Both the position numbers and the translations under genes were made by a program. A model generated the notes under the pieces. The model made no database searches. It saw only the letters and a list, made by a program, of their open reading frames with translations, and had not been told where the DNA came from. 64,000 nucleotides of DNA from Terrabacter sp. MAHUQ-38 (GTDB taxonomy: Bacteria > Actinomycetota > Actinomycetes > Actinomycetales > Dermatophilaceae), in the NCBI RefSeq assembly GCF_014518425.1, contig NZ_JACVCU010000001.1:992001-1056000 (forward strand), written 5' to 3'. Below are positions 1 through 64,000 of this stretch, piece after piece; within the stretch, counting starts at the first letter, position 1, and every line of letters begins with the position of its first letter.

Positions 1-222
1 GCCTGCTTCGAGGGCCGCGAGTTCCGCATCGGCCGGCCGCCGCCCGAACCCGACGAGCCGCTGCTCACCGAGTCGGTGCGGCTCGTCCTCGATGCCCTGG
101 TCTCGCGCTTCGGCGCCGACCGCGAACGTCCTGCAGCGCGGGCGGCGCGGGGCGGGGCGGACAGCGACCCCGAACCCGGCCTCGACGCCCACGGCTTCCG
201 CCACGTCAGGGGCCCGCGATGA
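1..222 (+). CDS. C-terminal end of an unrecognised protein (cut by window edge)
   Basis: Reading frame 1 is open from the first base to a TGA at 220-222, giving the last 73 residues of a protein. It begins ACFEGREFRIG and ends in an Arg/Ala-rich, probably disordered tail. Its stop overlaps the next start (ATGA at 219-222), so it is probably co-transcribed and translationally coupled with the epimerase gene downstream. I do not recognise a family from this fragment, and no function can be given without the upstream part. Confidence 0.6.
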   Translation, partial: ACFEGREFRIGRPPPEPDEPLLTESVRLVLDALVSRFGADRERPAARAARGGADSDPEPGLDAHGFRHVRGPR

Positions 223-1346
223 GGGTCGCCGTCACCGGTGCGACGGGGCTCGTCGGGCACCACGTCGTCGCCGCGGCGCTGGCTGCCGGGCACGACGCCG
301 TGGCCGTGACGCGGCTCGGCCGCCGGGTGCCCGACCGCCTGCGGGCGCTCGGGCCGGTCACGAGCGTGGCTGCCGAGCTGACCGACCGGACCGCGCTCAC
401 GCGCGCGCTCGACGGCGTCGACGCTGTCATCCACAGCGCCGCCGTCTACTCCTACCAGTCGGCGGCGCGAGAGCTCGCCGACGTCAACGTCACGGGCACA
501 CGGCACGTCCTCGAGGCGGCAGCCGCCGCCGGCGTGACCCGCGCGGTCGTGACGAGCTCGGCCGTCACGTGCGGCTCGAGCGTGGAACCGAGGTCCCTGA
601 CGGAGAGCGACCACCTGGGTTCGGAGCCCGCGCCGGCGTACTACACGAGCAAGGTGCTCCAGGAACGCGAGGCGCTCGACGTCGCCGGGCGCACCGGCCT
701 CGAGGTGGTGCTGGCCCTGCCGACGGTCGTGCTCGGGGGTCCCTTCGACCGTCTCGGCCCCAGCAACGCGATCGTGCTGCGCTACCTCCTGGACCCCAGC
801 CGGAGCACCTTCCCCGGGGGCTGCAACGTCGTCGACGCGCGCGACGTCGGCGCCGGGCACGTGACCCTGCTCGAACGCGGCGAGCCCGGTGAGCGCTACC
901 TCCTCGGCGGCGACGACGTCCCGTGGCGGACCCTGCACTCCCTCGTCGGCGAGCTGGCCGGCGTCGGTCGGCCGGCAGCCGAGCTCCCCGCCGGGGTCGC
1001 CTGGCTGGCCGCCGCCGCTGCGGAGGGGTGGGCGCGGGTCACCTCGACGACGCCGCTCTCCACGCGCGAGGAGGCGAGCACCGTCGGGCGGTACTACTGG
1101 TACTCCTCCGGGCGTGCGCACGCCCTCGGGTATGCGCCGCGCCCCGCTCGACAGGCCGTCGCCTCCTCTCTCGCGTGGCTGGCGATCAGCCCCGACCTGC
1201 CGCGCGTCGTGCGCGAGACGCTGCGGCTCGGCCCGGAGGTGCGGGCCGAGCGCCCGCTGCAACCGCGACCCCTGGTCGACGAGGTCAGCCCTCGACCACG
1301 ACCACCACGTCCAGCACGGTCTCGACCCCGCCCGTCACCTCGATGA
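219..1346 (+). CDS. NAD(P)-dependent epimerase/dehydratase family protein (extended SDR)
   Basis: A 375-residue extended short-chain dehydrogenase, closest in pattern to dihydroflavonol-4-reductase and nucleoside-diphosphate-sugar epimerase relatives. The N-terminus carries the Rossmann dinucleotide motif TGATGLVG (residues 6-13), and the catalytic Tyr-x-x-x-Lys is Y141-TSK145 (a second Tyr stands at 142). The substrate cannot be told; such enzymes act on sugar nucleotides, flavonoid-like ketones or sterol/hopanoid side chains. The start ATG overlaps the upstream stop. The last 20 or so residues are Pro/Arg-rich and lie over the 3' end of the opposing gene at 1285-2055, so they are probably read-through tail rather than fold. 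Confidence 0.8.
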   Translation: MRVAVTGATGLVGHHVVAAALAAGHDAVAVTRLGRRVPDRLRALGPVTSVAAELTDRTALTRALDGVDAVIHSAAVYSYQSAARELADVNVTGTRHVLEAAAAAGVTRAVVTSSAVTCGSSVEPRSLTESDHLGSEPAPAYYTSKVLQEREALDVAGRTGLEVVLALPTVVLGGPFDRLGPSNAIVLRYLLDPSRSTFPGGCNVVDARDVGAGHVTLLERGEPGERYLLGGDDVPWRTLHSLVGELAGVGRPAAELPAGVAWLAAAAAEGWARVTSTTPLSTREEASTVGRYYWYSSGRAHALGYAPRPARQAVASSLAWLAISPDLPRVVRETLRLGPEVRAERPLQPRPLVDEVSPRPRPPRPARSRPRPSPR

Positions 1347-2055
1347 TGCCGGTGTAGCGCTCGCCCGGTCTGACGACCTCGGGGGTCAGGTGCACCTCGA
1401 GCTGCACGTCGTGCTCCGTCGCGGCCGGGATCGTCACCCCCTCGGGGTCGACCCGCAGGTCGAGGCTGACGTGGCGGCCCGTGTCCGGCTGCAACCGCCC
1501 CGGCGAGAGCAGCACGCGTCGGGCACGGGCGTGGGTGTTGGCGAGGGTGATGGTCCCGGTGACCGTGTCGCCGGCCGCGCCGCGGAGGGTGACCGACGCC
1601 CGCTGGTCGCCGAAGCCGGCCCCCAGGGTCACGTCCCTGTCGTCGTCCGCGACGACGACAGGGACGGCGGCAGGGACGGCGGCAGCATCGGCGTCGGCGC
1701 CCGCGGGGCGTCGCACCGGTCGCGCTCGCGACGCAGCCTGCGTGTCGCTGATGACCTGCGCCATGCTCCTGCTGCCGATGGCGACGAGGTTGCCGGCCAC
1801 GTCGAGTCCCAGGGCGCCGACCTCCTTCCAGTAGTGCACCCCCTCACGGGCCACCGCCTCGAGCCACGCCCGACCGGCCGCCGTCGCGTCGACCTCGGAC
1901 GACAGCGTCGCCCTGCCGAGCTCGAGGGACTGTCGGGCGAAGCTCGCCTGGGCCGCCATCGCCTGGCGGGCCAGCTCGGTGATCCGGGCCAGCATCTCGT
2001 CGCTGGCCTTGTCGTTGCTCTTGTCGTTGCCCATGTCGTTCGTGTGCTCGGCCAT
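1285..2055 (-). CDS. Phasin-like N-terminus plus beta-sandwich domain, unknown function
   Basis: A 256-residue protein. Residues 20-105 are Ala-rich amphipathic helix (ITELARQAMAAQASFARQ...), the pattern seen in phasins that coat polyhydroxyalkanoate granules. Residues 105-135 form an Ala/Val/Asp-rich linker, and 140-256 look like an immunoglobulin-type beta sandwich with alternating Val/Thr strands. Its ATG overlaps the stop of the upstream gene (TGATG), so the two form an operon on the minus strand. No PHA synthase lies in the window, so the phasin link is only a resemblance. The 3' end overlaps the epimerase gene by 62 bases, tail to tail. Confidence 0.65.
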   Translation of the reverse strand: MAEHTNDMGNDKSNDKASDEMLARITELARQAMAAQASFARQSLELGRATLSSEVDATAAGRAWLEAVAREGVHYWKEVGALGLDVAGNLVAIGSRSMAQVISDTQAASRARPVRRPAGADADAAAVPAAVPVVVADDDRDVTLGAGFGDQRASVTLRGAAGDTVTGTITLANTHARARRVLLSPGRLQPDTGRHVSLDLRVDPEGVTIPAATEHDVQLEVHLTPEVVRPGERYTGIIEVTGGVETVLDVVVVVEG

Positions 2056-3296
2056 CAGTGCTCTCCTGGCTGGGGGTCGGGGTCGGGGCTCACGAGGTAG
2101 GAGTGGTGGAAGCCGAGCCTCGGGTCGGACCGCTCCGGGATGGTGCCGTCGATCTCGCCGAGCTCCGGCATGACGATGCGGTCACGCAGCTCGAGCGAGG
2201 GGTAGTCGTAGACGCTGATGTGGTTCTGGCCGCGGTTCGCCGTGAAGAGCAGCGTCTGGTCGGCTGACAGCTGCGAGGCGTAGATGCCGTCGATGAGCGA
2301 GCCGCGGCTCACCCGGAACGACTCGGCGAACAGGTTCGCGTTCGTGGCGAGGTTGGCCCGCATGAGGCTCTCGCCGACCGTCGTGAGCGACTGCCGCGGG
2401 TACGCCCACGTCTCGAGGCTGCCCGGGTGCTCGTCGATGATCCGGTGCCGGGTCATCGTCTCGAGGTCGACGAGGACGACGGTGTGGCTGCCACCGGTGC
2501 AGAAGATCAGCTCGGTGTCGGAGATGGTCACGTCGGAGTTGATGTGCGCCGGCACGTCACGGTCGGCGACCCAGTGGCGCAGTACCTGACCGTGCTCGGC
2601 GTCGATCTCGAACGCGTACTGCCGCAGCCACGCCATTCCCCAGTGGGCGTAGTCGGTCCGGTCGGCGGGATGGACCCGGAAGGAGATCGCGTAGAAGACG
2701 TCGAGCACCGGGTGGCAGACGACGTGCCAGCAGGTCGTGGGCAGCGTCACGGTGCGCGCCTCGCCCGACAGCGTGTCGAGGATGCCGACCTCCCGGGCCT
2801 CGCCGCGGACCGGGTGGTCCATGCCGCCGTAGACGATGTAGCGCCCCGAGGCCGTCTGCTTCATCGCGTGCGGGACCTTGAGTCCGTGGGGTGCGAGGAC
2901 CTCGGCCTTGGTGAGGCGGTTGACGTCGAACGTCCACAGGTGCTCGCCGATCGCGGTGACGAACCGCGTGTCGTCGAGCCACACGACGTGCGTGCTGCCC
3001 TTGATGGTCGTGTCGGGCACCTCGAAGCGCAGCGTGGAGACCCGGTCGACCTCCTCGAGGGTGGTGAGGTCGTAGAAGAGCAGGTGCTGACCGGTGTTGC
3101 CCAGGAAGCCGATCCGCCGGCTCGGGTCGACGCTGGGGGCGTGGCCTCCCGAGGCCCCGGTGAAGTAGGTCGCCTTGTACGAGTGGTCGCCGCTGGCCGG
3201 GTCGTAGCGGAAGAGGCACACGCCCGCCCGGCCCTCGAGTCCGTTCAGGCCGTTCCCGTCGAGGGCGACGTGGAACGCGTAGGGATACTCACGCAA
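2055..3296 (-). CDS. Beta-propeller-like protein of unknown function
   Basis: A 413-residue protein with no signal peptide or membrane segment, made of repeated short beta strands ending in Asp/Thr turns (for example LLFYDLTTLEEVDRV, TVVLVDLETMTRHRI, ISVYDYPSLELRDRI). This is the look of a WD40/YVTN-type propeller. There are several His, Cys and Trp residues in mid-protein (TTCWHVVCHPV) but no catalytic motif I recognise. The start is TTG (CGT GAG follows); no ATG or GTG lies nearby in frame. It leads the phasin-like gene by an overlapping TGATG, so the two products probably act together. Confidence 0.7.
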   Translation of the reverse strand: MREYPYAFHVALDGNGLNGLEGRAGVCLFRYDPASGDHSYKATYFTGASGGHAPSVDPSRRIGFLGNTGQHLLFYDLTTLEEVDRVSTLRFEVPDTTIKGSTHVVWLDDTRFVTAIGEHLWTFDVNRLTKAEVLAPHGLKVPHAMKQTASGRYIVYGGMDHPVRGEAREVGILDTLSGEARTVTLPTTCWHVVCHPVLDVFYAISFRVHPADRTDYAHWGMAWLRQYAFEIDAEHGQVLRHWVADRDVPAHINSDVTISDTELIFCTGGSHTVVLVDLETMTRHRIIDEHPGSLETWAYPRQSLTTVGESLMRANLATNANLFAESFRVSRGSLIDGIYASQLSADQTLLFTANRGQNHISVYDYPSLELRDRIVMPELGEIDGTIPERSDPRLGFHHSYLVSPDPDPQPGEH

Positions 3297-3452
3297 GGGC
3301 AGCCCCGACCGCGTCGTGTCCGCGCCGGCGCCATGCGGTCTCGCCGGTCCTTCAGGCTAGCGCCGGCGGTGGGATCGCTGTCGCGAAAACGAGATTCGGG
3401 AGAGTTCGGGCGTTTGCCCCACGCACCGGGACGTTCACCGTGCGGGTCCCCG

Positions 3453-3458
3453 TAGGCT
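3453..3458 (+). promoter_or_regulatory. -10 box TAGGCT of a leaderless promoter (prenyltransferase cluster)
   Basis: TAGGCT ends 7 bases before the GTG at 3465, so transcription should begin at the start codon itself. There is no Shine-Dalgarno sequence upstream of that GTG. The identical hexamer at identical spacing precedes the polyketide synthase gene. Confidence 0.6.
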
Positions 3459-3464
3459 CGGCCC

Positions 3465-4280
3465 GTGCCGGGGAGCCGAGTGGCGAGGACGATGCGAGGG
3501 CTCGCCCTCGCCTGCCATCCCGGGCCCACCGCCGCCGTCACGGTCCTCACCGCGCTGCTGGCCTGGTCGGCCGGCCACACGCCGCCGCGCGGCGCCCTCG
3601 TCACGGCGGCGGTCCTCACGGGCCAGCTGTCGATCGGCTGGTCCAACGACCTCGTCGACGCCCGGCGCGACCGCGCCGTCGGCCGCCTCGACAAGCCGAT
3701 CGCCCGCGATGAGGTCTCTGCAGAGACCGTTCGCGCCGCGACGGGCACGGCCCTGCTCGCCTGTGTCGTCCTGTCGCTCGCCTGCGGCCCACTGGCGGCT
3801 GTGGTGCACCTGTTCCTCGGAGTGGCGTGGGGCTGGGCCTACAACCTCTGGTTCAAGCGCACCGACCTGTCCCCGCTGCCGTATGCCGTCGCGTTCGCGG
3901 CGCTGCCCGCCGTCGTCACGCTCGCCCTGCCCACCCCCAGCTGGCCGGCTCCGTGGGTCCTGCTGACCGGCGCCCTGCTCGGGGTCGGCGCGCACCTGCT
4001 CAACACGCTGCCGGACCTCGCCGACGACGAGGCGACGGGCATCCGCGGACTCCCGCACCGGCTCGGGGCACGACGCGTCCGGTGGCTGGCACCCGCGGTG
4101 CTGCTCCTCGGGACGGTCGTGGCGGCATACGGCCCAGGCATGGACGCGTCCGGCTGGGCGCTGCTGCTCGCGTGCCTCGTCCTGGCCGTCGTCGCGGTGA
4201 CGACGCGCGGCCGCCTGCCGTTCGTCGCAGCGATCGGCATCGCGCTCGCGAACGTCCTCGCCCTCGTGGTGCGCGCGTGA
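3465..4280 (+). CDS. UbiA-family prenyltransferase (AgqD-like)
   Basis: A 271-residue polytopic membrane protein of about eight helices that transfers an isoprenyl group from its diphosphate to an acceptor, usually an aromatic ring or hydroxyl. Both Mg-diphosphate-binding motifs are visible: NDLVDARRD near residue 63 and DLADDEATG near residue 184, matching NDxxDxxxD and DxxxDxxxG. Placement beside a type III polyketide synthase, methyltransferase and FAD hydroxylase is that of AgqD in Actinoplanes missouriensis, which geranylates an alkyl methoxyhydroquinone; that assignment is inference. GTG 3465 is preferred because of the leaderless -10 box; an in-frame ATG at 3492 is the alternative. Confidence 0.85.
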   Translation: MPGSRVARTMRGLALACHPGPTAAVTVLTALLAWSAGHTPPRGALVTAAVLTGQLSIGWSNDLVDARRDRAVGRLDKPIARDEVSAETVRAATGTALLACVVLSLACGPLAAVVHLFLGVAWGWAYNLWFKRTDLSPLPYAVAFAALPAVVTLALPTPSWPAPWVLLTGALLGVGAHLLNTLPDLADDEATGIRGLPHRLGARRVRWLAPAVLLLGTVVAAYGPGMDASGWALLLACLVLAVVAVTTRGRLPFVAAIGIALANVLALVVRA

Positions 4281-4286
4281 GCCGCT

Positions 4287-4292
4287 TAGGCT
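4287..4292 (+). promoter_or_regulatory. -10 box TAGGCT of a leaderless promoter (type III PKS)
   Basis: TAGGCT again ends 7 bases before the start codon (GTG 4299). The polyketide synthase may therefore be transcribed on its own as well as from the promoter of the upstream prenyltransferase gene. Confidence 0.6.
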
Positions 4293-4298
4293 GAGCCG

Positions 4299-5369
4299 GT
4301 GAGCCACCTAGCGGCCGTCCGCGGAGTCCTGCCTGACCACACCTACAGCCAGGCCGACATCACGGAGGCCTTCGCCGACGTGCTGGGCTCGACCGGCTCG
4401 GAGCGCGCCCTCCTCGAACGGTTCCACGAGAACGCCGGCGTCAGCCAGCGCCACCTCGCCCTGCCGCTCGAGCGGTACTGGCAGCTGGCCGACTTCGGCG
4501 CCGCCAACGACGAGTTCATCCGCGTCGCCACCGAGATCGGCTCCCACGCCGTCACGAAGGCTCTCGCGGCGGCCGGCCTCACGCCCCGCGACGTGGACCT
4601 CATCGTCTCGACGACGATCACCGGCCTCGCCGTCCCGTCCGTCGAGGCGCGGGTCGCCGCGGAGATCGGCCTGCGCGACGACGTCAAACGCGTCCCCCTC
4701 GTCGGCCTCGGCTGCGTCGCGGGCGCGGCCGGCGTCGCGCGCGTCCACGACTACCTGCTCGGGCACCCCGACGACGTCGCCGTGCTCCTGTCCGTCGAGC
4801 TGTGCAGCCTCACGGTCCAGCGCGACGACACCTCCGTCGCCAACCTCGTGGCCAGCGGGCTCTTCGGTGACGGTGCCGCAGCGGTCGTCATGGTCGGCGC
4901 GAACCGCGCCTCGGCGCTGGCTCCCGCGCAGCCGCACGTCGTCGCGACCCGCAGCCGGCTCTACCCCGAGACCGAGCGCGCCATGGGCTGGGACGTCGGC
5001 GCGACGGGCCTGCGCATCGTCCTCGGTGCCGAGGTGCCCGACCTCGTGCGCGCCAACGTCCGCGACGACGTCGACAACTTCCTCGGCAGCCAGGGCCTCA
5101 CCCGCGCCGACATCGGCTGGTGGGTCGCCCACCCCGGCGGCCCCAAGGTGCTCGAGGCGATGCAGGACGCTCTCGAGGTCGAGCGCGAGGCCCTCGGCGT
5201 GACGTGGCGCTCACTCGACCAGATCGGCAACCTCAGCTCCGCCTCCGTGCTCCACGTGCTCGCCGACACCCTCGCCGACCATGCTCCCGAGCCCGGCTCG
5301 TGGGGCATCCTCCTGGCGATGGGCCCGGGCTTCTGCCTCGAGCTCGTCCTGCTCCGAGCGGCCGAGTGA
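4299..5369 (+). CDS. Type III polyketide synthase (alkylresorcinol-synthase/AgqA-like)
   Basis: A 356-residue chalcone/stilbene-synthase superfamily homodimer-type enzyme that condenses malonyl-type units onto a CoA or ACP starter and cyclises the product. The catalytic triad is visible: Cys139 (GLGCVAG), His278 (WVAHPGG) and Asn311 (GNLSSAS). The C-terminal MGPGF motif of the family is present. With the methyltransferase and FAD hydroxylase downstream, the neighbourhood matches the phenolic-lipid operons srsABC of Streptomyces griseus and agqABCD of Actinoplanes missouriensis, so an alkylresorcinol product from a fatty starter is the likeliest. Starter choice cannot be read from sequence alone. 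Confidence 0.92.
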   Translation: MSHLAAVRGVLPDHTYSQADITEAFADVLGSTGSERALLERFHENAGVSQRHLALPLERYWQLADFGAANDEFIRVATEIGSHAVTKALAAAGLTPRDVDLIVSTTITGLAVPSVEARVAAEIGLRDDVKRVPLVGLGCVAGAAGVARVHDYLLGHPDDVAVLLSVELCSLTVQRDDTSVANLVASGLFGDGAAAVVMVGANRASALAPAQPHVVATRSRLYPETERAMGWDVGATGLRIVLGAEVPDLVRANVRDDVDNFLGSQGLTRADIGWWVAHPGGPKVLEAMQDALEVEREALGVTWRSLDQIGNLSSASVLHVLADTLADHAPEPGSWGILLAMGPGFCLELVLLRAAE

Positions 5370-5398
5370 GCGACCGAGTGAGCGACCGAGTGAGCGAC
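5363..5398 (+). repeat. Three tandem 12-bp repeats across the PKS stop codon
   Basis: CGAGTGAGCGAC is present three times without interruption. The first copy holds the TGA stop of the polyketide synthase, and the array ends 2 bases before the methyltransferase ATG. Each unit carries the same in-frame GAG TGA. Slippage could change the spacing between these two genes in 12-bp steps without altering either protein. Confidence 0.85.
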
Positions 5399-5400
5399 CG

Positions 5401-5928
5401 ATGACCTCCCAGTGGCTCTTCACGGGCCTCGTGCTCCTCGCCGGGCTCGAACGCTTCGCCGAGCTCGTCGTCTCGATCCGCCATGCCGCCTGGGCCTTCT
5501 CCAGCGGCGGGGTCGAGCGCGGCCAGTCCCACTACCCGTTCATGGTCGCGCTGCACACGGGCCTGCTGGCCGGCGCGGTCGCGGAGGTCTGGCTCGCCGA
5601 CCGCCCGTTCGTGCCGGCGCTGGGCTGGGTCATGCTCGCCCTGGTCGTGGCGAGCCAGGCGCTGCGCTGGTGGTGCATCCGGACCCTCGGCAACCAGTGG
5701 AACACTCGCGTCATCGTCGTGCCGGGCCTCTCACTCGTGCGTCGCGGCCCCTACCGGGTCATCCCGCACCCGAACTACGTCGCCGTCGTCGTCGAGGGGC
5801 TCGCCCTGCCGCTCGTGCACACCGCGTGGGTGACCGCCCTCGTCTTCACCGTCGTCAACGCCGTGCTGCTCACCGTCCGCATCCGCGTCGAGAACGCGGC
5901 CCTGCGCGAGATCGCGTCTCCCACGTGA
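5401..5928 (+). CDS. Isoprenylcysteine carboxyl-methyltransferase-family enzyme (SrsB/AgqB-like)
   Basis: A 175-residue membrane protein of four or five helices, using S-adenosylmethionine. The family signature is at residues 114-128, a GPYRVIPHPNY stretch corresponding to the GPYRxxRHPxY SAM site. Bacterial members next to type III polyketide synthases O-methylate the alkylresorcinol ring (SrsB) rather than prenyl-cysteine. ATG 5401 is chosen because it follows the tandem repeats directly and gives the first hydrophobic helix at residues 5-20; an upstream in-frame start would run through the polyketide synthase gene. The stop overlaps the next start (GTGA). Confidence 0.85.
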   Translation: MTSQWLFTGLVLLAGLERFAELVVSIRHAAWAFSSGGVERGQSHYPFMVALHTGLLAGAVAEVWLADRPFVPALGWVMLALVVASQALRWWCIRTLGNQWNTRVIVVPGLSLVRRGPYRVIPHPNYVAVVVEGLALPLVHTAWVTALVFTVVNAVLLTVRIRVENAALREIASPT

Positions 5929-7040
5929 ACGCCGAGGTCGTCGTCATCGGGGGAGGGCCCGTCGGGCTCGCGGCCGCGCTGTATGCCGTCCGCTCCGGAC
6001 TCGCTCCCGTCGTCCTCGAGCCCCGGGTCGGCGCCATCGACAAGGCGTGCGGCGAGGGCCTCATGCCGGGCGGCCTCCAGGCGCTGGCCGAGCTTGGCGT
6101 CGACCCGCCCGGCCACGACCTGCGCGGCATCCGCTACGTGTCGCGCGGCCGCGTCGCCGAAGCCGACTTCACCGCCGGCCTCGGCCGCGGCGTGCGCCGC
6201 ACCACCCTGCACGAGGCCCTTCGGGCGGCCGTCGACGCCGCCGGCGTCGAGGTGCTGCCGTTCGGAGCGGCCGACGTGATCCAGGGAGACACCACCGTCA
6301 CCGTCTCGACGGACGACGCCGGCCGACCCGGCCCGACGCTCTCTGCAGCCTGGGCCGTCGCGGCCGACGGCCTGCACTCGCCGACCCGGCGCTCGCTCGG
6401 GCTCGACCGCGACCACGGCACGGTCCGGAACCTCCCCACCGGTGGACGGTCCGGTGACCGGACCGCCGACGCCCGACCACAGCGCCGCTACGGGCTGCGC
6501 CAGCACTACGGCATACGGCCGTGGAGCGACCACGTGGAGGTCCACTGGGCAGCTGCGGGCGAGGCGTACGTGACGCCGGTCGCCGCTGACCTCGTGGGTG
6601 TGGCCGTGCTCAGCCGGCACCGGAACTCCTTGTCCGACAGCCTCGCCGAGTTCCCGCAGCTGCGCGAACGGCTCGGCGGCGCACCTGTCGTCACCTCGGT
6701 GCGCGGCGCCGGCCCCCTGCGCCAGCGCACGACGAGGCGGGTCGCCGGACGCGTGCTCCTCGCCGGCGACGCGAGCGGCTACGTCGACGCCCTGACCGGA
6801 GAGGGGATCTCGCTGGGTCTTGCGCACGCGCGGGCCGCCGTCGCGGCCATCACGGCCGGTGACCCCGAGTCCTACGAACGCTCGTGGCGCGCCGCCACCC
6901 GGCGCTACGCCCTCCTGACGCACACCCTCCTCAAGGTGACGAGACCGGCCTGGGGTCGGCGCCTCCTCGTGCCCGCCGCGGCGACCCTGCCGCCCGTCTT
7001 CCGCGGGGCGGTCAACGAGCTCGCGAGGCCCGGACGATGA
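5925..7040 (+). CDS. FAD-dependent monooxygenase (SrsC/AgqC-like, UbiH family)
   Basis: A 371-residue flavoprotein. It shows the N-terminal FAD motif GGGPVG (9-14), the CGEGLMP segment near residue 43 typical of this group and of geranylgeranyl reductases, and the second FAD/NADPH motif LLAGDASGYVDALTGEG around residue 280. In phenolic-lipid operons the equivalent enzyme hydroxylates the methylated alkylresorcinol to a methoxyhydroquinone. Because the cluster also holds prenyl-transfer genes, an alternative role is reduction of the prenyl chain, as in geranylgeranyl reductases. GTG 5925 overlaps the upstream stop and ATG 7037 of the next gene overlaps this one's stop, so the three genes are translationally coupled. 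Confidence 0.85.
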   Translation: MNAEVVVIGGGPVGLAAALYAVRSGLAPVVLEPRVGAIDKACGEGLMPGGLQALAELGVDPPGHDLRGIRYVSRGRVAEADFTAGLGRGVRRTTLHEALRAAVDAAGVEVLPFGAADVIQGDTTVTVSTDDAGRPGPTLSAAWAVAADGLHSPTRRSLGLDRDHGTVRNLPTGGRSGDRTADARPQRRYGLRQHYGIRPWSDHVEVHWAAAGEAYVTPVAADLVGVAVLSRHRNSLSDSLAEFPQLRERLGGAPVVTSVRGAGPLRQRTTRRVAGRVLLAGDASGYVDALTGEGISLGLAHARAAVAAITAGDPESYERSWRAATRRYALLTHTLLKVTRPAWGRRLLVPAAATLPPVFRGAVNELARPGR

Positions 7041-7624
7041 GCGAGGAGCTCGTCGTCCTCGTCTCCGCGGAGGGGCGCGCCATCGGCACCGCGCCGAAGG
7101 CGACGGTGCACCACTCCGACACCCCGCTGCACCTCGCGTTCTCCGTCTACCTCTTCGACGACGCGGGCAGCCTGCTCATGACCCGCCGGGCGGCCGACAA
7201 GGGGACCTTCCCCGGCGTCTGGACCAACTCGGCGTGCGGCCACCCCGCTCCCGGCGAGCCGCTCCACGAGGCCGTCCGCCGACGCGTACGCGACGAGCTG
7301 GGTGTGGAGACGCTCGACCTGCGGCTCATCCTGCCGCGCTTCTCCTACCGCGCGGAGCAGGACGGCGTCGTCGAGTGGGAGCTGTGCCCGGTGCTCGTCG
7401 GTCGGGTCGCCGGCACGGCACCGACGATCGCACCCGACCCGGCCGAGGTCGGCGAGTCGGCATGGGTCGAGTGGTCCCCGTTCGCGGCGGGCGTGCTGGC
7501 GGGTCGTCGCACCGTCTCGACGTGGTGCCGCGAGCAGGTCGCCGAGCTCGACGCCATCGGTCCGCGCCCGGGCGCGTGGCCGACCGCGGCCGCCGCCGAC
7601 CTGCCGGAGGCACTGCCGCGCTGA
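7037..7624 (+). CDS. idi: Isopentenyl-diphosphate delta-isomerase, type 1
   Basis: A 195-residue Nudix-fold enzyme interconverting isopentenyl and dimethylallyl diphosphate. The active-site Cys lies in TNSACGHP (residues 56-63) and the proton-relay Glu in VVEWELCPV (around 113-119). The preceding RRAADKGTFPGVW segment fits bacterial Idi. It overlaps the FAD enzyme by ATGA, which places it inside the phenolic-lipid operon; it should raise the dimethylallyl/geranyl diphosphate supply for the UbiA enzyme. No prenyl-diphosphate synthase is in the window. Confidence 0.92.
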   Translation: MSEELVVLVSAEGRAIGTAPKATVHHSDTPLHLAFSVYLFDDAGSLLMTRRAADKGTFPGVWTNSACGHPAPGEPLHEAVRRRVRDELGVETLDLRLILPRFSYRAEQDGVVEWELCPVLVGRVAGTAPTIAPDPAEVGESAWVEWSPFAAGVLAGRRTVSTWCREQVAELDAIGPRPGAWPTAAAADLPEALPR

Positions 7625-7653
7625 GCCGAGTACACGACGAGAAGGGTGGGTAG

Positions 7654-8397
7654 GTGAAGAACGTGGTCGCACGTCTCATTCCCGACGTCAGCATCGCCCG
7701 ACGGCGCCATGCCGCCGAGCCACCGAGCCTGCCCACTCCTCCGAGCCGCGCTGCCGGGGTCGCGCTGGCTGCCGTGCTGGGCACCGTCGCGCGGATCACC
7801 CGCCGCAGACCCCTGCACGCGGTCGGCCGCACGTGGGACGCGGTGCTGCGCGTCGACGCCCCGGCGCCGGACCTCGGGGTGCCCCTGCTCGAGGAGCGCG
7901 GCGTGCATGCGTGCACGTTCCGCGTGTCCCGCGCCCTCAGCACCCGCCCCGGGTGGTGGGACATCGGCGGCGTCGCGATCCGGGTGCCCGGGGCGGGGGC
8001 GGTCGGACGTCCCGCCGACCTGCTCTTCGCGACCACCGGCACTGGGCGGGTCACCAGGCACCTGCTGCGACCCGTGCGCTTCGCGACCGAGCAGTCGCTC
8101 ACCACGCTGCTCCCGACCCGCGCAGCAGGCCACTCGGTCGTCCTGCTCCTGCAGCCGACGGCTCCCGACGACGAACCGCGCGAGTACGAGCTCGCCGTCT
8201 CGGTCGACGGCGCTCCGTGGCGCGTCGCCGGACTCGTGCAGCTGCAGCGCGAGCTGCCCGCCGCCGACACCAGGTTCGATCCGATCGTCAACGAGCTCGA
8301 CGGCACGAGCGCGCCGCCGTGGGTCGTCGCGATCCGGGAGCCGGCCTACCGGTGGGCGCGGCGCCTCGGCCGCCGCACCCCGAGCCGCGAGGCCTGA
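7654..8397 (+). CDS. Catalase-fold-like actinobacterial protein, unknown function
   Basis: A 247-residue soluble protein. Residues 70-150 hold the spaced pattern FRVSRAL...DIGGVAIRVPGA...DLLFATTG...LLRPVRF, which resembles the heme-barrel core of small catalase-related proteins, although I cannot see a convincing heme-ligand Tyr. An Arg-rich N-terminus and C-terminus flank it. The GTG at 7654 is preceded by GAAGGGTGGG, a fair Shine-Dalgarno sequence. It lies 29 bases after idi but has its own ribosome site; whether it belongs to the same operon is unclear. Confidence 0.6.
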   Translation: MKNVVARLIPDVSIARRRHAAEPPSLPTPPSRAAGVALAAVLGTVARITRRRPLHAVGRTWDAVLRVDAPAPDLGVPLLEERGVHACTFRVSRALSTRPGWWDIGGVAIRVPGAGAVGRPADLLFATTGTGRVTRHLLRPVRFATEQSLTTLLPTRAAGHSVVLLLQPTAPDDEPREYELAVSVDGAPWRVAGLVQLQRELPAADTRFDPIVNELDGTSAPPWVVAIREPAYRWARRLGRRTPSREA

Positions 8398-8402
8398 GCG
8401 GT

Positions 8403-8843
8403 TCAGAGGAGCTCGTCGGCCGCGGCCTTGACCTCGCCCCACGCGCACCCGGCTGCGAGAGCTTCGCGCGTCGCCTCGGTCGCCGCCATGACGGGGTCCG
8501 GCCTGAGCGCCGCGATCACGGCCGCCACCGCACGCGCCTCGACGCATACCGGATGCCGCTGCAGCTGGGCTGGGGAGGACGACGACGGGTCGGCGCCGAG
8601 CTGGGCGGCGCACGCGGACTCGAGCTCGCGCTCGAGCTCCCAGAGGCGGACGAGCTCGGCGATCTCCGTCGGCCGGTCGAGCCCACGCTGCGCGATGTCG
8701 AGGGCGACGTGGTCCCGGACCCCGGTCACCGAGCACGCGAGCCGCGCGATGCGGAAGGCATAGCGGCGGGCCCGACCCGGCTGGGACCGCTTGATCCGCC
8801 GGCGCGGGTCCGGCTCGCCGGTCTGCCCGTCCTCAGCGGTCAC
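8403..8843 (-). CDS. Hypothetical helical protein
   Basis: A 146-residue protein with a basic N-terminus (DPRRRIKRSQPGRARR) and a helical C-terminal half with several Glu/Arg pairs. No motif is recognised. GTG 8843 is preferred because GGAAGAGG lies about 8 bases upstream; an in-frame ATG at 8885 would add 14 residues. The frame stays open far upstream, but that part is antisense to the dienelactone hydrolase gene. It converges with the gene at 7654-8397 with 5 bases between stops. Confidence 0.5.
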   Translation of the reverse strand: MTAEDGQTGEPDPRRRIKRSQPGRARRYAFRIARLACSVTGVRDHVALDIAQRGLDRPTEIAELVRLWELERELESACAAQLGADPSSSSPAQLQRHPVCVEARAVAAVIAALRPDPVMAATEATREALAAGCAWGEVKAAADELL

Positions 8844-8935
8844 CGTGCGCCTCTTCCGTCTCGGGTCCGCTCCAGCGAGAAGCATTCCCCCGGCCCATAC
8901 CCGTTCGGCCTCCCCGGGGTGCGCGGCGCCCGCGC

Positions 8936-9646
8936 TCAGGCCACGGGAAGGCGTTCGCGGAGGAAGTCCACGGTCCTCGTCCACGCGAGGACCGACGCCG
9001 CGGGGTGGTGCAACGGCAGGTCGTCGTTGTCGAACGCGTGGTCGGCGCCGGCGTACGTCAGGAAGACCGTGTCGGGCTGCTGCGACAGGGACGCCTCGAT
9101 GCGCCGCACGGTGTCGGTGTCGATGTACGAGTCGGCGAGCCCGAAGTGGTGCAGGCTCGGCGCGGTGACGGTCATGAGGTCGTGGAGGCCGGGCAGCGCG
9201 GACCCGTAGTAGCTGACGAGGGCGTCGAGCGGGGCGGACCCACGGGACTCGAGATGCGCGGCGAGGTTGTAGCCGAGGCCGCCGCCGAGGCAGAAGCCGA
9301 CCGCGCCGACACCGTCGGTGACCTCGTCGCGCTCGCGCAGCCACTCGACGGTCGCGGCGGAGTCGGTCACGGCGGCCTGCCAGTCCAGGCGCTGGACCAG
9401 ACCCATGCCCTGCTGCAGGGCGTCCTCCCCCTCGATGGGCGAGGTGACACCCAGCCGCCAGAAGATCTCGGGGGCGACGACGACGTAGCCCAGCTCGGCG
9501 AGCTGGGCCGCGCGGCGCTGGATGTAGCCGCTCACGCCGAAGATCTCCTGGAGCACGACGATCCCCGGACCGAGACCGCTCGGCGGGAGCCACAGGTGGG
9601 CGGGCATCTCGCCGGCATCGGTCGGGATCGTCACGTGTTCCGTCAT
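8936..9646 (-). CDS. Dienelactone hydrolase family protein
   Basis: A 236-residue alpha/beta hydrolase. The nucleophile elbow is GFCLGG with Cys119 in place of Ser, the family hallmark; Glu34 lies in the QEIFG motif that arms the Cys, and the acid/base pair sits in GADHAFD near residue 207. The family opens dienelactones in aromatic breakdown, but many members hydrolyse other small esters and no catechol-pathway gene is nearby. The start looks leaderless, with CATACT on the minus strand 8 bases upstream of the ATG. Confidence 0.88.
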   Translation of the reverse strand: MTEHVTIPTDAGEMPAHLWLPPSGLGPGIVVLQEIFGVSGYIQRRAAQLAELGYVVVAPEIFWRLGVTSPIEGEDALQQGMGLVQRLDWQAAVTDSAATVEWLRERDEVTDGVGAVGFCLGGGLGYNLAAHLESRGSAPLDALVSYYGSALPGLHDLMTVTAPSLHHFGLADSYIDTDTVRRIEASLSQQPDTVFLTYAGADHAFDNDDLPLHHPAASVLAWTRTVDFLRERLPVA

Positions 9647-9667
9647 GACGCCCAGTATGGGCGAGGC

Positions 9668-10132
9668 TCAGCGGGTGGGCCGCAGCTGACGCAGGCGTGC
9701 CTCGTACAGCTGGACCCGCTGCACGAGCGCGTCATGCTCTCGCTCGTGCCCGCGCAGCACAGCGACGAGGACGATGCTGACGACGACCGTCGCCCCGCCC
9801 AGACCCCACAGTGCGAGCAGGCCTGTGCCGGACGCGGCACGCCCGGTGACGAGCAGGCCGACGATGCCGGCGACGAGCAGGACGCCCGTCACGCCGAGCC
9901 CCGCGACTCGCCGCGAGGCCGCCCGGTCGGACGTCTCGAGGGACTCCAGGGCGATGGCTCGCTCCTCGCGGGCGACCCGTCGGTCGAGGTAGGTGGCGGC
10001 CGGGAACCGGTGGACCCGGCGGCCCTGCCCCAGTCCGAACCGGCGCCGGTAGTCGGCGGGCGAGTCGAAGAGGTGGGGCAGGACCGGCGAGGTCAGCACG
10101 GTGAGCGGGGTGGGTGCAGCCAGGGTGGTCAT
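9668..10132 (-). CDS. Small two-helix membrane protein, unknown
   Basis: A 154-residue protein with a soluble N-terminal half (FDSPADYRRRFGLGQGRRVHRFP) and two hydrophobic helices at about 77-97 and 104-124, then a charged helical tail. An upstream GAAGGAG supports the ATG. The DoxX-like gene lies just upstream on the same strand with 31 bases between, so the two are probably one transcript. No family is recognised. Confidence 0.65.
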   Translation of the reverse strand: MTTLAAPTPLTVLTSPVLPHLFDSPADYRRRFGLGQGRRVHRFPAATYLDRRVAREERAIALESLETSDRAASRRVAGLGVTGVLLVAGIVGLLVTGRAASGTGLLALWGLGGATVVVSIVLVAVLRGHEREHDALVQRVQLYEARLRQLRPTR

Positions 10133-10163
10133 GACAGCTCCTTCGTCGGGGCAGGTGGCCGGG

Positions 10164-10664
10164 TCAGGCGTCCGAGCCGTCGCGCAGCCGGGCGCCGAGG
10201 GCGTACGCGGCGACGACGAGCGCGGCCGCAGCCAGGACGATGTCCTTGAGGACGTACTGGCCCATGAGCGAGGGGCCGTGCGGGAAGAGCTCGGCGGTGA
10301 AGAGCGCGAGCGGCGCCGTGATGCCGGTCAGCGCGCCGCCGAGGACGAGCACACCGACGCGGAGGAACCTGCCGGTGACGAGCGTGAGGCCGATGACGGT
10401 CTCGGTGACGGCCGTGAGCAGCACCGCGTTGTGGCCCGAGACGAGCCCGAGGGTCAGACGGTCGATCGTCGCCGAGGCGATGGCCTCCGCCGGGCTGAGG
10501 CCGGGGACGAACTTGATGACGCCGAAGCCGAGGAAGACCAGCCCGAGGCTGATCCGCAGGGCGTGCAGGCTGTAGGCGACGAGGAACGCCTGGAGGCGGT
10601 CGACGGCCGCGGTGGCCTTCACCGTCAGGGACTGGGCGGGCGCGTCGAGGACGAGCTGGGACAT
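10164..10664 (-). CDS. DoxX/YkgB-like membrane protein
   Basis: A 166-residue protein with four predicted membrane helices. The N-terminal RISLGLVFLGFGVIKF segment and the C-terminal GPSLMGQYVLKDIVLA segment match the DoxX-like/YkgB (DUF417) group, small inner-membrane proteins with an uncertain role in redox or thiol stress. AAGGAG lies 8 bases before the ATG. It heads a two-gene minus-strand unit with the gene at 9668-10132. Confidence 0.75.
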   Translation of the reverse strand: MSQLVLDAPAQSLTVKATAAVDRLQAFLVAYSLHALRISLGLVFLGFGVIKFVPGLSPAEAIASATIDRLTLGLVSGHNAVLLTAVTETVIGLTLVTGRFLRVGVLVLGGALTGITAPLALFTAELFPHGPSLMGQYVLKDIVLAAAALVVAAYALGARLRDGSDA

Positions 10665-10849
10665 GGTGGATTCTCCTTGAGGTCGATGTGTCGAGTCCTC
10701 AGAAGGAGTGCGCCGCCCACAGATACGAGCCGGGCGGTGTTTGAGTCGACGTACCTAGACCAAAGACCAACCGTCCGGGGCAAATCGGACGCTCGCGATC
10801 GTCAGCCTGAATTCGCTTGACAGCAGGGTTGATTCACGCGGGGGGCGCG

Positions 10850-11251
10850 TCACCAGTTGAGGAGCGTCCGGTCCTGCTTGTCGCGGAAGGTGCCGACGAG
10901 GATGAGGATCAGGTCGACCAGGGTCCAGATGCCCAGGCCGCCGAAGGTCAGCACCTGGACGATGCCGGTGCCGACCTTGCCGACGTAGAACCGGTGCACG
11001 CCGAGCCAGCCGACGAAGAAGCACAGCAGTGCTGCCGCCAACCGGGAGCGGTCACTGACCGGGTAGCCGTTCGCGTCATGGGTCGCGGGGACGAACGCAA
11101 CGGTCAGCGGGGGAGCGGCGGCCGCCGGAGGCAGCTGGGGCCCGACCTGGTCGGTCCATGCGTTGCCGTCCCAGTAGCGCGACTGCTGCGCATCCGCGGG
11201 GTCGGGGTACCACCCGGCCGGGATCTCGCGTGGGGCGGGCTGCTGGCTCAT
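10850..11251 (-). CDS. DUF2510/TM2-domain membrane protein
   Basis: A 133-residue protein. Residues 10-36 form a DUF2510 module (AGWYPDP ... SRYWDGNAWTD), a short Trp-rich motif common at the N-terminus of actinobacterial membrane proteins. Residues 68-125 form a TM2 domain with the diagnostic GWLGVHRFYVGK and two helices. The family is of unknown function. ATG 11251 has GGAGG about 6 bases upstream; the longer frame has no such support. It is divergent from the sensor kinase gene. Confidence 0.85.
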   Translation of the reverse strand: MSQQPAPREIPAGWYPDPADAQQSRYWDGNAWTDQVGPQLPPAAAAPPLTVAFVPATHDANGYPVSDRSRLAAALLCFFVGWLGVHRFYVGKVGTGIVQVLTFGGLGIWTLVDLILILVGTFRDKQDRTLLNW

Positions 11252-11414
11252 GACGACCTCCGAGGACCTGCCAGTCGTCGTGCGGACCGGCGCTGGCACC
11301 AGCATGGAGTATGCCGGGTGGCCGGCACAGCAGGCACACACCCGTTTCGGGGCTGTACTTTTCTGCAGGTCCGGTCGGGGACAAACGTCATGGCCCGGGG
11401 GCGAGGCCGCGCCC

Positions 11415-11420
11415 TACGGT
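11415..11420 (+). promoter_or_regulatory. -10 box TACGGT of a leaderless promoter (sensor kinase)
   Basis: TACGGT ends 7 bases before GTG 11427 and no ribosome-binding site lies between, which fixes the kinase start well downstream of the longest open frame. Confidence 0.55.
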
Positions 11421-11426
11421 GGTCGC

Positions 11427-12671
11427 GTGACCACGAACCGCAGCCGGGCCGAGCGCTGGATCGCCCCGCGCCACACGGCATACGTGGTGCTCGGTGGGGT
11501 CGTCGCCGCGCTCGCGGCACCCGTCGTGTGGACGCTGATCGGTCTGGCGACGGGGCTGGTCGTCGTCGTGGTCGGGGTGGCGCTGCTCGGGCTGCTCCTC
11601 GTGCTCTCCGAGGGCCTGAGCCGGTGGCACCGGGCGCGCGCGGAGGCCCTGCTAGGGGTCGTCGTCGAGCCGCCCATCGAGCCTGCCGCCGGCGGCTGGC
11701 GGGAGTGGCTCGCGCGGCTGGGGCGGGCGACGACGTGGCGCCAGCTGACCTACCACGCGTTCGTCGCGCCCACGGTCCTCGCGCTGTCGGCCGCGCTCGT
11801 CGCCTTCTGCTGGGGTGGCGGCCTCGTGCTCGCGTCGTCGCCGCTGTGGCTGCGGGTCAGTCCCGACATCGCCACCACGGGTGGCACCGTCCGGGGCGTC
11901 GGGCAGATCTGGGGCGAGGCGGTCTTCGGCGTCGGCTGTGTCCTCGTCGCGCCGTGGCTCGCACGGCGGCTCGCCGTCCTCGACCTCGCGATCATGCGGC
12001 CGATGCTCGGTGAGACGCGCGGCGAGCAGCTGAGCCCGCGAGTCACCGCCCTCGAGCAGACCCGCGCCGGAGTCATCGACGCGGCCGACGCCGAGCGCCG
12101 CCGCATCGAGCGTGACCTGCACGACGGCGCCCAGCAACGGCTCACCTCCCTGGCGCTCAACCTCGGCATGGCCCGCTCGACCCTCGCCGCCGACGCCCCA
12201 CCCGAGGCCCGGCGTGCCATCGAGGAGGCGCACGACGAGGCCAAGCAGGCGCTCGCCGAGCTGCGCGGCTTCGTCCGCGGGCTGCACCCCGCGGTCCTCG
12301 ACGAGCGCGGCCTCGACGCAGCCCTCTCCGGCATCGTCGCCCGCTCGCCCGTGCCGACGAGCCTGCACGTCCTCCTCGCGCAGCGGCCCCCGCGGACCCT
12401 CGAGGCCGTCGCGTACTTCGTCGTGTCCGAGGCGCTGACCAACGTCGCGAAGCACTCCGGTGCGACGTCGGCCGCGGTGCGTGTCACGTCCGACGCCCAG
12501 CGGCTCGTCGTCGAGGTCACCGACAACGGGCACGGCGGCGCGGCCGCCGGCTCCGGCACGGGCCTCACCGGGCTCACGAACCGCGTCGCTGCCGTCGACG
12601 GCAGCCTTGCCGTCACGAGCCCCGCAGGCGGACCCACCGTGCTCAGGGCGGAGCTGCCATGCGGGTCGTGA
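11427..12671 (+). CDS. Sensor histidine kinase, DesK/NarL type (HisKA_3)
   Basis: A 414-residue membrane kinase. Hydrophobic stretches in roughly residues 15-60 and 110-185 suggest four membrane helices. The dimerisation box ERRRIERDLHDGAQQRL contains the phospho-acceptor His232. The ATPase part shows the N-box (SEALTNVAKHSG) and a G-box (DNGHGG...GTGLTGLTNR). HisKA_3 kinases pair with LuxR/NarL regulators, and the regulator gene overlaps this one by 13 bases. The signal is unknown; the GSGD-repeat membrane protein two genes on may be part of the same response. Confidence 0.9.
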   Translation: MTTNRSRAERWIAPRHTAYVVLGGVVAALAAPVVWTLIGLATGLVVVVVGVALLGLLLVLSEGLSRWHRARAEALLGVVVEPPIEPAAGGWREWLARLGRATTWRQLTYHAFVAPTVLALSAALVAFCWGGGLVLASSPLWLRVSPDIATTGGTVRGVGQIWGEAVFGVGCVLVAPWLARRLAVLDLAIMRPMLGETRGEQLSPRVTALEQTRAGVIDAADAERRRIERDLHDGAQQRLTSLALNLGMARSTLAADAPPEARRAIEEAHDEAKQALAELRGFVRGLHPAVLDERGLDAALSGIVARSPVPTSLHVLLAQRPPRTLEAVAYFVVSEALTNVAKHSGATSAAVRVTSDAQRLVVEVTDNGHGGAAAGSGTGLTGLTNRVAAVDGSLAVTSPAGGPTVLRAELPCGS

Positions 12672-13300
12672 TCGCCGAGGACTCGATCCTGCTGCGGGAC
12701 GGGCTGATCCGTCTGCTCGCCGCCAACGGCATCGAGGTCGTCGAGGCCGTCGGTGACGCCGAGGCCGCTCTCGTCGCGGTCGAGCGCCACCAGCCGGACC
12801 TCGCCCTGCTCGACGTGCGGATGCCGCCGACGCACACCGACGAGGGACTGCACGCGGCGCTCGTCATCCGTGCCCAGTGGCCCGACGTCGCGCTCCTCAT
12901 CCTCAGCCAGTACGTCGAGGAGCGTTACGCCGCAGACCTGCTCGCCAGCACGACCTCGTCCGTTGGCTACCTGCTCAAGGACCGCGTGGCCGACGTCGGC
13001 GAGTTCGTCGAGTCCCTCCGCCGGGTCGCTGACGGCGGCACGGCGCTCGACCCGGAGGTCGTCGCGCAGCTGCTGCTGAGGCGCGACAAGAGCCCACTGC
13101 ACCGGCTGACCGACCGCGAGCGCGAGACCCTCTCGCTCATGGCCGAGGGCCGGTCGAACACCGGCATCGCCCGCGCGCTGCACGTCAGCGAGAGCGCGAT
13201 CGCCAAGCACGTCAACGCCATCTTCACCAAGCTCGACATGCCCACGACGGCCGGCGACCACCGCCGCGTCCTCGCCGTCCTGCAGTACCTCTCGGAATAG
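12659..13300 (+). CDS. LuxR/NarL-family response regulator
   Basis: A 213-residue regulator. The receiver domain has acidic residues E7/D8, the phospho-acceptor Asp52 (LLDVRMPP) and the conserved Lys in GYLLKDRV. The C-terminal helix-turn-helix (LTDRERETLSLMAEGRSNTGIARAL ... AIAKHVNAI, split here) is of the NarL/GerE type. It is translated from within the end of the kinase gene. The target genes are not evident; the adjacent 13311-14240 gene, 10 bases downstream, is the obvious candidate for shared regulation. Confidence 0.92.
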   Translation: MRVVIAEDSILLRDGLIRLLAANGIEVVEAVGDAEAALVAVERHQPDLALLDVRMPPTHTDEGLHAALVIRAQWPDVALLILSQYVEERYAADLLASTTSSVGYLLKDRVADVGEFVESLRRVADGGTALDPEVVAQLLLRRDKSPLHRLTDRERETLSLMAEGRSNTGIARALHVSESAIAKHVNAIFTKLDMPTTAGDHRRVLAVLQYLSE

Positions 13301-13310
13301 GGGATCCACG

Positions 13311-14240
13311 ATGAGCCACCACGAGCCCACCTCGACACCGGGTACGCCCGGCCCGCGACCCACCGCGCCTGCCGGACCGCCCGTGCCCGACGACCGCATC
13401 CACGGCGACACGCTGCACGGCGACGGCCCCTACGGCGACTCGTGGCTGCGCCCGACCCTGACGGCGCCGCGCGCCGAGGCGCCGGCCGAGGTCGCAGCGG
13501 ACGGGGGCCGGCCCCAGCCGCCGTCGGTCCGTCGGTCCTGGCTCGTCGCGGGACTCGGCGCGACGCTGCTGCTCTCGAGCGGGTTCGGTGTGCTGTCCTG
13601 GGACTCGCTGACCGGCGGCCTCTGGCGCGACGTCGACCAGCAGCACACGTACTCCCGGCCGACGGGCGCGCTCACGATCGAGGGCGGCGCGAACGACATC
13701 GAGGTCATCGGCGGCGGTGAGCCGGGCAAGGTCCAGGTCTCGAGACACCTGTCGTGGGGACCGGGATCGAGCGAACCGACCGCGGGCGAGGAGCTCGTCG
13801 GCTCGACCCTGACCCTCGACGCCGACTGCAACGGCTTCCTCGGGTGGTGCTCGGTCGACTACGTCATCACGGTGCCCGGTTCGACGGACGTCGCCGTCCA
13901 CAACGGGTCGGGCGACACCACGCTCACCGGTTCGTTCGGGGGCCTCACGCTCGAGGTCGGGTCCGGTGACGTCGAGGCGGCGAACCTCGACGCCGAGACC
14001 GTCGCCGGCGAGGTCGGTAGCGGCGACATCGACCTCGAGCTCGCCACCGCGGTCCCCTCGGTACAGCTCACTGCCCGCTCGGGCGACGTCAGCATCGCCG
14101 TGCCACCGGGAGCTGACTATGCGGTGACGACTGACACCGGCTCCGGCGACGAGCAGGTCTCGATCGCGACCGACCCGTCGAGCACCAACCGGATGCTCGT
14201 CAACACGGGCTCCGGCGACATCGACGTGGACTACCGCTGA
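13311..14240 (+). CDS. Membrane-anchored DUF4097-type beta-helix protein with GSGD repeats
   Basis: A 309-residue protein. Residues 1-75 are Pro/Gly-rich and hydrophilic, one membrane helix follows at about 77-98, and the rest is extracytoplasmic. From residue 200 on a turn motif (N/V/T)GSGD or RSGD recurs roughly every 18-22 residues (NGSGD, VGSGD, VGSGD, RSGD, TGSGD, TGSGD), as in DUF4097 putative adhesins that form a right-handed beta-helix. It lies 10 bases after the response regulator, so it is probably the third gene of the operon. It may sense or shape the envelope signal for the kinase, but that is inference. Confidence 0.8.
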   Translation: MSHHEPTSTPGTPGPRPTAPAGPPVPDDRIHGDTLHGDGPYGDSWLRPTLTAPRAEAPAEVAADGGRPQPPSVRRSWLVAGLGATLLLSSGFGVLSWDSLTGGLWRDVDQQHTYSRPTGALTIEGGANDIEVIGGGEPGKVQVSRHLSWGPGSSEPTAGEELVGSTLTLDADCNGFLGWCSVDYVITVPGSTDVAVHNGSGDTTLTGSFGGLTLEVGSGDVEAANLDAETVAGEVGSGDIDLELATAVPSVQLTARSGDVSIAVPPGADYAVTTDTGSGDEQVSIATDPSSTNRMLVNTGSGDIDVDYR

Positions 14241-14277
14241 CCCGCCGCTGAACCTGTCGTCGGGCACACACGACGAA

Positions 14278-14313
14278 GCCGTATGCCGCCGAAGGAATTC
14301 GGCGGCATACGGC
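14278..14313. terminator. Bidirectional terminator hairpin built from two inverted GTATGCCG words
   Basis: A perfect 16-bp stem (14278-14293 with 14298-14313) closes on the tetraloop GGAA, a GNRA loop. Its arms contain GTATGCCG and CGGCATAC, the over-represented word of this window. It sits between two convergent genes and can serve both. Confidence 0.8.
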
Positions 14314-14330
14314 CCCGGGGGTGCGCCGGC

Positions 14331-14744
14331 TCAGCTGGGGTTGCCGGCGGGGGACTCGTCGTCGAAGGCGCTGTGCTTGTCGTCGGGGACGGAGGACGCG
14401 GAGGACGCCGAGGACGCGGAGGACGCCGAGGACGCGGAGGACCCGGCCCCGGTGGGGGACGCCGTCGTCGCGTCGTGCTTCTCGACAAGCTTGTCGATGC
14501 CCTTGTCGACCGAGGCGCGGACCTTGGTGAGGGTGTCGGCGTGCTTGCCGCCGGTCCGCTCCTCGATCCTGGCCTCCGCCTTGTCGAGGGCGCTGTCGAC
14601 CTTGCCCCGGTTCTCGTGGGCGTAGCCGGCAGCCAGCGACATCGCGGCCTTGGCCAGCTCGACCACGGCATCGCCGAAGTCCTTGGCCTTCTCCTGGAGG
14701 TGGACCTCGTCCGCCTTGTGCTTCAGCTGCTCACCGAATGACAC
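14331..14744 (-). CDS. MT0933-like (Rv0909 family) antitoxin-type protein with SSA repeats
   Basis: A 137-residue Lys/Ala/Asp-rich helical protein. Residues 1-90 fit the MT0933 antitoxin family pattern (KAKDFGDAVVELAKAA ... HENRGKVDSALDKAE). Residues 101-117 are a low-complexity Ser-Ser-Ala run. GTG 14744 has GAGGAG 5 bases upstream. No SRPBCC-type toxin partner (as Rv0910 is to Rv0909) is adjacent, so the antitoxin label is by family only; it could equally be a stress-related cytoplasmic protein. Confidence 0.65.
   Translation of the reverse strand: MSFGEQLKHKADEVHLQEKAKDFGDAVVELAKAAMSLAAGYAHENRGKVDSALDKAEARIEERTGGKHADTLTKVRASVDKGIDKLVEKHDATTASPTGAGSSASSASSASSASSASSVPDDKHSAFDDESPAGNPS
14392..14442 (-). 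repeat. 9-bp tandem repeat (GAGGACGCS) inside the MT0933-like gene
   Basis: Five full copies and a partial one of GAGGACGCG/C on the plus strand encode the Ser-Ser-Ala run. The G/C alternation at the ninth base makes an 18-bp higher-order unit. Copy number is likely variable between strains and stays in frame. Confidence 0.85.
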
Positions 14745-14879
14745 GGTGTCTCCTCATCTGCATCGGCCCGACCCACTCGTCAGGCTCACTGCATCCACTC
14801 TCATCCCAGGCGGCCACCTGCCACAACCCGGGTCGACCCCGATTCGACCCCGAGTGACCCCGACCGGCTGCGACGACCG

Positions 14880-16109
14880 TCAGTCGGGGAGCAGCTCCCA
14901 GTGCAGGCCGTCGCCCCAGCCGCCGCTCGACAGCCGGTCGACGGCGTGCTCGCGCCCGAAGACGACGAAGCCCGCCGCGCGGAGCACCGCGTTGCTCGCC
15001 TCGTTGTCCGCGGCGGTCTCGGCGACGAGGCGACGCAGGCCGAGCCCGCCCTCGCTCGTCGGCGCCAGCGCGTGCCCGACCGCGAGCCGCGCGGCCTCCT
15101 TGGCGGCGCCGCGGCCGCGGGCGCTCGGGAAGAACTGGTAGCCGAGCTCGGCCACGTCACTCACGGGTCCGCCGCGGCTGAAGACCGTGACCCCTCCGAG
15201 CGCACGATCGGTCTCGAGGTCGGCGACACACCAGTCGATGCCCGTGCCCTCGGCCATCCGCTCCTCACGGTTGCGGACCCACGTCGGGAACGTCTCGCGG
15301 CGCAGGATCGACCGGGACGGCATCCAGTGCTCGGGGTCGTCGTCGCGCGGCTCGACCGCGTCGACGTCGTCGAGGCGCCACGGGCGCAGCCGTACGTGCT
15401 CGCCCTCGATCGGGACCGCCGTGAGCCACGGCGTCTGCGGGGTCAGCGGCTCGCCGGGGGTGATGCTGGCGGTCCACGTGTCGAGGGCCTCGGGGCCGCC
15501 GTCGGGGTCGGGGTGGCTGCCCGGGATCGTGCCGTGGAAGGTGAAGCCCGCCGCCCACGCCGCCCGCCGGGATCCCCAGTTGCCGGCGACCGCGCGCCAG
15601 TGCACCCGGGTGACCGGGGCGCCCCACACGGGTGTGGCGAACGCGTACGCCACGACCAGCCGGACCGCGCGCGCCATGACACCCCGGCCGCGGGCGTCGG
15701 GGTGAAGCCCGAACCCCAGCTCACCGGCCGAGGGCGCCCCGGTCGGGCGCAGGTCGATCGTGCCGCCGTAGCGCGGCGTGCCGTCGTCGTCGGTCCACTC
15801 GATCGCCCACGTGCGCTTCGCGTCGGCCGAGCCCCAGGCCTTCAGGTTGTCCTCGATGAACCAGACGGCGTTCTCGCGCGTGTAGGGCCGCGGGACGGTC
15901 GTCCATCGCAGGCTCTCGGCGTCGTTGCTCTGCTCGGCGATCGCGTCGGCGTCCTCGAGGGAGTGCGCCCGAAGGGTGACGACGCCGTCCGACAGGGGCG
16001 TCACCGAGAGGTCAGCGGGGTCGGCAGCGTCGGCAGGCTCGGCGTCGGCGTCGGCAGGCTCGGCGTCGGCGTCGGCGTGGTGCGTGGGGGTCGATGAGGT
16101 CGCGTTCAC
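14880..16109 (-). CDS. Tandem GNAT N-acetyltransferase (two RimJ/RimL-type domains)
   Basis: A 409-residue protein containing two acetyl-CoA-dependent GNAT domains, about residues 35-210 and 220-405. Each has the RimJ-type acetyl-CoA loop: HPDARGRGVMARA in the first and FPSARGRGAAKEA in the second. The substrate may be a protein N-terminus, an antibiotic or a small amine. The first 35 residues are an Asp/Ala/Glu/Pro repeat (DADAEPADADAEPADA), probably disordered. GTG 16109 fits a leaderless -10 box (CAGGCT) exactly 7 bases away. Confidence 0.85.
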   Translation of the reverse strand: MNATSSTPTHHADADAEPADADAEPADAADPADLSVTPLSDGVVTLRAHSLEDADAIAEQSNDAESLRWTTVPRPYTRENAVWFIEDNLKAWGSADAKRTWAIEWTDDDGTPRYGGTIDLRPTGAPSAGELGFGLHPDARGRGVMARAVRLVVAYAFATPVWGAPVTRVHWRAVAGNWGSRRAAWAAGFTFHGTIPGSHPDPDGGPEALDTWTASITPGEPLTPQTPWLTAVPIEGEHVRLRPWRLDDVDAVEPRDDDPEHWMPSRSILRRETFPTWVRNREERMAEGTGIDWCVADLETDRALGGVTVFSRGGPVSDVAELGYQFFPSARGRGAAKEAARLAVGHALAPTSEGGLGLRRLVAETAADNEASNAVLRAAGFVVFGREHAVDRLSSGGWGDGLHWELLPD

Positions 16110-16115
16110 GGCGTC

Positions 16116-16121
16116 AGCCTG
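16116..16121 (-). promoter_or_regulatory. -10 box CAGGCT of a leaderless promoter (tandem GNAT)
   Basis: On the minus strand CAGGCT ends 7 bases before GTG 16109, the same spacing as in the other leaderless genes here. Confidence 0.45.
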
Positions 16122-16210
16122 CCAGCCGGGACGTGGCGACGTCAGCCAGATTTGTGCGGCCGGGCCCGGAGGGCTCCGGGGGCCACGGTCGACGTCCCCG
16201 GACGAGAAAG

Positions 16211-16238
16211 ACCGGGAGCCAGCATGCTGGCTCCCGGT
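16211..16238. repeat. Perfect 28-bp palindrome between GNAT and protease genes
   Basis: Bases 16211-16238 (ACCGGGAGCCAGCA and its complement) form a loopless palindrome. It lies between the 3' end of the M6 protease gene and the promoter of the GNAT gene. It may be a second terminator for the protease or an operator; there is no T-run. Confidence 0.6.
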
Positions 16239-16346
16239 CCGTTGGCCCGCTTCCCCTCCACAGGCTGCGTACCGGCCTCTACCGTACCCAATGCGACCTC
16301 GGGACGAACACGCGTCATGCGACGCGAGACGCAGGGCGCCTGCGGA

Positions 16347-16374
16347 GGGGCCGAGGACGGTCGTCCTCGGCCCC
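16347..16374 (-). terminator. Terminator hairpin after the M6 protease gene
   Basis: A 12-bp stem (GGGGCCGAGGAC with its complement) closes on the 4-base loop GGTC, 29 bases beyond the protease stop. It is GC-rich and lacks a long U tract, as usual for actinobacteria. Confidence 0.65.
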
Positions 16375-16402
16375 CGGACCGTGTGTGCGGCCGGTGTCCC
16401 GC

Positions 16403-18736
16403 TCAGGCGGGGTTCGTCACCGACACCGTGAGGTCGGTGCCGGCGTCACCCGTCACCGTGACCTTCACGCCGTGTCCGGCGACCTTCACGCTGTTCTGCG
16501 GGTTGGTGCTGCTCCAGTAGGCGTCCTTCTCGGTGTCGTCGAACGTCGGCATACCGGCCGTCGACGGTGCGCACGCCGCGACGGTCTCGACCGTCTGCGA
16601 CTTGCCCTTGCCCGAGAGCACCTGCTTGTGCAGGCACGTGGCGTCGGTCGCCTCGAGGCCGAAGGTCGCGTCGAACGGCTGGCGCCGGTTGCTCGGAGCC
16701 GACCCGTCGGGATACGTGAACTTCGCGGGGCGCGCGTCGACCGGCAGGGCGAGACCGCTGCCCGGGTGCACCGACGTGTTGTTGTCCTCGACCGAGTGGT
16801 CGACGTACCAGACGAGCATGCCGTTCTGGAAACGGAAGAACTCCACCCAGTCGGGGCGCGTGTACGCCTCGCTGAACTGGTACGGGCCCTGGGCCAGCGT
16901 CTGGTCGTAGCCGACGTACTCGCGGTTCTCGAGCAGGTAGTAGTTCTCGAACGAGCCGGTCTCGGTGCCGGTGCTGATCTTCCACAGGCCGGTGGCGCTC
17001 CAGCCGTCGGCGCCCGACTCGACGTCGTCGGTCAGCAGCGTCGTGCCGCCCGACCTGACCACGATGTCGTCGATGAAGGCTCCGGCGAGATGCACCCCGC
17101 CGTCGGTCTGGTAGCGCAGACGGAACATCGACGGACCGTTCGCGGCGTACGACCAGCGCAACGACGTCCACTTCCCGGAGGAGTCGCCGTCGACGGCCTG
17201 ACCGGCCCGGTGCCACGTGGCGCCCTTGTCGAGCGAGTACTCGGCGTAGAGGTAGTCGAAGCCGGCCTCGATCTCGTACCACGCCTTGGCCTGGACGGTG
17301 ACCCGGCCGGCCGACGGCACCGAGCGCGTCAGCGTCTCGTTGAGGTCGTCCGCGCTTCCCGTCCACCAGGAGTGCGTGCCCGACACCGGTGTCGTGTAGG
17401 CCTTCTCGACGGTCTTCGCCGGAAGGTCCACCTTGACGGCCTGGTCCTTGCCGTCGACGTGCAGCTGCGCCGGGTTCAGCGTGTAGCTGCCCGAACCGCC
17501 GGCGGCAACCGTGGAGTGGTCGAGCCAGCCGAGGAAGAGCTTCTCCTCCGGCCCCATGAGGCCCGGGGTCGTGCCGATGCCCTCGTTGGCGGCGGCGCCG
17601 TGACCCAGCCACGAGCCCGAGCTCATGAGCGTCCAGAACGCCGTGCCGTTCTCACCGCCCGCCGTGTCGTAGTAGTCGGGCAGGCCGAGGTCGTGTCCGA
17701 ACTCGTGCGAGAAGACGCCGAGGCCGCCGTTCTCCGGCTCGGTCGTGTAGTCGCCGAACCAGTACTTCGACTGGCCGATGCGGCTGCCACCCATGAAGTT
17801 GTCCTTGCCGTCGAGGACCGGGCCGGTGAGGCCGAAGTCGTCGCCGTTGACGTACCAGCGGTGCGACCAGATGGCGTCCTCGCCCTGCGCGCCGCCACCG
17901 GCGTCCTCGCCCTGGCCCGCGTGCACCGCCTGGAAGTGGTCGATGTAGCCGTCGGCCTCGTCGAAGTTGCCGTCGTGGTCCCAGTCGTAGCGGTCCCAGA
18001 CGTCGAACTGCGCGAGGTACGCGTCGATCTCGGCGGGGGTCTTGCCGGCCGCGACCTGCGAGTCGTACCAGGCGTTGCCCGTGTCGGAGATGAACTGCCA
18101 TGAGCCGCCGAAGTCCTCGACGGCGTTGTCGCCGTAGTAGGACTCGTTGTAGGGCACCTTGACCCAGTCGGAGACGGTGTTGACGACGGAGTACTGCCCG
18201 TTCGAGAGGGCCTCGTAGTAGCCCTTCATCGACTCGCCGGCGCCGTTGAAGAGGCCCTCGTAGTACGCCGTGTCGTAGTCGGGTGCCCAGGTCGTCGAGT
18301 TGTCCTTGGTGCGGTCCGGCTTCGGGATCTCGTTGTGCAGCGGCCCGGGGACGGTCCCGAACCGACCCGCGCTCTGGTCGCCGAACTCGCTGAGGATGGT
18401 GAAGATCTTGTCGGTCTTCACGGTCTCGACCTCGACCGACTTGCCGTCGGCGAGCTCGACGACACCGTCGGAGCTCACGGAGGCCTGACCCTTCGACACG
18501 AGGTCGATGGCGGCCTTGCGCTGGGCGACCCAGGTCTTCGTCAGGGGCCCGGGGCGGTTGTCGGGCCGCGCGCTCCTGCCCGTTCCGCTCGCTGCGGCGG
18601 CGGTGGTGACGGCGCCGGCGGCGCTCGGTGCCGCCGGCGCTGCGGCGGTGGTGACGGCGCCTGCCGGTCCGGCTGCGGCCGCAATGACTGCGGCGACGGC
18701 CGATCCGACGAGCGCCGTGGTGGCAGCTCTGTTCAC
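16403..18736 (-). CDS. Secreted immune-inhibitor-A-type metalloprotease (peptidase M6)
   Basis: A 777-residue secreted zinc protease. An N-terminal signal peptide (residues 1-28, ending near AGPAGA) is followed by an Ala/Thr-rich linker and pro-region. The zinc motif HEFGHDLGLPD begins at His344 with catalytic Glu345, in the M6 family form, and the Met-turn-like region SSGSW follows. The C-terminal half (about 470-777) holds beta-sandwich segments typical of InhA and a final small beta domain. GTG 18736 is preferred over the longer frame because it starts directly at the signal peptide and has GGAAGGA upstream. Its likely role is extracellular protein degradation. Confidence 0.9.
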   Translation of the reverse strand: MNRAATTALVGSAVAAVIAAAAGPAGAVTTAAAPAAPSAAGAVTTAAAASGTGRSARPDNRPGPLTKTWVAQRKAAIDLVSKGQASVSSDGVVELADGKSVEVETVKTDKIFTILSEFGDQSAGRFGTVPGPLHNEIPKPDRTKDNSTTWAPDYDTAYYEGLFNGAGESMKGYYEALSNGQYSVVNTVSDWVKVPYNESYYGDNAVEDFGGSWQFISDTGNAWYDSQVAAGKTPAEIDAYLAQFDVWDRYDWDHDGNFDEADGYIDHFQAVHAGQGEDAGGGAQGEDAIWSHRWYVNGDDFGLTGPVLDGKDNFMGGSRIGQSKYWFGDYTTEPENGGLGVFSHEFGHDLGLPDYYDTAGGENGTAFWTLMSSGSWLGHGAAANEGIGTTPGLMGPEEKLFLGWLDHSTVAAGGSGSYTLNPAQLHVDGKDQAVKVDLPAKTVEKAYTTPVSGTHSWWTGSADDLNETLTRSVPSAGRVTVQAKAWYEIEAGFDYLYAEYSLDKGATWHRAGQAVDGDSSGKWTSLRWSYAANGPSMFRLRYQTDGGVHLAGAFIDDIVVRSGGTTLLTDDVESGADGWSATGLWKISTGTETGSFENYYLLENREYVGYDQTLAQGPYQFSEAYTRPDWVEFFRFQNGMLVWYVDHSVEDNNTSVHPGSGLALPVDARPAKFTYPDGSAPSNRRQPFDATFGLEATDATCLHKQVLSGKGKSQTVETVAACAPSTAGMPTFDDTEKDAYWSSTNPQNSVKVAGHGVKVTVTGDAGTDLTVSVTNPA

Positions 18737-18913
18737 GATGGTCCTTCCATGCGAATCAGGGGGCCGGTCGGCCTCTCCTCCCCCGAGAAGGGTCCGGTCC
18801 GTCGCACCTGTCCTGACGAGGGGCCAGTCGCGAGTCTTGCACCCGTTCGGGCCTCGTTGGGGCTTTCGGGGGTCCGAATCTGGACGGGCACCGGAGAATC
18901 TGCGGCAGGTCGC

Positions 18914-18919
18914 TAGGTT
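18914..18919 (+). promoter_or_regulatory. -10 box TAGGTT of a leaderless promoter (IMPase-family gene)
   Basis: TAGGTT ends exactly 7 bases before GTG 18926, and no Shine-Dalgarno sequence is seen. It sets the start of the phosphatase gene. Confidence 0.55.
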
Positions 18920-18925
18920 GGGGCG

Positions 18926-19726
18926 GTGCAGACGGACGAGGTGCTGGGCCTCCTGAAGGACGTGGCCGACGAGGTCATCAACCCGCGCTTCCGGGCTCTC
19001 GCCGCGGGCGAGATCCACGAGAAGCGCCCCGGCGACCTCGTCACCGACGCGGACCGCGAGGCCGAGGTCCTCATCACCGCGGCGATCAACGCGGCCCACC
19101 CCGAGGCGGTCGTGCTCGGCGAAGAGGCCTTCGCCACCGACCCCGACCTCCTGACGCGCTACGCCGCCGCCGACCACGCGTTCACCGTGGACCCCGTCGA
19201 CGGCACGAAGAACTTCGTCCACGGTTCGAAGGACCACGCGGTCATGGTGAGCGAGACCCGCGACGGCGAGGCGGTCCGGGCGTGGATCTGGCAGCCGCAG
19301 CACGAGCTCGCCTACGTCGCCGAGCGCGGCGCCGGCACCTACCGCCACGACGCCGAGGGGTCGCGCCGGCTGACCGTCCCCGCACCGCCCAGCGGCGGCC
19401 TCCGGGGTCGCACCTCACGCCGCGCCTGGATCGGCCAGGCGCTCGAGGGCCTGGAGCCGATGGCACTGACGTGGGTGTCGTGCGGCATCGACTACCCCAA
19501 GCTCGTCGAGGGTGCGGCCGACTACATCCTCTACGCGCGCGCTGCCCCGTGGGACCACGTGCCCGGTTCGCTCCTGCTCGCCGAGGCCGGTGGCGCGCTG
19601 GGCACGACTGCGGGGCAGGCCTACTCGCCGCGCGACCTCGCGCCGCCCGGGCTCGTCGCCGCCGGCAGCCACACGGCATACGAGCAGGTATGCCGTGCGC
19701 TCGCCTCGAGCGCCCACCTTCGCTGA
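18926..19726 (+). CDS. Inositol monophosphatase-family phosphatase
   Basis: A 266-residue Mg-dependent phosphatase. The metal site GEEA (near residue 69), DPVDGT (residues 89-94) and the C-terminal WDHVPGSLLLAEAGG are all present, the last being the IMPase WDxAAG site with an altered centre (V-P-G). Actinobacterial members include inositol-1-phosphatase, histidinol-phosphatase (HisN) and 3'-phosphoadenosine phosphatases. Without a linked pathway I cannot choose. The last codons hold an inverted pair of the CGGCATAC word (19672-19697). Confidence 0.88.
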   Translation: MQTDEVLGLLKDVADEVINPRFRALAAGEIHEKRPGDLVTDADREAEVLITAAINAAHPEAVVLGEEAFATDPDLLTRYAAADHAFTVDPVDGTKNFVHGSKDHAVMVSETRDGEAVRAWIWQPQHELAYVAERGAGTYRHDAEGSRRLTVPAPPSGGLRGRTSRRAWIGQALEGLEPMALTWVSCGIDYPKLVEGAADYILYARAAPWDHVPGSLLLAEAGGALGTTAGQAYSPRDLAPPGLVAAGSHTAYEQVCRALASSAHLR

Positions 19727-19742
19727 GCGCCCTGGTGCAGCA

Positions 19743-20945
19743 ATGAGGTCCGCGGGTGCGGCCGGCCCGTCCACCGCGCACACGGTGCTCGCCGGGGTCG
19801 TGTGCGGGCTGGTCGGCTTCACGAGCTCCTTCGCGGTCGTCCTGACGGGTCTCCAGGCGGTCGGCGCCAGCCCGGAGCAGGCCGCGTCGGGCCTCCTCGT
19901 GCTGTGCGTGACGATGGGCCTCGGTTGCGTGCTGTTCTCGTGGCGGCTGCGGATGCCGGTCACGATGGCCTGGTCGACACCGGGTGCGGCCCTGCTCGCG
20001 GCCGCCACCGTGCCGGCGGGTGGATTCGCCTCTGCCGTAGGCGCATTCGTGCTGTGCGGCGTGCTGCTCGCGCTGTGCGGACTGGTGCGACCGCTCGAAC
20101 GGCTCGTCGAGGCGATCCCGACCCCGCTCGCGAGCGCGATGCTCGCCGGCGTGCTGCTGACGCTCTGCGCCGCGCCCTTCCGGGCCGTCGTGGCCGCGCC
20201 CGCCGCGATCGCCCCCGTCATGGTGACGTGGCTCGTGCTCGTCGCGGTCGCCCGCCGCTGGGCCGTCATCGGCGCCCTCGTCGCGGCCGTCGTGGTCATG
20301 GCCGTGCAGGGCGTCTTCGGCCGGCTCGACCTGTCCGCGGCCGCACCGGCGGTCGTGCCGGTCGCCCCGGTGTGGGACGTCACGACTCTCGTCGCGATCG
20401 GGCTGCCGCTGTTCGTCGTCACGATGACGAGCCAGAACATCCCCGGCATGGCGGTGCTGGCGTCGTTCGGTTACCGGCCCGGCATCCGGGGGCCGCTGCT
20501 CTACACGGGCGGCGCGACCGTGGCCGGAGCGTTCGGGGGCGCGCACGCGGTCAACCTCGCCGCCATCTCCGCGGCCCTCGCAGCCGGGCCCGAGGCACAC
20601 CCGGACCGCGGCCGTCGGTGGGTCGCCGGCGTCTCGTGCGGCGTCACCTACCTCGCGTTCGGGCCTCTCGCAGGTCTCGTCACGGCCGTGGCTCGCTCGG
20701 CACCCGACGGCCTCATCGAGACGATCGCGGGGCTGGCGCTGCTCGGCACGTTCGCCGCTTCAGCGGCCGCGGCACTCGCCGACACACACGCCCGCGAGGC
20801 CGGTGCGGTCACGCTCATCGTCGCCGCGTCCGGTGTCACGGTCGCCGGCGTGGGCGCGGCCTTCTGGGGCCTGCTCGCCGGCGTCGTCGTCCTCGTGTCC
20901 CTGCGCCTCGCCAGGACCCGCCGCCTCCCTCGCCCCACCCCCTGA
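19743..20945 (+). CDS. Benzoate/H+ symporter family transporter (BenE)
   Basis: A 400-residue inner-membrane protein with 11-12 helices. The pattern matches BenE: GFTSSFAVVLTGLQAVGASPEQAASG near the N-terminus (quoted in part: GFTSSFAVVL), RMPVTMAWSTPGAALL, and NIPGMAVLASFGYRP in the middle. BenE imports benzoate with protons, but no benzoate catabolic genes are nearby, so the substrate may differ. It starts 16 bases after the phosphatase stop, with only a weak ribosome site. Confidence 0.85.
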   Translation: MRSAGAAGPSTAHTVLAGVVCGLVGFTSSFAVVLTGLQAVGASPEQAASGLLVLCVTMGLGCVLFSWRLRMPVTMAWSTPGAALLAAATVPAGGFASAVGAFVLCGVLLALCGLVRPLERLVEAIPTPLASAMLAGVLLTLCAAPFRAVVAAPAAIAPVMVTWLVLVAVARRWAVIGALVAAVVVMAVQGVFGRLDLSAAAPAVVPVAPVWDVTTLVAIGLPLFVVTMTSQNIPGMAVLASFGYRPGIRGPLLYTGGATVAGAFGGAHAVNLAAISAALAAGPEAHPDRGRRWVAGVSCGVTYLAFGPLAGLVTAVARSAPDGLIETIAGLALLGTFAASAAAALADTHAREAGAVTLIVAASGVTVAGVGAAFWGLLAGVVVLVSLRLARTRRLPRPTP

Positions 20946-20953
20946 CGGCCCAC

Positions 20954-21057
20954 GTTTCGCGCGCTCATGATCCGAGCGCGCGATGTGGACGTCGAGCGCG
21001 CGACATCTCACGCGCCTGGAGCCTGTTTCGCGCGCTCCACGGATGAGCGCGCGAAAC
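20954..21057. repeat. Cluster of four TCGCGCGCTC/GAGCGCGCGA words with terminator hairpin
   Basis: The 10-mer TCGCGCGCTC occurs at 20957 and 21028, and its complement GAGCGCGCGA at 20974, 20994 and 21045. The last pair makes a perfect 13-bp stem (21025-21037 with 21045-21057) around a 7-base loop. It fills the gap between two convergent genes, so it probably acts as a bidirectional terminator. The extra copies look like a short interspersed repeat. Confidence 0.7.
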
Positions 21058-21121
21058 GGGGAAGCCGGCGGGGGTGGGGCAGGCAGGCCCCGGGCGGGGG
21101 TGGGGGAGGCGTCGAGCGGGG

Positions 21122-21754
21122 TCAGGCCTCGGCGGTCTCGGGGGAGGACTTCTTCGAGGCGGCAGCGCGGGCGGGCGCGGTCTTGGCCGCCTTCCTCGCC
21201 GCGCGCGCGGCCTTCTTCGCGGTCGGCGACGCCTTCGTCGTGCGCTTCCCCTCGACGTAGCCCTCGGGGTCCTTGTCACGCGGCGTGATGCCGTCGGCCC
21301 ACCGCAGGGCTTCGTAGCGCAGGAACTGCAGCGCGATCTCGTGGCGCAGCTCGAGGCTCGCGCGCTGGCGGAAGTCGGCGAGGTCCTGCCGCTCCTCCTC
21401 GCCCATGTGGTCGCTGTTGTGCACGTTCGCGTCGACGACGGCCGTCCACCAGGCGTCCGACCCGGTCCGGCAGCGACCCACCCTGCGCACCGCCTTGCGG
21501 ATGTCGTTGTGGTCCTTGACGGCGTCCTCGACCTCCTCGTCGACCGACTCGGCGTCGGCGCCGCCCGTCCCGAGCCGCAGCAGCTCGGGGTAGAAGTAGC
21601 GCTCCTCGGCCTCGGCGTGGACCTCGAGGAGGATCTCGAGCCGCTTCCAGATCGCAGCCAGCCCCTCGTCGTCGTCGCGCGGCCACTCCTCGAGCATCGC
21701 GAACATCCGTCGCTGCTCGTCGTGCTGGCGAAGGATGACGTCGGTGATGTCCAC
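21122..21754 (-). CDS. Hemerythrin HHE-domain protein with basic histone-like tail
   Basis: A 210-residue protein. Residues 5-130 form a hemerythrin-type four-helix bundle, with candidate iron ligands in LRQHDEQ, VHAEAEERYFYPE, KDHNDIRK and NVHNSDHMGEEE. Such proteins bind O2, NO or act in iron or redox sensing. Residues 170-210 are an Ala/Lys/Pro-rich tail (KKAARAARKAAKTAP) resembling histone H1-like tails, which suggests binding to DNA or another polyanion. The tail is unusual for the family. Confidence 0.85.
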   Translation of the reverse strand: MDITDVILRQHDEQRRMFAMLEEWPRDDDEGLAAIWKRLEILLEVHAEAEERYFYPELLRLGTGGADAESVDEEVEDAVKDHNDIRKAVRRVGRCRTGSDAWWTAVVDANVHNSDHMGEEERQDLADFRQRASLELRHEIALQFLRYEALRWADGITPRDKDPEGYVEGKRTTKASPTAKKAARAARKAAKTAPARAAASKKSSPETAEA

Positions 21755-21917
21755 GGGTGCCTCTCTGTCGTCGGGCTCGGTCCTGTCCCACTCTGCCCGA
21801 CCCGGACCCGTGCGACCCGAGCGGACGCGCAGCCACGGGCTTCGCCGTTTCGCGTATCAGGCGCGCCGGGTGGTGCCACCGTTGTTCGGGACAGTTCACC
21901 AACAGGGCTGATGAACG

Positions 21918-23348
21918 GTGGGTCTGATGACGAGCAACGATCTGGTCGTGGTGCTTCCCGGCATCACCGGGAGCACCCTCGGCGTCAGGGGTCAGGACGG
22001 GTCACCCCCGAGCGCCAACCTCATCTGGGCGCCGAGCGCCGGTGCGATCTGGAAGCTGCTGACCGGCGGCCGGTCGATCCTCAAGAAGGTGCTGCCCGAG
22101 GGGATCGGCGACGAGCACCCCGGCGACGGCGTGGAGCCGGTCGCGCTCATGCCGGACGTGCATGCGCTGCCGGGGATCTGGACGCCGATCCGCGGCTACG
22201 ACGTGCTCGTCGACGCCCTGGAGAAGCAGGGCTACACGCGCGGCGACGGCGCCAAGCCGGCCACCCTCATCACGTACGCCTACGACTGGCGCCTGTCGAA
22301 CCGCTACAACGGGCAGCGCCTCAAGACCGTCGTCGAGCCGGCGCTCGAGCGGCTGCGCGCACAGGGCGGCGAGTACGCGGACGCCAAGCTGGTCTTCGTC
22401 TGCCACTCCATGGGTGGGCTGGTCGCCCGCTGGTACATCGAGAAGTGCGGCGGCGCCGAGGTGACCCGCAAGCTCATCACGCTCGGCACCCCGTGGCGGG
22501 GCGCGACCGACGCCCTCGAGCAGCTGGTCAACGGCGTCAAGAAGGGCATCGGTCCGCTCTCCATCGACCTGACGGAGTTCTCACGCAGCATGCCGTCGCT
22601 CTTCCAGCTGCTCCCGGAGTACGCGTGCATCGGCACGTCGAACGGGTGGGCCAAGACGACGGAGGTGTCGGTCCCCAACGTCAGCACCGCGATGGTGGCG
22701 GACGCGATGGCCTTCCACACCGACCTCCAGGCCGCCGAGTCGGCGCGGGCGGCGAGCCGGACGATGTCGCACATGGTCGTCGGCATCCGGCAGCCGAGCC
22801 AGACGACCGTGACGTTGCAGGGCGGACGGGCGGTGACCTCGCAGACGTTCGGCCCGGACAACGACTACGGCGACGGCACCGTCTCGCTGACCGGTGCGGT
22901 CGGTCTCGGCGAGAGCCTCGACACCAACCTCGCCGTGCGGGTGCCCGAGCAGCACACGAACCTGCAGTGCAACCAGTTCGTCCTCGACCAGGTGCAGGAG
23001 ATCCTCACCGCGCAGCCGATCCGGCGCCGCGACATCAGGGACACCAACGTCCGCGCCGTGGTGCCCGACCTGATCACGACAGGGCAGGCCCTCAAGGTGA
23101 GCTTCGACCTCGAGTCCGACAACGCCGACGCCGACCCGCCGCGCAAGGCCGTCACCGTGACGGTGCGCAGCGCCAAGGGCAAGGTCCTCGCCAAGGCCGA
23201 GCCGGCGCTGCGCCGCGGGCACGGCGTCGCCACCTTCGCCGACCTCCCGGCCGGCACGCACTCGGTCGTCGTCGCGGGCACCGAGAGGTCCTCGACCGTG
23301 CGACCCGTCACCTCGACGACGGTCGTCTGGCCGAAGCCGACACGCTGA
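21918..23348 (+). CDS. Alpha/beta-hydrolase lipase/acyltransferase (LCAT/PGAP1-like)
   Basis: A 476-residue cytoplasmic-looking protein, no signal peptide. The N-terminal VVVLPGITGSTL is the usual LCAT-family opening; the nucleophile elbow is CHSMGG (about residue 160), followed by LITLGTPWRGA. The acid and His are probably in DNDYGDGTVS and PEQHTNLQ, around 310-350. Residues 370-476 look like a beta-sandwich (RSAKGKVLAKAEPALRRG). It is followed after 35 bases by an unknown 258-residue protein, so the pair may work together. GTG 21918 and ATG 21927 are both possible starts. Confidence 0.8.
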   Translation: MGLMTSNDLVVVLPGITGSTLGVRGQDGSPPSANLIWAPSAGAIWKLLTGGRSILKKVLPEGIGDEHPGDGVEPVALMPDVHALPGIWTPIRGYDVLVDALEKQGYTRGDGAKPATLITYAYDWRLSNRYNGQRLKTVVEPALERLRAQGGEYADAKLVFVCHSMGGLVARWYIEKCGGAEVTRKLITLGTPWRGATDALEQLVNGVKKGIGPLSIDLTEFSRSMPSLFQLLPEYACIGTSNGWAKTTEVSVPNVSTAMVADAMAFHTDLQAAESARAASRTMSHMVVGIRQPSQTTVTLQGGRAVTSQTFGPDNDYGDGTVSLTGAVGLGESLDTNLAVRVPEQHTNLQCNQFVLDQVQEILTAQPIRRRDIRDTNVRAVVPDLITTGQALKVSFDLESDNADADPPRKAVTVTVRSAKGKVLAKAEPALRRGHGVATFADLPAGTHSVVVAGTERSSTVRPVTSTTVVWPKPTR

Positions 23349-23383
23349 GCGCTGACCGGACACTGCACGGAAGGGAGTACGAC

Positions 23384-24160
23384 ATGGCCGAGGAACTGTC
23401 GAAGGCGCTCCAAGCCATCCGCGACATCGACATCGACGTGCCCGACGTCTGGCAGGAGCGGGGCCTCGAGGGCGTCGGCGACGAGGCCCCCGAGCTCGAC
23501 GCGACGAAGCCGCAGGCTGCGGTGGTCGACTCCGACGTCGTCGCATTCCCCGAGGGCGTGTCGGCGCAGGTGCGCAATGCCGTCAGCGACTGGATGTTGT
23601 TCGCCCAGCGGGCCGCGACCAAGAAGCACCCGAAGGGCACGGACTCCGCGCAGTGGGCGGACGAGTACCTCGACGTGATGCTCGCGACGGGCTGGAGCCT
23701 GCGCGAGAGCGCGTCCGCGTGGTCGGAGGAGAGCGTGTCCGGCTCGGTCGTGCACCAGAAGATCCTCGACGTCATCGCCGTCGTGCTCGGGCCGGTGCCG
23801 GCAGCGCTCGCGATCGTGACGGCCGCGCTGAGCTCGCTGCAGGCCATGAACGAGGACTCGAAGTGGATCACGCTGTTCGACCGACGCGGCAAGAGCGCGA
23901 CGAGCGTCGGCTTCTCCGTCGCGAACGTCGAGGCGGAGAGCGACGGCGCCGCGGCCCTGCGGTCGGTCGACTTCCGCATCGAGGCCAGCAAGACCCTGAC
24001 GCAGGTGCTCTTCTTCAAGTTCACCCACCAGGAGGCCAGCATGTTCAGGCGGGGCGTCGTGCTGGCCATCTCGGCGAGGAACCTCGAGAGGCTGGGACCG
24101 AAGATCGCCGAGCGGGTCGCCGAGATGGCCGAGGACTCGATCGCCGGCTACGACCTCTGA
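23384..24160 (+). CDS. Unknown protein paired with the lipase gene
   Basis: A 258-residue protein with GGAAGGGAG before the ATG. The N-terminal half is acidic and helical; residues 120-150 hold one hydrophobic stretch (DVIAVVLGPVPAALAIVTAALSS, quoted in part: VVLGPVPAALAIV). The C-terminal half has beta-strand-like SVGFSVANVEAE and FRIEASKTLTQVLFFKF followed by helices. I recognise no family. Its position 35 bases after a lipase-like gene suggests an effector/partner or lipase/regulator arrangement. The central hydrophobic segment could insert in a membrane. Confidence 0.65.
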   Translation: MAEELSKALQAIRDIDIDVPDVWQERGLEGVGDEAPELDATKPQAAVVDSDVVAFPEGVSAQVRNAVSDWMLFAQRAATKKHPKGTDSAQWADEYLDVMLATGWSLRESASAWSEESVSGSVVHQKILDVIAVVLGPVPAALAIVTAALSSLQAMNEDSKWITLFDRRGKSATSVGFSVANVEAESDGAAALRSVDFRIEASKTLTQVLFFKFTHQEASMFRRGVVLAISARNLERLGPKIAERVAEMAEDSIAGYDL

Positions 24161-24207
24161 CCGTGGTTGTCTGGAAGGGACCGAGAGCCCGACCAGAGGA
24201 GAAGCCC

Positions 24208-24645
24208 ATGAGTGACCCGTCCCGCACCGCCCCGACCGCACCGAGCCCAGCGACGGCCCCCACCGTGACCTGGGACTGTGTCGCCCTCGACTGCGCCGAC
24301 GCTGCGGGCGTCGCCCAGTTCTACGCCGACCTGCTCGGCGGCACCGTCGAGGCCGACCCCGACGGCGACTGGTTCAACGTCGTCTGGGACGGCCCGCGCA
24401 TCGCGACCCAGCTCGCGCAGAACCACCGATCACCCGACTGGCCGCGCGGGCAGCAGCAGGCACACATCGACTTCGTCGTCGCGGACATCGCCGCCGCGCA
24501 CGAGCGGGTGCTCGCACTCGGCGGCACGGCGCTCGACCCGATGGAGCCGCCGCAGCCGAAGCCGGACCGGGGCTTTCGTGTCTACGCCGACCCTGCCGGC
24601 CACCCGTTCTGCCTCTGCCGCCCGACGAAGGACGCCTGGGACTGA
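24208..24645 (+). CDS. VOC/glyoxalase-like domain protein
   Basis: A 145-residue protein with a single vicinal-oxygen-chelate fold: the typical LDCADAAGVAQFYADLLGG after a 20-residue Pro/Ala-rich lead, HIDFVVADIAAAHERV in the middle, and the C-terminal YADPAGHPFCLCR. This is the actinobacterial glyoxalase-like subgroup of unknown substrate. AGAGGAG precedes ATG 24208. A decayed relative of the same subgroup lies at 56427-56528. Confidence 0.85.
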   Translation: MSDPSRTAPTAPSPATAPTVTWDCVALDCADAAGVAQFYADLLGGTVEADPDGDWFNVVWDGPRIATQLAQNHRSPDWPRGQQQAHIDFVVADIAAAHERVLALGGTALDPMEPPQPKPDRGFRVYADPAGHPFCLCRPTKDAWD

Positions 24646-24687
24646 GCGCCCGCGCCCCATCACCGCAGCCCGACACCCGCGCCGGCG

Positions 24688-25485
24688 TCAGGCTACGACG
24701 AGGCCGATCTGCTCGGCGAGCGCGGCCTCGACCGCAGCGTCGTCGGCGAGCTCCAGCTCCTCCCGCCGGCCGTGCGTCTTCGTGATGAGCCGCTGCCCGC
24801 TCACGGTGACCCGGCCGGTCGGCGTGAGCCGCGACGCCACGCGCTGCCGCGTGAAGTGGCTCTCGGGCGAGGTCTGCTGCCACTCGTTGCGCGGCTCGAA
24901 GTCGGCGAGCGGGTGCGGTTCGGTGGTGAAGACGAACTGGTCGTGCCAGTCGCCGCCCCCGGTCCGCTCGCGGTAGTGCCAGGCGTCACCCCGGCGCACG
25001 AGTCCCACGTCCTTGCCGCGCTCGTCACGCTCGAAGCCGTCGCGCAGCGGCAGCGGTTCGATGAACGCGTCACCGAACCCGACATCTGCGAGCACCGGCT
25101 CGGCCAGGTCGGGGGAGGTGACCACGAGGGCGACGTGGTCGAACTCCGGGGTCAGCCCGCCGCCCGGGAGCGACACGCGCGCGGAGACGAGGTCGACGGC
25201 ATACCCGAGGCTGCGCAGCAGCAGTGCGAAGAGACCGTTGAGCTCGTAGCAGTAGCCGCCGCGTCGCGCGTCGACGACCTTGCGCAGCAAGGACGCCCGG
25301 TCCAGTCGGATCGGGCGACCGAGCGGGATGTCGAGGTTCTCGAAGGGCACGGTCATGAGGTGCGCTCGGTGCAGCGACACGAGCGCACCGAGCGTCGGCG
25401 CCTCGGGCGCAGCGACGCCGAGGCGGGCGAGGTAGGCCGTGGCCTCGGCGTCGGTCAGGGCGTCAGTGGTCGTCGGGGCGTTCAC
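24688..25485 (-). CDS. nat: Arylamine N-acetyltransferase
   Basis: A 265-residue enzyme that transfers acetyl from acetyl-CoA to arylamines and hydrazines. The catalytic triad is Cys79 (GGYCYELN), His117 (FDHVAL) and Asp134 (LADVGFGD), all in family positions. In mycobacteria NAT can acetylate isoniazid and is tied to cholesterol catabolism; nothing here shows its natural substrate. GTG 25485 is preferred to a longer frame because CAGCAT ends exactly 7 bases upstream. Confidence 0.93.
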   Translation of the reverse strand: MNAPTTTDALTDAEATAYLARLGVAAPEAPTLGALVSLHRAHLMTVPFENLDIPLGRPIRLDRASLLRKVVDARRGGYCYELNGLFALLLRSLGYAVDLVSARVSLPGGGLTPEFDHVALVVTSPDLAEPVLADVGFGDAFIEPLPLRDGFERDERGKDVGLVRRGDAWHYRERTGGGDWHDQFVFTTEPHPLADFEPRNEWQQTSPESHFTRQRVASRLTPTGRVTVSGQRLITKTHGRREELELADDAAVEAALAEQIGLVVA

Positions 25486-25491
25486 GCGACC

Positions 25492-25497
25492 ATGCTG
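25492..25497 (-). promoter_or_regulatory. -10 box CAGCAT of a leaderless promoter (nat)
   Basis: On the minus strand CAGCAT ends 7 bases before GTG 25485. No ribosome-binding site is seen. Confidence 0.45.
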
Positions 25498-25518
25498 CGA
25501 CCTCACGCCCACTTGAGG

Positions 25519-26544
25519 TCAAGCCTTCCCGGGGACAGGCAGCGGCAGCGTCACGCCGACCATCGTCACGCCACGGCCGTCCCACTCGTATGCCGTCTGC
25601 TCGAGCAGGTGCCCGGCCGCGGTCCGCAGGCGTGCTGGGTCGAGGGTCGCCTCGTCCAGCGGCCCGCGCTCGACGACGACGGTGCCGTCGTCGTAGCGCA
25701 CCTGCACCTCGAGGCGGTGCGGCAGCCGGACAGGCCCGTCGAGACCGGTCACGCGGGTCGCGGCCCGGCCGACGCACTCGTCCAGGACGGCGACGACCTT
25801 GGACCGCGTGCGGGTCGAGGCCATCGACCGGCTCGCGCTCACCGACCTCCGTGGTCCGGGCAGGCGGATCGTCGCGTCGTCGGTGCCGGCCGCGATCGAC
25901 ACGAGCCTGCGGGCCATGGCCGTCGTCACGACCTTCTTGAGGTCGTCCTCGGTGAGTCCGTGCAGGTCCGAGACGACGAACAGGCCCGCGGCGTGGAGCT
26001 TCTCGTAGCTCGTCGGGCCGACGCCCCACAGCTCGTCGAGGCGCAGCCGTGGTCGCACGCGCGCCTCGAGCTCGGCATCGACGACGACGACCCCGTCGGG
26101 CTTGGCGCGCCGGCTCGCGAGCTTGGCCATGAGCTTGGTGCTTCCCGCGCCGACCGAGACGGGCAGCCCGACCTCGGCCCGGGCCGCGGCGCGCAGCGCT
26201 GTCGCCATGCCGCCGACGTCGCCGCGGTCGCGGCCGGTGACGTCGAGGAAGGCCTCCTCCATCGAGCCCGGCTCGACGAGGGGAGTGAAGCGGTGGAAGA
26301 GCTCGAAGAGCCGCGCGGACGCCTCCTCGTAGGCCTCGCCGCGGTAGCCGGTGACGAGCATGTCGGGCCAGCGGCGCTGGACCTGGCGAAGCGGCATACC
26401 GGCATGGATGCCCAGCGCACGGGCCTCGTAGGACGGGCACGCGACGACCTCGTGCGCGACGACCATCGGCCGCCCGCGCAGCCGAGGGTCGTCGCGCTGC
26501 TCGACCGAGGCGAAGAACGCGTCGGCGTCGGCGTGCAGGATCAC
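25519..26544 (-). CDS. dinB: Y-family DNA polymerase (DinB/Pol IV-like) with Asp-to-Glu metal-site change
   Basis: A 341-residue translesion polymerase homologue. Metal ligands Asp6 and Asp8 (HADADAFFASVE) and the SYEAR nucleotide-binding motif (38-42) are present. The third site, normally S-x-D-E-A, reads SMEEAF with Glu96-Glu97, so the usual Asp (D103 in E. coli Pol IV) is Glu. Thumb and little-finger domains follow. The C-terminus ends PVPGKA with no clear clamp-binding QxxLF motif. GTG 26544 is chosen because CACAGT ends 7 bases upstream and the first residues then match Pol IV. No LexA box is seen. Confidence 0.88.
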   Translation of the reverse strand: MILHADADAFFASVEQRDDPRLRGRPMVVAHEVVACPSYEARALGIHAGMPLRQVQRRWPDMLVTGYRGEAYEEASARLFELFHRFTPLVEPGSMEEAFLDVTGRDRGDVGGMATALRAAARAEVGLPVSVGAGSTKLMAKLASRRAKPDGVVVVDAELEARVRPRLRLDELWGVGPTSYEKLHAAGLFVVSDLHGLTEDDLKKVVTTAMARRLVSIAAGTDDATIRLPGPRRSVSASRSMASTRTRSKVVAVLDECVGRAATRVTGLDGPVRLPHRLEVQVRYDDGTVVVERGPLDEATLDPARLRTAAGHLLEQTAYEWDGRGVTMVGVTLPLPVPGKA

Positions 26545-26550
26545 CCCACC

Positions 26551-26556
26551 ACTGTG
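26551..26556 (-). promoter_or_regulatory. -10 box CACAGT of a leaderless promoter (dinB)
   Basis: CACAGT on the minus strand ends 7 bases before GTG 26544, which trims the longest open frame to the true polymerase N-terminus. Confidence 0.45.
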
Positions 26557-26588
26557 GCGCGTCGCGCCGACAGCGGGACCGGATCCCG

Positions 26589-27023
26589 TCAGGCGGTCGC
26601 GGTGCGGCGGCGCACGAGCGCGTCGATGCTGAAGCGGCCCGGCCCGGTGACGGCGAGGACGAGGCTCGCGACGCCGAGTGCGCCGACGAGCTCCCAGCCA
26701 CCGTCGGTGACGAAGACGGGCGAGCCGCGGTGGACGATGAGGTAGGCGCCCAGCATGTTGAGAGCCAGCAGGATCCCGGCGAGCGGCGTGAGCAGGCCTG
26801 CCACGAGCAGGACGCCGCCGGCGAGCTCGATGACGGCCGCGACGACGGCGCTGATGTCGGGGGCGGGTGCGCCCATGCCGGCGAAGGCCTGTTGGGTCAC
26901 GGCGATGCCGTTCTGGCCGATCTTCTGCCAGCCGTGGGCGATGAAGACGACGCCGATGACGAGGCGGGCGACGGCGAGGGCGAGGTCGGTGGCGCGGGGG
27001 TGGAGGGAGGAGAGGGGGCGCAT
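26589..27023 (-). CDS. DoxX-family membrane protein
   Basis: A 144-residue protein with four membrane helices. The N-terminal LALAVARLVIGVVFIAHGWQKIG and the repeated AGGVLLVAGLLTPLAGILLA are typical of DoxX, which in mycobacteria joins SseA and superoxide dismutase in a membrane redox complex; neither partner is nearby. GAAGGA lies 5 bases before the ATG. The upstream AT-richer stretch 27035-27075 probably carries its promoter. Confidence 0.85.
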   Translation of the reverse strand: MRPLSSLHPRATDLALAVARLVIGVVFIAHGWQKIGQNGIAVTQQAFAGMGAPAPDISAVVAAVIELAGGVLLVAGLLTPLAGILLALNMLGAYLIVHRGSPVFVTDGGWELVGALGVASLVLAVTGPGRFSIDALVRRRTATA

Positions 27024-27144
27024 GACGTCCTTCGTTGAAATGTGAATTGGACGTCAAGCGTACAAAACGGACGAAACGGGCGCCTGCCGAGAGGCGTCGC
27101 CGAGATGACGGTCGGGTGTCGGTGCCGACCCGCAGGATGGCGCC

Positions 27145-27915
27145 ATGAGTGGTGAGCGCGTCCTCGTCTTCGAGGACCACTTCGACGCACCCGACCTCGA
27201 CGCCGGCAGCTGGGTGCCCCACTACCTACCGGCCTGGAGCTCGCGCGCCCGGACTGCCGCGTCCTATGAGGTACGCGACTCGTGCCTGCACCTGCGCGTG
27301 CCGGTCGACCATCCCGTCTGGTGCGAGGGCGAGCACACGCCACCGATCCGGGTCTCGGGCATCCAGTCGGCCAGCTGGTCCGGACCCGTCGGCAGCCCGC
27401 AGGGGCAGCAGCGCTTCCGCGAGGGCCAGACCGTCCGCGAGGAGCAGCCCGAGCACCTGGGGTGGACGCCCGACCACGGCTGGGTCGAGCTGCGCGCCCG
27501 TGCGGTCGTCACGCCCCGCTCGATGGTCGCGCTGTGGATGGTCGGGCTCGAGCACGTGCCCGAGCAGTCGGCCGAGATCTGCGTCGTGGAGATGTTCGGT
27601 GACGCGGTCGAGCCCGGCGTCTCGACGGCCGTCGGCATGGGGCTGCACCCGTTCCGCGACCCCGCGGTGGCCGAGGACTTCGCGGCGCCTCGCCTGCCGA
27701 TCGACCTCACCGGATGGCACACGTATGCCGTTCGCTGGGACGTCGAGCGCGCCGACTTCCACGTCGACGGGCAGCTCGTCCGCTCCTGCGCGCGACCGCC
27801 GGCCTACCCCCTCCAGCTCATGCTCGCCGTCTTCGACTTCCCCGACAAGTCCGACGGTCACGACGCCGAGGCCGTGCCCGAGCTCGTCGTCGACTGGGTG
27901 CGCGGCTACGAGTAA
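27145..27915 (+). CDS. GH16-like beta-sandwich protein with altered catalytic motif
   Basis: A 256-residue protein without a signal peptide. The beginning VFEDHFDAPDLDAGSWVPHYLP and the late GWHTYAVRWDVERADFHVDGQLV are the classic first and last thirds of GH16 beta-glucanase/laminarinase folds. The catalytic E-x-D-x-x-E motif appears as EICVVE, with Glu144 and Glu149 kept but the middle Asp replaced by Cys146. It may therefore be weakly active or a binding protein. CAGGAT ends 7 bases before the ATG (leaderless). Confidence 0.72.
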   Translation: MSGERVLVFEDHFDAPDLDAGSWVPHYLPAWSSRARTAASYEVRDSCLHLRVPVDHPVWCEGEHTPPIRVSGIQSASWSGPVGSPQGQQRFREGQTVREEQPEHLGWTPDHGWVELRARAVVTPRSMVALWMVGLEHVPEQSAEICVVEMFGDAVEPGVSTAVGMGLHPFRDPAVAEDFAAPRLPIDLTGWHTYAVRWDVERADFHVDGQLVRSCARPPAYPLQLMLAVFDFPDKSDGHDAEAVPELVVDWVRGYE

Positions 27916-27939
27916 CCGTCAGCAGGCCGCTGGTAGCCG

Positions 27940-28941
27940 TCAGTAGCCGGCGTGGTCGAGGGCCTCGGTCGTCAGCTGGCGGCCGAGCTCGATCATCTCC
28001 GCGGCGCGGTGGAAGTCGAGGGTGCGCACGGCGTTGGACGGGACGGTGACGAGGACGTCGGGCGGGTTGCTCGCCATCCGGTAGCGCGAGATGAGGGCGC
28101 TCATCGTCTCGAACGACATGTTGAGGAGGTCGACGAGACCCAGGTCCGACTGCCGCATGACGAGGGCCTCGGACGGGGTCTGGGGGACCTCGGCGACGGC
28201 CGGGGCCGGCAGCGGTGCGTCGCCGTCGAGGTCGCGCGCGTGCCCACCGAAGCGGCTCGTGAGGGCCCGCACCCGCTCCGACTCGAGCACCTCGGCCGCG
28301 CTGCGCCGAAGCCGGGTGGTCCACTCCTCGCGCGGGACCGGCTCCGACGACTCCTTGACCGGGGTCGTCTGGCCGCCCGAGGTGCGCATGCCCGAGAGCG
28401 ACACCGCCACCGTCAGGTCGGCGGACGCGGCCGCCGTCGGCTCGATGGGGATCGGGTTGATGAGGCCGCCGTCGACGAGGACGCGGCCGTTGATGACGGC
28501 GGGCGTGATGACGCCGGGGATCGCGATGGACGCGCGGATCGCGTGCTCGACCGGTCCACGCTGGAACCACACCTCGCGTCGTGCGTTGATGTCCGTCGCG
28601 ACCGCCGTGTAGGGGATCGGGAGGCTCTCGATCGTCGCGCCGTCGAGGATCTCGCCGACCTTGGTGATGATCCGCTCGGCCCTGATCGCGCCGCCGGGCG
28701 AGACGATGTTGAGGTCGAGCAGGCGCCACACCTCGCGCTGGGTCAGGCTGCGCGCCCACTCGGTGTACTCGGCGAGCTTGCCCGCTGCTGCGACACCTCC
28801 GACCAGCGCGCCCATCGACGTGCCCGCCAGCGACACGACCTCGAAGCCTCGCTCGGCCAGGACCTCCAGGGCCCCGATGTGCGCGTAGCCGCGGGCGCCC
28901 CCCGATCCGAGGACGACCGCCGCACGCATCCCGTCTGCCAC
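27940..28941 (-). CDS. Patatin-like phospholipase (RssA-type)
   Basis: A 333-residue serine hydrolase. The oxyanion hole GSGGARG (12-18), nucleophile Ser42 in GTSMG, and the dyad Asp in VDGGLINPIP are all visible. Bacterial members are usually cytosolic or peripheral phospholipases or esterases. The C-terminal third (about 215-333) is an extra helical region rich in Arg/Glu that does not belong to the patatin core. GTG 28941 has TATCGT on the minus strand about 8 bases upstream, so it is probably leaderless. Confidence 0.88.
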   Translation of the reverse strand: MADGMRAAVVLGSGGARGYAHIGALEVLAERGFEVVSLAGTSMGALVGGVAAAGKLAEYTEWARSLTQREVWRLLDLNIVSPGGAIRAERIITKVGEILDGATIESLPIPYTAVATDINARREVWFQRGPVEHAIRASIAIPGVITPAVINGRVLVDGGLINPIPIEPTAAASADLTVAVSLSGMRTSGGQTTPVKESSEPVPREEWTTRLRRSAAEVLESERVRALTSRFGGHARDLDGDAPLPAPAVAEVPQTPSEALVMRQSDLGLVDLLNMSFETMSALISRYRMASNPPDVLVTVPSNAVRTLDFHRAAEMIELGRQLTTEALDHAGY

Positions 28942-28967
28942 GCCTCAGACGATACGACTGCCGTCCG

Positions 28968-29927
28968 TCAGTCGCGGAGGTAGTCGATGTCGAAGGCCTC
29001 GAGCCGGGCGGCGTCGGCGACGAGATGGATGCCGACGACGTGTCCTTCGCGCACCGTGAACCGGAACGCGACCTTCGGCGCCCCGTGCAGCATCCACACC
29101 GCGCCGATCCCGCCGTCGAAGGCCGCCAGGCGCGCCGCCTGGGCCGAGCCGCTGAAACGTTCGGCCACCGCGAGCTGCCCCTCGAGCACGGCCGGAGAGC
29201 CCATGGCGATGGCAGCCTCGTCGGACGTCATGACGACGTCGGGGTCGAGCAGCCGGAGCAGAGCGGCGAAGTCCCCGCCGCGCGCGGCGCTGAGGAAGGC
29301 CGAGACGACGGCGCGCGGCCGTGCGCCACCCGCCTCTCCGACCCCTCCCCCGGCCCCGACTTCCGGGCCTGCCGCGCGGACGCGACGGCGGGCGCGGCTC
29401 GCGAGCTGGCGCGTGGCGGCCGGGGACCGGTCGATGATGTCCGCGATCTGCTCGAACGGCATACCGAAGAGGTCATGGAGCACGAAGGCGAGCCGCTCGG
29501 CGGGGCCGAGCGTGTCGAGGACGACGAGAAGGGCCATCCCGACGCTGTCGGCGAGCTCGACCTCGAGAGCCGGGTCGGCGGTCGGGACGGGTCGCTGCGT
29601 CGGCGCTGTGCGTGGGTCGCCGCCGGCGACGAGCCCGGCGAGCTCGGTGTCCCAGCTGTCCTCGCGTCGCGACGAGCGCGCCTGGAGCATGTCGAGGCTG
29701 ATCCGGCCCACCACCGTCGTGAGCCAGCCCCCGAGGTTGGCGATGTCGCCCGGGTCGCTGCGGCTCAGGCGCAGCCAGGCCTCCTGCACGGCGTCGTCCG
29801 CGTCCGCCGCTGAGCCGAGCACGCGGTGGGCGACCGCCCGCAGCCGCGGCCGGTGCGCCTCGAAGTCGCGGGCCAGCCAGTGCTCCCCGCTCGTGTCGTC
29901 CACCTCGTCGGGCACCTGGTCGTCCAT
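28968..29927 (-). CDS. ECF41/SigJ-type sigma factor with C-terminal SnoaL-like domain
   Basis: A 319-residue sigma factor. Region 2 (residues 15-80, AHRVLGSAADADDAVQEAWLRL in part) and region 4 (DLFGMPFEQIADIIDRSPAATRQLASRARRR in part) are clear. They are followed by a linker and an NTF2/SnoaL-like domain at about 195-319, the hallmark of ECF41, where that domain replaces an anti-sigma factor and modulates activity. ECF41 genes normally sit beside a carboxymuconolactone decarboxylase, oxidoreductase or epimerase gene; here the neighbours are VOC and PPOX genes. A copy of the ECF41 promoter motif faces this gene. ATG 29927 is chosen; GTG 29936 is possible. Confidence 0.9.
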   Translation of the reverse strand: MDDQVPDEVDDTSGEHWLARDFEAHRPRLRAVAHRVLGSAADADDAVQEAWLRLSRSDPGDIANLGGWLTTVVGRISLDMLQARSSRREDSWDTELAGLVAGGDPRTAPTQRPVPTADPALEVELADSVGMALLVVLDTLGPAERLAFVLHDLFGMPFEQIADIIDRSPAATRQLASRARRRVRAAGPEVGAGGGVGEAGGARPRAVVSAFLSAARGGDFAALLRLLDPDVVMTSDEAAIAMGSPAVLEGQLAVAERFSGSAQAARLAAFDGGIGAVWMLHGAPKVAFRFTVREGHVVGIHLVADAARLEAFDIDYLRD

Positions 29928-29930
29928 CGT

Positions 29931-29957
29931 TGTCACATCCTCGGCTCGTGGTCCGTC
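29931..29957 (+). promoter_or_regulatory. ECF41-type promoter driving the VOC/PPOX genes
   Basis: TGTCACA (29931-29937), 16 bases, CGTC (29954-29957) is an exact match to the known ECF41 consensus TGTCACA-N16-CGTC. The start site should be near 29964, about 75 bases before ATG 30038. Confidence 0.8.
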
Positions 29958-29965
29958 ATAGCACT

Positions 29966-29992
29966 GACGAGCCGGTGGCACCCGATGTGACA
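29966..29992 (-). promoter_or_regulatory. ECF41-type promoter facing the sigma factor gene
   Basis: On the minus strand TGTCACA (29992-29986), 16 bases, CGTC (29969-29966) repeats the consensus with the same spacing, 8 bases from the opposite copy. It implies autoregulation of the sigma factor, with a start near 29960. Confidence 0.8.
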
Positions 29993-30037
29993 CCGCACCG
30001 CCACCACCAAGCGCACCACCGCACAAGGAGAGAGATC

Positions 30038-30376
30038 ATGTCCGCCGTGAACACCCTCATCTACCCCGTCGCCGACCTCGAGGCCGCCAAGAGGGTCTTC
30101 ACGACCCTGCTGGGCGCGCCGCCGCACACCGACGAGCCGTACTACGTCGGCTACAACGTCGACGGCCAGGAGATCGCGCTCGACCCGAACGGCCACCGCA
30201 AGGGGCTCACCGGCGCCACGCCGTACTGGTCCGTCGACGACCTCGAGGCCAGGATCGCCTCCCTCGTCGAGGCCGGGTCGACCGTGACCCAGAAGCCCAC
30301 GGAGGTCGGCGGCGGGCGCACCGTGGCCGTCCTGGCGGACGCCGACGGCAACATGATCGGCCTGATGCAGGGATGA
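30038..30376 (+). CDS. VOC-family protein, probable ECF41 target
   Basis: A 112-residue single-domain vicinal-oxygen-chelate protein: NTLIYPVADLEAAKRVFTTLLG opens the fold and VAVLADADGNMIGLMQ closes it. Members include glyoxalases, dioxygenases and thiol or drug-binding proteins. AAGGAGAGAG precedes the ATG. The consensus ECF41 promoter about 100 bases upstream makes it the likely regulon member of the adjacent sigma factor. Its stop overlaps the next start (ATGA at 30373). Confidence 0.88.
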   Translation: MSAVNTLIYPVADLEAAKRVFTTLLGAPPHTDEPYYVGYNVDGQEIALDPNGHRKGLTGATPYWSVDDLEARIASLVEAGSTVTQKPTEVGGGRTVAVLADADGNMIGLMQG

Positions 30377-30873
30377 CGACGACCGAGGACGAATGCCGTC
30401 CGGCCGGGTCGGTGGCCCCGCCGCGGGCCACGGCCGAGCGCGTCCGCGACACGCAGGGGCTGCTGTCCCGGGAGGTCGACTGCTGGGTCGCCACGGCGGA
30501 CCCCGTGACCGGCGCCCCGCACCTCGTGCCGCTCTCGTTCGTCTGGGACGGGTCCTCCATCCTGCTCGCGACCGGGGAGCGGAGCATCGCGGGGCGGGGG
30601 CTCGCGTCAGGGACCGGCGTGCGGATCGGGCTGGGCGCGACCCGCGACGTCGTCATGGTCGACGGCTCGGTCGAGGTCATCCCGACCGGTGAGCTCGACC
30701 CCGCCGAGGCGGACCGCTTCGCCGAGCGAACGGGTTTCGACCCCCGCCAGACGGGGTCCACATACCTCTTCTTCCGGGTCGTCCCGACCCGCATCCAGGC
30801 CTGGCGCGAGGAGAACGAGCTGCGGGGCCGCGACGTCCTCGTGGCGGGCCGGTGGGTCCACGCGGAGGACTGA
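30373..30873 (+). CDS. PPOX-class flavin/F420-dependent oxidoreductase
   Basis: A 166-residue split-barrel protein of the pyridoxamine-5'-phosphate-oxidase-like superfamily. The core is visible as DCWVATADPVTGAPHLVPLSFVWDG (in part) and STYLFFRVVPTRIQAWREENEL, the latter resembling the C-terminus of Rv0121-type F420-binding proteins. The cofactor (FMN or F420) cannot be decided. Translational coupling to the VOC gene puts it in the ECF41-controlled unit. Confidence 0.82.
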   Translation: MTTTEDECRPAGSVAPPRATAERVRDTQGLLSREVDCWVATADPVTGAPHLVPLSFVWDGSSILLATGERSIAGRGLASGTGVRIGLGATRDVVMVDGSVEVIPTGELDPAEADRFAERTGFDPRQTGSTYLFFRVVPTRIQAWREENELRGRDVLVAGRWVHAED

Positions 30874-30990
30874 CGCCCCAGGGCGGAACAGATTCTCCCG
30901 CAACGGCTTTCGGCGCATCCAGGGCCTGAGCGCGCGGGTCGGACGAACGCGCCGCACGGCATACGCCATGGGCCCCCGGAGGGGCCGCGA

Positions 30991-31035
30991 GCGAGGGGTC
31001 GGGAGGGTGTCGACGACGCCCTCCCGACCCCTCGC
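30991..31035 (+). terminator. Long-stem terminator after the VOC/PPOX genes
   Basis: A perfect 17-bp GC-rich stem (30991-31007 with 31019-31035) surrounds an 11-base loop containing GTCGAC, about 120 bases after the PPOX stop. It insulates the sugar locus downstream. Confidence 0.65.
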
Positions 31036-31101
31036 GCGACGTCTCGCCCACCGGCGGGTCTTGCGCTCTGCGCCGAGACGTGTGCAGGATGGAAAGGCGG
31101 A

Positions 31102-31115
31102 TGTAAGCGCTTACA
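31102..31115 (+). promoter_or_regulatory. LacI-family operator, perfect palindrome TGTAAGCGCTTACA
   Basis: A 14-bp perfect palindrome with the central CG of LacI-family sites lies 75 bases before the LacI gene. It is the only copy I see in the locus, so it probably controls the regulator and the genes behind it together. Confidence 0.8.
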
Positions 31116-31190
31116 GCACCCGGTGGCCCGGGTGACCAGGCGCGACGCCGCGACGCATCACTCAACGACGAGACGCGAGAGGTGGGATCC

Positions 31191-32288
31191 GTGGCGGCGG
31201 CAGGCGAGCAGGACGGCAGGCCCACGACGACCCCCTCGGCGGCACCGGCCGCCAGTGCCAACGGCACGACCATCTACTCGGTCGCCGAGCTCGCCGGTGT
31301 CTCCATCGCCACCGTGTCGCGGGTGCTGCAGGGCGCCGGCACGGTCTCGTCGAAGACGACCGAGAAGGTCCTCGCCGCCGTCGACGAGCTCAACTACGTC
31401 CCGCTCGGCGCGGCACGCAGCCTCGCCGTCCGGCAGCACGAGGCCCACGGCCTCGTCCTGCCCGAGCTCTCCGGTCCGTACTACTCCGAGCTGCTCATGG
31501 GCTTCGAGTCGCGCGCGGCCGACCTCGGCCAGAGCGTCACCCTCATGCTCACCGACGGCAAGGCCGACCTCGCCCGCGCCGTGCGCCAGCTCGCGACACG
31601 CGTCGACGGCATCGCCGTGTTCGGGTCGGCCGCGATGCCGCCGCCCGTCGCCCGCGCCCTGCACGGCCAGAAGCCCGTCGTCATGATCACCGGCGAGCCG
31701 CAGGACGGCGTCGAGTCCGTCGGTGCCGAGAACGCGCACAGCGCCGAGGAGCTCACCGAGCACGTCCTCGCCCATGGCCGCACCCGGCTCGTCTTCGTCG
31801 GTGACCCCGACATCGCGCCCGACATCCACGAACGCCACGCCGGTTTCGTCGCCGCCCACCGGGCCCGCCGGGTCCAGCCCGCCGAGCCCGTGCGCGTCCC
31901 GTTCCGCGAGGGAGAGGGCGAGGCCGTCGCCGAACGCATCCTCGCCGGTGAGATCGAGGCGGACGCGGTCGTGTGCGCCAACGACGAGCTCGCGCTCTCG
32001 ATCATGAGCCGCCTGCAGGATGCCGGTCGCGAGGTCCCCGGCGACGTCGCGGTCGTCGGCTGGGACGACGTCATGGCTTCACGCTACGTGCGTCCGGGTA
32101 TGACCACTGTGCGTCAGCCGGTCCGGGAGCTCGGGGTTCTCGCGGCCGACCGTCTTCACCACCGGGTCCAGGGCGGTGAGCCCCTCGCCGAGAGGCAGGT
32201 CCTCCCGACCCAGGTGATCATCCGCGGCTCGTGCGGTTGCCCGAGCCCGCGAAGCACCCCACCCCCGACCGAGCGGCGCACCCGATGA
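31191..32288 (+). CDS. LacI-family transcriptional regulator of the glucan locus
   Basis: A 365-residue repressor. After a 25-residue Ala/Thr-rich lead comes the helix-turn-helix (TIYSVAELAGVSIATVSRVL in part) with the hinge helix LGAARSLAVRQ; the periplasmic-binding-protein-like effector domain follows, containing VVCANDELALSIM and VGWDDVMASRYVRPG. The C-terminal tail is Pro/Arg-rich. GTG 31191 is preferred because GAGGTG is 6 bases upstream; GTG 31182 overlaps that site. Its ligand is likely an oligosaccharide released by the exported glucanase. Confidence 0.85.
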   Translation: MAAAGEQDGRPTTTPSAAPAASANGTTIYSVAELAGVSIATVSRVLQGAGTVSSKTTEKVLAAVDELNYVPLGAARSLAVRQHEAHGLVLPELSGPYYSELLMGFESRAADLGQSVTLMLTDGKADLARAVRQLATRVDGIAVFGSAAMPPPVARALHGQKPVVMITGEPQDGVESVGAENAHSAEELTEHVLAHGRTRLVFVGDPDIAPDIHERHAGFVAAHRARRVQPAEPVRVPFREGEGEAVAERILAGEIEADAVVCANDELALSIMSRLQDAGREVPGDVAVVGWDDVMASRYVRPGMTTVRQPVRELGVLAADRLHHRVQGGEPLAERQVLPTQVIIRGSCGCPSPRSTPPPTERRTR

Positions 32289-32420
32289 CCCGCAGCACGT
32301 GACGGCAGGGCCGTCGCCCAGAGCTCGCTCCCACCCGCAGCTCACCGAGCAGCACCGCTGCTCAACCGCACGAAGCGAAACGACAACGTCTCGACGAACA
32401 CCCGAGAAAGCGAGAGACCG

Positions 32421-33707
32421 ATGAGACGCACCACAGCCATCACCGTCGCGTGCATGACGGCCGCGGCCCTGACCGTGACCGCCTGCGGTCGTGGCCCCGA
32501 GGGCGGCGGCGGGACCGCCGGCCAGACCGGCGCCGCGGTCGACACCGGCAAGGCCACCGGAGAGATCACCGTCTGGGCGATGGGCGCCGAGGGGGACAAC
32601 CTGCCCAAGCTGACGGCGGACTTCGAGTCCGCGAACCCCGGCGTCAAGGTCAAGGTGACCGCCATCCCGTGGGATGCCGCGCACGACAAGTTCACGACCG
32701 CCATCACGGCTGGCAAGACGCCCGACGTGGCCATGGTCGGCACGACCTGGATGGGTGAGTTCGCCAGCAGCGACGCCATCGACCCGACCCCCGCCCAGAT
32801 CGACAAGTCCGCCTTCTTCGAGGGCGCGCAGAAGACCACCGAGGTGAACGGCACGTCCTACGGCATCCCGTGGTACGTCGAGACCCGCGTCCTCTTCTAC
32901 CGCACCGACCTCGCCAAGAAGGCCGGCTTCGACACCGCACCCACAGACTGGCAGGGCCTCAAGGACATGGCCAAGGCCATGCAGACCAAGGCCGGCGCCA
33001 AGTGGGGCATCGGCCTGCAGGCCGGCGGTGAGGGCTCGTGGCAGACCCTCATGCCGTTCGCCTGGTCCGACGGCGCCGACCTCACGAAGGACGGCGGCAA
33101 GGCGTACAACTTCGACAGTCCGCAGATCCTCAAGGCGGCGAAGTACTACCAGTCGTTCTTCACCGACGGCATCTCCAACAAGGCTGCCCCCGCCACCCCG
33201 ACGACCGAGCCCGACTTCGCCAAGGGCACCGTGCCGATGTTCATCTCCGGCCCGTGGATGATGTCGGCGGTCGAGAAGGTCGGCGGGCCCGGCTTCAAGG
33301 ACAAGTACGACGTCGCGCCGATCCCCGCCGGTACGACCGGCTCGTCGTCCTTCGTCGGCGGCTCGAACTTCGTCGTCTTCAAGAACACGAAGAACCGCGA
33401 CACGGCCTGGAAGTTCGTGCAGTGGCTCGCCGACCCCAAGGTCCAGGCGAAGTGGTACACCATCTCGACCGACCTGCCCTCGGTCAAGAGCGCCTGGCAG
33501 GACCCGGCCCTCGCGTCCGACAAGAAGCTCGCCGTCTTCGGCAAGCAGCTCGAGACCGCCAAGGCACCGCCGTCGTTCCCGACGTGGGAGCAGGCGGTCA
33601 AGGCTCTCGACACCGAGATGGAGAAGGTGACGAAGACCGGAGCCGACCCGGCGGCGGCCCTCAAGGCGGCGCAGCAGCAGGCCGACTCCATCGGGACGGG
33701 TCAGTGA
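32421..33707 (+). CDS. CUT1 ABC transporter sugar-binding lipoprotein (glucan locus)
   Basis: A 428-residue extracytoplasmic binding protein. The signal peptide ends in a lipobox (LTVTAC, Cys22), followed by a Gly-rich linker; the family-1 solute-binding fold begins at ITVWAMGAEGDNLPKL. The hinge pattern GIPWYVETRVLFYRTDLAKKAG (in part) is usual for oligosaccharide binders. It lies 132 bases after LacI with its own AG-rich ribosome site. In this context it probably binds gluco-oligosaccharides. Confidence 0.92.
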   Translation: MRRTTAITVACMTAAALTVTACGRGPEGGGGTAGQTGAAVDTGKATGEITVWAMGAEGDNLPKLTADFESANPGVKVKVTAIPWDAAHDKFTTAITAGKTPDVAMVGTTWMGEFASSDAIDPTPAQIDKSAFFEGAQKTTEVNGTSYGIPWYVETRVLFYRTDLAKKAGFDTAPTDWQGLKDMAKAMQTKAGAKWGIGLQAGGEGSWQTLMPFAWSDGADLTKDGGKAYNFDSPQILKAAKYYQSFFTDGISNKAAPATPTTEPDFAKGTVPMFISGPWMMSAVEKVGGPGFKDKYDVAPIPAGTTGSSSFVGGSNFVVFKNTKNRDTAWKFVQWLADPKVQAKWYTISTDLPSVKSAWQDPALASDKKLAVFGKQLETAKAPPSFPTWEQAVKALDTEMEKVTKTGADPAAALKAAQQQADSIGTGQ

Positions 33708-33711
33708 TCCC

Positions 33712-34719
33712 ATGACCGCCCAGCCCGGCACGAGCGGGTCCACCGGACCCGTGACGCCACCTGCGGCGACGCCTCCGGGGCGGCCTGACGACAGGTCGCC
33801 CCGCGGGGCCGACACCGGAGGGTCCCGCAGGCCGGCCGGCTCGTCCGCCCTGCGGGAGGGGCGGGCGGCATGGATCCTCGCGATCCCCTTCTGCCTGCTC
33901 TTCCTCGCGTTCACCGCCTGGCCCGTGGTCCAGTCGCTCTTCATGAGCATCACGGACACGAGGTCCCGTGACCTGCGAAAGCCCTTCTCCGTCAACATCA
34001 TCGGCCTCGACAACTTCACGAAGGCGTTGTCCGACCCGCTCTTCCGGAAGGCCGCCGCCAACACCGCCTACTTCGTCCTCGTCGGGATGCCGTTGACCCT
34101 GGTCATGGCGCTCGCCGCGGCCGTCGCGCTGGACAAGGGGATCACCCGCTTCCGCGCGGCCTTCCGGCTCGGCTTCTACCTGCCGGTCATCACCTCGATC
34201 GTCGCCGTCGCCGTCGTGTGGCGCTTCCTCCTGCAGGACCCCGGTGGTCTCATCAACACGGCGCTCGGATGGGTCGGCATCACCGGCCCCAACTGGCTCG
34301 GTGACCCCAAGTGGTCGATGCCGTCGATGATCCTCATGGCGGCCTGGCGCAACTTCGGCACGGCGATGATCATCTTCCTCGCCGGGCTGCAGGCCGTGCC
34401 CGCCGAGCTGCACGAGGCGGCCGCCATCGACGGCGCCGGCGCGTGGAAGCGGTTCCGCTACGTCACGATGCCCCTGCTGCGTCCGACGCTGCTGTTCGTC
34501 ATGGTCACGACCGCCATCGGCTATCTCCAGTTCTTCGAGGAGCCGTTCGTCATGACGAAGGGCGGGCCCCTCAACAGCACGATCTCGCTGTCCTACTACA
34601 CGTACCAGCAGTTCGGCTTCGGCAACTACGCGCTGGCGTCGGCGATGAGCTACCTGATCTTCGTGGTCATCGCCGTCGTCACGGCCATCCAGTTCCGGCT
34701 GCTGCGAGAGAGGACCTGA
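33712..34719 (+). CDS. CUT1 ABC transporter permease 1 (MalF-like)
   Basis: A 335-residue membrane protein with six helices after a 45-residue Pro/Gly-rich cytoplasmic lead. The EAA loop reads HEAAAIDGAGAWKRFRYVTMPLLRP (in part: EAAAIDGAGAWKRF), the site that docks the ATPase. It begins 4 bases after the binding-protein stop. No ATPase gene is in the locus. Confidence 0.92.
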   Translation: MTAQPGTSGSTGPVTPPAATPPGRPDDRSPRGADTGGSRRPAGSSALREGRAAWILAIPFCLLFLAFTAWPVVQSLFMSITDTRSRDLRKPFSVNIIGLDNFTKALSDPLFRKAAANTAYFVLVGMPLTLVMALAAAVALDKGITRFRAAFRLGFYLPVITSIVAVAVVWRFLLQDPGGLINTALGWVGITGPNWLGDPKWSMPSMILMAAWRNFGTAMIIFLAGLQAVPAELHEAAAIDGAGAWKRFRYVTMPLLRPTLLFVMVTTAIGYLQFFEEPFVMTKGGPLNSTISLSYYTYQQFGFGNYALASAMSYLIFVVIAVVTAIQFRLLRERT

Positions 34720-34721
34720 TC

Positions 34722-35624
34722 ATGGCCGTCGACACCGCATCACGGCCGTCCGGTTCCGCGCCTGCTCGCGCCCGGACGAGGAAGCCGCGCTCCGGCATGG
34801 TCGGGTCGAGCCAGGCCGGCCGCTGGTGGCTCTACGCCATCCTCGTCGTGGCGTTCATCGCCGTCGTCGCACCGTTCGTCTGGATGGTCCTCGGCAGCTT
34901 CAAGAGCGAGGGCGAGCTGCGGCAGGTGCCGCCGACGTGGCTGCCCGAGAGCGCCTCGCTCGACAACTACACGCAGCTGTTCGACAAGCTGAGCTTCGGC
35001 CAGTTCTTCACCAACTCGATCATCGTCGCGGTCGTCGTGACGGCCGGCAACCTGGTCTTCTGCTCGATGCTCGGGTACGCCCTGGCCATGCTCGACTTCA
35101 AGGGCAAGAAGCTCATCTTCACCGCCGTCATGACGACGCTCATGATCCCCGGCGTCGTGACGTTCGTGCCGCTCTTCGTGCTCGTCGCGAACGCCGGCCT
35201 CATCGACACGCTGCCCGGCCTGTTCCTGCCCTTCCTCGTCAGCCCGTTCGGCGTCTTCCTCATGCGCCAGTTCATCCTCGGCCTGCCGAAGGACCTGCTC
35301 GACGCAGGCCGCGTGGACGGAGCGGGGGAGCTGCGGATCTTCTGGCGGATCATCCTGCCGCTCTGCGGTCCCGCTCTCGCGACGCTCGGCATCCTGACCT
35401 TCCTCGGCAGCTGGAACAACTTCCTGTGGCCGCTCGTCGTGGCCCAGTCCGAGGACAGGTACACCCTCCCGGTGGCCCTCGCCCTCTACTCGACCGGCCA
35501 GAACAGCACGAACTACGGGCTGCTCCTCGCCGGCGCCACCGTCGTCATCGTCCCGATCCTCGTCGTCTTCCTCGTCTTCCAGAAGCGCTTCATCGAGGGC
35601 ATCGCGACCACCGGCCTCAAGTAA
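34722..35624 (+). CDS. CUT1 ABC transporter permease 2 (MalG-like)
   Basis: A 300-residue six-helix permease with an Arg-rich N-terminus. The EAA-type loop reads DAGRVDGAGELRIFWRIILP. ATG 34722 lies 2 bases after the permease 1 stop; the longer open frame is shadow of that gene. It forms the membrane channel with permease 1. Confidence 0.92.
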   Translation: MAVDTASRPSGSAPARARTRKPRSGMVGSSQAGRWWLYAILVVAFIAVVAPFVWMVLGSFKSEGELRQVPPTWLPESASLDNYTQLFDKLSFGQFFTNSIIVAVVVTAGNLVFCSMLGYALAMLDFKGKKLIFTAVMTTLMIPGVVTFVPLFVLVANAGLIDTLPGLFLPFLVSPFGVFLMRQFILGLPKDLLDAGRVDGAGELRIFWRIILPLCGPALATLGILTFLGSWNNFLWPLVVAQSEDRYTLPVALALYSTGQNSTNYGLLLAGATVVIVPILVVFLVFQKRFIEGIATTGLK

Positions 35625-35644
35625 CACGAAACGGAGCACAGCCC

Positions 35645-37282
35645 ATGTCCGACCCGTCCAAGACCCTGCACACGCCGAGCCGCCGCGCCCTCCTCGTCGG
35701 CGGTGCGGCGTCCGTCGCCGCGTTCGCCCTCGCCCCGCCCGCGTCCGCATCGGCCACGCGGCAGGCCCCTGCCTTCGTCCGCGCACCATCGGCCCTGGCA
35801 CTCGACAGTGCGCGCGTACGTACGTGGGCGGCCGACACCTGGCACAGCCTCGTCGCCATGACCGACCCGAGCACCGGCCTGCCGGCCGACAACATCCCCG
35901 AGTCACTGGCGGCCGGTGACCGATCGTCGTTCACGTCGCCGACGAACATCGGCGGCTACCTGTGGTCGACCGTCGTCGCCCGGGAGCTCGGACTCATCAC
36001 CAAGGACGAGGCTACGGCGCGCCTGGTCCGCACGCTCAAGACGATCTACCGGATGCAGCACCACGGGCCGAGCGGGCTCTACTACAACTGGTACGACGAG
36101 GCGACGGGAGACGTGATCACGACCTGGCCCACGTCGGGGGCCCGGGTCTACCCGTTCGTCTCCAGCGTCGACAACGGCTGGCTGGGAGCCGCCCTGCTCG
36201 TCGTCAAGAGCTCCGACCGGGCAGCGGCCGTATGGGCCGACCGGATCTTCAGCCGGATGCGGTGGGACATGTTCTACGACACGAACGTCGGCCTCAAGCC
36301 GGGCCTGATCCACGGCGGCTTCTACGACGCCCCGCCGCCGCCCGGGTTCAGCGGCTTCACCGGCAACCACATCGGCATCGGCCCGGACGTCTGGTACACC
36401 AACCACCACTACGACACGACGGTGTCGGAGACCCGCATCACCAGCTACCTCGGCATCATCACCGGCCAGATCCCGGGCGCGCAGTACTACGCGATGTGGC
36501 GCACCTTCCCCGCTACGTGCGACTGGAGCTGGCAGGAGATGCAGCCTGTCGGCGTCAACCGCACCTACCTCGGCGTCCAGGTCTACGAGGGTGCTTACAC
36601 GTACCGCGGCATGCACATCGTGCCCGGCTGGGGCGGCTCGATGTTCGAGGAGCTCATGCCCGACGTCTTCGTGCCCGAGGCCGAATGGGCGCCGAACAGC
36701 TGGGGCCGCAACCACCCGCTCCACGTGCGCGCGCAGCGTGAGCACGGTCTGATCGAGGCCGGCTACGGCTACTGGGGCTTCTCACCGTCGAGCGACCCCA
36801 CGCGTCCGCCGGACGGCTACCGGGAGTACGGGGTCGACGCTCTGGGCCTCGGGCCGGGCAACGAGTCGGGCAACCCGGGCAACGGTTACTTCTCCGACGT
36901 GGAGATGACCAACTTCGATGTCGGCTTCGGCGACTGCAGGGCTGCCACGAACCCGAACCCCACCTACGGTGAGGGGGTGGTCACCCCACACGCCTCCTTC
37001 CTGGCGATGATGCACGAGCCGGACGCGGCGTTCACGAACCTCGCGAAGATCGAGACAGTGCTCGGCGCCTACGGCCAAGGCGGCTTCTTCGACGCCGTCG
37101 CCGTGAAGACGGGACGGATCGCGCGCCGCTACCTCTCCCTCGACCAGGCCATGGTCATGGGCGCGATCGGCAACGTCCTGGGCAACGACGTGGTCAGGCG
37201 CGCGTTCAGCACTCCGGCCGTCGAGGCCAGGCTTCGGCCGGTCATCGGCATCGAGGAGTTCGGGGCCAGCCCCGTCGCCTGA
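35645..37282 (+). CDS. Tat-exported glycoside hydrolase of the GH144/PF10091 glucanase group
   Basis: A 545-residue enzyme. The N-terminus has a Tat signal (SRRALLVGG, then AFALAPPASASA). The mature part shows the PF10091 (glucoamylase-like/GH144) landmarks: YYNWYDEATG, FVSSVDNGWLGAALLV, SETRITSYLGIITGQIP, SMFEELMPDVF, TPHASFLAMMHEP, YGQGGFFDAV and YLSLDQAMVMGAIGN. GH144 enzymes are endo-beta-1,2-glucanases acting by inversion. Linkage to a GH3 enzyme and a sugar importer fits polymer breakdown, so beta-1,2-glucan is the best guess, but the PF10091 group also contains other specificities. Confidence 0.8.
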   Translation: MSDPSKTLHTPSRRALLVGGAASVAAFALAPPASASATRQAPAFVRAPSALALDSARVRTWAADTWHSLVAMTDPSTGLPADNIPESLAAGDRSSFTSPTNIGGYLWSTVVARELGLITKDEATARLVRTLKTIYRMQHHGPSGLYYNWYDEATGDVITTWPTSGARVYPFVSSVDNGWLGAALLVVKSSDRAAAVWADRIFSRMRWDMFYDTNVGLKPGLIHGGFYDAPPPPGFSGFTGNHIGIGPDVWYTNHHYDTTVSETRITSYLGIITGQIPGAQYYAMWRTFPATCDWSWQEMQPVGVNRTYLGVQVYEGAYTYRGMHIVPGWGGSMFEELMPDVFVPEAEWAPNSWGRNHPLHVRAQREHGLIEAGYGYWGFSPSSDPTRPPDGYREYGVDALGLGPGNESGNPGNGYFSDVEMTNFDVGFGDCRAATNPNPTYGEGVVTPHASFLAMMHEPDAAFTNLAKIETVLGAYGQGGFFDAVAVKTGRIARRYLSLDQAMVMGAIGNVLGNDVVRRAFSTPAVEARLRPVIGIEEFGASPVA

Positions 37283-37323
37283 CCGCCCATCCCCTTGCAC
37301 CCTCCTACGAAAGGCTGCGTCCC

Positions 37324-39150
37324 GTGCGCCGCGAGCTGAGCACGAGCGAGGACGGGGTCGCCTACCGCGACCTCAACGGCAACGGTCGGATGGACCCCTA
37401 CGAGGACCCACGTCTGCCGGTCGAGGGCCGCGTCGAGGACCTGCTCGGCCGCCTCTCCCTCGAGGAGAAGGTCGGCCTGATGTTCCAGACCGTCATCGAG
37501 GCCGGCACCGACGGCACGGTCCTCGAGCACCCCGGCAACATCAGCAAGTCCCCGACGAGCACCGTCGTCCTCGACAAGCACCTCAGCCACTTCAACGTCC
37601 ACGCCCTCGACGACCCGCGGATGGCGGCGCGGTGGAGCAACGCGCTGCAGGAGCTCGCCGAGCGCACGCCACACGGCATACCCGTGACGGTGTCGACCGA
37701 CCCGCGGCACGCGTTCATCGAGAACGTCGGCGTCTCCTTCTCGGCCGGCGCGTTCTCGCAGTGGCCGGAGCCGCTCGGCCTCGCGGCGCTGCGCGATGCC
37801 GAGGCGGTCCGCCGGTTCGCCGACGTCGCCCGCCAGGAGTACGTCGCGGTCGGCATCCGGGCGGCGCTGCACCCGACGCTCGACCTGGCGACCGAGCCGC
37901 GGTGGGCCCGCCAGGCGGGCACGTTCGGCCAGGACCCCGACCTCGTGACCGAGCTCGGTGTCGCCTATCTCCAAGGCTTCCAAGGGGACTCGCTCGGGCC
38001 GGGGAGTGTCGCGTGCACGAGCAAGCACTTCCCGGGGGGCGGCCCCCAGAAGGACGGAGAGGACGCCCACTTCCCCTACGGTCGCGAGCAGGTCTACCCG
38101 GGTGGGCGGTTCGAGGACCACCTCAAGCCGTTCCCGCCGATCATCGAGGCCGGCACCGCCGCGATCATGCCGTACTACGGGATGCCGGTCGACCTCGTCG
38201 TCGACGGTGTGGAGATCGAGCCGGTCGGCTTCGGCTACAACAAGCAGGTCGTCACCGGGCTGCTGCGCGAGAGGCTCGGCTACGACGGCGTCGTCGTCAC
38301 CGACTGGGAGCTCGTCAACGACAACCACGTCGGCGACCAGGTGCTCCCGGCGCGCGCGTGGGGGGTCGAGCACCTCGGCCCGCACGGGCGGATGGAGCTC
38401 ATCCTCGAGGCCGGGGCCGACCAGTTCGGCGGTGAGGAGTGCGTCGAGATCCTCCTGGACCTCGTGGGCCAGGGCCGGGTCACCGAGGCGCGCGTCGACG
38501 AGTCGGCGCGTCGGCTCCTCACCGTCAAGTTCCGGCTCGGCCTCTTCGACGACCCGTACGTCGACGAGGACGCCGCTGCCGAGACCGTTGGGAGACAAGA
38601 CTTCCGGGCCGAGGGGTATGCCGCGCAGGCGCGGTCGGTGACCATCCTGCACAACGAGGATGGCCGGCTCCCCCTTGGGCAGGGCCTGCGCATCTACGCC
38701 GAGCGCGTCTCACCCGACGCGGTGGCGAGGCACGGCACGCTCGTCGAGCGGCCCGAGCACGCGGACGTCGCGATCGTGCGGCTCACCGCGCCGTTCGACC
38801 CTCGGTCCGATCTGTTCCTCGAGTCGTGGTTCCACCAGGGATCTCTCGACTTCCCGCCGGGACTGGTCGCGCGGCTGCAGCGGATCGCCGCCGCCTGCCC
38901 GCTCGTCGTCGACGTCGTGCTCGACCGGCCGGCGGTGCTCACGCCCCTGCTGCCCTTCGCGTCGGCCGTCGTCGGCAGCTACGGCAGCAGCGACGGTGCG
39001 CTGCTCGACGCGATCACCGGGACGGTGGCCCCCGTCGGACGGCTCCCGTTCGACCTGCCGCGCTCGATGGAGCAGGTGCGCGCGCACGGCGAGGACGTGC
39101 CGGGCTACGACGACCCGCTCTTCGCGTTCGGCCACGGGCTCACCATCTGA
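37324..39150 (+). CDS. Cytoplasmic GH3 beta-glucosidase-family enzyme
   Basis: A 608-residue retaining glycosidase without signal peptide. It begins with YRDLNGNGRMDPYEDP, an EF-hand-like loop found in one GH3 branch. The TIM barrel ends with the nucleophile Asp327 in VVTDWE; SKHFPGGGP matches the KHF substrate-binding motif; the C-terminal alpha/beta sandwich domain follows and there is no fibronectin-III domain. Cytoplasmic location fits cleavage of imported oligosaccharides. GH3 enzymes are known partners in beta-1,2-gluco-oligosaccharide use in Listeria innocua. GTG start with GAAAGG upstream. Confidence 0.9.
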   Translation: MRRELSTSEDGVAYRDLNGNGRMDPYEDPRLPVEGRVEDLLGRLSLEEKVGLMFQTVIEAGTDGTVLEHPGNISKSPTSTVVLDKHLSHFNVHALDDPRMAARWSNALQELAERTPHGIPVTVSTDPRHAFIENVGVSFSAGAFSQWPEPLGLAALRDAEAVRRFADVARQEYVAVGIRAALHPTLDLATEPRWARQAGTFGQDPDLVTELGVAYLQGFQGDSLGPGSVACTSKHFPGGGPQKDGEDAHFPYGREQVYPGGRFEDHLKPFPPIIEAGTAAIMPYYGMPVDLVVDGVEIEPVGFGYNKQVVTGLLRERLGYDGVVVTDWELVNDNHVGDQVLPARAWGVEHLGPHGRMELILEAGADQFGGEECVEILLDLVGQGRVTEARVDESARRLLTVKFRLGLFDDPYVDEDAAAETVGRQDFRAEGYAAQARSVTILHNEDGRLPLGQGLRIYAERVSPDAVARHGTLVERPEHADVAIVRLTAPFDPRSDLFLESWFHQGSLDFPPGLVARLQRIAAACPLVVDVVLDRPAVLTPLLPFASAVVGSYGSSDGALLDAITGTVAPVGRLPFDLPRSMEQVRAHGEDVPGYDDPLFAFGHGLTI

Positions 39151-39161
39151 ACGTGACCATG

Positions 39162-39179
39162 TGACCAGGTGACTGGTCA
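39162..39179. terminator. Short bidirectional hairpin with GTGA tetraloop
   Basis: TGACCAG and CTGGTCA pair around GTGA, a GNRA tetraloop, between the GH3 gene and the opposing DUF2630 gene, whose stop codon it contains. Confidence 0.5.
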
Positions 39180-39425
39180 GCCGGTGTAGCCCTCGACGGT
39201 GCGCTCCGAGCGGACCTCCGCCTCGTCGGGGTCCAGCCCGACCTCGCGCTTGGCCCGGCGCTGGCGCAGGAGGTCCCAGCACTGGTCGAGCTCGACCTCG
39301 AGGCTCTTGAGCCGGGTGTGCTCCTCGTCGACCGTGATCGACCCGCTCTGCAGGGCCGAGCGCAGCTCGTGCTCCTCGTCGATGAGCGACTTGATGTGGT
39401 GCTGGATCGAGACGTCGTCAGCCAT
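39177..39425 (-). CDS. DUF2630 small helical protein
   Basis: An 82-residue acidic coiled-coil-like protein matching DUF2630: IQHHIKSLIDEEHELR at the N-terminus and LDQCWDLLRQRRAKRE in the middle. It is common in actinobacteria; its function is unknown. It is a monocistronic gene divergent from the alpha/beta hydrolase at 39479. Confidence 0.85.
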   Translation of the reverse strand: MADDVSIQHHIKSLIDEEHELRSALQSGSITVDEEHTRLKSLEVELDQCWDLLRQRRAKREVGLDPDEAEVRSERTVEGYTG

Positions 39426-39465
39426 GCCGTCACCTTCGCACGCGCCTCTCGCCGCCGTCGAGGCC

Positions 39466-39471
39466 TAGCCT
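39466..39471 (+). promoter_or_regulatory. -10 box TAGCCT of a leaderless promoter (alpha/beta hydrolase)
   Basis: TAGCCT ends 8 bases before GTG 39479, within one base of the spacing seen at the other leaderless genes. Confidence 0.5.
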
Positions 39472-39478
39472 GTGGACG

Positions 39479-40165
39479 GTGACCACCTTCGCACTCCTGC
39501 CCGGTGCCGGCGGCGCCGCGGCCTGGTACTGGCACCGCGTCGTGCCGCTGCTCGAGTCGGCGGGCCACGAGGCGCTCGCGATCGACCTGCCGGCCGACGA
39601 CCCGGGAGCCGGGCTCCCGGAGTATGCCGCTCTCGTCGCGTCCGCGCTCGAGGGCCGTGACGACGTCGTGCTCGTCGCGCAGTCGATGGGCGGGTTCACG
39701 GCGCCGTTGGTGGCCGCCCGCCGTCCGGTCCGGGCGATCGTGCTGCTCAACGCCATGGTCCCGCTGCCCGGCGAGACGGCCGGCGCCTGGTGGGACGCCG
39801 TCGGACAGGAGGACGCGCGGGTGTCCGCCGCCCAGGCCGGTGGGTACCCCGCCGAGTTCGACCTCGACACGTACTTCCTCCACGACCTCGACCCTGCCGC
39901 CGCGGCCTCCGGTGCCAAGCACCAGCGGCCCGAGGTCGACCGGGCTTTCGAGACGCCGTGCGCGTTCGACCAGTGGGCCGTCCCGGTGCACGTGGCGGCC
40001 GGCGCGGACGACCGCTTCTTCCCGCTCGACCTCCAGTGCCGGGTCGCGCGCGAGCGGCTCGGTGTCGACGTCGACGTCGTCCCCGGCGGGCACCTCGCCG
40101 CGCTCTCGCACCCGGCTGAGCTGACGGCATACCTGCTCACCGTGGAGGGCGAACGAGGGTCCTGA
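39479..40165 (+). CDS. Small alpha/beta hydrolase
   Basis: A 228-residue soluble hydrolase of the esterase/HNL-like group. The oxyanion segment LLPGAGGAAAWYWH opens the fold, the nucleophile is in AQSMGG (Ser near 69), the acid in GADDRFFP and the base in GGHLAALSHP. Many actinobacterial paralogues exist and no substrate is evident. Leaderless start; no operon partner. Confidence 0.85.
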   Translation: MTTFALLPGAGGAAAWYWHRVVPLLESAGHEALAIDLPADDPGAGLPEYAALVASALEGRDDVVLVAQSMGGFTAPLVAARRPVRAIVLLNAMVPLPGETAGAWWDAVGQEDARVSAAQAGGYPAEFDLDTYFLHDLDPAAAASGAKHQRPEVDRAFETPCAFDQWAVPVHVAAGADDRFFPLDLQCRVARERLGVDVDVVPGGHLAALSHPAELTAYLLTVEGERGS

Positions 40166-40218
40166 CGGGGGCTGCGGCGGCGTACACGGCGACGGCCGGG
40201 TAGCCGCCTGCCAGGGGC

Positions 40219-40241
40219 TATACCCTATGGGGGTATATAAT
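40219..40241 (+). promoter_or_regulatory. CsoR-like copper operator over a consensus TATAAT promoter
   Basis: The inverted repeat TATACCC-N5-GGGTATA (40219-40237) has the form of actinobacterial CsoR sites. Its right arm overlaps a perfect -10 TATAAT at 40236-40241, striking in such GC-rich DNA. A bound repressor would block the promoter of the DUF4396 operon. No csoR gene is in the window. Confidence 0.7.
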
Positions 40242-40308
40242 TCATCACTGGGCGGAAGTTCCCGGACCGACACCCAGCCAACTCCGGCGCCACCGAAGGA
40301 GATGACCG

Positions 40309-40881
40309 ATGAGCACTCCCCACCATGGCCACGACCCGATGCAGGAGTGGCGGCACGAGCACGAGCGCATCGCGGGTGACGAGGCCCGTGACGTCGAGCC
40401 GCACGCGTCGATGGGCGCGACGCCCGCGAACGGCGCCGCGTTGACGCGCCAAGCGGTGTCCGCGACGCTGCACTGCCTGACCGGGTGCGCCATCGGTGAG
40501 GTGCTCGGCATGGTGCTCGGGACGTGGTGGGGGTGGTCCGACGGCGCCACGATCGTCCTGGCCATCGTGCTGGCGTTCTTCTTCGGCTACTCGCTGACCG
40601 TGTGGCCGGTCCGGCGCGCCGGACTGCCGTGGCGGCGTGCGATCACCGTGGCCCTGGCAGCGGACACCGTGTCGATCACGGTCATGGAGATCATGGACAA
40701 CTCGGTGATGCTGATGGTGCCGGGCGCGATGGGGGCGGGACTCGCCGACGGCGTGTTCTGGGGGGCCTTGGCCCTCTCGTTCGTGGTCGCCTTTGTCGTG
40801 ACCGTGCCGGTCAACCGGTGGCTTATCGCACGGGGAAGGGGCCATGCCGTGGTCCATGAGCACCACCATCACGCGTCGTGA
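40309..40881 (+). CDS. DUF4396 membrane protein of a copper-type operon
   Basis: A 190-residue protein with four membrane helices and His/Met-rich ends (STPHHGHDPMQEWRHEHER at the start, HEHHHHAS at the end). The core DTVSITVMEIMDNSVMLMVPGAM (in part) is diagnostic for DUF4396, commonly found beside copper-resistance genes. GAAGGAG precedes the ATG. The CsoR-like operator upstream supports a role in copper handling, possibly metal binding or transport through the Met/His residues. The stop overlaps the next start (GTGA). Confidence 0.85.
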   Translation: MSTPHHGHDPMQEWRHEHERIAGDEARDVEPHASMGATPANGAALTRQAVSATLHCLTGCAIGEVLGMVLGTWWGWSDGATIVLAIVLAFFFGYSLTVWPVRRAGLPWRRAITVALAADTVSITVMEIMDNSVMLMVPGAMGAGLADGVFWGALALSFVVAFVVTVPVNRWLIARGRGHAVVHEHHHHAS

Positions 40882-41300
40882 CGCGACCCCGACAGCTGCG
40901 GGCGGTCCCGGGCCTGCTGGGGCTCGCGGTGCTGATCGCGGCCGTGGTCGCCATGCACTCGATGGGTGCCGGTCACCAACGCGACGCAGTCGTCCATGGG
41001 GCGAGCGCAGCTCATGAGCCCGCTGCGATGCACTCGATCCCGGTGCCGGTCGGCGAAACCGGCCGTTGCGGCTCCTGTCCCTCACACCTCGGGCCGGTCG
41101 GTGACGCGCACGAGACCGCGCCGATGTGCCTGGCCGTGCTCACCGGGCTGATGCTTCTGGCGCTTGGCCGGCGGCTGACGCACGGACGTGCCCGGCTGCC
41201 GCTCGGTCACGACCGTCGGCGACAGCTCGCCCGGCGCGGACGCGCTCCGCCCGGTCTGCTGGCTCCCTCCCTGTCACAACTGGGCGTGCTCCGGATCTAG
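40878..41300 (+). CDS. DUF6153-like small membrane protein
   Basis: A 140-residue protein. One helix near the N-terminus and a second at about 83-97 bracket an external loop with MHSMGAGHQ, a Cys pair (GRCGSCP) and further His/Met, which suggests metal binding. The DUF6153 family regularly accompanies DUF305 in copper loci. The last 40 residues are Arg-rich and may be cytoplasmic. Coupled to DUF4396 by a 4-base overlap. Confidence 0.7.
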   Translation: MTRPRQLRAVPGLLGLAVLIAAVVAMHSMGAGHQRDAVVHGASAAHEPAAMHSIPVPVGETGRCGSCPSHLGPVGDAHETAPMCLAVLTGLMLLALGRRLTHGRARLPLGHDRRRQLARRGRAPPGLLAPSLSQLGVLRI

Positions 41301-41386
41301 GCCGAAACCACCCGTCGACCCCCGGTCGGCGGCTTTCGACGCACCCGGCAGCACCCTCAGACACAGACGATGGAAGGAACCACCCG

Positions 41387-42022
41387 ATGAACCCCACGCG
41401 CATCCTCGCGCTGCCCCTCGCCCTGGCCGGTCTGCTCACCGTGAGCGCCTGCGGCGGCTCGAGCGCCGGCGGCCACGGCATGACCAACCACTCCAGCACC
41501 GCCTCGACCACCGCCTCCACCGCCGCTTCCGGCACGGCCGCGGCGGGTGCACACAACGACGCCGACGTCGAGTTCGCGACCGGCATGATCCCGCACCACG
41601 GTCAGGCCCTGACGATGGCGGACCTGGCGCTGGACAGCGCCGGCAACGCGCAGGTCAGGGCGCTGGCCGAGCAGATCAAGCACGCGCAGGACCCGGAGAT
41701 CCAACAGATGTCCGGATGGCTGCGCGGCTGGGGCGAAACCGTCCCGGAGGCGCAGGGCATGAACCATCACGCTGGCACGCACGGGGACGGGATGATGTCG
41801 ACCGAGGAGATGGACGCCCTCGGCAAGGCCACCGGCGCCCAGTTCGACCGTATGTGGCTGATCATGATGGTCCGCCACCACGAAGGTGCGATCTCGGCCG
41901 CGCGAACGCAGCTGACGGCCGGGTCCAACGCCGAGGTCAAGGCCCTGGCGCAGGCCATCATCGACGGGCAGAGCAAGGAGATCGCCGCCATGAAGGCACT
42001 GCAGGCCCAGTTCACGGGCTGA
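41387..42022 (+). CDS. DUF305 lipoprotein
   Basis: A 211-residue lipoprotein: signal peptide with lipobox LTVSAC, a Ser/Thr/Ala linker, then the DUF305 ferritin-like bundle with its two HH motifs, GMIPHHGQALTMADLAL and MMVRHHEGAISAA, and Met-rich helices. DUF305 proteins are linked to copper and other metal resistance. It is the last gene of the operon and is followed by a terminator. Confidence 0.9.
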   Translation: MNPTRILALPLALAGLLTVSACGGSSAGGHGMTNHSSTASTTASTAASGTAAAGAHNDADVEFATGMIPHHGQALTMADLALDSAGNAQVRALAEQIKHAQDPEIQQMSGWLRGWGETVPEAQGMNHHAGTHGDGMMSTEEMDALGKATGAQFDRMWLIMMVRHHEGAISAARTQLTAGSNAEVKALAQAIIDGQSKEIAAMKALQAQFTG

Positions 42023-42030
42023 CCCATCAC

Positions 42031-42067
42031 GTGCGCCTGGGGCTGGACATGCCGGCCCCAGGCGCAC
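42031..42067 (+). terminator. Terminator after the copper operon
   Basis: A perfect 13-bp stem (42031-42043 with 42055-42067) around an 11-base loop, 9 bases beyond the DUF305 stop. Confidence 0.7.
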
Positions 42068-42113
42068 GGCAGCTTCGTTGGCGCCGTCGTGGGTTTGCGT
42101 CGATGATGAGCGC

Positions 42114-44744
42114 ATGGGTGACCCGCCGTCCGCCCGGCTCACGATGCTCTTCAGCGACATCGAGGGCTCCACGCGGCTGCTCAACCAGCTGGGGTCCGCC
42201 TATCCCGAGGTCCTCGCCACCCACCGGCGCATCCTGCGCCGAGCCTTCGAGCGGGCACGCGGTCGGGAGGTGGGCACGGAGGGCGACAGCTTCTTCGTGG
42301 TGTTCGGGTCCGCAGCGGATGCGGCTGCCGCGGCGACCGAGGGCCAGCAGTCCCTCGAGGCCCACCAGTGGCCCGACGGCTCGGCGATTCGCGTGCGCAT
42401 GGGGCTGCACACCGGCCACCCCGAGCCCTTCGAGGACAACCTGGTCGGGCTGGACGTCCATGTGGCGGCGCGCGTGTCCGCCACGGCGCACGGCGGGCAG
42501 GTGGTGCTGAGCCGGGCGACGGTGGAGGAGCTCGCGGACCGGCTGCCGCCCGGCACGTCCCTGCTGGACCTCGGGGTGCACCGCCTCAAGGACATCGTCG
42601 ACCCGCAGCGCCTCTGCCAGCTCGTCATCCCCGGGCTGCCTTCGACCTTCCCGCCACTGCGCAGCCTCGGGGCCCCGGGCAACCTCCCCACGCCACCTGC
42701 CCCGCTCGTCGGTCGCGACGCGGAGCTGGCGGCCGTCGGAGCGCTGTTGACGACGGGCGACCGGCGGCTGGTGACACTGACCGGGTTCGGCGGCGCCGGG
42801 AAGACGCGACTGTCGATCGCGGTCGCGCAGGAGCTGGCGCCGTCCTATCCCGACGGTGTCCACTTCGTCGATCTGTCCGCCGCGACCGACGACGCGGTCG
42901 CCTGGAGGACGCTCGCAGAGACGCTCGGCCGTTCCAGCGACACCGAGGTCGAGCTGCTGGAGCACCTCCGCGACCGCAAGGTCCTGCTCGTCCTGGACAA
43001 CCTCGAGCAGCTGCCCGGCGCTGGGGCAGCCGCCGTCACGAGGCTGTTGGGCTCGACCGTGTGCCTGCGCCTGCTGGCCACCAGCCGTCGTCCCCTGCGC
43101 GTCGTGGGGGAGCAGGAGTACCCGGTGCCGCCGCTGGGCCTGCCTGCTGCGCTGCACGCGACGCCGACCGTCGAGTGGGCCGGTCGAGCGGAGTCCGTGC
43201 GCTTGTTCGTCCAGCAGGCACGGCTGGCGGACCCGGACTTCGAGCTGTCGGACGACAACGTCGCTGACGTCGTCGCCGTGTGCCGCCGGCTCGACGGGCT
43301 GCCGTTGGCCGTCGAGCTCGCGGCCGCGCGCGTTCGGCTGCTCTCACCCAGTGCGCTCCTCGACCACCTCGACGAGGCCCTGGGACTGCCACTCGCCGGC
43401 CACCCCGAGCGGCAGCGGACCCTGCCGGCGACCGTCAGCTGGAGCTACCGCATGGTGGGGGCCGACGAGCAGAGGGCCTTCCGCGCGCTCGCCGCGTTCG
43501 GCAACACCGGCGGGACGTTCGACGCCCTGTCCGCCGTGCTCGACGTGCGGTCGTCGATCTCCGCGGTGTCCGGCCTGCTCGACGCCGCCCTGGTCCGCGT
43601 GGACGACGACCCTGCCGGCCCGCGCGTCCGGCTGTTGCAGACCGTCCGCTCCGTCGCGCGTGAGCTCGCCGCGGAGGGCGGGGAGCTCGACGACCGCCAG
43701 CGCCGGCACGCGGACCACTACGTGGCCCTGGCCGAACGCGGTGCGGAGCGGATGAAGGGCCCCGACGCCATCGCGGGGCGCGGGTCGATCGAGCTGGAGA
43801 TGGACAACCTGCGAGCCGCACTCGACTGGTCGCTCGGCGACGGGCCCGGCAACGACCCGCCCGACGAGGGTCGCGTCGCCACCGGGATCCGGCTCTGCAC
43901 TGCGCTCGGGTGGTACTGGTACGTCACGGGTTACGACGCCGAGAGCCGGCGCTGGCTCGAGCGTGCCAGCCGGGCCGCGGCCGAGCACCAAGGTCCCGAG
44001 CTGGCTGACCTGCTCCACTCGTTCGCCCTGCTGCTCCTGCAGCGGGGCGACGACGGCCGGGCCCGTGACGTGCTGGCCAAATCGCTCGTGCTGTGGCGCC
44101 GCGCCGGCGACCGCACCGGGGAGGCCAAGGCCCTCAACAGCCTGGGTGTCGCGTACCGAAGCCTCGGCGACACCGACCGCGCGCGTGTCCTGCTCCAGCA
44201 GAGCGTGGACGTCGCGCGGTCCCTGGACAACTTGCAGCGACAGGCGACGGCACTGACGAACCTCGCGCTGCTCGAGATCGACGCTGGCCGTCCCGAGGCC
44301 GCCCTGCCGATGCTCGCCGAGGCCGAACGCCTCGACCTCGAGCTGGGCAACGCGTGGGGTGTCGCAGCAGACCGCGTCAACCAGGCTGCCGCTCTGCTCG
44401 CCTCCACGCGCCCCGCACCGGCCATGGCGCTGCTGCGCGACCTGGCCGCCTCGGTCACCGAGCACGGCGATCCCGACCTCACCCTCGGCGTCATAGAGCT
44501 GCTCGCGTATGCCGCGTCGACGGTCGGCGACCACACGCGAGCCCTTCGTCTGGCTGCCTGCGCAGACGAGCAGCGCACGGTGGGTGACCTGCCGCTGACC
44601 GACCTCGACCGGGCCTTCCTGGAGCGACAGCTCTCGGCTTCCCGCCAGGCGCTCGGCGACGCAGCGGCTGAGGCCGACCGTGAGGGCCGGGCGCTGACGG
44701 TGCCGTGTGCTCTCGGCGAAGCAGCCGAGATCGCCCTCGCCTAG
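42114..44744 (+). CDS. Class III cyclase-domain/NTPase/TPR regulatory protein
   Basis: An 876-residue multidomain protein. Residues 8-180 are a class III nucleotidyl cyclase homology domain with both metal Asp residues (Asp15 in FSDIEGST, Asp58 in EGDSFF). The purine-selecting Lys of the KTxGDG motif is absent (VGTEGD), and the transition-state Asn is His (DVHVAAR). Residues 205-480 are a STAND-type NTPase with Walker A GFGGAGKT and Walker B VLLVLDNLEQ. From about 600 on lie TPR-like repeats. This architecture is typical of actinobacterial signalling ATPases of unknown ligand. GATGAT ends 7 bases before the ATG (leaderless). Confidence 0.85.
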   Translation: MGDPPSARLTMLFSDIEGSTRLLNQLGSAYPEVLATHRRILRRAFERARGREVGTEGDSFFVVFGSAADAAAAATEGQQSLEAHQWPDGSAIRVRMGLHTGHPEPFEDNLVGLDVHVAARVSATAHGGQVVLSRATVEELADRLPPGTSLLDLGVHRLKDIVDPQRLCQLVIPGLPSTFPPLRSLGAPGNLPTPPAPLVGRDAELAAVGALLTTGDRRLVTLTGFGGAGKTRLSIAVAQELAPSYPDGVHFVDLSAATDDAVAWRTLAETLGRSSDTEVELLEHLRDRKVLLVLDNLEQLPGAGAAAVTRLLGSTVCLRLLATSRRPLRVVGEQEYPVPPLGLPAALHATPTVEWAGRAESVRLFVQQARLADPDFELSDDNVADVVAVCRRLDGLPLAVELAAARVRLLSPSALLDHLDEALGLPLAGHPERQRTLPATVSWSYRMVGADEQRAFRALAAFGNTGGTFDALSAVLDVRSSISAVSGLLDAALVRVDDDPAGPRVRLLQTVRSVARELAAEGGELDDRQRRHADHYVALAERGAERMKGPDAIAGRGSIELEMDNLRAALDWSLGDGPGNDPPDEGRVATGIRLCTALGWYWYVTGYDAESRRWLERASRAAAEHQGPELADLLHSFALLLLQRGDDGRARDVLAKSLVLWRRAGDRTGEAKALNSLGVAYRSLGDTDRARVLLQQSVDVARSLDNLQRQATALTNLALLEIDAGRPEAALPMLAEAERLDLELGNAWGVAADRVNQAAALLASTRPAPAMALLRDLAASVTEHGDPDLTLGVIELLAYAASTVGDHTRALRLAACADEQRTVGDLPLTDLDRAFLERQLSASRQALGDAAAEADREGRALTVPCALGEAAEIALA

Positions 44745-44761
44745 ACAGGTGTCACTGCCCG

Positions 44762-45787
44762 TCAGCTGCGGGCGCCTCGGCGGAGGGGGATGCCGAGGGT
44801 GGTCTCGCGGGCCTCGAGGGTCCAGCCGACCTCGACCTCCTCCGCATGGCCGCGGTCGCCGTCGATGCGGCGTGACAGCAGCGCGAGCGCGGCCCGTGCC
44901 AGCCCGGTCAGGTCGGGCGAGATCGTCGTGACCGTCGGGTTGGAGTAGCGCGTCTCGGCGATGTCGTCGAAGCCGACGATGGCGACCTCCTCCGGCACCT
45001 TGACCCCCGCCTCGACGCACGCGCGCAGCGCCCCGATGGCCATGAGGTCGTTGAAGCAGAAGACCGCGTCCGGCGGCTCGGACAGGTCGAGCAGCTGCCG
45101 CATCGCGGCGTGGCCGTCAGCGCGCTCGAAGTGCGGCACGCTGATGACGAGGTCGGTGTCGTAGGGGAGCCCAGCCGCCTTCAAGGCCTGGCGGTAGCCG
45201 CGAAGCCGCTCGGACGCCGTGCCCTTCATGGGCTCTCGACCGACCGCAGCGATCCGCCGCCTACCTTGTGCGACAAGGTGCTCCGTGGCGGCGCGTGCAG
45301 CCGCCACCGAGTTGACGGCGATGTGGTCGATGCCCATGGGGACCGGGCGCTCGCCGAGCAGGACCATCGGCAGGTCGTCGGCGCGGCGGCTGATCTCGTC
45401 GGCGGACAGGGCGAGCGGCGAGAAGATGACGCCGTCGATCACGTGCGAGCGCATGCCCTCCAGGACGACCCGCTCGGCGTCGGCGTCGCCGCCGGTCACG
45501 TCGAGCAGGACGATGAAGCCGAGGGCTGCCGCCTCCTCCGTGATGCGGGCCGCGAGCTCGGCGAAGTACGGCGAGTCCATCGCGGGCACGGCCAGGGCGA
45601 GGAAGCCGGCCCGGCCGTGCTTGAGGCTGCGCGCGGAGAGGTTGGGGCGGTAGTGCAGCTCGGCCATCGCGGCCTCGACGCGCTCACGGGTGCTCGCCTT
45701 GACGTGGGGGTGCTTGTTGAGGACGTTCGAGGCGGTCTTCACTGACACGCCTGCACGCTCCGCGACGTCCCTGAGCCGTGCCGCCAC
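44762..45787 (-). CDS. LacI-family repressor of the arabinan locus
   Basis: A 341-residue repressor: helix-turn-helix LRDVAERAGVSVKTASNVL, hinge NLSARSLKHG, then the sugar-binding domain with FCFNDLMAIGALRA and VGFDDIAETRYSNP. GTG 45787 has GGAGGT upstream. It is divergent from the GH51 gene, and two copies of a LacI-like site lie between them, so it most likely controls itself and the arabinan operon, with arabinose or an arabino-oligosaccharide as inducer. Confidence 0.9.
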   Translation of the reverse strand: MAARLRDVAERAGVSVKTASNVLNKHPHVKASTRERVEAAMAELHYRPNLSARSLKHGRAGFLALAVPAMDSPYFAELAARITEEAAALGFIVLLDVTGGDADAERVVLEGMRSHVIDGVIFSPLALSADEISRRADDLPMVLLGERPVPMGIDHIAVNSVAAARAATEHLVAQGRRRIAAVGREPMKGTASERLRGYRQALKAAGLPYDTDLVISVPHFERADGHAAMRQLLDLSEPPDAVFCFNDLMAIGALRACVEAGVKVPEEVAIVGFDDIAETRYSNPTVTTISPDLTGLARAALALLSRRIDGDRGHAEEVEVGWTLEARETTLGIPLRRGARS

Positions 45788-45892
45788 CCGTGACCTCCGT
45801 CCGTGCGAGCCGCCGGGCCCGTCCCGTCGTGGAACAGGCTAGCGCCCGCAGTCGGCCGTCGTGAGGGCCTTGCGCACCTCTGGACAGGTTTC

Positions 45893-45940
45893 GGTAACCG
45901 TTGTAATTTTCGGTCGAGCGCAATTGGGTAACCGTTGTAA
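45893..45940. promoter_or_regulatory. Two direct copies of a LacI-type operator GGTAACCGTTGTAA
   Basis: Identical 14-mers at 45893-45906 and 45927-45940 are 34 bp apart, about three helical turns. Each is an imperfect palindrome around CG (GTAAC-CG-TTGTA). They sit between the divergent LacI and GH51 genes and could let one tetramer, or two dimers on one DNA face, repress both directions. Confidence 0.8.
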
Positions 45941-45973
45941 GCAAGGCTCAGCCGAACGGTCAAGGAGGACCGG

Positions 45974-47500
45974 ATGGGAAGAGCGACAGTACGGCTGGAC
46001 CCCGCCTTCACGGTGGGGCCGGTGCGGCCGCGGATCTTCGGGTCCTTCGTCGAGCACATGGGCCGGTGCGTCTACACCGGGATCTACGAGCCCGACCACC
46101 CCGGGTCCGACGAGCGCGGCTTCCGCACCGACGTCGCACAGCTCGTCCGCGAGCTCGGGGTGACCACGGTCCGCTATCCCGGCGGCAACTTCGTCTCCAA
46201 CTACCGGTGGGAGGACGGCGTCGGACCCAAGGCCGACCGCCCCACCCAGCTCGATCTGGCGTGGCGCTCGGTCGAGACCAACCAGGTCGGCACCGACGAC
46301 TTCGTCGACTGGGCCCGCGACGTCGGGGTCGAGCCCATGATGGCGGTCAACCTCGGCACCCGCGGCGTGCAGGAGGCGATCGAGCTGCTCCTCTACTGCA
46401 ACGGGGCGACCGGCACCTCGCTGCCCGACCGGCGTGCCAAGAACGGTCACGTCGAGCCGCACGACATCCGCGTCTGGTGCCTCGGCAACGAGATGGACGG
46501 TCCGTGGCAGATGGGGCACAAGACCGCGGAGGAGTACGCGCGGGTCGGCGAGGAGACCGCGCGCGCCATGCGCCGGGTCGACGACACCCTCGAGCTCGTC
46601 GCCTGCGGCTCCTCGAACCGCGGCATGCCGACCTTCGGCACCTGGGAACGCGTCGTGCTCGAGCGATGCTTCGACCTCGTCGACCACATCTCGGCCCACG
46701 CCTACTACGAGCCGGTCGGCGGCGACGTCGACTCGTTCCTCGCCAGCGGCGAGGACATGCATCGCTTCATCGAGTCGGTCGTCGCCACGGCTGACCACGT
46801 CGCCGCGGTCAAGGGCTCCGACAAGCGCATCATGGTCTCCTTCGACGAGTGGAACGTCTGGTTCCAGGAACGCTTCCACGGCGAGAGCTCGCTCGAGATC
46901 CGCGAGGCGCCCGAGCTCATCGAGGACGTCTACGACGTCACTGACGCGGTGGTGGTCGGCAGCCTGCTGATCACCCTGCTCCAGCACACCGACCGCGTCG
47001 CGATGGCCTGCCAGGCCCAGCTCGTCAACGTCATCGCCCCGATCGCCACCCGCCCCGGCGGAGCCGCCTGGCGGCAGACGATCTTCCACCCCTTCGCCCT
47101 CACGGCCAAGCACGCCCGGGGCACCGTGCTCCGTCCCGCCGTCCGGTGCGACACGGTCGAGACCAAGGCCTTCGGGCCCGTCGACCAGCTCGTCGTCACC
47201 GCGACGCACGACCCCGAGTCCGGCGACGTCGCCGTGTTCGTGGTCAACCGAAGCCGCACCGAGACGTGCGAGCTCGCGCTCGACGTCGCGGCGGACGTCG
47301 GGGGCGGCCCGACGGCATACACGGTCGTCGAGCACCTCATGGTGCACGACGACGACCCCTCGGCGACCAACACCGAGGACGACCCTGACCGGGTCACCCC
47401 ACGCGCCGGGGACGCGCGGGTCGACCGCGCCGCCCTCACGGCAACCCTGCCACCCACCTCCTGGCACTGCATCCGCCTCACCGAAGGGACCGTCCAATGA
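45974..47500 (+). CDS. Alpha-L-arabinofuranosidase, GH51
   Basis: A 508-residue retaining enzyme without signal peptide. The acid/base Glu173 is in GNEMDG and the nucleophile Glu292 in FDEWNVW; RYPGGNF and the C-terminal beta-sandwich also fit GH51. It removes terminal arabinofuranose from imported arabino-oligosaccharides. AAGGAGG precedes the ATG. Its stop overlaps the start of the binding-protein gene (ATGA). Confidence 0.95.
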   Translation: MGRATVRLDPAFTVGPVRPRIFGSFVEHMGRCVYTGIYEPDHPGSDERGFRTDVAQLVRELGVTTVRYPGGNFVSNYRWEDGVGPKADRPTQLDLAWRSVETNQVGTDDFVDWARDVGVEPMMAVNLGTRGVQEAIELLLYCNGATGTSLPDRRAKNGHVEPHDIRVWCLGNEMDGPWQMGHKTAEEYARVGEETARAMRRVDDTLELVACGSSNRGMPTFGTWERVVLERCFDLVDHISAHAYYEPVGGDVDSFLASGEDMHRFIESVVATADHVAAVKGSDKRIMVSFDEWNVWFQERFHGESSLEIREAPELIEDVYDVTDAVVVGSLLITLLQHTDRVAMACQAQLVNVIAPIATRPGGAAWRQTIFHPFALTAKHARGTVLRPAVRCDTVETKAFGPVDQLVVTATHDPESGDVAVFVVNRSRTETCELALDVAADVGGGPTAYTVVEHLMVHDDDPSATNTEDDPDRVTPRAGDARVDRAALTATLPPTSWHCIRLTEGTVQ

Positions 47501-48867
47501 CGAACCACACCAACACCCCATCGCCCCTTCCGGGCGGCCCGCTCGCACGGCGGACGATCCTCTCCGGCGCTCTGGGACTCGCCGGTGCGGCCGGCCTCGC
47601 GGCGTGCGGGTCGGGATCGAGCGGCGTTCCGGGCCAGGCTCCGCAGACAGCAGGCGGCGCCGGCGGCGCCACGGGCTACAACGGCCCCAAGGTGACGCTG
47701 CAGTTCTGGAACGGCTTCACCGGCGGTGACGGGCCGTTCATGAAGAAGCTCGTCGACCAGTTCAACACCGAGCACCCCAACATCGCGGTCAGCATGAACA
47801 CGATGCAGTGGGCCGACTACTACACCAAGCTGCCCGCGGCCGTGACGTCCGGCAAGGGTCCGGAGATCGGCATCATGCACGTCGACTCGGTGCCCACGAA
47901 CGCCGCCCGCAAGGTCATCCAGCCGCTCGACGACGTCGCGAGCGCGCTCAAGCTGAGTGAGGCGGACTTCGCGCCCGTGCCGTGGAAGGCCGGCATCTAC
48001 AACGGCCAGCGCTACTCGATCCCCCTCGACGTGCACCCGCTGGGCTTCTTCTACAACAAGAGCGTCATGGAGAAGGCGGGCCTCGATCCCGAGAAGCCGC
48101 CGACGAACGCCGACGAGTACGGTGCCGCGCTCGATGCCATGAAGTCCAAGGGACTTCAGGGGCACTGGGCCAGTCCCTTCCCGTTCACCGGTGGCCTGAC
48201 GGTCCAGTCGCTCATCTACCAGTTCGGTGGGGCGCTCTTCTCCGACGACGGGAGCCAGGTGCTGTGGGCCGACGAGCCCGGCGTCAAGGCGATGACGTGG
48301 TTCCAGGACCTCGTCAAGAACGGTCACTCGGCACCGAAGATCGCCCAGGACGCCGACCTCGTCGCGTTGGAGAACGGCAAGACCGCCTTCAACTGGAACG
48401 GCATCTGGACGATCAACACGCTCGGCGCCAAGCCAGGTCTCAAGTGGGGCGTCGCCGCGCTGCCGAACATCGGTGGCACCAAGGCTGCCTGGGCCGGGTC
48501 CCACCAGTTCGTCCTGCCGACCCTGCGCACTCCGGACGAGAACAAGTCGACGGCGGCCCGTGTCTTCCTCAACTGGATCAGCACGAAGAGCATCGAGTGG
48601 GCCAAGGGTGGCCAGGTGCCGGCGCGCAACAGCGTCCGCGAGTCCCCGGAGTTCAAGGCGCTCAAGGACCAGGCCGCGCTCGCGACGCAGATCGACGACC
48701 TGCACTTCGTGCCGCCGGTCGCCGGGATCGGCGACGCCATGCCGGAGTTCGACAAGGCCCTCAACCTGGCGATCAACGGCGGCCAGGACCCGGCCAAGGT
48801 CCTCGGCGACGCAGCCGGGCGGGCCACGAAGATCCTCGAGGCGAACAAGAAGAAGTACGGCGGCTGA
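47497..48867 (+). CDS. CUT1 ABC sugar-binding lipoprotein (arabinan locus)
   Basis: A 456-residue binding protein. The N-terminus combines a twin Arg (ARRTILSG) and a lipobox LAAC, so it is probably a Tat-exported lipoprotein. The solute-binding fold begins VTLQFWNGFTGGDGPFMKKL. Coupling to GH51 suggests arabino-oligosaccharides as ligand. Confidence 0.92.
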   Translation: MTNHTNTPSPLPGGPLARRTILSGALGLAGAAGLAACGSGSSGVPGQAPQTAGGAGGATGYNGPKVTLQFWNGFTGGDGPFMKKLVDQFNTEHPNIAVSMNTMQWADYYTKLPAAVTSGKGPEIGIMHVDSVPTNAARKVIQPLDDVASALKLSEADFAPVPWKAGIYNGQRYSIPLDVHPLGFFYNKSVMEKAGLDPEKPPTNADEYGAALDAMKSKGLQGHWASPFPFTGGLTVQSLIYQFGGALFSDDGSQVLWADEPGVKAMTWFQDLVKNGHSAPKIAQDADLVALENGKTAFNWNGIWTINTLGAKPGLKWGVAALPNIGGTKAAWAGSHQFVLPTLRTPDENKSTAARVFLNWISTKSIEWAKGGQVPARNSVRESPEFKALKDQAALATQIDDLHFVPPVAGIGDAMPEFDKALNLAINGGQDPAKVLGDAAGRATKILEANKKKYGG

Positions 48868-48871
48868 CATC

Positions 48872-49870
48872 GTGAGCACCACGTCAGGCCAGCCCGCCCC
48901 CGTCACGGGGCGGGCGGCCGCGGCCGCGGACGGTGCGGTCGAGCTGGTCGAGGAAGTCGACGAGCCGCGCGGGCCGGGCCGCACGTCGGGGATCCACGGC
49001 TCCCGACTCACGCCCTACCTCTTCCTCGCGCCCTTCCTCACCCTCTTCACGGTGTTCGTCCTGGTTCCTGGCCTGCTCGGAATCTGGATCTCCTTGCACA
49101 ACTGGGACTTCCTCCTGCCGAACAAGCCCTTCGTCGGCGCCCAGAACTACCTCGACCTCTTCGACAGCTCGTCGGTGCAGTTCGAGTCGTTCTGGAACTC
49201 GATGCGGGCGACCGGCTTCTTCGTCCTCATCAGCGTCCCGTTCCTCGTGGTGCTGCCGCTGCTGCTCGCCATGCTGCTGCACCGCCACTTCCCGGGCCGC
49301 ACGTTCTTCCGGGCGATCTTCTTCGCCCCCTTCGTGCTCGGCGTCGCCGTCATCGGCCTCATGTGGAGCTACCTGCTCGACCCGTCCTTCGGCCTCGTCA
49401 ACGGCATGCTGGGGGCGATCGGGCTGCCCGACGACACGGCCTGGACGACGTCGCAGCCCTACGCGTGGATCTCGCTCGCGGCGGTCACGATCTGGTGGAC
49501 GATGGGCTTCAACGCCGTGATCTACCTCGCCGGCCTGGGCGACATCCCGGCCGACCACTACGAAGCCGCCGAGCTCGACGGCGCGTCCTCCTGGCAGCAG
49601 CTGCGCTACATCACGATCCCGGGCCTGCGCCCCGTCCTCGTCTTCATCGTGATCACGACGGTCCTGGCGAGCGCGAACATGTTCGGCCAGAGCTACCTGA
49701 TCACCCAGGGCGGACCGGGCGAGACCACGCGCACGGCGATCATGGTCATCACCGACCTCGGCCTGACGCAGTACCGGATGGGCGAGGCGTCCGCCATGAG
49801 CTACGTGCTCGCGGTCTTCCTGTCCCTCGTCGCGCTGGTCAACTTCTGGGCCCTGCGGGAGAAGAAATGA
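48872..49870 (+). CDS. CUT1 ABC transporter permease 1 (arabinan locus)
   Basis: A 332-residue six-helix permease with a 45-residue acidic N-terminal lead. The EAA-type loop is YEAAELDGASSWQQLRYITI. GTG 48872 lies 4 bases after the binding-protein stop; the longer frame is shadow. Its stop overlaps the next ATG. Confidence 0.92.
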   Translation: MSTTSGQPAPVTGRAAAAADGAVELVEEVDEPRGPGRTSGIHGSRLTPYLFLAPFLTLFTVFVLVPGLLGIWISLHNWDFLLPNKPFVGAQNYLDLFDSSSVQFESFWNSMRATGFFVLISVPFLVVLPLLLAMLLHRHFPGRTFFRAIFFAPFVLGVAVIGLMWSYLLDPSFGLVNGMLGAIGLPDDTAWTTSQPYAWISLAAVTIWWTMGFNAVIYLAGLGDIPADHYEAAELDGASSWQQLRYITIPGLRPVLVFIVITTVLASANMFGQSYLITQGGPGETTRTAIMVITDLGLTQYRMGEASAMSYVLAVFLSLVALVNFWALREKK

Positions 49871-50694
49871 GACGCAAGAACGGCCCGCTCTTCTGGGTCA
49901 CCCTCGGCATCCTCACCGTCGTCTTCGTCGGGCCGCTGCTGCTCATCCTGCTGACCTCGTTCAAGTCCCAGAGCGAGTCGCGGACGGTCCCGCCGACCTA
50001 CTTCCCGGCGGAGCCGACGCTGCGGGCCTACGACGTCCTCTTCTTCCAGGACGCAGCGAGCCCGGTCCTGCTGTGGTTCGCCAACTCGCTCGGCGCCGCG
50101 TCGATGCACGCCCTGCTCGTCGTCACGGTGTGCTCCCTGGCGGGCTACGCCTTGGCACGCATGGAGTTCCGCTTCAAGAGAGCCATCTTCACCGGCATCA
50201 TCCTGACGCTCTTCGTGCCCTCCTTCATCTTCCTCATGCCCAACTTCCTCATCCTCGACAAGGTCGGCTGGCTCGACACGATCTGGGCCCTCGTGGTGCC
50301 CGGCGCAGCCGGTGCCTTCGGCGTGTTCTTCATGCGGCAGTTCTTCCTCGGGCTGCCGAAGGAGCTCGAGGAGAGCGCCCGCCTCGACGGTGCCGGCCCG
50401 TTCCGCACGTGGTGGTCGATCGTGCTGCCCAATGCGCGCCCGGCGCTCGTCACGCTTGCGGTGCTCAGCTTCCTGGCCAACTGGAACGACTTCATCTGGC
50501 CGATCTACGTCCTCTTCTCGCCGGAGCGGCTGACCCTGCCGGCCGGCCTGAGCCGCCTCCAGGGCGCGTACACGATCGACTATCCGGTCGTCATGGCCGG
50601 CGCGATGCTGGCCGCCATCCCCGTCCTCGCGCTCTACGTCTTCGTGCAGCGCTACGTCATCGAGGGCGTCGCGAGCAGCGGCGTCAAGGGCTGA
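49867..50694 (+). CDS. CUT1 ABC transporter permease 2 (arabinan locus)
   Basis: A 275-residue six-helix permease; EAA-type loop EESARLDGAGPFRTWWSIVL. It is translationally coupled to permease 1 through ATGA. No ATP-binding subunit is present in the locus. Confidence 0.92.
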   Translation: MRRKNGPLFWVTLGILTVVFVGPLLLILLTSFKSQSESRTVPPTYFPAEPTLRAYDVLFFQDAASPVLLWFANSLGAASMHALLVVTVCSLAGYALARMEFRFKRAIFTGIILTLFVPSFIFLMPNFLILDKVGWLDTIWALVVPGAAGAFGVFFMRQFFLGLPKELEESARLDGAGPFRTWWSIVLPNARPALVTLAVLSFLANWNDFIWPIYVLFSPERLTLPAGLSRLQGAYTIDYPVVMAGAMLAAIPVLALYVFVQRYVIEGVASSGVKG

Positions 50695-50704
50695 GGAGTC
50701 CGCC

Positions 50705-53035
50705 ATGACCCACCTGACGTCTCGTACCACCATGCGCGCAGTCGCCTGTGTCGCAGCCTTCCTCGCGAGTGCCGGTCTGGTCGCTGCGGCTCCCGCCGCC
50801 GGAGCGCGTATGCCGTCCGGCGCGGTCTCGACGGCCGCCGCGGACCCCGGCCACCCGGCATACGACAACGCGGTGTCGGACAGCTTCTCCGACACCTTCG
50901 CCGACCCGTCGGTCATCCGCGGGCGCGACGGCTGGTGGTATGCCTACGCCACCTCGGACCCGCTCAAGGCCGGCGATCCTCCCGGTGCCATGCACATCGC
51001 GAGGACCCGGGACTGGTCCAGCTGGGACTACCTCGGCACGGTCTTCACCGCGGCCACCCGGCCCTCGTGGGCGACTCCGACGGCGGGCCTCTGGGCTCCC
51101 GACATCCGTTACGTCGCAGGGCGTTACGTCCTCTACTTCACCGTCACCGACACGACGCTCAACGCCGGCGACGACTCGGCGATCGGGGTCGCGACCGCAC
51201 CCTCACCCGCCGGGCCGTGGACCGCGACGGGGGCGCCCGTGGTGCCGCCCCGGCCCGCGCCGGGTGGCGGCTTCCTGTGGACGTTCGACCCCGCCGGCTT
51301 CACCGACGTCGCCGGCAACCGCTACCTGTACTTCGGTAGCTACTTCGGCGGCCTCTGGGCCACCCGGGTGTCGGCAGACGGCCTGACGTCCGTCGGCAAC
51401 GCCACCCAGGTGGCCATCGACAACCGCTACGAGGGCTCCTTCGTCGTGCGGCACGGCGACTGGTACTACCTGATGGGCTCGTCCGCGAACTGCTGCGCCG
51501 GGCCGGCGACGGGCTACTCCGTCTTCGCAGGGCGTTCCACCTCGCCGCTCGGACCCTTCGTCGACGCCGAGGGCACGTCGCTGCTGACCTCCCGCGTCGG
51601 CGGAACGATCGTGCTGACGCAGAACGGCAACCGCTTCGTCGGGGCCGGGCACCACGCCGTCTTCACCGACGCGGAGGGGCGCGACTTCATCGCCTACCAC
51701 GCCCTCGACCGCAACGACCCGTGGTTGACCGAGCCCTTCGGGATCAACCGGCGACCCATGCTGCTCGACCGGCTCGACTGGGTGGACGGTTGGCCGCGGA
51801 CGCGCGCCGGCTTCGGACCGTCCGACACGTCGCAGCCGGGCCCGACGCTCGCCTCCGGTCTGGGCATCACCCCGACCGACCCGGCCGCGAGCGGCTTCCG
51901 TGGGCTGGCCGACGGGCCCGAGGACCCCGTGGGCGGTGACACGGCACTGGTGCACGGAACGGCCTCGACGGTGGCAGCCGCGGCGAGCGGACCGCTCCAT
52001 GTCCGCCTGGACGTGCGCGGCGACGAGCCGCTGCGCGTGCATGTCGGGCGCGACCCCGCCGTCAAGGTCACCGTGGACCTGCGCGGCGGACGGCTCACCG
52101 CGCAGGTCGACGACGGGAGCGAGGTGCGTTCGGCCACGACCGGCCTGCGTGCCCTGCCCGCCGCTGCCTGGCGCACCCTGACCGTCGAGGCCACCGCGCA
52201 GGGCCTCACCGCCGAGGTGACGGAGAGCGACCTCGCCGACGTCGTGGCCCGTGCGACGGTCGCCGGTCCGGTGCTGCCGAGCGCCGCCCCGGTGCGGCTC
52301 AGCAGCAGCAACGCCCTCGTCGACAACGTCGTCGTCAGCCCGCCCGCAGCCGACGCACCGACGCTCGCGCCGGTGCCCGAGGCGGGAGCCCTGCTCGAGG
52401 CGAAGGAGTTCGACTCGCCCGGTCTCGACGGCTTCACCTGGGTGCGGCCCAACCCCGCCGTGACGGTGTCCGGCGGCAGCCTGCGCTGGCCGGTCGAGGG
52501 CACCGACCTCGTCGGTGGCGGCAACGACGCGAGCGTCCTGCTGCACAACGGCACGCCCGGCGACGGTGACTGGATCGCCGAGGCGAAGACGCGACTCGAC
52601 CTGGGCACCGACTCGGTCCGCAACTACCAGCAGGTCGGCATGGTCGCCTACGAGGACGACGACGACTTCGCCCGCCTGTCCAAGGTGGCCATCTGGAACA
52701 CCCGCCAGACCGAGTTCGGCCGCGAGACCGCGGCTGTCCCGGACGACCCGGACGGGCCCACGATCTACGGTGGCGCCATCATCGGTACCGCGGCCCCGAC
52801 CCTCTGGCTGCGTCTCGCGCACCATCGCAACGCCGCGGGCGAGCACCTGTACCGGGCCGGCACCAGCCGGGACGGGGTCACGTGGACCTGGGGTGCGACG
52901 TGGACCTTCCGCGCCGACACCAACCCCCGCATCGGGCTCGTCGCGCACGGCGGTGCGTCGCCGGCTGCGACGGCCGAGGTCGACTACCTCCGCTTCTACG
53001 GCTCCTCGTGGCCGGAGGACCCGGGAGCAGGATGA
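50705..53035 (+). CDS. Secreted GH43 enzyme with C-terminal beta-sandwich modules
   Basis: A 776-residue secreted enzyme. The signal peptide runs to about residue 34 (AAPAAGA). The five-blade propeller begins with the base Asp in FADPSVIRGRDGWWY; LWAPDIRYVAGRYVLYFT and the RYEGSFVVRHGDWYYL segment, with the acid Glu in YEGSF, are classic GH43. Residues 400-540 and 570-776 form beta-sandwich modules, the last like DUF1349/concanavalin folds. It probably cleaves arabinan or arabinoxylan outside the cell. GAGGAG-like ribosome site near the start. Confidence 0.9.
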   Translation: MTHLTSRTTMRAVACVAAFLASAGLVAAAPAAGARMPSGAVSTAAADPGHPAYDNAVSDSFSDTFADPSVIRGRDGWWYAYATSDPLKAGDPPGAMHIARTRDWSSWDYLGTVFTAATRPSWATPTAGLWAPDIRYVAGRYVLYFTVTDTTLNAGDDSAIGVATAPSPAGPWTATGAPVVPPRPAPGGGFLWTFDPAGFTDVAGNRYLYFGSYFGGLWATRVSADGLTSVGNATQVAIDNRYEGSFVVRHGDWYYLMGSSANCCAGPATGYSVFAGRSTSPLGPFVDAEGTSLLTSRVGGTIVLTQNGNRFVGAGHHAVFTDAEGRDFIAYHALDRNDPWLTEPFGINRRPMLLDRLDWVDGWPRTRAGFGPSDTSQPGPTLASGLGITPTDPAASGFRGLADGPEDPVGGDTALVHGTASTVAAAASGPLHVRLDVRGDEPLRVHVGRDPAVKVTVDLRGGRLTAQVDDGSEVRSATTGLRALPAAAWRTLTVEATAQGLTAEVTESDLADVVARATVAGPVLPSAAPVRLSSSNALVDNVVVSPPAADAPTLAPVPEAGALLEAKEFDSPGLDGFTWVRPNPAVTVSGGSLRWPVEGTDLVGGGNDASVLLHNGTPGDGDWIAEAKTRLDLGTDSVRNYQQVGMVAYEDDDDFARLSKVAIWNTRQTEFGRETAAVPDDPDGPTIYGGAIIGTAAPTLWLRLAHHRNAAGEHLYRAGTSRDGVTWTWGATWTFRADTNPRIGLVAHGGASPAATAEVDYLRFYGSSWPEDPGAG

Positions 53036-54081
53036 CAGGCCCCATGCGGGGTCAGGCTCGCCGAGCGGTCCGGCCCGCCGCCCTCGCACTCGTTCTGGCG
53101 GTCGTCCTCACAGCCGGGCTTCTCGCCGGCTGCGGGGGCGGCCCCGCACCGACCACCGGAGGAACCGTGACGACACACGCCGCGGGCCCGACGAACCCCG
53201 TCTGGCCGAACAACTTCCCCGACCCGCAGATCCTGCCCGACGGTGACGGCTGGGTCGCGATCGCCACGAACGGCAACGGGATGAACGTCCAGGCGCTCCG
53301 CAGCGACGACCTCGTTCAGTGGACGCAGGGCAGCGACGCGATGCCCGAGCTCCCGGCGTGGACGACGCAGGGCAAGGTCTGGGCCCCCGAGGCGCACCGC
53401 TTCGGTGACCGCTGGGTCATGTACTACACGACGATGGCGCCCAACCCCGCGATCCAGTGCGTCGGCCTCGCCGTCGCGGACCACCCCGGGGGGCCCTACC
53501 GCGACACGAGCAGCAAGCCCTTCGTGTGCGAGGAGGACCAGGGCGGCACGATCGACGCGTCACCCTTCCTCGCCTCGGACGGCACGGCATACCTCTACTG
53601 GAAGAACGACGGCAACGCCGTCGGCGTCGACACGTGGATCTCCGTCCAGCGGCTGTCGCGCGACGGGATGCGCCTGGAGGGCAAGCCGAAACGCCTCTTC
53701 CGGCAGGACCTCCCGTGGGAGGGACAGCTCGTCGAGGGCCCCTTCGTCTGGGAGCGGGACGGCGTGTTCCACCTGTTCTACTCCGCCAACGACTACGGCA
53801 GCGCGAACTACGCGGTCGGTCACGCCACGTCGTCGTCGCCGACGGGACCCTTCCGGAAGGACCCCGAGCCGGTCCTGACGACGAGTGACGTGGCTGCCGG
53901 GCCGGGCCACTGCGCCCTCTTCGAGAAGGACGGCCGGGTGCTCATGGTCTACCACGCGTGGGCGCCGGACTCGATCGGCGAGGACGTGCCGGGACGAACC
54001 ATGTGGCTCAGCGAGGTCACCTTCGACGGGCAGTCGGTGTCGGTCACCCCGCCGCAGAAGGAGCTCCCGGACTGGCTCTGA
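53032..54081 (+). CDS. GH43 lipoprotein (arabinanase/arabinofuranosidase type)
   Basis: A 349-residue lipoprotein with lipobox LLAGC. The single GH43 propeller has the base Asp in NNFPDPQILPDGDGW, the pKa-modulating Asp in TIDASPFLASDGTAYLYW and the acid Glu in LVEGPFVWERDG. Anchoring keeps product release close to the importer. ATG 53032 overlaps the preceding stop, so it is the last gene of the locus. The exact bond cleaved (alpha-1,5-arabinan or side-chain) cannot be read. Confidence 0.9.
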   Translation: MTGPMRGQARRAVRPAALALVLAVVLTAGLLAGCGGGPAPTTGGTVTTHAAGPTNPVWPNNFPDPQILPDGDGWVAIATNGNGMNVQALRSDDLVQWTQGSDAMPELPAWTTQGKVWAPEAHRFGDRWVMYYTTMAPNPAIQCVGLAVADHPGGPYRDTSSKPFVCEEDQGGTIDASPFLASDGTAYLYWKNDGNAVGVDTWISVQRLSRDGMRLEGKPKRLFRQDLPWEGQLVEGPFVWERDGVFHLFYSANDYGSANYAVGHATSSSPTGPFRKDPEPVLTTSDVAAGPGHCALFEKDGRVLMVYHAWAPDSIGEDVPGRTMWLSEVTFDGQSVSVTPPQKELPDWL

Positions 54082-54143
54082 GGATCCGCTCTTCGGCGTC
54101 CGTGTATCAGCGACCCGCCCTGCGGCTCTGTGTGGCAGGGAAC

Positions 54144-54171
54144 GGTGCGGGGAAGGGGGCTTCCCCGCACC
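54144..54171 (+). terminator. Terminator of the arabinan operon
   Basis: A 12-bp stem (GGTGCGGGGAAG with its complement) and a GGGG loop, about 60 bases after the GH43 stop. Confidence 0.7.
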
Positions 54172-54221
54172 GACCCGAAACGCTTGGGCGGCTGGCCCGT
54201 TGAGGTACGTTAACCGCCATC

Positions 54222-54264
54222 AGGGCCCGGAATCGCAGACCTGCGCAGTCGCGAACCGGGCCCT
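54222..54264 (-). terminator. Terminator of the sigma/anti-sigma pair
   Basis: A 9-bp outer stem (54222-54230 with 54256-54264) and an inner TCGC/GCGA stem, 11 bases beyond the anti-sigma stop on the minus strand. Confidence 0.6.
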
Positions 54265-54274
54265 CTGGCGTGCG

Positions 54275-54973
54275 TCAGGTGCGGGCGGAGGCGAGCACCC
54301 GCCCGCTGCCGGTGCGTACCTCCAGCGACTGGATCTCGTTGGGGCGCAGGGCCGTCGCGCCCGTCACGCGGGAGTAGCCGGATGGCGTCGCCCGCCACGA
54401 GGCCGCGGTCGACTCCTTGCCGTCACGGCCGATGACCCAGAGGAGCACCTCGCCGTCGGTCGGCATGTCCTCGCAGTCGATGTCGAGCTGCGTGCCCCAG
54501 CCGCGGGTCACCAGCGCGACGTCGACCTTGACGGTGCTGCCGGGTGCGGCCGCGGCCACCACGTGCGTCGTCGGCGGGGTGGGCGCCCTGGTCGAGAAGA
54601 CCGAAGGCCCGAGCCAGGCCCCGCCGGCGAAGATGCCCACCGCTGCAGCGGCGCCGACCGCCGAGAGCCACGAGCGGCGCTTGCGCCGACGGCGGGACAC
54701 CTCGGTGAGCAGGGTCGTCAGGCGCCCGTCGTCGGGCTCGGTCATGAGCGGCGGCGGGGCGCCGCCGGGCGTTGCCGTCGTGGAGAGATGAGGGCCGCCC
54801 TCCGGGCCGGCGAGGTCGAGGAGGCGAGGCAGGCCGGAGACCTGGCCCAGCTCGGCCTGGCACTGCGTGCACGTGCGCAGGTGCTCGCTGAACGCGCGGT
54901 GGTCGTCGTCGGACAGGCCACCGAGCACGTACGCGCCGAGCAGCACGTGCAGGTCGTCCGATCCGGTGGTCAT
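54275..54973 (-). CDS. Anti-sigma factor with zinc-binding ZAS domain
   Basis: A 232-residue single-pass membrane protein. The N-terminal ZAS motif His31-x3-Cys35-x2-Cys38 (HLRTCTQC) would bind zinc and the sigma factor. An Arg-rich stretch (RRRRKRRSW) precedes one membrane helix at about 106-126, and the rest is extracytoplasmic with two widely spaced acidic/Cys residues. It overlaps the sigma gene by ATGA. It should hold the sigma factor inactive until an envelope signal arrives. Confidence 0.88.
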   Translation of the reverse strand: MTTGSDDLHVLLGAYVLGGLSDDDHRAFSEHLRTCTQCQAELGQVSGLPRLLDLAGPEGGPHLSTTATPGGAPPPLMTEPDDGRLTTLLTEVSRRRRKRRSWLSAVGAAAAVGIFAGGAWLGPSVFSTRAPTPPTTHVVAAAAPGSTVKVDVALVTRGWGTQLDIDCEDMPTDGEVLLWVIGRDGKESTAASWRATPSGYSRVTGATALRPNEIQSLEVRTGSGRVLASART

Positions 54974-55515
54974 CTCGTCACTCCCATCTCGTCGAGGATG
55001 ACGCGCAGGTTGCGCACGGCGTAGTAGGCGCGTGACTTCACGGTGCCCTCCGGCACCCCGAGGCGGTCGGAGGCCTCGGCCACCGACAACCGCTCGAAGT
55101 AGAGGCAGCGCAGGACGTCGCGATGGTTCGTCTGCAGCCGGCCCAGGGCCTCCTCGACGAGCACCTGGTCGAGCGCCCGGTCGAGCGCCGAGTCCGTCTC
55201 GGCGACGTCGACCAGCCGGGCCTCCTGCGGCCGGCGGCCGGCGGCGCGGTGCTGGTCGACGATGAGGTGGCGGGCCGTCGTGATGAGGTACGCACGCAGG
55301 TTGTCCGCCTCGGGCGCCTGCTTCCAGACACGCAGGATGACCTCCTGGACGATGTCCTCGACCCGGTTCGCGTCGCTCGTCGCGCGCCACACGACCCGAC
55401 GCAGCATCGGTCCGTGCTCGCGGTAGATCTCCGCGACCGCCTCCTCGTCGAGCGGCATTGCGGCAGCCACCTCCTCCAGTTGCTCCCCGTCTGCGAAGAC
55501 GCCTGCGTCCTTCAC
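54970..55515 (-). CDS. ECF RNA polymerase sigma factor (SigK/SigL-like)
   Basis: A 181-residue ECF sigma factor with region 2 (DANRVEDIVQEVILRVWKQA) and region 4 (RLSVAEASDRLGVPEGTVKSR in part). It is paired with the ZAS anti-sigma downstream. GTG 55515 follows a TACGGC box by about 8 bases and is probably leaderless. I see no obvious target promoter consensus nearby. Confidence 0.9.
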   Translation of the reverse strand: MKDAGVFADGEQLEEVAAAMPLDEEAVAEIYREHGPMLRRVVWRATSDANRVEDIVQEVILRVWKQAPEADNLRAYLITTARHLIVDQHRAAGRRPQEARLVDVAETDSALDRALDQVLVEEALGRLQTNHRDVLRCLYFERLSVAEASDRLGVPEGTVKSRAYYAVRNLRVILDEMGVTR

Positions 55516-55568
55516 CCGGTTCAGCCGTACCTTCCTCGAACCGTCTCATGCCGGCGGCCCCTGGGTCC

Positions 55569-55574
55569 TAGCGT
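55569..55574 (+). promoter_or_regulatory. -10 box TAGCGT of a leaderless promoter (uracil-DNA glycosylase)
   Basis: TAGCGT ends exactly 7 bases before ATG 55581. Confidence 0.55.
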
Positions 55575-55580
55575 GGGGTC

Positions 55581-56423
55581 ATGTGCCCCGTCGCCATGCC
55601 GAACCCGGCCCCGCACCCCGTGACGGGCGGGCTCTTCCTGTCGCCCGTACCGCCGGGCTCCGGTTGGCCGGGTGACCCGGCCGACGCCTCGACGCCCGTG
55701 GCCCGCACCGCCGCAGCGGTGCGCCGGCTCGCGCAGGGAGCGGACGGCATACGCGAGCTGGATGCCCGCGTCAGCGTCTGCCGCGCGTGCCCACGTCTCG
55801 TGCAGTGGCGTGAAGCCGTTGCGACGCAGGGACGTCGCGCCGCCTTTGCCGACCAGCCGTACTGGGGACGGCCCGGTCCGTCGTTCGGCGACCCGGACGC
55901 CGAGGTGCTCGTCGTGGGGCTGGCTCCTGCGGCGAACGGCACCAACCGCACCGGGCGCATGTTCACCGGCGACCGCTCGGGAGACTGGCTGTATGCCGCC
56001 CTCCACCGGGGCGGGTATGCCAGCCAGCCGACGTCGGTGGCGTCGGGCGACGGGCTCGAGCTGACCGGCCTGCGGATCGTCGCCACGGTTCGGTGCGCGC
56101 CGCCCGAGAACAAGCCGACGACCGAGGAGAAGGCGACGTGCGCGCCCTGGCTCGACCGCGACCTCGAGCTGTCCGAGCCCCGGCTGAGGTCGATGCTCGC
56201 CCTCGGGTCGATCGGGTGGGACGCCGCGATCGGGGCGGCGCGGCGACGTGGATGGACCGTGCCGGCGCCGAAGCCGCGGTTCGGCCACGGCGCCGAAGCG
56301 GTGCTCGTGACGCCCGGCGGTCGCGAGGTGCGCCTCGTCGGCAGCTACCACGTGAGCCAGCAGAACACCTTCACCGGCAAGCTCACCGAGGCCATGCTCG
56401 ACGAGGTCATCACCCGCCTCTGA
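55581..56423 (+). CDS. Family 5 uracil-DNA glycosylase (UdgB type)
   Basis: A 280-residue base-excision repair enzyme. The family-5 motif [14 protein letters not shown] and following RMFTGDRSG are present, along with the C-terminal [12 protein letters not shown]. Four Cys (VCRACP and RCAPPENKP...TCAPW) should hold a 4Fe-4S cluster. UdgB enzymes remove uracil, hypoxanthine and other deaminated bases from double-stranded DNA, which suits a GC-rich genome prone to cytosine deamination. Confidence 0.93.
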
Positions 56424-56426
56424 GGT

Positions 56427-56528
56427 TCAGGCGACGCAGAACTCGTTGCCCTCGGGGCCGACGATCGACGCGCCGTCGGCGTCGTCGGCGTCGTTGGCGT
56501 CGCAGCCGAGCGTCCAGTGGGTGGCCAT
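56427..56528 (-). pseudogene. 33-codon internally deleted remnant of a VOC/glyoxalase gene
   Basis: The frame reads MATHWTLGCDANDADD and then GASIVGPEGNEFCVA. The first part matches the usual N-terminus of small actinobacterial VOC proteins (WTLxxDAxD) and the last the usual C-terminus (DPEGNEFCV). The roughly 80-100 residues between are missing, replaced by an Asp/Ala-rich junction encoded by CGTCGG-like repeats. Start, stop and a leaderless-type -10 box (TACGCT, 8 bases upstream) remain. It is either a remnant or, less likely, a true micropeptide. Confidence 0.6.
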
Positions 56529-56594
56529 GCTCGCGAGCGTAGCTGGGTAGCCCTGCGGTTGCCGCTGTCGCGCGACCGGCGAAGGGTGGAGGGC

Positions 56595-56891
56595 ATGACG
56601 TCGCGCTCCTTCCGTCCGTATGCCGTGACGCTGGGACTGCTGTGGGTGCTCCCGGCGGTGCTCGTCGTGGTCCTGCACGTCACGTTGCCCGACTACAACG
56701 CGTCGGGGCAGTGCTCCGGCCTCGGCTTCGGCTGCACCTTGACTCCTGCCGACCTCGTCCTGTTCCTGGGCTACTTCGCGGCGCCGGTTCTCTTCGTGCT
56801 CGGACTCGTCGCGTGCGTGGTCATCGCGTTCGTCCAGTCGCGTCGACAGCGCCGAGGACCTCCCGAGCGACCGACCTCGTCGCCCGAGTGA
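56595..56891 (+). CDS. Small two-helix membrane protein
   Basis: A 98-residue protein with membrane helices at about 10-29 and 53-80, a loop with two Cys (GQCSGLGFGC) and a basic Pro-rich tail. No family is recognised. GGTGGAGGG precedes the ATG. The next gene starts 15 bases later. Confidence 0.6.
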   Translation: MTSRSFRPYAVTLGLLWVLPAVLVVVLHVTLPDYNASGQCSGLGFGCTLTPADLVLFLGYFAAPVLFVLGLVACVVIAFVQSRRQRRGPPERPTSSPE

Positions 56892-56905
56892 GTGACGATG
56901 GAGCG

Positions 56906-57424
56906 ATGGTGACGACACCGTTTCCCGAGCCGGCTGCCACCGCGGACCTGCGAGGTCTGCTCCTGACCTACCTCGACTTCTACCGGGACGCGGTCATCGG
57001 CAAGCTGGACGGCCTCGACGCCGACGCCGTGCAGGTGAGTGTGGCTCCGTCCGGGTGGACGGCGGCGGGGCTCGTCAACCACCTCGCGAATGTCGAGCGT
57101 CGCTGGATGCGATGGGGATTCGTCGCCGAGGACATCGCCGACCCGTGGCGCGACCACGACGGGGACGACGGGTGGTTGTCGCCTCGAGTCGACGTGACGG
57201 AGCTGGCGAGCCGCCTGCACCGTGCGGGTGTCGAGACCCGCCGGATCGCTGAGGCGCACGCCTTGACCGACACGGCGGCGGTCGGGGGCCGGTTCACTGG
57301 CGAAGCCGCCGCTCCGCAGCTGCAGTGGATCCTGCTGCACCTCATCCAGGAGTACGCGCGGCACGCCGGCCATCTCGACATCTGGCGCGAGCTGCACGAC
57401 GGAAGGGTCGGCGAGTCCCGCTGA
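56906..57424 (+). CDS. DinB-superfamily DUF664 protein
   Basis: A 172-residue four-helix-bundle protein. The pattern GWTAAGLVNHLANVERRW and LIQEYARHAGHLDIWRE supplies three His ligands of the DinB/mycothiol-S-transferase metal site. Actinobacterial DUF664 proteins are predicted thiol-dependent transferases, possibly using mycothiol. GACGAT ends 7 bases before the ATG (leaderless); longer frames are shadow. Confidence 0.85.
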   Translation: MVTTPFPEPAATADLRGLLLTYLDFYRDAVIGKLDGLDADAVQVSVAPSGWTAAGLVNHLANVERRWMRWGFVAEDIADPWRDHDGDDGWLSPRVDVTELASRLHRAGVETRRIAEAHALTDTAAVGGRFTGEAAAPQLQWILLHLIQEYARHAGHLDIWRELHDGRVGESR

Positions 57425-57441
57425 GGTGGGCGGACCCTCTT

Positions 57442-57870
57442 TCAGAAGGTGGTGACGACAGCCACCGGGTCGAGGCCGAGCATGAGCAGGAGCACGCAGG
57501 CGGCGACAGTGCCGGTGACGAGGGCGACCAGCAGCCCCGCGAGGACGGGCGGCCATGCCGCAGCCGATGTCCGCAGCGCGAGCCTGGAGAGCGCGAGCGT
57601 GCTGCCGAGGTTGACGGCCACTGCGACGGCGAAGGCCGTGCTGTACCGATCGACGACCGGAGGACCGACGGCCGCGACGTCGAGCACCTGGAAGACGCCG
57701 TAGCTGAGAGCATCGAGGACCAGGATCGCCCAGACGAGCATCGCTAGCCCGGCCGTCGTCACGAACGCGTAGGCGAGTGCCCACCACGGCAGTGAGAGGT
57801 CAGGTCGACGGTTGCGCGCGTGCGGCGCCACTGGGACGGGCACCCGGTCGGAAGGAGCTTCACCGCTCAT
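57442..57870 (-). CDS. Hypothetical integral membrane protein
   Basis: About 143 residues with four membrane helices and an Arg/Pro-rich cytoplasmic lead. No family is recognised. ATG 57870 is chosen as it lies nearer the first helix; an in-frame ATG at 57930 would add 20 basic residues and cannot be excluded. It converges with the DUF664 gene with 17 bases between. Confidence 0.55.
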   Translation of the reverse strand: MSGEAPSDRVPVPVAPHARNRRPDLSLPWWALAYAFVTTAGLAMLVWAILVLDALSYGVFQVLDVAAVGPPVVDRYSTAFAVAVAVNLGSTLALSRLALRTSAAAWPPVLAGLLVALVTGTVAACVLLLMLGLDPVAVVTTF

Positions 57871-58067
57871 GGACTGAGGATCCGCGCGCTCGGACCGCGA
57901 GCGCGAGGGTACCTGTACTCGACTCGGCATGGTTGGTGGCGGCCGGGCGTGGGAGGTGTCGCGTCGGGGCGCCTGAACCGTCAGCGGCGAAGGGGTGTGG
58001 CGCCGGAAGGCGTGACGTCGGCGAGACGCGCTCGGCAGGCCGGACCGTTTGACCCCGCCCGGCGGGT

Positions 58068-58073
58068 TAGCGT
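58068..58073 (+). promoter_or_regulatory. -10 box TAGCGT of a leaderless promoter (DUF1992)
   Basis: TAGCGT ends exactly 7 bases before ATG 58080, as at the uracil-DNA glycosylase gene. Confidence 0.55.
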
Positions 58074-58079
58074 TGGGAC

Positions 58080-58583
58080 ATGTCGGGCCAGCCGTACTGG
58101 GAGAGTCCCGTGGAGAAGCAGATCCGCGAGGCGCAGGAGCGTGGAGACTTCGACAACCTGCCGGGTGCGGGCAAGCCGCTCGACCTGAGCGACTCGGGTG
58201 ACCCGGACTGGTGGGTCAAGCGGTTCGCCGAGCGCGAGAAGCTCGACCTCGGCGCCGCTCTGCCGGGGGCCCTCGCGCTGCGCAAGGAGGCGGCCGGCTA
58301 CCCGGAGTCGCTCGTCGACGTCCGCACCGAGGAGCAGGTGCGCGAGATCATCGAGGACTACAACAAGCGCGTCCTCGCTGATCGCCTGCGCCCCGCCGTC
58401 GGCAACCTGCCGCCCGCCCTGGCCCGGACACTCGACGTCGACGAGATGGTCGAGCGCTGGCGTCCCCTGCGCGCCGAACGGGACAAGCAGCAGCGCGTCG
58501 TGCGCGAGCAGCGTGAGGCTGCGGCCGCGGCGGAACGCCAGACCGCCCCCTCCTGGTTGGCGCGCCTGCTCGGTCGCGGCTGA
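58080..58583 (+). CDS. DUF1992 (DnaJC28-homologous) protein
   Basis: A 167-residue cytoplasmic protein. The DUF1992 signature is present: EKQIREAQERGDFDNLPGAGKPLDL (in part) at residues 12-36. The C-terminal half is charged helix with an Arg/Gln/Glu-rich stretch. The domain occurs in DnaJ homologue subfamily C member 28; its role in bacteria is unknown. Confidence 0.88.
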   Translation: MSGQPYWESPVEKQIREAQERGDFDNLPGAGKPLDLSDSGDPDWWVKRFAEREKLDLGAALPGALALRKEAAGYPESLVDVRTEEQVREIIEDYNKRVLADRLRPAVGNLPPALARTLDVDEMVERWRPLRAERDKQQRVVREQREAAAAAERQTAPSWLARLLGRG

Positions 58584-58660
58584 GCCACCCACTCGAGTCG
58601 CCCTGACACGCTCGCGCGCGGCTGGCCCGCCGGGGCGTGCGGGCGGGCCATGCTGGGCCC

Positions 58661-59731
58661 ATGGACCGCCAACGCGCCCTCCGCCGTCGTCTCGCCACGC
58701 AACGCCTGACGTCCGCGCCCTTGCCGACGGCGGCCGACGTGGTCCGCCTGCTCACGTGCGTCCAGTCGCAGGAGCGCGACCACTCCTTCTTCGCGCTCTC
58801 CCAACGAAGCCGCGCCACGACGTATGCCGCCGTGCGGGCCGAGCACGATGCGGGCGCCTTCGTACGCACGCACATCCTGCGCCCCACGTGGCACTACGTC
58901 GCGCCGGAGGACCTCCGCTGGATCCTCGCGCTCACAGCACCGCGCGTCGAGCAGCTCGAGCGCCCCTACCTGCTCAAGTTCGGCTACGACGAGCCCACGA
59001 TCGGACGTGCCTTCGACGTCATGACAGGCGCGCTCGAAGGGCGGAACGTACTGACCCGCAAGGAGATCGGCGAGCACATGTCCCAAGCCGGTCTCCTGGG
59101 GTCAGGTGAGGGGCTCGGCCACCTCCTCCTCGTCGCCGAGCAGCGCGGCCTGATCTGCGGCGGGCCGGTCAAGGGCGCCCAGCACACCTACGGTCTCGTC
59201 GACGAGCTCGTCCCCGCGACCCCGGAGCGCAGCCGGGACGAGGCGCTCGCCGAGCTGGCCCACCGGTTCTTCGCCGGGCACGGCCCGGCCTCGGTCAAGG
59301 ACCTCGCGCGGTGGGCGTCGCTCACCGTCGCCGACGCGAGGCATGGGCTGGCCGCGCTCGGCGGCACGCTCGAACAGGTGGACGTGGACGGCATACCCCA
59401 CTGGTTCGACCCCTCCCTGCCGGCGCGCACGACCCGCGGCGACGTCGCCCACCTGCTGACGACCTACGACGAGGTCACGCTCACCTACCCGGCCGTCAGT
59501 TTCCCGTTCGCTCCCGGAGTGCCCGAGCCCGAGGAGTTTCCTTGGTACACCGCCGTGGTCGTCGACGAGACGCGCGTGGGGACGTGGCGACGCACGCTAG
59601 GAGGCGACCGTGTCGTCGTCGAGACCCTGCTCGCCCCCGGCACGACACCACGCCAGCGCGCGCTTGTCGACGACGCTGTCGGCAGGCTCGGCGCCTTCCA
59701 CGGCCTGCCGGTCGAGCACGTCCGGGGCTGA
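58661..59731 (+). CDS. Winged-helix HTH_42 protein (AlkZ/AlkX-like)
   Basis: A 356-residue protein of the HTH_42 (PF06224) family, which includes AlkZ, a DNA glycosylase that unhooks interstrand crosslinks. The Q-x-Q catalytic-type motif is seen as Gln35-Ser-Gln37 (CVQSQERD); the RPTWHYVAPEDLRW segment and the C-terminal barrel with VVVDETRVGTWRRT fit the family. Glycosylase activity is inference. ATG 58661 is preferred over GTG 58637 because CATGCT ends 7 bases upstream. Confidence 0.85.
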   Translation: MDRQRALRRRLATQRLTSAPLPTAADVVRLLTCVQSQERDHSFFALSQRSRATTYAAVRAEHDAGAFVRTHILRPTWHYVAPEDLRWILALTAPRVEQLERPYLLKFGYDEPTIGRAFDVMTGALEGRNVLTRKEIGEHMSQAGLLGSGEGLGHLLLVAEQRGLICGGPVKGAQHTYGLVDELVPATPERSRDEALAELAHRFFAGHGPASVKDLARWASLTVADARHGLAALGGTLEQVDVDGIPHWFDPSLPARTTRGDVAHLLTTYDEVTLTYPAVSFPFAPGVPEPEEFPWYTAVVVDETRVGTWRRTLGGDRVVVETLLAPGTTPRQRALVDDAVGRLGAFHGLPVEHVRG

Positions 59732-59875
59732 CGGCGCGACCTCTCTGGGTGCAGCCTGAGCGAATCCTGTCAGTTCCACGGAAATGTAACCCGGCCTGTC
59801 CCCAACCGCCCGCCGCGGCCCGAGCAGGACTAGCGTCGAACGGCCATCCACGCACAGTCCTGCAGAGGTGATCCC

Positions 59876-61510
59876 ATGAGGCGTCCTTCCACCCGCACCG
59901 CGAGCGTCGTCGGAACGCTCGGCGCCGTCGTCGGCTCATTCCTCGTCGGCAGCGCCGCGCCGGCCCTCGCCCACGGCGACTCCGGCGGCCGCCACGACCA
60001 GACGCTGAGACCGCGCACCCAGTTCGTCATGGCGCCCGACGGCTCGTCCGGGGCGACGGAGCGCGGCGCCGGCATCCCCAACATCGACTCCGTCAAGAAG
60101 ACGATCTACGCGTACTACGGCGACCCCGGCACGGGCCTGGCCAACCGCACGTCGTCGCCATACATCAGCGAGATGCGGTCGATCACCGCGGGACTCCGTG
60201 CCACCTTGCAGAAGAAGCTCGACGCCGCCGAGGCCGCCGGCCGGAAGCCGGCCATCGTGCTCGACGCGGATGACACGACCCTGTGGACCTACGACATGGA
60301 GGTCGCGGACATGAAGTTCGTCTTCGACCCGACCCGCCAGGACTACTGGGTGCAGAACAAGCTCTTCCCGGCGACGCCCGGCATGGTCGACCTCGTCAAC
60401 GAGGCTGACGCCATGGGGTTCGAGATCTTCGGGCTGACCGGGCGCGGGGCGTCCCAGAAGGACGCGACGGTCGGCAACCTCAAGGACGTCGGCTACAACG
60501 CGTTCACCCCCGACCACTACTTCACGAAGTGGGCCGGCTCGACCCCACCGGACTACATCACGTGCGTCACGGCGAAGTGCACCACGGTCGAGTACAAGGC
60601 CGGCACGCGCCGGCACATCGAGCAGGACCTCGGCTACGACATCGTCCTCAACATCGGCGACCAGTGGTCCGACCTGCAGGGCGGCTACGCCGACCAGAGC
60701 GTCAAGCTGCCGAACCCCACCTACTACCTGCCGTCGCCGAACCTCCCGGGCGTCCACGAGCCGCGGCTCGCGCCTCGGACGACGTTCACCATGAAGCCCG
60801 ACGGCTCGAGTGGGCTGACGGAGGGCGGAGAGGGCATCCCCAACATCGACTCGGTCAAGAAGACGATCGCGACGTACTACGGCGACCCCGGCACCGGCAT
60901 CGCCGACAAGACGACGTCGCCGTACATCAACGAGCTCGCCGCCCTCGAGCACCGCAACGCCCAGCGCCTCGTCAGCGAGTGCCGCCAGGGCGTGCGCAAA
61001 GGCACGAGGCCCGCTGTCGTCCTCGACGCGGACGACACGACCCTGTGGACCTACGACATGGAGGTCGCGGACATGAAGTTCGTCTTCAACCCGACCCGCC
61101 AGGACTACTGGGTGCAGCACAAGCTCTTCCCCGCGACGCCCGGAATGCCTTCTCTCGTCAAGGCCGTCGCCGGTGCAGGCTGCGCGGTCATCGGCCTCAC
61201 CGGTCGGAACAGCGGGCAGAAGGAGGCCACGCTCGCCAACCTCCGCGAGCAGGGCTACCCCCAGTTCACGAGCGAGCTCTACTTCACGAAGTGGCGCAGC
61301 GGCGAGACGCCACCCGCGTACATGCAGGGCCACTGTGCGGCGTACCCCACGTGCACGACCATCGAGTACAAGTCGACGACGCGCGCGCACATCGAGGGGG
61401 ACCTCGGCTACGACGTCGTCGCCAACTTCGGCGACCAGTACAGCGACCTCATCGGCGGCAGCGCCGACCGTGCCGTCAAGCTGCCCAACCCGACCTACTA
61501 CCTGCCCTGA
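59876..61510 (+). CDS. Secreted acid phosphatase with two tandem HAD (subclass IIIB) domains
   Basis: A 544-residue exported protein. The signal peptide ends near ALA at residue 32. Two homologous HAD phosphatase domains follow (about 40-285 and 290-544). Each starts with a GxGIPNIDSVKKTI segment and keeps nucleophile motif DADDTTLW, motif II GLTGR and the metal-binding GDQ(W/Y)SDL. Both should be active on phosphate esters outside the cell. Parts of the two copies are almost identical in DNA while others have diverged. GAGGTGATCCC lies before the ATG, with TAGCGT at 59831 as a normal -10 box. Confidence 0.9.
   Translation: MRRPSTRTASVVGTLGAVVGSFLVGSAAPALAHGDSGGRHDQTLRPRTQFVMAPDGSSGATERGAGIPNIDSVKKTIYAYYGDPGTGLANRTSSPYISEMRSITAGLRATLQKKLDAAEAAGRKPAIVLDADDTTLWTYDMEVADMKFVFDPTRQDYWVQNKLFPATPGMVDLVNEADAMGFEIFGLTGRGASQKDATVGNLKDVGYNAFTPDHYFTKWAGSTPPDYITCVTAKCTTVEYKAGTRRHIEQDLGYDIVLNIGDQWSDLQGGYADQSVKLPNPTYYLPSPNLPGVHEPRLAPRTTFTMKPDGSSGLTEGGEGIPNIDSVKKTIATYYGDPGTGIADKTTSPYINELAALEHRNAQRLVSECRQGVRKGTRPAVVLDADDTTLWTYDMEVADMKFVFNPTRQDYWVQHKLFPATPGMPSLVKAVAGAGCAVIGLTGRNSGQKEATLANLREQGYPQFTSELYFTKWRSGETPPAYMQGHCAAYPTCTTIEYKSTTRAHIEGDLGYDVVANFGDQYSDLIGGSADRAVKLPNPTYYLP
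60070..61147 (+). repeat. Internal duplication with patches of near-identity in the HAD gene
   Basis: Bases 60260-60385 and 61022-61147 differ at about 5 of 126 positions, including 54 identical bases in a row. The stretches starting at 60070 and 60834 are also close matches. The regions between are clearly diverged at the protein level. Confidence 0.85.
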
Positions 61511-61514
61511 CGCG

Positions 61515-62309
61515 TCAGCGCTCCTCGTGGGCGACGAAGCGGACGAGGTCGGCGACGGAGTCGACGACCCGGCTCGGTCGGTACGGGAAGCGCTCGATCT
61601 GCTCGCGCGACGTCGACCCGGTGAGCACGAGGACGCTGCGCAGGCCGGCCTCGAGACCGCTGATGATGTCGGTGTCCATGCGGTCGCCGACCATGATCGT
61701 GGTCTCCGAGTGGGCGTCGAGGCGGTTCAGGGCGCTGCGCATCATGAGCGGGTTGGGCTTGCCCACGTAGTACGGCTGGCGTCCGGTGGCCGTGCTGATG
61801 AGCGCGGCCACCGAACCGGTCGCGGGAAGCTTGCCTGCCGGGCTCGGGCCGCTCGGGTCGGGGTTCGTGGCGATGAAGCGAGCGCCGTTGTCGATCAAGC
61901 GGATCGCGCGCGTGATCGACTCGAACGAGTACGTGCGTGTCTCGCCGAGGACGACGTAGTCGGGGTTGCGCTCGGTCATGACGAAGCCGATGTCGTGCAT
62001 GGCCGTCGTGAGGCCGGCCTCGCCGACGACGTACGCCGAACCGCCCGGCCGCTGGTCGGCGAGGAACTGCGCCGTCGCGAGCGCTGACGTCCAGATCGCG
62101 TCCTCCGGCACGTCGATCCCGCTGCCCAGCAGGCGGGCTCGCAGGTCTCGAGGCGTGAAGATGGAGTTGTTCGTGAGGACGAGGAAACGCTTGCCGGATG
62201 CCTTGAGCGCCTCGACGAAGTCGGCGGCGCCGGGGATCGCCTCCTCCTCGTGGACGAGGACGCCGTCCATGTCGGTGAGCCAGGTCTCGACGGGGCGGTG
62301 GTGGGTCAT
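61515..62309 (-). CDS. HAD-IIA family sugar-phosphatase (NagD-like)
   Basis: A 264-residue HAD hydrolase with nucleophile motif TDMDGVLV (residues 12-19), motif II VLTNNS, a C2a cap domain and motif IV VGDRMDTDI. NagD-type enzymes dephosphorylate nucleotides and sugar phosphates. CAGAAT on the minus strand ends exactly 7 bases before the ATG, so it is probably leaderless. It is convergent with the acid phosphatase; the two stops lie in the palindrome CTGACGCGTCAG. Confidence 0.92.
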   Translation of the reverse strand: MTHHRPVETWLTDMDGVLVHEEEAIPGAADFVEALKASGKRFLVLTNNSIFTPRDLRARLLGSGIDVPEDAIWTSALATAQFLADQRPGGSAYVVGEAGLTTAMHDIGFVMTERNPDYVVLGETRTYSFESITRAIRLIDNGARFIATNPDPSGPSPAGKLPATGSVAALISTATGRQPYYVGKPNPLMMRSALNRLDAHSETTIMVGDRMDTDIISGLEAGLRSVLVLTGSTSREQIERFPYRPSRVVDSVADLVRFVAHEER

Positions 62310-62315
62310 GGGGAC

Positions 62316-62321
62316 ATTCTG
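62316..62321 (-). promoter_or_regulatory. -10 box CAGAAT of a leaderless promoter (NagD-like)
   Basis: CAGAAT on the minus strand ends 7 bases before ATG 62309. Confidence 0.5.
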
Positions 62322-62354
62322 TCGGCTGAGCCCGCCGCTCGACGCTCAGAAAGC

Positions 62355-63551
62355 TCAGGACGCGGACTGCGCGATGGCGAGGTCGACCCGGTCGGCGGTG
62401 AGGGCGTGCTGGATGACCATCGTCGCGGCGCCGATGACGCCGGCCTGGACCCCGGTCGTGGCCGGGACGATCTGGAGCACTCCCGTGGCGAGGGGGAGCG
62501 AGCGGCCGTAGACGACCTCGCGCACGCCGGCGATGAGGCTCTCGCCCGCCTGCACGAGCGAGCCGCCGATGACGATGACCGAGGGGTTGAGCAGGCTGAC
62601 GCACGTGGCGAGCACCTCGCCGATGGTGCGACCGGCCTGGCGCACGGCCAGTGCAGCCGGGATGTTGCCGCCACGGACGAGCTCGACGATGTCGGTGTTG
62701 GACTCGGCGAGGATGTCGATCTGCTTGAGCGCCTTGGAGATCGCCGGACCGCTGGCCACGGCCTCGAGGCACCCGGTGTTGCCGCAGGAGCAGAGCACCT
62801 CCGGTGCATGCGGCGCGGCGACGTGGCCGAGGTCGCCGGCTGCGCCGACGGCACCGCGGTGCAGCCGGCCGCCACTGATGATGCCCGCGCCGATACCGGT
62901 GGCGACCTTGACGAAGAGGAGGTGCTCGACGTCGGGGTGGGCCATCGCGTGCTCGCCGAGGGCCATGATGTTGACGTCGTTGTCGACGAGGACCGGCACG
63001 TCGAAGTCGCGCCGGACGTGGGCCGGCACGTCGTAGCCGTCCCAGCCCGGCATGATCGGCGGGCGCATCGGCCGACCGCTCGAGTGCTCGACAGGGCCGG
63101 GCACGCCGATGCCGATGCCGATGAGGTCGCGCGGCTCGCGCCCGGCCTGATCGAGCAGGCGGTGGGTCGTCGCCACCAGCCAGTCGAGGACCACCTCCGG
63201 TCCGTCGGTGATGTCGAGGCGCTCGGCGATCTCGCTGAGCGGCCGACCGCTGAGGTCGGTGAGGGCGACCCGTCCGTGCGTGGCGCCGATGTCGGCCCCG
63301 ACGACGACCCGCGCCTCGGGGTTGAAGGCGAAGCGGACGGGCGGACGGCCGCCCGTGCTGGCGGCCTCTCCGCTCGGAGCGAGCAGCCCGGTCGCGAGCA
63401 GGGCGTCGACACGCGCGCCCACGGTCGACCGAGCCAGGCCGGTCAGCTTGGCGAGCTCGGCCCGCGTGCGCGGCGTCTCGTCGCGGAGCAGCTGCAGCAG
63501 CTCGCCCGCTCCACTCACGGCATACGCGGACGACGTCGACTCTGGGCGCAC
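62355..63551 (-). CDS. ROK-family transcriptional regulator
   Basis: A 398-residue regulator with an N-terminal winged helix (TRAELAKLTGLARSTVGARV) and a C-terminal sugar-kinase-like ROK domain: ADIGATHGRVAL (phosphate loop), the GHVAAPHAPEVLCSCGNTGCLEA zinc-binding region (in part: CSCGNTGC) and DNDVN. It is divergent from a sugar ABC ATPase gene, so it probably represses that import operon in response to a sugar or sugar phosphate. GTG 63551 is the only upstream start but has no good ribosome site. Confidence 0.9.
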   Translation of the reverse strand: MRPESTSSAYAVSGAGELLQLLRDETPRTRAELAKLTGLARSTVGARVDALLATGLLAPSGEAASTGGRPPVRFAFNPEARVVVGADIGATHGRVALTDLSGRPLSEIAERLDITDGPEVVLDWLVATTHRLLDQAGREPRDLIGIGIGVPGPVEHSSGRPMRPPIMPGWDGYDVPAHVRRDFDVPVLVDNDVNIMALGEHAMAHPDVEHLLFVKVATGIGAGIISGGRLHRGAVGAAGDLGHVAAPHAPEVLCSCGNTGCLEAVASGPAISKALKQIDILAESNTDIVELVRGGNIPAALAVRQAGRTIGEVLATCVSLLNPSVIVIGGSLVQAGESLIAGVREVVYGRSLPLATGVLQIVPATTGVQAGVIGAATMVIQHALTADRVDLAIAQSAS

Positions 63552-63558
63552 CCTTCAA

Positions 63559-63652
63559 GTCAAGCACACGCGGCTTCCACCTGCCATTCAGTCGGCTTTT
63601 TCGTGTCGGCACAAAACTTTTGCTTGACGCACCGACAAAAGTGGGACACGGT
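63559..63652. promoter_or_regulatory. Divergent control region: inverted GTCAAGCA sites and an ABC-gene promoter
   Basis: GTCAAGCA (63559-63566) and its exact complement TGCTTGAC (63621-63628) bracket an unusually AT-rich gap and are candidate ROK-binding sites. The right copy overlaps a -35 TTGACG (63624-63629), followed after 17 bases by CACGGT (63647-63652), 8 bases before the ABC ATPase ATG. Confidence 0.6.
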
Positions 63653-63659
63653 GTGACGC

Positions 63660-64000
63660 ATGGAATCTCGACGGCGAGATGCGGCCGACCTCCCGCTTCT
63701 GCGAATGACCAACGTGGTCAAGCGTTTTCCGGGGGTCGTTGCCCTGGGTGGCGTGGACCTCGACGTCCTGCCCGGTGAGGTGCACTGCCTGCTCGGCCAG
63801 AACGGTGCCGGCAAGAGCACGCTCATCAAGGTGCTCGCCGGCGTCCACGAGGCCGACGAAGGCACCATCGAGTGGTCGGGGGAGGAGGTCACGCTCCACC
63901 ACCCGCAGGCCGCCATGGACCTCGGCGTCGCGACGATGTACCAGGAGCTCGACCTCGTCGAGGGCCTCACCGTCGCCGAGAACATCTTCCTCGGCCACGA
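63660..64000 (+). CDS. Sugar ABC transporter ATP-binding protein, N-terminal part (cut by window edge)
   Basis: The first 113 residues of a CUT2-type (RbsA/MglA/XylG) ATPase. The Walker A motif GQNGAGKST is complete and the Q-loop region MYQELDLVEGLTVAENIFLG is characteristic of CUT2 ATPases. The rest, including the signature motif and the second ATPase half, is beyond the window. It is divergent from the ROK regulator and is likely the first gene of a monosaccharide import operon. Confidence 0.9.
   Translation, partial: MESRRRDAADLPLLRMTNVVKRFPGVVALGGVDLDVLPGEVHCLLGQNGAGKSTLIKVLAGVHEADEGTIEWSGEEVTLHHPQAAMDLGVATMYQELDLVEGLTVAENIFLGH

Follow-up and report, generated by a model that had tools for sequence, protein, structure and literature searches.

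The locus and its genes

The site examined here occupies the space between an ECF sigma factor gene and two divergently oriented enzyme-like genes, near the middle of a 64-kb window (the whole stretch of Terrabacter DNA that was analysed). The sigma factor, 319 amino acids long and matching Pfam PF04542 and PF08281, is encoded on the minus strand at 28968..29927, its ATG at 29927 being preceded by a Shine-Dalgarno sequence, GAGGA, at 29942-29938. On the plus strand lie a VOC/glyoxalase-family protein of 112 amino acids (30038..30376; PF00903, E 2.1e-8), with the Shine-Dalgarno sequence AAGGAG at 30025-30030, and a PPOX-class (pyridoxamine 5'-phosphate oxidase-like) protein of 166 amino acids (30373..30873; PF01243, E 4.4e-9). 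Since the PPOX ATG at 30373 shares a four-base overlap with the VOC stop codon, the two genes probably form a single operon. Among the eight other loci of the genus, as stored, a VOC homologue is present in all eight and a PPOX homologue in five. The family names invite the guess that the products handle redox or reactive metabolites.

Further along the window, a perfect palindrome, GTAAGCGCTTAC, at 31103-31114 (0.03 expected with up to one mismatch allowed) precedes a LacI-like ORF at 31182-32288 and ORFs at 32421-35624 that resemble a sugar ABC transporter. This palindrome is likely to be a LacI-family operator.

A mirror-image pair of promoter motifs

Two exact copies of TGTCACA-N16-CGTC face each other between the sigma gene and the VOC gene. 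The enzyme-directed arm, at 29931..29957 on the plus strand, consists of the -35 element TGTCACA (29931-29937), 16 intervening bases and the -10 element CGTC (29954-29957); the sigma-directed arm, at 29966..29992 on the minus strand, has its -35 at 29992-29986 and its -10 at 29969-29966, again with 16 bases between. The inner gap of 8 bp (29958..29965), which would be expected to fall within the melted region of both promoters, is flanked in most relatives as CGTCA-N6-TGACG, and the whole site, 29931-29992, is an imperfect palindrome of 62 bp. The mirror reaches into the sigma gene's translation signals: read on the minus strand, the Shine-Dalgarno sequence at 29942-29938 is followed by TGTGACA, the complement of the enzyme arm's -35, and then by the ATG at 29927.

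The first-pass annotation had described one exact copy of the ECF41 promoter consensus on each strand, 8 bases apart, one directed at the VOC/PPOX pair and the other at the sigma gene. A motif scan bears this out in full, the plus-strand arm leading to the VOC ATG at 30038 and the minus-strand arm to the sigma ATG at 29927, with no further exact match in the 64-kb window. In 100 dinucleotide shuffles exact matches averaged 0.03 per window and two never occurred together, which rules out chance as the origin of the pair. Matches with up to two mismatches, by comparison, are to be regarded as noise, because 15 were seen in the window where 27.8 were expected.

The same annotation had asked whether these two copies were the sole hits in the genome. 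They are not: the assembly (5.16 Mb, 18 contigs) holds four exact matches, and none to a backwards control motif. The third (L001, G000:C1:470153-470179) lies 39 bp before an ORF resembling an NAD-epimerase, downstream of which is a sigma gene (L005) that scores over the SigX4 cut-off. The fourth (L004, G000:C12:231459-231485) lies between GNAT-like and MsrA-like ORFs and has C, not G, as the ninth base after CGTC; it may be a chance match or an extra target. The labels epimerase-like, GNAT-like and MsrA-like come from reading the translations, with no family search.

Placement of the sigma factor

The window sigma factor has the domain composition of ECF41, namely sigma-2 and sigma-4 regions only, followed by a C-terminal extension of NTF2/SnoaL type, and the ECF41 promoter motif is present both at its own gene and at its neighbour. 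The Pfam model for the extension, PF12680 (SnoaL_2), matches below its cut-off (E 0.0028), as part of a set in which 46 of 58 alignment members, the window protein included, reach E <= 0.01. An AlphaFold model (mean pLDDT 86, pTM 0.47) finds its best fold matches in SigJ (5xe7) and SigG1 (7qh5), with NTF2-like folds lower in the list. These representatives of the SigJ-type and ECF56 SigG1-type factors with a fused SnoaL domain are the nearest solved structures by sequence as well as by fold, the likeness holding domain by domain; over the whole chain TM-scores are only about 0.3, reflecting a domain arrangement that is either different or uncertain.

The ECF41 C-terminal extension includes the motif DGGG. 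This motif is absent from the window sigma factor, as are NPDKL, another motif of that extension (PMC7730460), and WLPEP, which the available text of Wecke 2012 (PMC3426412) gives as the signature of the ECF41 group. Paralogues in the same genome carry WLPEP (L006 and L007) or WFPEP (L005); DGGG and NPDKL are both present in L005 and L007 and neither is found in L006. Against curated models the window protein scores 205.7 bits for SigJ (cut-off 271) and 178.4 bits for SigX4 (cut-off 323.25). The earlier label 'ECF41' is consequently too strong, given the missing canonical motifs and scores under both cut-offs, and the protein is better described as belonging to an ECF41-like branch without WLPEP. 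In a phylogenetic tree the paralogues L005-L007 are separated from all other rows by a branch of length 1.0 (support 100/99), the other side of this split comprising 68 rows with the mirror, 11 without a recognised mirror and the paralogue L008; sigma factors from back-to-back promoter pairs, described below, were not part of the tree.

The genome encodes five full-length SigX4-type sigma factors, one of them over the cut-off. Several may read one consensus, which raises the question of crosstalk.

Conservation of the 8-bp geometry

The arrangement was sought in one genome per species as two facing arms with the inner gap left free between 0 and 30 bp. At least 118 pairs were obtained, and among the 118 listed the gap is 8 bp in 113, 9 in three, 11 in one and 12 in one. 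Its near-invariant occurrence in many species led us to drop the notion of a layout peculiar to the window locus. Among the matches listed, 113 of the 118 pairs lie next to a gene for a homologue of the window sigma factor (E <= 1e-10). Two of the five exceptions, L026 and L059, are truncated because the stored sequence ends there; at L064 the neighbouring match is weak and partial, at L043 the match is 1.3 kb distant, and at L044 there is none. The listed matches come from Actinomycetota, Pseudomonadota, Acidobacteriota, Chloroflexota, Verrucomicrobiota, Nitrospirota, Myxococcota and a candidate division, several being metagenome bins. Adding the window locus, L017 and L018 to 113 of the 118 listed pairs gave 116 sites with assigned orientation, some loci standing under several labels (L017/L148/L052, L018/L145, L123/L147 and L096/L152).

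Kinship might account for this constancy. Under such a reading the two arms would be ordinary divergent promoters, both real, with an inherited, functionless overlap and a gap kept constant by common descent or by movement between phyla; the adjoining sigma genes are indeed homologous, and near-identical copies of the mirror locus occur within genera such as Rhizobium and Kribbella among the matches listed. We nevertheless consider it unlikely. When the 105 of 116 sigma proteins that were long enough (240 amino acids) were clustered, the gap of 8 was kept, among the matches listed, in 33 of 35 clusters at 60% identity, in 11 of 11 at 50% and in four of five at 45%, the fifth having 12. Across 33 cluster representatives from these matches the six inner gap bases show a pairwise identity of 0.290, close to the 0.273 expected from composition. 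The bases of the gap have thus turned over while its length was retained, so that ancestry alone is unlikely to explain the constant spacing.

A second sample was chosen by protein rather than by promoter: 68 of 186 genomes from the same family encode a homologue of the sigma factor (E <= 1e-40), and the best 30 of the 68 were taken as loci. In the search of these loci each arm could have up to two mismatches, the spacer could be 15-17 and the gap 0-40. A facing pair is present in 19 of the 30, with a gap of 8 in 17 and 9 in two and with spacers of 16 throughout, in a sample whose loci are not independent since nine of the 30 come from one genus. Shuffled controls gave pairs in 2 of 620 (31 regions x 20). 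By the same rules no recognisable pair was found in the remaining 11 loci or at the paralogue L008. On the mirror-bearing side of the tree, presence of the mirror changes seven times, as compared with a shuffled mean of 14.0, and five of these changes are forced by well-supported branches; the mirror has therefore been lost, or has ceased to be recognisable, more than once. As a separate observation, L154, L156, L159, L162 and L164 have variant arms, GGTCACA or CGTCACA, at a gap still of 8-9 bp, and the first three also have a variant -10 (GGTC/TGTC), which suggests sub-branches with shifted promoter specificity.

Within the genus, all eight other sampled genomes have the sigma orthologue and the pair at a gap of 8 bp. 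Their sigma-directed arm is exact in all eight, and the enzyme-directed arm is exact in one and a single base off (CGTCACA) in seven. This near-identity of both arms, together with their exactness in the window, makes it quite unlikely that in the Terrabacter genome just one arm is active and the other a relic or weak decoy, a state for which relatives with one recognisable arm, such as L151, L157 and L158, might be taken as precedent.

Ten plasmid loci, chosen for variety from 159 records with a match, include four with a gap of 8 (all Rhizobiaceae), one degenerate pair with a gap of 10, one doubtful pair with a gap of 29 and four with none. Genome by genome the exact facing pair is rare: in an even sample by phylum 2 of 396 genomes have it (gaps 8 and 11), in a class sample 4 of 394 (all 8), the Terrabacter genome being counted in each, and among relatives 3 of 58.

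Promoter layout and type of sigma factor

The even samples also contain back-to-back pairs, with the -35 elements inside, in 3 of 396 genomes by phylum and 9 of 394 by class; set beside the counts for facing pairs, these give no support to the face-to-face layout being the commoner divergent one. The gaps of the twelve back-to-back pairs vary, from 6 (five, in one genus) through 11, 16, 20 and 23 to 24 (three), as opposed to the near-fixed 8 at facing pairs, and this too counts against two ordinary divergent promoters as the explanation of the mirror.

The layouts differ equally in their sigma factors. The linker motif WxPEP is present in all twelve sigma factors at back-to-back pairs. At face-to-face pairs, among the matches listed, WLPEP occurs in just one of 105 full-length sigma factors (L035) and in none of the 11 shorter ones, and both DGGG followed by R/K/H and NPDKL/NPEKL score 0 of 105. 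Four further face-to-face loci from the even samples (L171 and L192-L194) likewise lack WLPEP, DGGG and NPDKL. The single exception, L035, is also unusual in its gap, which is 9 and not 8. Whole-sequence similarity fits less neatly: for six of the twelve back-to-back sigma factors (L183-L188, all from one genus) the highest score is with the WLPEP-less paralogue L008, and yet these six contain all three motifs; a gap of 6 is repeated in five of the six genomes of this genus that have a back-to-back pair. Promoter layout may thus serve as a sequence-level criterion for dividing ECF41-like sigma factors into two groups.

This division bears on which factor reads the site. The paralogues share the consensus and therefore another of them could do so, for instance the canonical ECF41 paralogue beside the epimerase-like gene, which has the same exact motif before it; the several SigX4-type factors of the genome widen the choice. 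That the face-to-face pair tracks the WLPEP-less branch so closely speaks for the adjacent sigma factor instead, and renders it distinctly improbable that the site is read mainly by another.

Targets of the enzyme arm

The proteins encoded next to the enzyme-directed arm are of several types. Partner ORFs were taken as the longest beside the 116 oriented sites, giving 111 (five more were too short), of which 12 that were cut off or had a doubtful start were omitted; the resulting 99 proteins represent 98 of 110 locus ORFs plus one out-of-frame row for the window. Among these, for the matches listed, are 42 CMD, 21 NAD-epimerase/NmrA, seven glyoxalase and four PNPOx proteins. Counting duplicates and the window locus, VOC homologues are present in 25 and PPOX homologues in 19 of the stored loci L017-L167, and the two occur together at the window locus, at five of the eight other genus loci and at two Amorphoplanes loci. 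VOC and PPOX proteins thus appear to be a recurrent minority type of target.

The first-pass annotation had seen in the VOC and PPOX pair a replacement for the usual carboxymuconolactone decarboxylase, oxidoreductase or epimerase. VOC is not a COE; Pyridox_oxidase already figures among the 'oxidoreductases' in the available text of the founding ECF41 paper (Wecke 2012, PMC3426412), and the pair recurs elsewhere.

Predicted transcription starts

Start sites can be predicted from canonical ECF41 promoters. In the accessible text on S. meliloti, the mapped SMb20029-rpoE9 start is placed 9 nt downstream of the motif (PMC3616915), and the SMb20029 promoter as printed (PMC6180224) ends CGTC-ATGGTGTC-G, a sequence located at the corresponding place in the pSymB record; we infer that its last printed base is +1, in agreement with the 9 nt. 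For R. sphaeroides and B. licheniformis, the available text of Wecke 2012 (PMC3426412) reports a mapped +1 at G with leaders of 22 and 23 nt, and lists 31 and 32 in its Table 5. The difference of 9 would fit the same rule if the distances in that table were measured from the last base of the -10 element.

Taking +1 as the ninth base after CGTC, the predicted start of the enzyme transcript is the G at 29966 on the plus strand, with a leader of 72 nt to the ATG at 30038, and that of the sigma transcript the G at 29957 on the minus strand, with a leader of 30 nt to the ATG at 29927. The start region of 29960-29964 proposed in the first pass is therefore probably off. Because the rule places +1 at the ninth base and the gap is 8 (CGTC-N8-GACG), each predicted start is the terminal base pair of the opposing -10, and the reciprocal overlap of -10 and start (the Warman criterion) is present in the sequence, given that rule. 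ECF open complexes melt from about -11 to +2. If this applies here, the two bubbles, at 29955-29967 and 29956-29968, would nearly coincide.

The start rule was compared with the profile of the 110 of 116 oriented sites that have a gap of 8 and full flanks. Among these listed matches, at positions left free in the search, a pyrimidine precedes the predicted +1 in 110 of 110 cases in the sigma direction and in 108 of 110 in the enzyme direction (33/33 and 32/33 after clustering). The conserved A that follows CGTC in one direction and the conserved T that precedes +1 in the other belong, through the symmetry of the site, to a single base pair, so that this pyrimidine is indistinguishable from an extended -10, CGTCA. 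Exact sites outside exact pairs provide a less clear control. They number 25 and have G as the ninth base in 15, eight of which are one-mismatch mirrors (all G); of the 17 sites left when the mirrors are excluded, 11 have a purine there, which is G in seven. At the five loci with a gap of 9, 11 or 12 among the matches listed, the G of the opposing GACG is not at the ninth base.

Sigma leaders, measured from the predicted +1 to the first possible start codon, are 26-30 nt in 89 of the 111 relatives with a gap of 8 among the matches listed. On the sigma side, 23 of 33 cluster representatives have a Shine-Dalgarno-like run inside the mirror, and 2 of 33 have one at the corresponding position on the enzyme side (matches listed). 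As at the window locus, the enzyme arm's -35 thus often separates the sigma gene's Shine-Dalgarno sequence from its start codon.

A palindrome of 62 bp, albeit imperfect, could in principle be the operator of a dimeric repressor or encode an RNA hairpin instead of comprising two promoters. We rejected this as highly improbable, since the half-site is a documented promoter for the ECF41 family and also occurs singly; moreover, with +1 placed according to the mapped starts, neither transcript holds both halves.

Relationship to known systems

Two components of this arrangement are already known. The first is the motif before both genes of divergent loci: the available text of Wecke 2012 (PMC3426412) counts 55 divergent <ECF< >COE> loci, with the motif before 36 ECF and 41 COE genes and often at both genes of a locus. 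Those loci share with the window locus both TGTCACA-N16-CGTC and the SnoaL-type extension; no description of the geometry, the overlap or a shared start region was found in that text. The second is the bidirectional promoter with reciprocal overlap of -10 and start, as described for sigma-70 in the accessible portions of Warman 2026 (PMC12825309) and Middlemiss 2023 (PMC10268837). There, divergent starts lie 7-25 bp apart, most commonly 18 with 10 and 23 also represented, and polymerase binds either way, one binding blocking the other. According to PMC12825309, these promoters fire too seldom at basal level to compete, a strongly activated direction can repress its opposite, and such interference lowers noise; the elements are near-symmetric housekeeping ones whose control is hardly understood.

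The start distance of 9 bp predicted here fits best beside the 10-bp class. Unlike the sigma-70 cases, which concern the symmetry of a shared housekeeping -10 element (PMC12825309, PMC10268837), the window site would employ an alternative ECF sigma factor, has two full -35 elements and a gap kept across phyla, and has the sigma factor itself as one product. The S. meliloti RpoE9/SMb20029 system, as far as the accessible text goes (PMC6180224, PMC3616915), has the same motif with its start 9 nt after CGTC and a CMD as its target, and differs in that target and sigma gene are one likely operon with a single start and in having no mirror. A fixed face-to-face geometry for an ECF sigma factor was not found described in the literature searched, subscription papers, including the 2021 ECF reclassification, being outside its scope. 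We read the fixed face-to-face geometry at an ECF sigma gene as an ECF counterpart of the known bidirectional promoters.

A probable single promoter read in two directions

The explanation that we favour, and hold to be probable, is that the 62 bp at 29931-29992 act as a single bidirectional promoter with mirror symmetry, recognised by the ECF sigma factor encoded beside it. Holoenzyme would bind in either of two opposite orientations, each with its own -35 and -10. With the predicted +1 G of each direction lying in the last base pair of the opposing -10, the stretch of about a dozen base pairs melted in one open complex would be almost the same as that melted in the other, so binding in one orientation would exclude the other and an occupied orientation would shut the opposite one. 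The two RNAs would start 9 bp apart and run outward without overlapping, each crossing the other's promoter, as had been proposed earlier and as the facing arms imply. Once the C-terminal SnoaL-like domain permits the sigma factor to act, presumably on a signal, its own gene and the VOC-PPOX operon would be expected to rise together, initiation events being divided between the two.

The autoregulation foreseen in the first-pass annotation remains well founded as a prediction, an arm of the ECF41 consensus being directed at the sigma gene on the minus strand. The switch-like competition that it also foresaw does not follow. A toggle was rejected: as the same sigma factor would serve both directions, we read the arrangement as positive autoregulation with mutually exclusive binding.

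More broadly, the chances seem to us about even that an ECF branch spread over several phyla maintains a reciprocally nested promoter in which one bubble is read both ways, the ratio of sigma factor to enzyme being set by choice of orientation and not by two separate promoters. Both sides of the site carry the full consensus, its 8-bp centre hardly varies, and the factor expected to read it is itself one of the two products. It would thus offer a minimal natural setting for measuring how orientation is chosen, how the promoters exclude each other and how autoregulation works, with purified parts.
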